A stretch of DNA of 21,686 nucleotides from positions 1 through 21,686 of IMG/VR virus record IMGVR_UViG_3300043540_000044; one strand, written 5' to 3'. Source of the stretch: a virus. Under the pieces are notes generated by a model, which saw nothing but the letters and a program-made list of their open reading frames with translations, searched no databases and was not told the origin of the DNA. Numbering within the stretch: position 1 is the stretch's first letter; each line of letters starts with the position of its first letter. This document shows, piece by piece, positions 1-21,686 of this stretch. The translations under genes and the position numbers were made by a program.

Positions 1-1
1 T

Positions 2-1030
2 TTCGTGATTACAGCGGACCAGATCCAACACATCGGCGTCGGCACTTATCAGGCACTCATCCCAGCGGACGTTCTAAACAAAATGGGCGGATGGCGGGAC
101 GTATGGCGGGTTGAGGGCATCCAGGGCGCCGGCCAGAGAAACTTTGAATTCGTCATCAATGTGGTCGTTGTTCCATCGGCGATTGCGACTCCGAGTCTTG
201 AGACAATTACGAACTGCACGTTGTCGGATCTCGATTGCTGTATGCTCAAGAAAAACTACCTGTGGCCGGTTTGGTCCGTGCTTGCGAACGGCTACTATCT
301 ACCCGATGACCGACTCCAGCATCATATCGACGTGGCCATTTCGTGGGCAGAGCGTCATGTCGGGCTCCCGTTTCGACAAACCCGTGTGCGCACACGTCCG
401 TTCGCTGATGATTTCACGAATATGCAGATTGGCGTCGATTATGACGAAGAGGGCGGACTTGTACAGTGGGATGAGGCTGATTCCCAGCATTGGAGTACCA
501 TCCGTCTACCACACACCAACATCATTCGCGTTGTGTCGGTACGCGGGATTTACGGCGGCCAGAACGTCTATCGCATCCCGGACGTGTGGGTACAGCGAAA
601 TGAGCTTAAGAACGGTTTTGTGCGCATCCGACCGACGACAACCGGAAGCATCGCAAACATCGTTGACAGCTCTGGACGGTTCCTTGACGTGACGCTGCTT
701 GAAAGCATTGGCATGAATTTCGTGCCAGGTTTCTGGGCGGTCGATTACGACTACGGGATGGAGGGCGGCCTAATCCCAAAGGAAATCTGCGATTTGGTCA
801 TGAAGCGCGCTGCGGTGATCCTTCTTGACCAGCTTGGACAAGCAATCGGTCGCGGTCTAACTTCTCGGTCGGCGTCGGTTGATGGCCTCAGTTCATCACT
901 CGGAACAGTGGCTAACTCCGAAAGAACGATGTTTGGCGCTCTGGCGCGGCGATATGAAGAGGATTTGGCTCCAGAAAATTTGCTGGATTTGCGCAGGTAT
1001 TACAAAGGGATGGGCATATTCATTGCTTGA
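2..1030 (+). CDS. Head-tail connector/adaptor-like protein (5' end outside window)
   Basis: Probably part of the head-tail joining complex under the portal. The reading frame is open to the window edge; the first possible start is GTG at 5, but the opening residues read like the middle of a domain, so I think the true start is upstream. A central stretch with DVAISWAERHVGLPF (about residues 108-122) resembles the helical start of phage head-tail connector proteins. The C-terminal 85 residues have helices ending in ASVDGLSSSLGT and a terminal LRRYYKGMG, a pattern I associate from memory with connector/adaptor proteins of Bacillus-type myoviruses. It sits at the head-completion end of the cluster, upstream of the neck and tail genes, which fits. 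The exact family is not certain; unspecified virion protein is the alternative. Confidence 0.5.
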   Translation, partial: FVITADQIQHIGVGTYQALIPADVLNKMGGWRDVWRVEGIQGAGQRNFEFVINVVVVPSAIATPSLETITNCTLSDLDCCMLKKNYLWPVWSVLANGYYLPDDRLQHHIDVAISWAERHVGLPFRQTRVRTRPFADDFTNMQIGVDYDEEGGLVQWDEADSQHWSTIRLPHTNIIRVVSVRGIYGGQNVYRIPDVWVQRNELKNGFVRIRPTTTGSIANIVDSSGRFLDVTLLESIGMNFVPGFWAVDYDYGMEGGLIPKEICDLVMKRAAVILLDQLGQAIGRGLTSRSASVDGLSSSLGTVANSERTMFGALARRYEEDLAPENLLDLRRYYKGMGIFIA

Positions 1031-1056
1031 TGTACTCTGCTTGAGTCGAGGATAAT
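1027..1056 (+). promoter_or_regulatory. Candidate sigma70-like promoter
   Basis: TTGATG (1027-1032) is followed after 18 bases by GATAAT (1051-1056): 4/6 and 5/6 matches to the -35 and -10 consensus. It lies in the 65-base gap before the 1096 gene and would start transcription near 1063. Short consensus matches are common by chance and the phage may use its own sigma factor, so this is a weak call. Confidence 0.22.
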
Positions 1057-1095
1057 GGAGTTTAGCAATCAAAAACCCCAAGGGAGGTAGATAGT

Positions 1096-1503
1096 ATGGA
1101 AGCAAGTGATTTTCCGAATCTGACAGCGGATCAGTACAGAAAACTGAAAAGCATCGAAGGAAACGGCATGGGCTCGGGCATTTTGCCCGGCATGGTGAAC
1201 GACATTCTCGGTCGCCTGACCGCCGTTGAAGCAACAGCGGGTTCGGCTCTGCAAACCGAAACCGATCCCACCATCGTTCCGTATCTGTCAGCCGCCAGCG
1301 CCGGCGGAAGCGCGACGGAAACACTCACCTTCACGGGCTTGGCCGCTGGCGATCAAATTCTCAGCATCGGCATCAAGACCCAGGGCGCGAATCCTGTCAA
1401 CGTGCTGTCTTACGCCAACCAAGCAGCGAATGCTCTCGACGTTACGTTCTCTGGAGATCCCGGAGTCGGCGCAATTGTCGAAATCGCGGTCAAGAAAGCG
1501 TAA
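1096..1503 (+). CDS. Small virion protein, possible head decoration or fibre protein
   Basis: A protein of 135 residues that I do not recognise as a defined family. The ATG is preceded by a strong AGGGAGG (1081-1087) at 8 bases. Residues 1-50 are mixed, with a short heptad-like helix (DILGRLTAVEATAG, about 36-49). The rest is rich in Ala, Gly, Thr and Val and alternates as beta strands, ending in a compact beta domain. A short helix leading into a beta domain is the architecture of small trimeric head fibres and decoration proteins, but this is inference from composition. It has its own strong ribosome site and possibly its own promoter, suggesting high expression, as for a structural protein. 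Confidence 0.4.
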   Translation: MEASDFPNLTADQYRKLKSIEGNGMGSGILPGMVNDILGRLTAVEATAGSALQTETDPTIVPYLSAASAGGSATETLTFTGLAAGDQILSIGIKTQGANPVNVLSYANQAANALDVTFSGDPGVGAIVEIAVKKA

Positions 1504-1515
1504 TTGGGGTCTTGA

Positions 1516-2373
1516 GTGTTCGGAAACCAGCCTTCTTCTCCTGGTGGGTTCAGCGGCAACAAACGCTTTCCCACCGGGAACAACGAATTTCCACAGGTCG
1601 ACCATCAAACGATTGTCGATATGGTTCGGCAGAACGCCGTGGCGGTTCGCTATTGGAAGGCGATTCAGTGCCCATGCTACACCGAACAGACTGGCCAGCC
1701 GCAGATCAACTGCGCGACCTGTCGCGGCCTAGGGTGGGCATATTCCGATCACGAGACGGACACTATTTACTTGAGGGCAATGGTCCATAGCCGTCGCTCT
1801 CAGCGCATCAACGAGGCTGGCGGGTTGATGACAAAAGGGTATTCGTCAATGACTTTCTTGCCAGGAGTAATTCCAGGTGACGGGGATTTGGTTCAAGTAT
1901 GCAAAGACCGGGAGATTATCAATTCCGAATCCATAACTGCTGGATTTACCTTGAATGACGGATCTACTGGAGAAACGCTACGCATGAGGGATGTTGTGTG
2001 CGTAGAAAATGTATCGATGCTCAATCAAGTAACAAAGCGCATCGTAAGAATTGACGAAAGTCTTTGGGAGTACGATCCGGCCCAAAGGCGTATAGTTTTT
2101 CACCCAGAGCTGCCGGCTGGTACTCGTTACAGTGTAAGATATTTAGCAGTACCGGAGTACATTCTTCGCGGCGACACATCGAAACCAGTTCTTCGCGTCG
2201 CTCACGATGATGCCCTCCAGGAACCAGCGCGGATTACGAAGGACATTGTTTATCCATTCAACGTCCAAGCAGTTCGACTGGATCGAGCTATGCTTCAGAG
2301 GCTTCGAGGACAGCTCGACACCCAGACGCAAAGCACGTTCAATAACTCGAAGGGCAGGGGGCCTTTTCTGTGA
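1516..2373 (+). CDS. Neck/head-closure candidate with N-terminal CxC-x11-CxxC zinc motif
   Basis: A protein of 285 residues starting at GTG 1516, 12 bases after the previous stop, with a weak TTGGGG ribosome site. Residues 52-69 hold Cys52, Cys54, Cys66 and Cys69 (CPC...CATC) followed by RGLGW, a zinc-knuckle pattern resembling the CxxCxGxG of DnaJ. Similar Cys clusters followed by G-x-G occur, as I recall, in head-completion proteins of many tailed phages. The remainder is mostly beta, with a segment around residues 150-215 reading like a beta-barrel adaptor. Its position between a connector-like gene and the tail genes supports a neck role. Metal binding is inferred from the motif only. The stop overlaps the next start (GTGA), so the two are translationally coupled. 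Confidence 0.45.
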   Translation: MFGNQPSSPGGFSGNKRFPTGNNEFPQVDHQTIVDMVRQNAVAVRYWKAIQCPCYTEQTGQPQINCATCRGLGWAYSDHETDTIYLRAMVHSRRSQRINEAGGLMTKGYSSMTFLPGVIPGDGDLVQVCKDREIINSESITAGFTLNDGSTGETLRMRDVVCVENVSMLNQVTKRIVRIDESLWEYDPAQRRIVFHPELPAGTRYSVRYLAVPEYILRGDTSKPVLRVAHDDALQEPARITKDIVYPFNVQAVRLDRAMLQRLRGQLDTQTQSTFNNSKGRGPFL

Positions 2374-3005
2374 GAGAGCTAGACCGTCAGATAGACAGAT
2401 GCCGAAAGGCTCTAGCTTTTCTTGGAGCCTCAAAAAAGAGCCCAGGCAACGCGATTGTTCACGACACCAGCTCTGGAAAATCAATGTATTCCAGAAGTCC
2501 AAAGGCCACTGGTCAAGCTGCTAAATTTAGCATGGGTAAAACTGGCAGCGGAAAACCGATTTCAAGTTTTTCGCATCAAGAAGCCGGCCACAGTTGGGGA
2601 CCAAAGGATCATCTTGATGCCTATCGCGCCCACACAAACCATGCCGCCAGTCTCTCAGAAAATGAATCACATCCAAAATTGATCGAGCATCACCAGCAGG
2701 CCGCGCAATACCACTATCAGCAGGCGTTTCCTCAATCGAGTATTAAGAAGTCAAATCCCCATCCTCATAAGGCACTTGGGAAAACTAGATCAGGTAAAAC
2801 AGTTTATCACCACGTTCACCATCACAAGCACAAACATTTCAACAAGCAAGATCACGCGGATGCCGCTCACCTTCACTTCAAGAGAAACAATCGACTACTC
2901 AATCGGTTGAAGCACGCGAAGGGAAAAATGCGCGAAGCGATCCAGAGGCTCATAAAAAAACACGGACTGGGAGTGCAGGTCCACGGACACGCATACCATT
3001 CATAG
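2370..3005 (+). CDS. His-rich basic protein with internal duplication (GKTxSGK ... DHxDA), unknown function
   Basis: A protein of 211 residues starting at GTG 2370 and overlapping the previous stop by four bases. It contains 27 histidines (about 13%) and many Lys/Arg. Two copies of a module are offset by exactly 81 residues: GKTGSGKP at 56-63 with DHLDA at 80-84 and His88, then GKTRSGKT at 137-144 with DHADA at 161-165 and His169. A third partial SGK box lies at 35-40 (SGKSMY). After copy 1 come helices with regularly spaced His (about 81-118); after copy 2 a His/Lys run (147-156) and a basic helix (170-200). I do not know the function. Metal binding or nucleic-acid binding is plausible from composition. 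The second SGK box matches a Walker A pattern, but nothing else supports an ATPase. Confidence 0.7.
   Translation: MRELDRQIDRCRKALAFLGASKKSPGNAIVHDTSSGKSMYSRSPKATGQAAKFSMGKTGSGKPISSFSHQEAGHSWGPKDHLDAYRAHTNHAASLSENESHPKLIEHHQQAAQYHYQQAFPQSSIKKSNPHPHKALGKTRSGKTVYHHVHHHKHKHFNKQDHADAAHLHFKRNNRLLNRLKHAKGKMREAIQRLIKKHGLGVQVHGHAYHS
2535..2885 (+). repeat. Internal protein-level duplication in the His-rich gene
   Basis: Copy 1 is encoded by about 2535-2642 (residues 56-91) and copy 2 by about 2778-2885 (residues 137-172). The spacing from the first Gly of GKTxSGK to the Asp of DHxDA is 24 residues in both. DNA identity is low outside the motifs, so the duplication is old. Confidence 0.6.
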
Positions 3006-3013
3006 GGGGAATA

Positions 3014-3409
3014 ATGGGGACGTTAAAACTTGAACAGACTCTCACGCTGCGTGCGTACAAAAAACCGACTCAGGCCGGCGTCGCCATCACGCAGTTCGAT
3101 TTTAAACTCGATCCGCCTGAGAATTTGGCAATCGACGATTACAACGAAGACGAAGGATCTCGTTACAACGTCGCCGATGCGACCGTTGACCAAGATATGA
3201 GTCTCGGTTCCGTTGCCCTGGCCAAGGTCCTCATTTTTCAACCTGACCAAGACATCAACGTGAAGATTGTGAACGCCAACGGCACCACTCCTGACATGGT
3301 TTTCAAGGGCGGTCGCACAACGGTCTTGCACATGGAATTCACCGGCATAAAACTTTCAAACAGTAGTGGAGCGGCGGTAACTGGCCGCTTCTTCGCCATG
3401 GGAGATTAA
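3014..3409 (+). CDS. Small beta-rich putative virion protein
   Basis: A protein of 131 residues with a GGGGGA ribosome site just after the upstream stop. It is almost entirely predicted beta: alternating hydrophobic strands, the segment LAKVLIFQPDQDINVKIVNA (about 73-92), and a C-terminal strand pair ending RFFAMGD. The pattern 'status/time marker, strand, D-x-x-I-x-V-K-I' recalls small beta-sandwich phage proteins described as structural or decoration proteins, but I cannot place it in a named family. No signal peptide or membrane segment. It is followed one base later by the next ATG, so it is co-translated with that gene. Confidence 0.5.
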   Translation: MGTLKLEQTLTLRAYKKPTQAGVAITQFDFKLDPPENLAIDDYNEDEGSRYNVADATVDQDMSLGSVALAKVLIFQPDQDINVKIVNANGTTPDMVFKGGRTTVLHMEFTGIKLSNSSGAAVTGRFFAMGD

Positions 3410-3410
3410 A

Positions 3411-3623
3411 ATGGCAGCACGCACAAAAGCGCAAATTGTTCAAGAAGCTCAGGCAATCGCAGGAAATTTCGGAGTGTCGATCAATGCCGCAGGCGCGAAT
3501 GCTGGCGATTGCAGTGCTCCGGCAACGAAGCCTTCGATGACCTGGGAACAGGCAATGATTCGTCTGCAACTGTTGCAGCTCGAATTGTTGGCAAATATCA
3601 GAGAAAGTGAAACGAACCCATAA
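3411..3623 (+). CDS. Hypothetical small protein (70 aa)
   Basis: The start ATG lies one base after the TAA of the upstream gene, so expression probably depends on reinitiation. Residues 1-18 form a short amphipathic helix; a Gly/Ala-rich linker follows, and residues 42-64 form a second helix rich in Leu, Gln and Glu (MTWEQAMIRLQLLQLELLAN). The helical C-terminus could mediate oligomerisation. I do not recognise it. Reality is supported by tight packing in the operon and by the strong ribosome site of the next gene lying just after its stop. Confidence 0.5.
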   Translation: MAARTKAQIVQEAQAIAGNFGVSINAAGANAGDCSAPATKPSMTWEQAMIRLQLLQLELLANIRESETNP

Positions 3624-3632
3624 GGAGGGACC

Positions 3633-3989
3633 ATGAGTCTACGGATTAGAATTGCCGCGAAAGCGGATCTCACAAAGCTCCCCAAGAACATTGTTCTTTC
3701 GGGCAAGGGAGTGAACCGAGTCAACCTCGCCAATGGCGAGTTATACGACAGATGCCCGATTGAAAACTACCATCATCAAAATGTGGCTCCGTCATCAGTT
3801 GACGCCGCCAATGAAGATTCAGTGGACGTTTTCGTTGGATCAGCGGGTTCCGAAAAACCCGAGATGGACCTGAGCGGCGTATGGCAAGTCGTTCTGGTTG
3901 GCGCCAGTCCGCTTGTCGAGGTCAGCGACGAATCCGTAAACCTCTGGCACCTGCAAAAAGTCGAAACTGTCCGCAACGAAACAACTTGA
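3633..3989 (+). CDS. Hypothetical protein (118 aa), beta-rich
   Basis: The start has a near-perfect AAGGAGGG ribosome site, one of the strongest in the window, suggesting high expression. The sequence begins MSLRIRIAAKADLTKLPKN, then an NGELYDRCPIENYH segment and a C-terminal pair of strands (WQVVLVGASPLVEV and VNLWHLQKVETV). Acidic and polar residues dominate the middle. No membrane segment, signal peptide or recognisable catalytic motif. It is most likely a small structural or accessory virion protein given its neighbours; the function is unknown. Confidence 0.5.
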   Translation: MSLRIRIAAKADLTKLPKNIVLSGKGVNRVNLANGELYDRCPIENYHHQNVAPSSVDAANEDSVDVFVGSAGSEKPEMDLSGVWQVVLVGASPLVEVSDESVNLWHLQKVETVRNETT

Positions 3990-4000
3990 AGAGGTAATCA

Positions 4001-4489
4001 ATGAGCCGATTGGAGAAGGTTATTGACTCAGTACGCGCGCGCTCCGGGATGGTTGAAAAATCCGAACCGGCAAATCGTCCGCGTCTGAGCAAAGCAATTT
4101 CGACGGCTCGTGAGCGCCTCAGTGATCGTTATCAAGGTGACGATCTTGAAAAGGGTGTTCACGATGCCATGTACCACCATGCGTTGCACGCGCGGGCCGC
4201 AAATTCGGCGCGCTATAAGGGAGAGAAGTCGACTCCCGAGCATGATAAAAAGTGCAGTGAAATCGGTAAGCAGCATGAATTCATGTTTCTCCGCCACGCG
4301 CTTGAGAACGCCAAACACAAAGCGAAGTACGCTGGCGATATGAAGTGGAAAATGCAGAAGTCGATGGATTACTACGACAGTGAGGCACCATACGACGACA
4401 GCGATCCCGATTACAAGAAGGCGTGCGACCACTATAAGAATGGCGGTGGTTACGTTGGGCACAAGCACGATAAATTCAAGGAGGATTGA
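4001..4489 (+). CDS. His-rich helical protein, unknown function
   Basis: A protein of 162 residues with an AGAGGT ribosome site. The N-terminal 45 residues are basic and helical. Residues 50-110 form a probable helical hairpin with His at regular intervals (VHDAMYHHALHARAANSA, then a turn, then HDKKCSEIGKQHEFMFLRHA and AKHKAKY). The C-terminal part is acidic, with Tyr and Asp (YYDSEAPYDDSDPDYKK), and ends GHKHDKFKED; 11 histidines in all. The hairpin of H-x2-A-x3-H type resembles the helices after each DHxDA box in the 2370 gene, so the two may be distant relatives or share a partner. Function unknown; metal or nucleic-acid binding is a guess from composition. Its stop shares one base with the next ATG (TGATG). 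Confidence 0.6.
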   Translation: MSRLEKVIDSVRARSGMVEKSEPANRPRLSKAISTARERLSDRYQGDDLEKGVHDAMYHHALHARAANSARYKGEKSTPEHDKKCSEIGKQHEFMFLRHALENAKHKAKYAGDMKWKMQKSMDYYDSEAPYDDSDPDYKKACDHYKNGGGYVGHKHDKFKED

Positions 4490-4716
4490 TGTCCAGACTT
4501 GAAGAACTTCGTCAGCAGGCGCTCCAGTGGTCAGATGAAACTCGCAAGATCCAAAAGGGGTATGAGGGTTTCAAAAAACTAGGGAACGAGCTTTCCCAAC
4601 GCAAGGGGAAAAAGAAGGTCAAGAACGTGAAGGCACTTGAGGCTTGGATTGGACGCCGAAAATACGGCAAAGCCAAATTCCAAGCGGCGGCGGCCCACGG
4701 AAAGAAGATGGGTTGA
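4489..4716 (+). CDS. Small basic protein (75 aa), unknown function
   Basis: I chose ATG 4489 rather than TTG 4486. ATG shares its A with the upstream TGA, and AAGGAGG at 4478-4484 sits 4 bases before it. The protein is strongly basic, with a run around KLGNELSQRKGKKKVKN. Its C-terminal half, KALEAWIGRRKYGKAKFQAA, resembles a short motif (AWIGRkKYGk-x-F) that I recall at the ends of various uncultured-phage proteins; that recollection is unverified. It starts MSRLE like the upstream protein, but the similarity ends there. Nucleic-acid binding is plausible from charge only. Confidence 0.5.
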   Translation: MSRLEELRQQALQWSDETRKIQKGYEGFKKLGNELSQRKGKKKVKNVKALEAWIGRRKYGKAKFQAAAAHGKKMG

Positions 4717-4719
4717 ACG

Positions 4720-5199
4720 ATGCCAGGATTCGTGAAGACGCCGGCGGACGAGAATAAATGGCAACACGCCAAAGACATTTCGGACGCCATCAGGCGGAAA
4801 AAGGGTGGCAAGAAGATCAATGGCAGGGCGTCCAACAAATACGCTCTTGCGAATTGGATTTTCCACCACCGCCTGAACAAAGCGTCTCTCGATGCTGTCA
4901 TCGGCCCAGTTGAGGCGACGAAACGAAAACTTTCGCCCTATTACATTGTTTATTTTGTCAGTCCGAAAACACAGAAAATGATCGTGATGCAGGCTTATCC
5001 CGATCAGGCCGGCGCCAAAGAGCATCTCGCTCAGTTCAAAAAGCGTTACGGCAAATTGGTTCAAGCTGGAATTCAAGAGACGTTCCCCGACAAAAACAAG
5101 GATCTTGCGATCCAGCATTTTTCCGGCGGTCGCGCGATGAAACAGACGGTCGCCAAATGCAGGGACCTCATTCGCCAAAGGAAAGAATGGTCAAGGTAG
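4720..5199 (+). CDS. Basic protein with N-terminal 'FVKTPADE-x-KW' motif, unknown function
   Basis: A protein of 159 residues starting three bases after the previous stop, with no clear ribosome site, so translation is probably coupled. Residues 4-17 (FVKTPADENKWQHA) and 41-48 (YALANWIF) match a short helical phage motif that I remember as 'kTP-D-E-x-W-x-x-A ... YALanyIf', seen in many phage proteins of unknown role. Residues 73-100 form a beta hairpin (YYIVYFVSPKTQKMIVMQAY), and the rest is helical and basic. The motif appears here as a stand-alone protein next to the 4489 gene, which carries another recurrent short motif. No enzymatic residues are visible. Confidence 0.5.
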   Translation: MPGFVKTPADENKWQHAKDISDAIRRKKGGKKINGRASNKYALANWIFHHRLNKASLDAVIGPVEATKRKLSPYYIVYFVSPKTQKMIVMQAYPDQAGAKEHLAQFKKRYGKLVQAGIQETFPDKNKDLAIQHFSGGRAMKQTVAKCRDLIRQRKEWSR

Positions 5200-5936
5200 C
5201 GTTTTCATTTCCGCCCGAAATCGCACGAAATCCGAGAGTGAGAAGTGCGCTCCTGGATGCAGGAAATTTTGTCCGTGATTTGTGGCTTGCTCGCGCCCCC
5301 TATTCCAGCGGGGATTACGCCAGAGGCTTGATGCACGCCGGTTCGGTGAAACTTACCGGGAATAAGCTAGAAATCACGAACACCTGTCCGCACGCTGCTG
5401 TGGTTGAATTTGGTTTTCGCAGCTACAACATTGGTCTTGCGATTTTGAATAGTGGCAAAGGCGTCAGGATGAGTGCCGAGGGTTTTCGCTACAAGGTCAT
5501 TAAGATCGGCGACACCGCCAAGGCTCGCTATCGTCAGGCGTCCGTCGCCCAGGCGGTGCAGAAATCCTATGCGAAACTCGCGCCCATTGGACTTTCAAAT
5601 CCGAATTTTAAATTTGGAGCATACAAACCGAGAATGTCGCTCCAAAAACCGTTAAAGCCGGGAGCGGTGCGCGGCACTTCACAGGTTTTGACGATTTCCG
5701 AAAAGGCAATCAAGCAGAACCCTGATAAGTGGCGGATGCCGTCGCGTGATGGTAAAAAGCTGGGTGAGCGAATTCAAAAAGAAGGCGCCGTTATCATCAA
5801 GGATGTGGTCCGCAGGATCATCGCTCAAGAGCGTGACCGTCAAAAGCGCCTGTACGGTAAAAAGCCGAGATGGTTCAAGCCGTCAATGGCGCGCGCTCCT
5901 CTTAAGCAGGTGCCAGTTAGTCGAGGTAGTAAATGA
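5187..5936 (+). CDS. HK97 gp10-like neck / tail-completion protein
   Basis: Likely joins the head-completion proteins to the tail tube. I chose ATG 5187 (249 residues) over GTG 5157: AAAGGA lies at 5177-5182, and residue 1 there starts the conserved domain, leaving a short overlap with the upstream gene. Residues 29-48 (VRDLWLARAPYSSGDYARGL) and 65-76 (NTCPHAAVVEFG) match the HK97 gp10 pattern: a helix, 'AP..tG.l..s', strands, then 'YA..vEfG'. The family is usually about 110-150 residues; here a basic C-terminal extension of about 130 residues (about 120-249) is added, ending rich in Lys and Arg. Its position just before the tail terminator and sheath is the usual one for this family. Confidence 0.5.
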   Translation: MVKVAFSFPPEIARNPRVRSALLDAGNFVRDLWLARAPYSSGDYARGLMHAGSVKLTGNKLEITNTCPHAAVVEFGFRSYNIGLAILNSGKGVRMSAEGFRYKVIKIGDTAKARYRQASVAQAVQKSYAKLAPIGLSNPNFKFGAYKPRMSLQKPLKPGAVRGTSQVLTISEKAIKQNPDKWRMPSRDGKKLGERIQKEGAVIIKDVVRRIIAQERDRQKRLYGKKPRWFKPSMARAPLKQVPVSRGSK

Positions 5937-6796
5937 GTTTTGTGTGTGCAGAACATTTGATTGAGTATGCGATTCGCATTGGCGTTGACGATATTCAAAA
6001 AGATCCCAACCTCGTCAATTTTATGTTTTACACCGAGAAGCATTTGCAAGAAGGCGCTGACCTGACTCCTCCAGGGCAGGAGGCTGGAAGTGTAAGAGAG
6101 CCGTTGCCATACGACTACTTCCAGAAACGCCTCCTAGAAATCCCTAAACGACAGGCGGAGACAGGCCAGCAGGACATATTCAAAAATACGATACCACAGG
6201 TGCCGGACATCATTGACTACCTCAGTACCGCGAACGTCAGAATCGTTCATGGATTTCCTCGCGACGAAAAGGATCTGCCGGCAATTAGCATCACGCTGGG
6301 CAATGAGGATGAGAAGCAGTACCTCGGAATGGAAAAAGGCACTGTGCAAGTCGATGGCGGAAAGAAGTACACCATCGTCGGAGCTGATGCTCCGGCACAA
6401 TACATGATCCGCATTTTGAGTCCGAACTACGACGAAACTGTGGTCTGGTACTACATTATCAAGTACGCGCTCTGGCGATACCGCAAGCATATCGAAGGCT
6501 ACGGAATGCGCGAACAGAGCGTCTCATGGTTGGACGTTGACCTGGCCCAACAGTATGTCGAATCAGGTTTGTACATCTACCAGCGGTCGGCGGTATTGTC
6601 GTGCGTCAAAGATGAGGACATCCCGATTGAGAAGGACGGTTTCGACGAGCTGAACATGGGCGTGACCACTCCAGACGCCGCGCCCGGCGTCGATCCTGGC
6701 GGTCCAGTTCCATCCGGCGCAGTTGTTCCAGATCCGCCCGGTCCGCCGCCGGAGCCAATTCACCCGCTCGAATACGTTCCACCGGGAGGCGGTTAG
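5933..6796 (+). CDS. Probable tail terminator with Pro-rich C-terminal tail
   Basis: Likely caps the tail tube and sheath at the head end. A protein of 287 residues; ATG overlaps the previous stop (ATGA). Residues 85-215 carry the features expected: 'LPAISITLGNEDE' (a strand followed by an acidic loop), then 'YMIRILSPNYDETVVWYYII' and a helix (KYALWRYRKHIE), then 'YVESGLYIYQRSAVLSC'. This alternation of strand, two-helix pair and strand is typical of phage terminator proteins (lambda gpU / T4 gp15 fold group), and the gene lies between a gp10-like gene and the sheath. The last 55 residues are an unusual Pro/Gly/Asp linker (PDPPGPPPEPIHP and similar), probably disordered. Function rests on context plus pattern, not on a decisive motif. 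Confidence 0.45.
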   Translation: MSFVCAEHLIEYAIRIGVDDIQKDPNLVNFMFYTEKHLQEGADLTPPGQEAGSVREPLPYDYFQKRLLEIPKRQAETGQQDIFKNTIPQVPDIIDYLSTANVRIVHGFPRDEKDLPAISITLGNEDEKQYLGMEKGTVQVDGGKKYTIVGADAPAQYMIRILSPNYDETVVWYYIIKYALWRYRKHIEGYGMREQSVSWLDVDLAQQYVESGLYIYQRSAVLSCVKDEDIPIEKDGFDELNMGVTTPDAAPGVDPGGPVPSGAVVPDPPGPPPEPIHPLEYVPPGGG

Positions 6797-7189
6797 ATGG
6801 ACAGTGTGTTCAAGCAAATGGAGAAGGATGCCGAAAACTTGATTTTCGAGCAGCCCTTGACGAAAGAAGAGATATTGATGTTCGAGCAGTTGGCCGATAA
6901 GGAGTCTATCCATAATGAAATGGGTGCTCTACTTGGCCAGTACCGCGATAGCATCGTTGAGACGCGCAATCAGTTTGTGGCCCACCTGACCAGCAAGTAC
7001 CGGGTTCCAGATCCAAGGCACACGGCCTACGATCCGATCACCCAGAAACTTGTTTCGGTCTTCCACCCAAACTTGAAAGCGCATAAAATCGTTAGTAGGC
7101 CCCATGCTTTCTCTCAACTAGCATCGGATTTGGTTCTCGATGCGATCAAGAAGTTGGGTGATTGTTTGAAGCTGAGTAAGAAAAGCTAG
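6797..7189 (+). CDS. Hypothetical protein (130 aa) before the sheath
   Basis: ATG directly follows the upstream TAG, with GGGAGG about 8 bases before it. The first 60 residues are strongly helical and acidic (EKDAENLIFEQ, KEEILMFEQLADKE). The middle reads 'ETRNQFVAHLTSKYRVPDPRHTAYDPITQKLVSVF'-like in two blocks, 'FVAHLTSKY' and 'YDPITQKLVSVF', the second resembling a hairpin seen in small phage proteins. The C-terminus is helical and basic. Function is unknown; a tail-assembly or completion accessory is suggested only by its location. Confidence 0.5.
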   Translation: MDSVFKQMEKDAENLIFEQPLTKEEILMFEQLADKESIHNEMGALLGQYRDSIVETRNQFVAHLTSKYRVPDPRHTAYDPITQKLVSVFHPNLKAHKIVSRPHAFSQLASDLVLDAIKKLGDCLKLSKKS

Positions 7190-7198
7190 GAGTGTGAA

Positions 7199-7489
7199 AT
7201 GGGTTTCTCGTTAGGCAAGCCAGACCACGGACGACCACAAACCGGGTTTACTGTGGATAAGGATGGTAAAAAGGTTTATCGGATGCCCTCTGTGCCGAGG
7301 GAGTGGAAGGATGTGCCGATACCGCCGCCGAAAACGATCAACGGAATCGCAAAGATGCACGTTGATATGTTTTTGAAATCAAGAAGCTGCCCATTGTGGG
7401 AGCGCGGAGGAAAGGTAAGATTCGCCCAACTCAAAGGCAAGGAGTTCGCGACCGAGCAAGAGTTCGAGCAATTATTTAAGTCCTATTAA
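7199..7489 (+). CDS. Hypothetical protein (96 aa) directly upstream of the sheath
   Basis: TAGGAG precedes the ATG at a good distance. The start MGFSLGKPDHGRPQTGF contains a Gly/Pro-rich basic lead, then 'VDKDGKKVYRMPSVPREW' and a Pro-rich loop (VPIPPPK), and the C-terminus is helical (TEQEFEQLFKSY). The early GKPDHGRP...KDGKKVYR recalls the SGK-type boxes of the 2370 gene only loosely, which I do not take as homology. No family recognised. Its stop overlaps the strong ribosome site of the sheath gene. Confidence 0.45.
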   Translation: MGFSLGKPDHGRPQTGFTVDKDGKKVYRMPSVPREWKDVPIPPPKTINGIAKMHVDMFLKSRSCPLWERGGKVRFAQLKGKEFATEQEFEQLFKSY

Positions 7490-7494
7490 GGAGG
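7488..7494 (+). promoter_or_regulatory. Strong ribosome binding site of the sheath gene
   Basis: AAGGAGG sits 7 bases before ATG 7502 and partly overlaps the TAA of the upstream gene. This is a full match to the anti-Shine-Dalgarno core, as expected for the most abundant tail protein. Confidence 0.7.
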
Positions 7495-7501
7495 AGACAA
7501 G

Positions 7502-9646
7502 ATGGGCAGAACGGCTGTATTTAACGGCGTCGAACTGGTGATCCCAGATGCCTACTCCGCACTCGACGTTTCTCGTTTGTTGACGCCCACCTCCGGTGGA
7601 GTCGGCATCGTCGCGTTGGTCGGAGAAGCGGACGGTGGAAAGCCTGGCGTAAACATTTTTCCTGGCGGCACGTCGCCGGCGGTCGTCAAGAAGTCGCTTC
7701 GTAGCGGTCCACTTGCCGATGCTTGCCGATTGGCACTTCGATCAGGAACAGATCCGCTGGTTCAGGCGGGTGCATCGACCATTGTGGCGATGAAGACAAA
7801 CAATTCAACTCCGTCAATACTCGGAGTGGGCGGCGTAACGAACGGCGCTCAAGAAAAATATGATGCAGATTTTGGCGTGCTCACCGGCGCAAGTTTCGAT
7901 GTCGTTGGAACCGGATTGAGTTTCAAATTGGCCGGCGGAGTTGACCAGATTTGGTTCAAGGTCACTGACGGTACGAATACTCAGACGGCCCCGGTCGGAG
8001 CCGGAATCACCCAGCATGAAGTCGACATTCTGACTGCCGACACCGCTTCGCAAATCGCAGCGAAAGCTCAAGCGATCATTGCCGGTATCTCGGGACTTTC
8101 GGCGACCGTCGCGAGCGCGATCATTCACGTCACCCACACGGCCCTCGCGGCTCTGTCGGATGCTGCCGATGTGGATGCCAGCGTCACGATCACCGTCACC
8201 CAGCAGGGAGTTGACCCAGATCCTGGAGCGTTCACTCTTACAACAAAACAGTACGGCGTGTTTACCGCGCTTTACACAGCCGAAATCGCGACCATCGGCG
8301 TTCAGAAATTCGTCACCGTTCGCGACGACCAGGGCGTGCCGGAAACTTCTCCGGCTCTTGGCGTGACCTCGTACTTGAATCTCAAGTACACGGGCAACGG
8401 CTCCGCCGCCGCTATGCAGTTGAAGTGGGTCTCGGGTTTCCTGAGACTTCAAGTGACGCTCACTGGTGAGTCGGACGGTTCGGCAGATATCGACCTCGAT
8501 GTGACCACGCTCACGGTCGGAAACATCGCTCAGATCGTGGCCGGATTAACCGGATACGAGGCGACAGTCGATCCTTCGCGCCAGCAGTTCTTGGCCTCTG
8601 ACCTTGATTTGTACCTGACCGATCAGGACATCAAGACTCCGGTTTCTGGCTTCGACTTCAAAGCGAGCATCAAGGAACTTATCAACTGGGGCACTTCGCA
8701 ATCTCAGTTGGTCAGCGTCACTCGCGGCTCGATGAACCAAGCCGACACCGTGCCCGGCACTCTGGCCCCGACTCAGTTCGCCGGCGGCACGCGCGGCACG
8801 ACCTCCAACAGCAATTTCCAGGACGATCTGAACACGCTCCTCGCTTTACGAATCAACATCATGGTTCCGCTGGTTTCCAGCGACAACCAAGACGGTTCGA
8901 CTATGTTGGTGAGCACGATCAATGCGCAGGTCAAGGACCATGTGCAGAATCGTTCGGGCATCTTGGGACGCTCGGAGTGCCAAGCGTATGTGTCCATCCA
9001 GGGCAACAAAGATGCATTCAAAACCGAGTGCGGCGTGCTCAATAGCCGATGGGTCGCTTGCACCAGCCAGAAAATCACTGACCTCGACATCGCCGGAAAC
9101 CAAAAGGTGTTCGACGAATGGGCATTCGCGGTCGTTTGCGCTCAGACTCAGGCTGGCTCTCCCATCGGCACGGATCTCACGTACCGCGCGCTGCCTATCC
9201 TTGGCATCACGCAGGATGTGTCTTGGAACCCAGTTGAGGATGGCCCCGAGCTTATCAAGGCCGGCGCTCTCATCGCCGGACCGGATGATTCCAATGTGAA
9301 CCGGATCATCGCCGGCTATACAACTTGGCTGGCAGACGACAACAACGCCAACATCTACATTGAAACCGTGGAGTCGTTGGCGATCTTCGCGTTCAACCAC
9401 CGCAAGTACATGAAGCAGCGGTTCTTGGGACAGTCGGCGTTCACTCGCGACGACATCCTCAAGGGCATCGAGGCATCGGTGGATGTGGAGACGAACACCA
9501 CCAAGTCGATCAAAGGTTTCGACTTGAAACAGGTGACGATCATCTCCGCAAGCGCGGGCCGGCTGGAGTACGAAGTGCCGGTCATTCCGTTTGAGGGCAT
9601 TAAATTCGTGTTGCCGACAGTTGTGGCAATCCGAGAAACTGCATAA
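7502..9646 (+). CDS. Contractile tail sheath protein
   Basis: Forms the sheath whose contraction drives the tube into the cell. A protein of 714 residues, longer than many phage sheaths (roughly 350-660). Recognisable parts: an N-terminal opening (GVGIVALVGEADGGKPGVNI, about 33-52), a region reading PLADACRLALRSGTDPLVQAG leading to a strand (TIVAMKT), and the C-terminal sheath domain (about 600-714) with 'NRIIAGYTTWL', 'ESLAIFAFNHRKYMKQRFLG' and a final strand pair ending in 'IPFEGIKFVLPTVVAI'. It is followed by a tube gene, which fixes the assignment. Residues about 128-236 look like an inserted extra domain (see the separate entry). The large antisense frames opposite it are composition shadows. 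Confidence 0.92.
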   Translation: MGRTAVFNGVELVIPDAYSALDVSRLLTPTSGGVGIVALVGEADGGKPGVNIFPGGTSPAVVKKSLRSGPLADACRLALRSGTDPLVQAGASTIVAMKTNNSTPSILGVGGVTNGAQEKYDADFGVLTGASFDVVGTGLSFKLAGGVDQIWFKVTDGTNTQTAPVGAGITQHEVDILTADTASQIAAKAQAIIAGISGLSATVASAIIHVTHTALAALSDAADVDASVTITVTQQGVDPDPGAFTLTTKQYGVFTALYTAEIATIGVQKFVTVRDDQGVPETSPALGVTSYLNLKYTGNGSAAAMQLKWVSGFLRLQVTLTGESDGSADIDLDVTTLTVGNIAQIVAGLTGYEATVDPSRQQFLASDLDLYLTDQDIKTPVSGFDFKASIKELINWGTSQSQLVSVTRGSMNQADTVPGTLAPTQFAGGTRGTTSNSNFQDDLNTLLALRINIMVPLVSSDNQDGSTMLVSTINAQVKDHVQNRSGILGRSECQAYVSIQGNKDAFKTECGVLNSRWVACTSQKITDLDIAGNQKVFDEWAFAVVCAQTQAGSPIGTDLTYRALPILGITQDVSWNPVEDGPELIKAGALIAGPDDSNVNRIIAGYTTWLADDNNANIYIETVESLAIFAFNHRKYMKQRFLGQSAFTRDDILKGIEASVDVETNTTKSIKGFDLKQVTIISASAGRLEYEVPVIPFEGIKFVLPTVVAIRETA
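7883..8209 (+). other. Inserted domain within the sheath (residues about 128-236)
   Basis: This segment separates TIVAMKTNN from FTLTTKQYG, which in a simpler sheath would be close together. It has the order strand (SFDVVGTGLSFKLAGG), 'QIWFKVTDGTN', 'HEVDILTADTASQIAAKAQAI', 'LSATVASAIIHVTH', 'VTITVTQQG'. This order recurs, as I remember it, as an independent add-on domain in other phage virion proteins. An exposed surface domain on the tail is the likely consequence. Boundaries are approximate. Confidence 0.5.
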
Positions 9647-9659
9647 AGGGGGCTGAACC

Positions 9660-10160
9660 ATGCAATCAGAAGTTTTTTCGGGCGCTAGATGCGTCTTCAA
9701 AGCCCAAGGTCTGCCCGTCGGTTATGCAATCGGCGTGAGCGGCACCACGGGCATCAACTATCAACCTCTCAGTGTCCTCGGGCACATCGAGGTTGTTGAG
9801 CACGTTCCGGTCGCTTACACCGTGGAGCTAACCGCGAATCTGGCGCGCATCGCCAAGGCTTCGCGGCTCTCCAGTTCGTCGGCCTATCCCGGCCTGCGCT
9901 CGGATGTCGAAGGCGGAACACAGTCGCCCCAGATCATGCCGGCGTTCGCCAACAACGGCTTAAGCATCTTGCAATCTGGTGAATTGCAGTCGGTGATTTA
10001 CGACACCGTGACTCAGAGCAGTTTGTACACGATCAGCGGCGTCAAGTGCTCCCAGAAAGCATGGGACATTCAGGCCGGCGGAATGGTCGCTGAAAACTGT
10101 AACTTCGTCGCAAGAATCGCCAGCGAGGGTGGACAAGTCGACGGAACTATCGGAGAATAA
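9660..10160 (+). CDS. Tail tube protein
   Basis: Forms the inner tube through which DNA passes. A protein of 166 residues, normal for myovirus tubes, encoded directly after the sheath with AGGGGGC about 8 bases before ATG. The core reads 'YQPLSVLGHIEVVEHVPVAY' (about 38-57), a strand (TVELTANLARI), a mobile middle, 'SVIYDTVTQSSLYTISGVKC' (about 112-131) and a final strand with NFVARIASEGG, consistent with the beta-barrel tube fold. The early Cys and Gly positions are unremarkable. The following gap contains a stable hairpin, which fits a highly expressed gene whose transcript is partly ended or processed after it. Confidence 0.8.
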   Translation: MQSEVFSGARCVFKAQGLPVGYAIGVSGTTGINYQPLSVLGHIEVVEHVPVAYTVELTANLARIAKASRLSSSSAYPGLRSDVEGGTQSPQIMPAFANNGLSILQSGELQSVIYDTVTQSSLYTISGVKCSQKAWDIQAGGMVAENCNFVARIASEGGQVDGTIGE

Positions 10161-10199
10161 ATTTTAGCCATTTTCCTCCAATGGGTTGGTTTGAAATGG

Positions 10200-10229
10200 T
10201 GGGGTGGGGGTTAGCTTTCCCCCTCCCCA
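10200..10229 (+). terminator. GC-rich hairpin after the tail tube gene (partial terminator or processing site)
   Basis: TGGGGTGGGGG (10200-10210) pairs with CCCCCTCCCCA (10219-10229) across an 8-base loop: ten pairs, with one T-T mismatch at 10205/10224. It is followed by ATCAGTGTTAG, not by a T run, so it is not a textbook intrinsic terminator. A weaker CCATT/AATGG hairpin (10168-10184) lies just upstream. This 90-base gap is the largest in the window. It may reduce read-through from sheath and tube into the chaperone and tape-measure genes, or protect the 3' end of the upstream message. Confidence 0.5.
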
Positions 10230-10250
10230 TCAGTGTTAGAAAGGTAGATC

Positions 10251-10676
10251 ATGCAAGCAAAGATCGAACGCGAAAAAATACTCAATTTTTCATTTGAGTC
10301 GAAGGCCCAGGGCATGGGCACTTACAAAAAAATGTTCAAGATGATGCGCCGGTCGCCGCGACTGGATGCTGCATTCATCACGACAAAGGCGGCGCTCACC
10401 GGCGGCCTCGTTCCGCTAACTCGCGGAGAGATGCAGCTCATCGACACAATCGCGACACTCAACGTCTACTTCGAGCCCGTCAACACGAAGGGCGAATCTA
10501 CAAATGAAGACGGTTGGGTTGACGAAATTATGGACCAGGACATTTTGTTCGCACTCCACAAAGAATGGGTAGATTACCAAAACAGTTTCTATCCACCAGA
10601 ACCCAAAGAATCAACGGGAGGTCAGGGTGACGCCCCAAAGCCCGCCGCCTCGTCTGAGGCTCCCGTTCAAGGTTGA
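10251..10676 (+). CDS. Tail assembly chaperone-like protein, first gene (gpG / XkdN-like)
   Basis: Proposed to bind the tape measure during tail assembly. A protein of 141 residues preceded by AAAGGT. After a short basic N-terminus (YKKMFKMMRRSPRLDAAF) comes a central block, 'LTRGEMQLIDTIATLNVYFE', then 'DGWVDEIMDQDILFALHKEW' and 'FYPPEP'. This fits my memory of small tail chaperones: a 'D-t-iatL-v-yfe' strand, then W-x-x-E-I-x-D helix. The tail is a Pro/Ala/Gly linker. Size, position between tube and tape measure, and overlap with the next gene are the hallmark features of the G / G-T pair. The family assignment by sequence alone is tentative. Confidence 0.55.
   Translation: MQAKIEREKILNFSFESKAQGMGTYKKMFKMMRRSPRLDAAFITTKAALTGGLVPLTRGEMQLIDTIATLNVYFEPVNTKGESTNEDGWVDEIMDQDILFALHKEWVDYQNSFYPPEPKESTGGQGDAPKPAASSEAPVQG
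10616..10622 (+). promoter_or_regulatory. Internal ribosome binding site for the second chaperone-like gene
   Basis: GGGAGGT lies inside the end of the 10251 gene, 5 bases (counting from GGAGG) before GTG 10627. It supports independent initiation there, against an obligatory frameshift fusion. An internal site like this can also stimulate ribosomal frameshifting, so both readings remain open. Confidence 0.45.
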
Positions 10677-11334
10677 GCACAAGCTCCCATTCAAACTCCT
10701 CCAAGAGGAGCGCCAAGAGCGCCGGGACAATACACCGAGCGATGCTATTCGTGCTAGGCAGCAAGCATGGATAGACGCCCTTAAAAAGCAGGCCCGCGAC
10801 AACATAAACAGCGAATACGAAAGCCTTCGGATCTCGTGGACGAACAGATATAAGCGCCCAAAATACGATCATTTCGATGAGTACACGCTCGAAGAAGTGG
10901 TGCTTGAAAACTGGGAGCAATTCTACTTCGAGAACCCGGACCACCTTGAACTGAAGGGGATTTCCAAAAAAATCAACGAACGCACCAAGAACACGTATTA
11001 CGTCACCGGCGATCCCGTCATCGACGCCCTGGAGCGCGAATTCTCAGAGGGCCGCGTCCCTGACCTGCAAGCTGCGTTCGGGCACATCAAAAATGGTCAG
11101 GACATTTTTCGTTCGCCAGTGTTCAAAGGTCGGGGTGGACAAGAGATTGTCCCCGTGCAACGACCAGAAGTAGTGAAAAAGAATGAGAAAGGAGAGAAAA
11201 TAACGGAAGCAGGAACGCGAGTTGAGCACGACAATTACAACTCCGATGAGTGGCTCAAAGAGGCCCTGGCCGGAGACGATGTACTACGGCGAATGGCTGA
11301 GAAGATGAAAAAGGTGACGGATGCCAAACTATGA
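10627..11334 (+). CDS. Second tail-assembly gene, overlapping the first (gpT-like position)
   Basis: A protein of 235 residues from GTG 10627, in the +1 frame relative to the upstream gene and overlapping it by 50 bases. It is highly charged: an N-terminal basic, Gln/Arg-rich helix (about 20-70), a segment 'DHFDEYTLEEVVLENWEQFY' (about 80-100), and 'NPDHLELKGI'. The C-terminal half is Lys/Glu-rich and ends in a helix next to the tape measure start. The position immediately before the tape measure is where the downstream half of the chaperone pair lies in phages such as lambda and P2. It is longer than usual for that half, and its sequence gives no decisive family match. The stop overlaps the tape measure start by 14 bases. 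Confidence 0.5.
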   Translation: MTPQSPPPRLRLPFKVEHKLPFKLLQEERQERRDNTPSDAIRARQQAWIDALKKQARDNINSEYESLRISWTNRYKRPKYDHFDEYTLEEVVLENWEQFYFENPDHLELKGISKKINERTKNTYYVTGDPVIDALEREFSEGRVPDLQAAFGHIKNGQDIFRSPVFKGRGGQEIVPVQRPEVVKKNEKGEKITEAGTRVEHDNYNSDEWLKEALAGDDVLRRMAEKMKKVTDAKL

Positions 11335-13810
11335 ACAGTCGATAGATCCAGACGAAATATCCAGCGCGATTGGATCGACTAAAGTTCAGATGAATGAGTT
11401 GGCGCGTTCACTCGATCAGGTGCGCGCGCGCCTTGACAGCATGACAACCCTGTTCGGCAAACAACGCGACTACACCCGCGAAGAAATTCGCGAAATGCAG
11501 TCGTTCAAACGTGAAGTTGAGGGCGTTGCCGATGCCGAGAGGAAACGTGACGCCGACCGCGTGAAAGGAATGTCTAGCTATTCGATCTACATGGAACGGA
11601 TCGAAAAGCAGATGGAGGACTACAAGCGGTCCGCGCTGGATGCCGAGTCAAAGATCAAGCAAGCCCGCGAACAAAACGCCAAACTTGAACAGTCGCGCCA
11701 AGGTCGTTTCTCGAAAGAGAAGAACGAACAGATGCGCATTGAGCTTAAAACAACGGAAACAAATGGCGCCAAGTTGAAGCGCCAAGCTCAAGACCGTATC
11801 GACTCGAACAAAAAAATAATCGACCAAAACAAAGAGCTACTCAATCGGTCGAAAAAGGAAGTCGAACTACTCGACGATCAATACAAAAAATCCGTCAAGA
11901 TTAAAGAGGTCGGCGAGGAAAAATCCCTTCGTGGCGGCGGGCGCGGTCGGGGAATCTCAGCACTTGAAGTCGCATCCGACCTGAATTTGCCAGGCATTTC
12001 TCACGCAGCGATGGTCGCAAAGTACGCCCAGCGCGGAGCCCAAGGAGCCGAAGAGGGTGGCGGCGGAATGATGTCGAAGCTCATGGGCGGCGGCATGGGC
12101 CTTATGCGCGGTCTTGGCATCGCCGCCGGCGGCTACACAGCCCTTGAGGGATACCACGCCTACAGGACGGCGGAGCAGATGGCTCCGATGGCGCGCACAC
12201 TTGGCGGCCAAATGGGACCTCGCTCGGTCGCCGGCAGACAGCGCGCCGTAGAAGCCTACGGCGGATATGGAGGCGTAGAGAATCTTCAAACTCTCATGGG
12301 ATTAAACCGTGCGATTGGCGGCGGCTCTGGTCTTGGAAATCTCAAGGGCGTCACCGACATAGCCAATCGTTATGGGATGAGCCGCGAAGAGGCGACAGGC
12401 CAACTGGGGGGAGCATTTCAGTCTGGTATGTCACCGAGCACATCTTCTCGCGACATGGAAAAAATCATGTCCGAAGGTGTCAAGGCGGGGATGGACCGCG
12501 CGCGCATCACGCAGTTCACTCAGGAGGTTTTAGGTGTCCAGCAAGAATTGTTTAGGTCAACAGGGCAGAACAACGCTGAAGCGATTGCAAAGGCAATGGG
12601 ACAGCTTATGCGGGCTTCTGGGCAAGGAGAGCAATTCCTCAGAGGCCCTGGCGCTCAAGCCGTTAGAGGACTCAATCAGTCAGTTATGGCAGCGGGCCGA
12701 GGACAGCTTCAAGGCCAAGGCGCGGCCACTCTCTTTCGGGCTTTCGGATTTGGTGCCGGCGGTGCCGGCGGTGGAACCGAAGAATACTACAACGCCCGTA
12801 AAAAAATGGAAGGCGGGATCTTCGGCAAAGGGCTCGGCGGAGACGCAGTAAAAAATATCGGTAAAATCCTTGGTCGCTATGACATTGAGACGGGCGGTAA
12901 CAAAAAAGCCGCCAACCTTCGTATGTCCGACGAACTTGGCATTGGAATAAACCAGATCGAATCACTTCGCGGCATCCAGTCTAAGGCGGCCAAGGGCCAG
13001 CCGTTGTCGAAAGAGGACATTAAAAAACTCCAGGAAATTCAGGAGGAGCAGAAAGATCCAATGCTTCGCATCCTCGACATCAACTCGAAGATGCAGGCCA
13101 ATCTCGCGAAACTCGCGGGCTCAAAGGGCGGCATCGACGCGGTTATCGCAATCGACGGAGCGATGCTCAAGGCTCAAGAGAAGGCGCTTGGATTTTTACA
13201 GTCAATCGCGAATGCGCTCACCGGAAATTCTCAGAAGGGCGGCGGAATGCTCGGCATGGGCGACACCGCGACCGCAGCACTCGGTGCCGCCGGACTTGGC
13301 GCCTTGATGTTTCCTGGCACAACCGGGAGAGTGGCGAAGGGTGCCGCTGGGATGGGAGGTAAACTTCTCACCAAGGGAGCTGGCCTTATTCCAGGGGTGG
13401 GTGGTGCATTGAGTACGGGCGTTGGAGAGCTGGCCGCCGGCGGAGCCGCAGGCATTGGCACTCTGGCCGCCGGCGGTGGCGCCGCAGGGATTGGCGGGTA
13501 TGCCGCTGGAAAGTACGTTGCAAATCCGCTTCTCGACAAATACACGACCGAAACCAATAAGTACGGCCAGAAGTCGAACATGGCCGAGCGTGCGATTGCG
13601 CGAGTTCAAACCATGAACCCGTTCAGCAATTACACCTCTCAGCAATATCACGACACTTACGACCAGGCGCCCGACAAAGGCGGCGGTGGAAAAGATTCCG
13701 AGAACACAGCCGCAACAACCGATAACACCGAGGCAATCAACCGCCTTACAGACACCATAGCCAAGCAGCGCGGTTCGCGAGCGGCCAACGTGGGCGGGAG
13801 CTTTAGGTAA
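11321..13810 (+). CDS. Tape measure protein
   Basis: Sets tail length and sits inside the tube. A protein of 829 residues. Residues 1-200 are almost pure helix, rich in Glu, Arg, Gln and Lys with heptad-like spacing (for example MERIEKQMEDYKRSALDAES and KKIIDQNKELLNRSKKEVEL), a probable coiled coil. Gly/Ala/Met-rich hydrophobic segments follow at about 246-277 and 640-730, the second containing an imperfect repeat of 'LAAGG-AAGIG'. Such hydrophobic stretches are typical of tape measures that may insert in the host membrane. The C-terminus is Gly/Asp/Asn-rich and ends in AANVGGSFR. Using about 0.15 nm per residue, the tail would be near 124 nm if the whole chain counts; that is inference. ATG 11321 overlaps the upstream stop. 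Confidence 0.88.
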   Translation: MPNYEQSIDPDEISSAIGSTKVQMNELARSLDQVRARLDSMTTLFGKQRDYTREEIREMQSFKREVEGVADAERKRDADRVKGMSSYSIYMERIEKQMEDYKRSALDAESKIKQAREQNAKLEQSRQGRFSKEKNEQMRIELKTTETNGAKLKRQAQDRIDSNKKIIDQNKELLNRSKKEVELLDDQYKKSVKIKEVGEEKSLRGGGRGRGISALEVASDLNLPGISHAAMVAKYAQRGAQGAEEGGGGMMSKLMGGGMGLMRGLGIAAGGYTALEGYHAYRTAEQMAPMARTLGGQMGPRSVAGRQRAVEAYGGYGGVENLQTLMGLNRAIGGGSGLGNLKGVTDIANRYGMSREEATGQLGGAFQSGMSPSTSSRDMEKIMSEGVKAGMDRARITQFTQEVLGVQQELFRSTGQNNAEAIAKAMGQLMRASGQGEQFLRGPGAQAVRGLNQSVMAAGRGQLQGQGAATLFRAFGFGAGGAGGGTEEYYNARKKMEGGIFGKGLGGDAVKNIGKILGRYDIETGGNKKAANLRMSDELGIGINQIESLRGIQSKAAKGQPLSKEDIKKLQEIQEEQKDPMLRILDINSKMQANLAKLAGSKGGIDAVIAIDGAMLKAQEKALGFLQSIANALTGNSQKGGGMLGMGDTATAALGAAGLGALMFPGTTGRVAKGAAGMGGKLLTKGAGLIPGVGGALSTGVGELAAGGAAGIGTLAAGGGAAGIGGYAAGKYVANPLLDKYTTETNKYGQKSNMAERAIARVQTMNPFSNYTSQQYHDTYDQAPDKGGGGKDSENTAATTDNTEAINRLTDTIAKQRGSRAANVGGSFR

Positions 13811-15873
13811 TGGGAATTTTTGACAACTCTCTCATAAGTCCGCTCGTCCCGAAGGCATTCATCCCAACGAACAACAAGTCGAAACTTGGAGACAAGTACA
13901 TTTTCGAGCAGCAGTCTGGATGTGGGGTTCGCGTCTATCCGAACAGTGATTCGCGCGAGCCGATAAATTTGTTTTGGGAAATCGAGTCGTGTTCGGTCGA
14001 CAGATCAATTGTCGACATTGGCGGAGCTTTTACGTTCACTCTGTTGCCGACCGCGCCGTGGGATGAGTTGTTAGAAGCTGACGATTTTGTTCGCGTATTC
14101 ATGGGCGATCAAATTTCGCAAGAGAAACCGAGCGCGAACACTTTCAACTTTGCCGCTGGCCCGCTCGATCTTGATAAATCGCTCCAGCGTGACGACATTG
14201 TTCGCGTCCCACTCCCAGGCTCAGGTTATGGGGTGAGTTCAGAGTCAGGGCGAATCGACTACACACAAAGCAAAGCCATTTACAATCTTGTGATGTTCGA
14301 GAGAATGCTCGGAAAAATCGACCGCGTGCAACGGGTTGAAGATGCTCCGGGATCGGGCGACGCCGGCGACAACGTGAGATATGTCGTCACTGGGCGGTCG
14401 ATGGGATCAATAATACAGGATATTAGCCTGTATTATAACGAGTGGCTTCCAGGTCTGAACGCGATCAACATTTTTTTTGGATCGAATGTGCCGCTGTTCA
14501 ACGATCCCAGCGGATTTGTCCAAACTATTTTGTCGGTGATCTTGAGTGGCGTTCCGATGCCGCAGTGGCAATTGCCGAAGTCGCTGGTTAAGGAGATGAA
14601 CTACGGCACGAGTCAGGGAAAATCCCTTTCCCAAGAGAACGCTGAAATTGCAAATCAAAGTCTTGGGAAATTCAAAGAGCGGATTTCCCAAAGCGTTGTA
14701 CAAAACCCGACAACCGGACTCAAAAATGCACTGACGCAATTGAATAAACTTCTCAATGAAATCAACATAAACGGCGACCAAAATCCGTTTCGAGTGTTGT
14801 CGCTCAAGAGTTTCAAACCGACATTCGGAACCACCTTCGACAAATCGTTCTTAAATTCAACTACCACTGGCCTATTCGATCTTATTAAGCACCTGTCGAA
14901 CGACGTGTGGAATGAATTGTATTTCGATATGTGCCCAGGCGGTCTTGTCGACGGGCCGGACACGGCGAACAAAGTGGCGGTGCCGACAATTGTGATGAGA
15001 CAGCGGCCCTACGACATTACTTCGACGATGCTTGAAGGCACGGCTAAATATCTTGAGCTGTACTCGAAGAAGGTGAGCGATTATCCGCGCGTTACCGACG
15101 ACGTTCAGGGATTTCCAGAGCTGACTGACATTTCAAAAAGCTTGCTCGACCTTGATGGAAATTCGCTCACGATTTACAGTCGCGAGCAGAATGCCAATGT
15201 GGCCAAATATCTGAATGACATCGGTGCTCTCACGGCAAAGTCGAGAATCACGCTGCCTGGCGGAAACTATGTACCGACAGCAATCAGCAACGAGACTGGC
15301 CGATCAAATCACGACCGCCTCAATGCGTGGCTAACGACTGGAGACTACAATCGCGGGACCGGGAGCCAAACTGACCGATTGGTTATGTCGTCAAACGGTG
15401 GTTTCAAAGTAGATATCGACAGCATTCGCAGGTTCGGTTTTCGCATTATGGAAACGTCGACCATCTATGGACAGCCAGACAACTCGAAAAATCAGCCACA
15501 GGATTACGCTCTAAGGCTCAAGGCGTTCACGGCGATGAATGCAAATTGGTATTTTATGAACCCAGCGTTCTTGAATGGTCGAATCACATGCCGTTTTTTA
15601 CCTGATGCTCGCCTTGGAATTCCGATCAAATATTTCCAGACACGAGTTGAACCACGAAATCCATACCCGAAAATGGAGTTGTTCTACTGCCAGGGCGTCA
15701 CTGACACCTATAAATTTATGACTCCGCTGACGACAACTCTCACAGTTATTCGAGGGCTCCGCTACAACCTGTTGGCCAACCGTGAGGCCGGCATCAAGAC
15801 CGAATTAAACAATTTGTCGTCTGTGCGTGAGCGTGTGAAGGGCTACTTCACAAATTTTGGAGGCAAAGCGTGA
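13810..15873 (+). CDS. Baseplate hub protein (T4 gp27 / Mu gp44 / XkdQ-like)
   Basis: Forms the hub between tube and spike. A protein of 687 residues; ATG shares its A with the upstream TAA. The N-terminal domain has 'GCGVRVYPNS', then 'WEIESCSVDRSIVDIGGAFT' (about 56-75), followed by 'TLLPTAPWDELLEADDFVRV' and 'FMGDQ': a strand, a paired acidic loop and a strand, as in hub proteins. Further on are 'RYVVTGRSMGSIIQDISLYY' (about 190) and a C-terminal block with 'QDYALRLKAFTAMNANWYF' and 'CRFLPDARLGIPIKYFQTR', the barrel that closes hub proteins. Its location after the tape measure and before the spike supports the call. It is longer than typical hubs (about 350-450), with an inserted region in the middle (about 250-400). 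Confidence 0.75.
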   Translation: MGIFDNSLISPLVPKAFIPTNNKSKLGDKYIFEQQSGCGVRVYPNSDSREPINLFWEIESCSVDRSIVDIGGAFTFTLLPTAPWDELLEADDFVRVFMGDQISQEKPSANTFNFAAGPLDLDKSLQRDDIVRVPLPGSGYGVSSESGRIDYTQSKAIYNLVMFERMLGKIDRVQRVEDAPGSGDAGDNVRYVVTGRSMGSIIQDISLYYNEWLPGLNAINIFFGSNVPLFNDPSGFVQTILSVILSGVPMPQWQLPKSLVKEMNYGTSQGKSLSQENAEIANQSLGKFKERISQSVVQNPTTGLKNALTQLNKLLNEININGDQNPFRVLSLKSFKPTFGTTFDKSFLNSTTTGLFDLIKHLSNDVWNELYFDMCPGGLVDGPDTANKVAVPTIVMRQRPYDITSTMLEGTAKYLELYSKKVSDYPRVTDDVQGFPELTDISKSLLDLDGNSLTIYSREQNANVAKYLNDIGALTAKSRITLPGGNYVPTAISNETGRSNHDRLNAWLTTGDYNRGTGSQTDRLVMSSNGGFKVDIDSIRRFGFRIMETSTIYGQPDNSKNQPQDYALRLKAFTAMNANWYFMNPAFLNGRITCRFLPDARLGIPIKYFQTRVEPRNPYPKMELFYCQGVTDTYKFMTPLTTTLTVIRGLRYNLLANREAGIKTELNNLSSVRERVKGYFTNFGGKA
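14410..14436. repeat. Perfect 10-bp inverted repeat inside the hub gene
   Basis: ATAATACAGG (14410-14419) is followed by a 7-base loop and CCTGTATTAT (14427-14436), perfectly complementary. It encodes part of SIIQDISLYYNE. No promoter or terminator context was seen around it. Confidence 0.6.
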
Positions 15874-16922
15874 ACCTCCACGGCGAAATGGAAGACGGCC
15901 ACGTAGCTCAGGATGGAATTCGCTTCAGGCCGCGCAAGATGAACCCAGGTGAATCGGCGGCATACATTCCTTATCCAGTGACGGCAATCGTGACGGAAAT
16001 TTTCACCGTCGAAAACGATCAGAATCGTGACGGAGAAACGGTTCTTCTGGATCTTCATTGTGCAATGCTTGGAATCGACCTGTTTAAGGTGCCGTGGGTT
16101 GGAATGGGAAAAGGATCTCTGGACAACTACGTGCATTACAATCCGGTCTCGGTAAATAAAAACGTCGACAAATCATCGTTCAACAATCAGCAGATTAATC
16201 CAAAACTGATGGAAAACGACACCGTGCTGGTTCTGTTCGCAAATGCCAATGTCCACCAGCCTTATGCGATAGCGGTCCTTCCCCATACTCAGACTGAGGA
16301 AAAATCCCCGAGCCCGCGTCCGCGCCTGGCTGATGGTGACATCTACAAAGTCAGGTTCAACGGCACGAATATGCTGATCGACAAAGACGGCAACGTGCGA
16401 TTTGAAAATACGAACACCTATGATCCGAAGGTCACGCGCAACAAAAAATTCGTGATCGACTTCAACGCCAAGAAGGACGACGATTCGCGCGAAACCCAGC
16501 AGGTTATGGTGGAGGTAGACAACTCAGCCGGCGGCGTGCTCCGCATAACGACCACTAAATCCGATGGGAAAAGCCAGACATTCACGATGGATGCGGCGGC
16601 CAATTCAACTGAAATAAAATGCGAACACAGTGCCGGCACAAATTCCATCAAGCTGTCACCATCTGGGGCCGACATTGAAGTGACTGGCGGAGATGCGACC
16701 GTCAACGCAAGCGGCAACGCGACCGTTCAAGCTGGTGGAAAAGCGACGGTACAGGCTGGGGGAGATGTGGATGTTACCGCCGGCGGTAATGTCGTAGTAC
16801 AAGGAACGCAGATCCAACTCAACGGCTCATCGGGCCAGGTGTTGACGACCGTCACAGATCCAGTGATTGATTTGATAACCGGCGCTCCTACAACGGGCGT
16901 GCCAACCGTGTTAGCGGGATAG
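15870..16922 (+). CDS. Baseplate spike protein (gpV / gp5-C-like) with beta-helix octads
   Basis: Forms the trimeric needle at the tail tip. A protein of 350 residues from GTG 15870, which overlaps the hub stop and has GGAGG about 6 bases before. Residues 35-138 look like the OB-fold of spike proteins (VTAIVTEIFTVE ... 'MENDTVLVLFANANVHQPYA'). Then comes the typical 'NMLIDKDGNVRFEN' (about 167-180), a strand-rich part, and five 8-residue repeats (274-313) of form GxAxVxAG, which should build a beta-helix. The end (VTDPVIDLITGAPTTGVPTV) resembles the closing segment of spike proteins, but no HxH iron motif is present. No lysozyme domain is seen, unlike T4 gp5. Confidence 0.8.
   Translation: MNLHGEMEDGHVAQDGIRFRPRKMNPGESAAYIPYPVTAIVTEIFTVENDQNRDGETVLLDLHCAMLGIDLFKVPWVGMGKGSLDNYVHYNPVSVNKNVDKSSFNNQQINPKLMENDTVLVLFANANVHQPYAIAVLPHTQTEEKSPSPRPRLADGDIYKVRFNGTNMLIDKDGNVRFENTNTYDPKVTRNKKFVIDFNAKKDDDSRETQQVMVEVDNSAGGVLRITTTKSDGKSQTFTMDAAANSTEIKCEHSAGTNSIKLSPSGADIEVTGGDATVNASGNATVQAGGKATVQAGGDVDVTAGGNVVVQGTQIQLNGSSGQVLTTVTDPVIDLITGAPTTGVPTVLAG
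16689..16808 (+). repeat. Five tandem octad repeats in the spike gene
   Basis: Residues 274-313 fall into exact 8-residue steps: GDATVNAS, GNATVQAG, GKATVQAG, GDVDVTAG, GNVVVQGT. This is 24 bases per repeat. Repeats 2 and 3 are the most alike. The periodicity parallels the octapeptide beta-helix described for T4 gp5. Confidence 0.75.
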
Positions 16923-16930
16923 GAGTAAGA

Positions 16931-17245
16931 ATGGCAAACAAATGGCATTGCGACTCGTGCGGAAAAGAAACCATGCTCAATCCTCCAGTCGAACCTTTGT
17001 TCGAGGACGAAGAAAAGACAAAGCCAAAACTTTCCTTCATAAATACGATGGTTTTTGCAAGCGGGCGAATGGTCTCCAGACAGGTGCAGGCGACGAAGGA
17101 TCTTTCTCCACGATGTTACATCGTCAAGCTGAATTGCGGGCCAGCTCAGACTATCCAGCGGGATTATTGTGAGGATTGCTACAAACTAATGCTCCCAGAA
17201 ATCAACGCTCTCTGGAAAAAGCTCGAATCATTCGGAGTTAAGTGA
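16931..17245 (+). CDS. Small Cys4 zinc-ribbon-like protein
   Basis: A protein of 104 residues with GGAG about 7 bases upstream. Cys7-x2-Cys10 (HCDSCGK) at the start pairs with Cys80-x2-Cys83 (YCEDCYK) near the end, the arrangement of a two-knuckle zinc site; additional Cys62 and Cys69 lie between. The region between the knuckles is strand-rich (MVFASGRMVSR). Found between spike and hub-related genes, which is unusual for a zinc protein; it could be a small virion component or a regulator carried in the operon. I do not recognise a family. Metal binding is inferred from spacing only. Confidence 0.55.
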   Translation: MANKWHCDSCGKETMLNPPVEPLFEDEEKTKPKLSFINTMVFASGRMVSRQVQATKDLSPRCYIVKLNCGPAQTIQRDYCEDCYKLMLPEINALWKKLESFGVK

Positions 17246-17841
17246 TGATCTCGGGCTCGGCGTGGTCATCTGACCTCTACGGTCGCCTGTCGGGCATTGG
17301 ATTTTTAGGGAGTCGTCTTCATGATTTCACCGATGCGATAGGAAACGGCTCCCAGTTGCACGTCGTCGGAAAGGCGTTCGCGACTTCAGATGTTGGAACC
17401 ATTGCCGGCGCCGGCGTCGGTTCGGGGACTGGGATCAGCGGCGTCGATCCGTCTCTTGTGTCCAGCACAATTTATGCGACTGCAATTGGACTGTTTGGAC
17501 AGTTTGGGAGCCGACTTCAGGATTTGTGCGATGCTCTTGGTCAAAATGTGGTAGCACAGATGCTTACCGCGCAATTGGACTCTACGCACACTCCGGTTTT
17601 CGCCGGCGTCGGGACCATCGTTGTCAATTCGATCACGGTTGTAGGTCCAGCATGGGCGTCTAGCATCGAAGGCGCCGCGCCTGGCTTTATTGGCAACAAA
17701 TGGCCAGATTTGGCGCAGGCGATTGGTCAGGGATTTTTCACTGGAGTTTTTTCTGGCGGGACGGGAACCGTTACGATCACTGGATCACCGAGCGGAATAC
17801 CGTCACCCGGCGCTGGCTCTGGCGTCGGAACGATCAGTTAA
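17245..17841 (+). CDS. Three-repeat Gly-rich putative virion protein
   Basis: I chose ATG 17245, which shares its A with the upstream TGA; GTG 17242 is the alternative. CGGAG (17233-17237) is 7 bases upstream of the ATG. Three copies of a helical block, GFLGSRLHDFTDAIGNG (19-35), GQFGSRLQDLCDALGQN (85-101) and GFIGNKWPDLAQAIGQG (147-163), are spaced 66 and 62 residues apart. Each is followed by Gly/Val-rich strands (GAGVGSGTGISG, AGVGTIVV and GAGSGVGTIS). I recall similar small tail-region proteins in large myoviruses, with 'IGLxG..a..L..AI..G' blocks and no assigned function. Its place between spike and baseplate genes suggests a virion or tail-assembly role. Confidence 0.55.
   Translation: MISGSAWSSDLYGRLSGIGFLGSRLHDFTDAIGNGSQLHVVGKAFATSDVGTIAGAGVGSGTGISGVDPSLVSSTIYATAIGLFGQFGSRLQDLCDALGQNVVAQMLTAQLDSTHTPVFAGVGTIVVNSITVVGPAWASSIEGAAPGFIGNKWPDLAQAIGQGFFTGVFSGGTGTVTITGSPSGIPSPGAGSGVGTIS
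17299..17733 (+). repeat. Three tandem 62-66-residue repeats
   Basis: The conserved helical blocks are encoded at 17299-17349, 17497-17547 and 17683-17733. The common pattern is G-x2-G-[S/N]-[R/K]-[L/W]-x-D-[F/L]-x2-A-[I/L]-G. Gly/Val-rich strand segments separate them. The repeats are diverged at DNA level. Confidence 0.6.
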
Positions 17842-17892
17842 GGTTTATCGCGACCTGACGAAAAGATAGAATGGATTAGCAGGGGTAAAAGT

Positions 17893-20016
17893 ATGGCCTT
17901 TTTGGGCATCTCAGAAAATCCTAACGCTGGCCTTGAGTCCATTGGCGCAAACGTCGGTGCAATCGTCGATTCGGTCGTCGGAGATTTGCTGGACACGATC
18001 ACTGGCGACACCAAATTCAAGAAATTGTACAGCCAGGCGGAGTCGGATTATAAGCAGTACACCGAACAGCCCGCCGACATTCGACAGTGGCACACCATTC
18101 CGACCGATCAGACTGAACCAAACTATTATTTTTTACTCCGTTACAAGGGCACGGTCCTTCAGATCAATTTCAACATCAATCCACAGCGCGAGTCGATCAC
18201 AGAACCACACGGAGTCACCACGGTTTACACTCAGGGCGGCGGCAAGATCATTCAAAGCGAAGGCATGATAACGAAGGACATCAACATCTCTGGATCTTGT
18301 GGACTTTATCCAGGTGAGCGCCGCACGCGTCTCCCGGACAGCGGCGTTGGCTCCGGCTTTGAGGCGTTCAAGATGCTCCAGAACGTATTTCGCCGATATT
18401 GTTTCCTTCGCCGGTTTGGAGACCTCACCCAGGGATTGCAATTAATCTACATCAATCGCCGCTCGCAGGAATCGTGGGTTGTGATGCCAAAGGTGTTCGT
18501 GTCAGAAGACGCGACCGAACACAATTTCAATCCGAGCTACAACATCACGCTGGAGACGCTCTACCCCTACGAGGGTGACGATGCCAAGGGCCTTATTGAG
18601 CGACTCTTGGATAGCATTCCTGGATGGCGACAACTCGATGCAGTTGTCCAGCGCCTTTCGGAAACCGTGGACGCGGTGAACGCGGCGGCTGGTCAGATTT
18701 CCGCAATCGTCGATAGCTTTGGAGCGACAATTCTCTCTCGTGTCGTGTCCCTTGCCAATTCGTGGGCTGACGTGAAGGCTGGCCGGCTTCCGAATCTGTC
18801 CAACTTCAAACGCGATTCGGTCAAGAGCATCGTTTACGATCTGCGCTCAACGGCGGCGGCTCTCGAAGCCTCTGGAGCTGACGAACTTGCGCATACAGTC
18901 ATAAAGTTGGAGCGCGCGGTTGGCGGGACACTCCTTCTGGATGAGCAGTACGACTCGAACCCGACCTCAAAAGCCGGCAGCGTGACGAGATCACAGAATG
19001 CCCAGGTCGCCAATTACACGGACTCTCAAGGCCGCTCTGTCGCGCCCAGCGATGCGATTGCCGCCGGCAATGTCACGAGCCGTCCAGATTCATCCCAGGC
19101 TATCGGCGGGAGTGCTTCGGCGCCGGCGTCGCTCCCAGGCTCCGAGACTGCACTCGCCGAATACAAGGCCGCCCAGGGACCGGAAACCCAGACGGTCACA
19201 ACCATTGGTGGTTCAACCATCGAGGCGAACACCACCTTCAAGATCGCCCGCTCTCAGGCGCCGGACGAGTCCGCCGTGGCAGTCCCACCAAGCACCGCTC
19301 AGATTTCCTCGCAATTGAACTGGGACCAATCATGGGACGAGGCGTTAAGGAATGTAGATCCGGCGAATGCCGATTATCGAACCGGCAGCATCAATGTCGG
19401 AGACAGCATCCAGTCGCTCACGCAGCGGCTTATTGGTGATCCCGCGCGCTGGGTTGAGATCGTCCTTCTGAACAATTTGCAGTACCCATACGTCGCGGAC
19501 CAGGCATGGATAACTGCTAACGGTGCTACAAATGTGCTTCCCTACGGCGGCTCGATTCTCTATCCGGTTCCGAAGGCAAAGTCTGGTAGTCGTACACGGG
19601 TTTGGCGACAAGAAACTTTTGTGTCGCTTGCACTGAGTCCATTTGAACGAACACTGGGCAACGACATCCTAATCGACGAAAATACGGGTGATGTGGTCTG
19701 GACTGCTAACGATTTAGCATTGACCTACGGGGTCGATAACTACAAGCAGTTTATGAGAAAACGGGTGGTCACGCGGCGAAATTCGCTTCGCAGATCACTG
19801 AGGCTCGGGTTCAGTAATTTGGTCGGCGTTTCTGTTGGAGCATTCGAGGCAATCGTCAAGGCGGAGAGTCGAGCATTGTTTTTTGACGACGAGCGGACTG
19901 TTTCCAGCCAGGCAATCAAAGTCGTGGAGCAAGGCGGACAGCTTCAGCTTGCGATTGCGGCTTTTGTTCGTGACGCTCAAGATCCGGTGATATTGTCCGA
20001 GCAGGATATGGGTTAA
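17893..20016 (+). CDS. Baseplate fusion protein: XkdP-like N-terminus + LysM-like + gp25-like domain
   Basis: A protein of 707 residues with AGGGG at about 9 bases. Parts: residues 65-230 are strands (FLLRYKGTVLQINFNINPQR, NISGSCGLYPGE, 'SYNITLETLYPYEG') of the kind seen before LysM in tail proteins such as PBSX XkdP. Helical region 230-350. A Ser/Ala/Thr-rich linker 355-475. A LysM-like segment 497-560 ('INVGDSIQSLTQRLIGDPAR', 'LNNLQYP', 'GGSILYPVPK'). A gp25/GPW-like domain 585-700, with 'LGNDILIDENTGDVVWTAND', 'YKQFMRKRVVTRRNSLRRSL', then 'FFDDERTVSSQAIKV', where D-x-R aligns with the conserved E/D-P-R. gp25 is the wedge protein that initiates the sheath. In PBSX these are separate genes. 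The fusion is what I see; the joint function is inferred. Confidence 0.65.
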   Translation: MAFLGISENPNAGLESIGANVGAIVDSVVGDLLDTITGDTKFKKLYSQAESDYKQYTEQPADIRQWHTIPTDQTEPNYYFLLRYKGTVLQINFNINPQRESITEPHGVTTVYTQGGGKIIQSEGMITKDINISGSCGLYPGERRTRLPDSGVGSGFEAFKMLQNVFRRYCFLRRFGDLTQGLQLIYINRRSQESWVVMPKVFVSEDATEHNFNPSYNITLETLYPYEGDDAKGLIERLLDSIPGWRQLDAVVQRLSETVDAVNAAAGQISAIVDSFGATILSRVVSLANSWADVKAGRLPNLSNFKRDSVKSIVYDLRSTAAALEASGADELAHTVIKLERAVGGTLLLDEQYDSNPTSKAGSVTRSQNAQVANYTDSQGRSVAPSDAIAAGNVTSRPDSSQAIGGSASAPASLPGSETALAEYKAAQGPETQTVTTIGGSTIEANTTFKIARSQAPDESAVAVPPSTAQISSQLNWDQSWDEALRNVDPANADYRTGSINVGDSIQSLTQRLIGDPARWVEIVLLNNLQYPYVADQAWITANGATNVLPYGGSILYPVPKAKSGSRTRVWRQETFVSLALSPFERTLGNDILIDENTGDVVWTANDLALTYGVDNYKQFMRKRVVTRRNSLRRSLRLGFSNLVGVSVGAFEAIVKAESRALFFDDERTVSSQAIKVVEQGGQLQLAIAAFVRDAQDPVILSEQDMG
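19381..19572 (+). other. LysM-like segment in the baseplate fusion protein
   Basis: Residues about 497-560. The order G-D-S-I-x-S-L-x-x-R-L-x-G-D, then x-W-x-E-I-x-x-L-N-N-L, then Y-P, then G-x-x-I-L-Y-P-V-P matches the LysM plan seen in phage baseplate proteins. In such proteins it is a structural module and need not bind peptidoglycan. Confidence 0.6.
19645..19992 (+). other. gp25-like (wedge) domain in the baseplate fusion protein
   Basis: Residues about 585-700: 'GNDILIDENTGDVVW', a long helix, then 'ALFFDDERTV' and a final strand set with 'LQLAIAAFV'. The usual GEL box after 'l-T' is replaced by RNSL, so this is a divergent member. Confidence 0.55.
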
Positions 20017-20025
20017 GGAGAGGTA

Positions 20026-21678
20026 ATGGGAGCGTTTACACCAAGACAGCGAACGGAAATTTACAACGAGATCAGCACTGAGATCCTTGCGTTCGCCCCG
20101 CTGGTGTCAACCGAGCTTGGCGAAGTAATCGACAACATTGCATTCTCAGTTTCCGATCAAATTTATGAAGTTTACGTTGAAATTCAAAACTCACTCGCCC
20201 TGTTGAAACTCGATTCCACTACTGGCTCCGAACTTGACGCCAAGGCCAGCGAATACCCAGATTTGGCTCCGAGGTTTCAATCCACTCGCGGGACTGGCGT
20301 TGTGCAAGTCACAGATCCAACCATAACGAAGATCCAAAGCACCGTTGGCCTTGGTGGATCTAATAGCGGCGATAACTTTTTGAATGTGGTCGACGCCTCG
20401 ACGTTTCCAGCGGCTGGCTCTGTGCTCGTTGGTGTGCGCGGCGGAGCGGTCTTTGAGACCTTCACCTACACTTCAAAAGTCGGAAATCAATTGCAATCTA
20501 CCACCGACACTATTGATTTTGACCACGGTTCAGGTGAATCTGTAGTTGTTACGACGGTGGGAGATCGGGTTTTTCCGGGGCCATACCAGGGCACCACAAA
20601 AGCGACAGCACAAACTCCAGCGAAGACGTTTACGAGCACGTCGGCGCTAACAATTTACGATGGAGAGGCTGTTGGAGAAATGAGCGTTCAGGCCGATGTA
20701 GTTGGCCCGGATGGGAATACTCCATCAAACACAATCTCCGCCTTCGTCGGGACGCCGCCTTTTGTTGGAGCGCAGATCAACAATGGTGCGGCAATTCAAA
20801 ATGCGCTGGCGAAAGAAAAAGATGCGGATCTCCGATCACGCATTCGACAAGAAATCCAAGCCCTTTCCTCGGCAAACATTGACGCCGTTACATCTGCATT
20901 GCTCAACGCCAACAACAACGGCCAGCGAGTCGTTTTCGCTCAGATCATTGAAGACCCAGATCCAACTCTTCCTTCGATTGGTTACATCGACGACGGATCA
21001 GGATTTGTTCCATCTGAGGCCACTCTGGATGTCGGTTCTGGCGACAGCCCTATCGTTCTTGTGGACTCTGCTCTTGGTGGTGAGCGTCGTTTTCGCATAC
21101 CTCCACAGCTCAGGCCAATTATCGCCAGCGACGCTGAGAACATTACGAGGATTTTTTCAAACCTCATCCTTCAACTCAACGGAACCCCGCTCGTCCAGGG
21201 AGACAGCGCCGGTCAGTATCGGATGCACCCAGACAACGGTTTCATTCGACTCAACACCGGCCTGTCCCCCGGCGACCAACTAAAGATTACCTACGCTCAC
21301 TACTACACAGGGCTTGTTCAAGAGGCCAACTGGCAGATTTACGGACGCGAAGACGACCGCGCAAACTATCGCGGCATCGTCGGCCTAGGGTGCTGGGTCC
21401 AGGTGAGAACACCAGCGGTTCAATTCGTCACTGTTCAGGCGAACGTCGTTCTGGATGGTTCGCGCTCGCTGTCGGATGTTGTCACGGATGCTCGCCAGAA
21501 CATCCTCAACTACATCAACAACCTTGGAATTGGAAACACAGTCGTTCACAACCGAATCATCGCTCTTGGATTCGTTCGCGGCGTGAAGGATTTCACGCTA
21601 AACTTGCCTCTCGGAGACGTGATTATCCCAGACGGAACGCTGGCTAAGTCAACTGTCGGCAACATCACCATCGGGTAG
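20026..21678 (+). CDS. Baseplate J-like wedge protein (T4 gp6 / P2 gpJ / XkdT-like)
   Basis: Forms the wedge ring around the hub. A protein of 550 residues with AAGGAG about 9 bases before ATG, directly after the gp25-containing gene, the common order for J. Features: an N-terminal helical region with 'LLKLDSTTGSELDAKASEYP' (about 59-78), then 'GTGVVQVTDPTI' (89-100). The middle contains 'VVGPDGNTPSNTISAF' and 'EKDADLRSRIRQEIQALSSA' (264-283), where J proteins have 'E-d-D-e-x-lR-x-R-i'. 'NIDAVTSALL' follows. The C-terminal 120 residues end with 'SDVVTDARQNILNYINNLGI' and 'HNRIIALGFVRGVKDFTLNL', the usual close. Residues about 315-430 look like an inserted extra region. The stop TAG is inside the window, so the gene is complete. 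Confidence 0.75.
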   Translation: MGAFTPRQRTEIYNEISTEILAFAPLVSTELGEVIDNIAFSVSDQIYEVYVEIQNSLALLKLDSTTGSELDAKASEYPDLAPRFQSTRGTGVVQVTDPTITKIQSTVGLGGSNSGDNFLNVVDASTFPAAGSVLVGVRGGAVFETFTYTSKVGNQLQSTTDTIDFDHGSGESVVVTTVGDRVFPGPYQGTTKATAQTPAKTFTSTSALTIYDGEAVGEMSVQADVVGPDGNTPSNTISAFVGTPPFVGAQINNGAAIQNALAKEKDADLRSRIRQEIQALSSANIDAVTSALLNANNNGQRVVFAQIIEDPDPTLPSIGYIDDGSGFVPSEATLDVGSGDSPIVLVDSALGGERRFRIPPQLRPIIASDAENITRIFSNLILQLNGTPLVQGDSAGQYRMHPDNGFIRLNTGLSPGDQLKITYAHYYTGLVQEANWQIYGREDDRANYRGIVGLGCWVQVRTPAVQFVTVQANVVLDGSRSLSDVVTDARQNILNYINNLGIGNTVVHNRIIALGFVRGVKDFTLNLPLGDVIIPDGTLAKSTVGNITIG

Positions 21679-21686
21679 GAGATTGA

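Follow-up and report, generated by a model that had tools for sequence, protein, structure and literature searches.

A roughly 80-residue module that matches no family in the libraries searched, present in two diverged copies in a histidine-rich phage protein, is a candidate docking domain for head assembly or packaging

The selection of proteins for the phage head is known in detail for only a few models. In phage T4, the capsid-targeting sequence (CTS) is a short N-terminal peptide that is cut off by the prohead protease, and in phage lambda (C/Nu3) the protease gene has a C-terminal part that also serves as the scaffold. Among the head maturation proteases that have a C-terminal tail (phrog_1028) are SPO1 gp3.2 and the protease of Mx1. 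The common CTS element takes diverse T4 internal proteins (IPI, IPII, IPIII and Alt) into the precursor head, and lysines of these proteins contact packaged DNA (PMC3012670). Phage polyvalent proteins are described, in the passages of Iyer et al. 2017 (PMC5512222) that were searched, as large, multidomain, encoded in the head-gene region and predicted to be packaged; the same passages do not describe the module reported here, for which the Pfam library used has no model. The setting of head-region modules on diverse proteins is already known.

The window (the whole stretch of DNA that was analysed, 21,686 nucleotides of IMG/VR record IMGVR_UViG_3300043540_000044) contains an open reading frame on the + strand (2370..3005) that starts with GTG and encodes a protein of 211 residues, 27 of them histidine. 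Its upstream partner on the same strand is a gene for a virion structural protein of the head and packaging family phrog_1004 (1516..2373; E=1.8e-15). The two genes overlap by 4 nucleotides, the GTG of the second lying inside the TGA stop of the first (GTGA). An N-terminal helix (residues 2-19; 2373..2426) is predicted in the AlphaFold model, and two copies of the module follow, each predicted to consist of a beta-hairpin and an alpha-hairpin (all features are on the + strand). Copy 1 (residues 51-123; 2520..2738) has a first box, GKTGSGK, at the predicted turn of the beta-hairpin (residues 56-62; 2535..2555), a second box, DHLDAYRAH, at the start of helix 1 (residues 80-88; 2607..2633; including H81 and H88), and a helix 2 with the conserved H108 and H115 (residues 102-119; 2673..2726; from the AlphaFold model and conservation). 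Copy 2 (residues 132-211; 2763..3002) has the corresponding GKTRSGK (residues 137-143; 2778..2798), DHADAAHLH (residues 161-169; 2850..2876; including H162 and H169) and helix 2 (residues 185-210; 2922..2999) with the conserved H198 and H205. No second recognised domain was found in the protein with PHROG, Pfam or NCBIfam models.

An earlier note, made from the sequence alone, had called this an exact 81-residue duplication. Its observations of detail were accurate: the histidine count is right, the pairs G56/137, D80/161, H81/162, D83/164, A84/165 and H88/169 all match at an offset of 81, and the paired boxes are 24 residues apart in each copy. The word exact does not hold, as an offset of 81 brings only 19 identical residues among 130 (15%) into register, a count that is equalled at offset 32. 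The local alignment of one half with the other nevertheless scored 69, as against 32.8 +/- 5.9 for composition-preserving shuffles, none of which scored as high (0/2000). The pairing of the boxes (GxTxSGK, then 17 residues, then DHxDAxxxH) is real and significant, and the two pairs represent two copies of a domain. No DNA repeat was found within the gene, and a recent or exact duplication is ruled out by this absence, by the 15% identity and by the scores of the copies across phages.

These scores come from a sister phage (IMGVR_UViG_3300017963_000225, 91.6 kb) that was found with a degenerate pattern for both boxes. Its module gene (in locus L003) has the same position as that of the window, directly after a phrog_1004 orthologue that is 51% identical, with the identical overlap, and encodes a protein of 285 residues with three units (a, b and c). 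Copy 1 of the window aligned with unit b at a score of 138 and copy 2 with unit c at 151, compared with 69 between copies 1 and 2. Because both window copies resemble their sister-phage counterparts more than they resemble each other, the duplication predates the split of the two phages. Residues 33-40 of the window protein (TSSGKSMY; 2466..2489) align with sister unit a, the first of the three, and may be the remnant of a third first box; the segment is weak evidence by itself.

The earlier note had also supposed that this is a recurring phage module, and relatives with both boxes at equal spacing were indeed found in many phages. A five-unit alignment retrieved three more carriers, and the enlarged alignment two more. 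A pattern for the second box only (F...DHx[DE]A...H...A) matched 50 viral DNA stretches, and T.SGK was present in frame within 50 residues upstream in 21 of 47 new matches (0.11 expected from shuffles), lying in 19 of the 21 cases 12-17 residues before the Phe (mode 13). Since the first box was left out of this pattern, its linkage to the second is an independent test of the module. An iterated hidden Markov model (HMM) collected 56 units from 34 IMG/VR contigs, 33 besides the window, a set that may include a few low-complexity stretches rich in K, A and H and in which the boxes are altered in three cases (L073, L098 and L099); the HMM showed the unit of a further locus (L002) to be real. A typical unit reads (K)GEGSRGGKIIGHTKSGKPIYE...H..FTxxDHxDAAxLHxxxA...HHxxAxxH, of which the window copies are diverged members: both have GxTxSGK followed by DHx[D/E]AxxxH with a K-to-F spacing of 13 (12-17 in the family), Trp replacing Phe in copy 1, and both have HxxxxxxH in the second helix (H108/H115 and H198/H205). 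When whole records were searched, units outside the profile were matched at E values down to ~1e-21, and some phages had several units: ten in five open frames (G611), five in four (G620) and six in three (G615). The first box also occurs without the second (GEGSRGGKxIGHTKSGKPIY) in a few frames (G618:C1:15256-15348, G611:C1:53154-53240, and G608), and the beta-hairpin may be a separable piece of the module.

No known family could be assigned, as the earlier note had said. No model of Pfam, NCBIfam or PHROG covers the module, no significant match to it was found in these libraries, and searching PDB chains by sequence gave nothing. Searches of 50,697 isolated-phage records by tblastn with representative units and full proteins gave no credible match, filtered tblastn being weak for such sequences. 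A match to Elizabethkingia phage TCUEAP3 (E=1) was rejected, as the protein lacks the boxes and a profile search of the record was empty, and weak matches to phrog_2807 and phrog_21559 were discarded when they were not repeated with typical family members. A profile search of 595 bacterial genomes of GTDB found no unit in 299 from the phylum of G008 or in 296 from the phylum of G002; the same profile does match in viral records, partly by construction. In genome contigs, a pattern with GGC-coded Gly matched 28 stretches, of which the in-frame ones that were read were chance matches, including the P-loop of an ABC transporter, and a pattern anchored on GCGTC had no match. The libraries searched contain no description of the module, and at the sensitivity of tblastn isolated phages have no close relative of it. 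Its IMG/VR carriers are uncultivated contigs.

The carriers are of several kinds. In seven phages the module is in the C-terminal tail of the head maturation protease: one protease matches phrog_1028 at E=2e-44 (L093) and another at E=3e-4 (L047), a third has 39% identity (E=3e-30) to the prohead protease annotated in Myxococcus phage Mx1 (L046), and four were identified by similarity (L059, L070, L091 and L094). An early module profile gave no match in the record of Mx1, to which the closest annotated protease belongs. Other carriers are stand-alone proteins of about 100 residues with little beyond the module (L048, L087, L097 and L086:1421-1819). A NUDIX domain accompanies the module in a protein of 1250 residues (L086) and DUF5662 in another carrier (L080), and in some long proteins (L074, L096, L107 and L112) no further domain was recognised. 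Larger head-region carriers contain from one to several units, and polyproteins are among the carriers. In a set of 108 proteins from the neighbourhood, the PHROG families seen most often were major head protein (8), phrog_1004 (6), head maturation protease (3) and several portal families, and in the window and its sister a phrog_1004 gene adjoins the module gene. Such surroundings are also expected for structural proteins that stay unpackaged.

A modular docking domain for head assembly or packaging, with a probability of roughly 0.5, is the best explanation of a single module that is found on the tail of a protease, on an enzyme-bearing protein, and alone or repeated in small proteins, in viral contigs only among the sequences searched here, and usually near portal, protease or capsid genes. 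The module would act as an exchangeable element for protein-protein docking, by which its carrier reaches the growing head, where the scaffold core, the inner capsid surface or the portal region would be the target and the carrier would be built in or packaged. The protease of the sister phage itself (L044 9579-10307) is free of the module, and phages with the module in their protease have that single unit only, as judged by whole-record search, so that a receptor common to every phage does not follow. A more ambitious version, in which a metal-templated docking domain is a general plug for loading the prohead with proteins, the maturation protease among them, and is widespread in uncultivated phages, fused in one to several copies to chosen cargo, is considered unlikely.

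The mode of action may be like that of the T4 internal-protein CTS, but by means of a folded domain. As in T4, one element is common to unrelated proteins of the head region; unlike the short N-terminal CTS peptide, the module has about 80 residues, is apparently folded, is internal or C-terminal, is often in tandem and is present also on the protease itself, and targeting would be its role by analogy. By description it might be said to work like the CTS, to which system it does not belong. Two carriers (NUDIX and DUF5662) fit the polyvalent proteins as they are described in the passages of PMC5512222 searched, whereas the window protein, having no second domain, lacks the two or more effector or enzyme domains of that class. 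It also differs from the proteases with C-terminal tails in not being one: no match to phrog_1028 was found in it, the protease domain occurring in other carriers. If the module is a portable folded mark on head-region proteins, head cargo, including uncharacterised effectors, could be found from sequence alone, and foreign proteins could be loaded into capsids with the module as their tag; even if not, a missing domain family is added that covers long unannotated stretches of phage protein.

The fold of the module was predicted with AlphaFold2. For copy 1, with 38 aligned units, the model (pLDDT 84, pTM 0.73) has strands at positions 11-14 and 20-22 and helices at 35-55 and 59-76 of the unit (adding 43 gives the residue number in copy 1). 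The model of the full protein (15 rows, pLDDT 77.5, pTM 0.42), in which the placement of the halves relative to each other is unreliable, has strands 54-57 and 63-65 and helices 78-97 and 102-119 in the first half, and strands 135-138 and 144-146 and helices 159-180 and 185-210 in the second. The halves are thus predicted to fold alike, with equal elements in equal order at offset 81, as a beta-hairpin with GxTxSGK in its turn followed by an antiparallel alpha-hairpin. Foldseek comparison of the model with PDB and BFVD gave no match at E<=0.001, from which newness of the fold does not follow.

Conservation among the 38 units is concentrated in the first box (G13 92%, T15 97%, S17 97%, G18 100%, K19 95%), in the following segment (F33 95%, D37 97%, H38 100%, D/E40 97%, A41 100%, H45 95%) and in helix 2 (H65 89%, H72 100%). 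The helix faces carry histidine and alanine, as DHx[D/E]AxxxH in helix 1 and HxxxxxxH in helix 2; the two histidines of each helix are spaced seven apart, with intervening alanine in helix 1, and so lie on one face. The geometry of an antiparallel hairpin would make the four conserved histidines face one another, and a core of His and Ala instead of Leu is unusual, making a metal site plausible from the sequence. Of the two roles suggested in the earlier note, metal binding is thus the plausible one. In a docking domain, the four histidines and D/E may together coordinate a metal ion, which would stabilise the alpha-hairpin. It is less probable that metal binding or storage is itself the function, with the alpha-hairpins holding Zn, Cu, Ni or Fe by H81, H88, H108 and H115 (and D80/D83) and the repeats loading the particle with metal. 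The abundance of histidine (27/211), the 89-100% conservation of the four at i,i+7 with an invariant small Ala between, and fold resemblances to metal-binding helical bundles (sulerythrin, CopM and a designed heavy-metal peptide) speak for such a unit. These resemblances are weak (Z below 5, a level that the search tool rates as common for helical hairpins), fold matches at Z of 5.5 or less being uninformative, the total histidine content is variable among units (mean 10%), and recurrence on proteases and other proteins fits a tag better than storage.

Also doubtful, to much the same degree, is a scaffold-like or structural block inside the prohead (a core, a scaffold component or a spacer), of which the protease tails and the stand-alone forms would be pieces. 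Helical hairpins are suited to scaffolds, carrier genes adjoin portal, protease and capsid genes, and the presence of the module in protease tails recalls lambda C/Nu3, where the C-terminal extension serves assembly, a likeness of description with no sequence relation seen. However, the module gene of the window and sister phage is on the connector side, between phrog_1004 and the tail genes and not between protease and capsid, and the NUDIX and DUF5662 carriers are not scaffolds.

The nucleic-acid-facing role that the earlier note had also suggested gained no direct support, and an internal protein whose Lys/His-rich hairpins bind DNA or RNA and neutralise packaged DNA is very improbable: the composition is basic and histidine-rich, and lysines of the T4 internal proteins touch packaged DNA (PMC3012670), but most of the conserved residues (G, T, S, G, K, F, D, H, A, H) are non-basic, some of them acidic, and there was no library match to a DNA-binding family. 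A Walker A or P-loop nucleotide-binding segment, suggested by GKTRSGKT in copy 2, was rejected, since GxxxxGK[ST] fits copy 2 alone (copy 1 has GKTGSGKP, and Pro is the commonest residue at that position across the family, 47%) and the model places the segment at the turn of a short beta-hairpin, with helices after it, and not in a P-loop alpha/beta fold.

Several other features of the two phages were noted. The sister phage (G001) encodes a head-region protein of 1638 residues (L044:11534-16450, -) with a UvrD-like helicase (Pfam E=1e-19), a HELGH metallopeptidase-like segment and a kinase-like start, in which a segment [MV]RF[LF][FL]KA[KR]xxPxGTxxxxADGxYxKVxxxxW is repeated. Small genes adjoining it open in a similar way (MKFFFK/MRFLLK), and the module protein of the sister phage starts with VKFFLRKSSLG; this type of segment looks like a second, different recurring tag of the head region. 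Between its capsid and connector genes, the sister phage also encodes a fibre-like protein of 1164 residues (L044:2127-5621, -) with many repeats of the form ARAANLDNLDATVSSRA. The window encodes a second His/Lys-rich helical protein (MYHHALHARAANSARY...; 4001-4489), which matches phrog_1341 weakly (E=0.013) and whose homologue in the sister phage (L043:17293-17784) has the corresponding position. The proteins of window positions 4486-4716 and of L065:1-1542 have a common C-terminal motif, IGR[RK]KYGKxxFxxxxAxG[KR], and are otherwise unrelated. The tail sheath protein has 714 residues in the window (7502-9646) and 586 in the sister phage (L043:13126-14886), which suggests inserted domains in that of the window.
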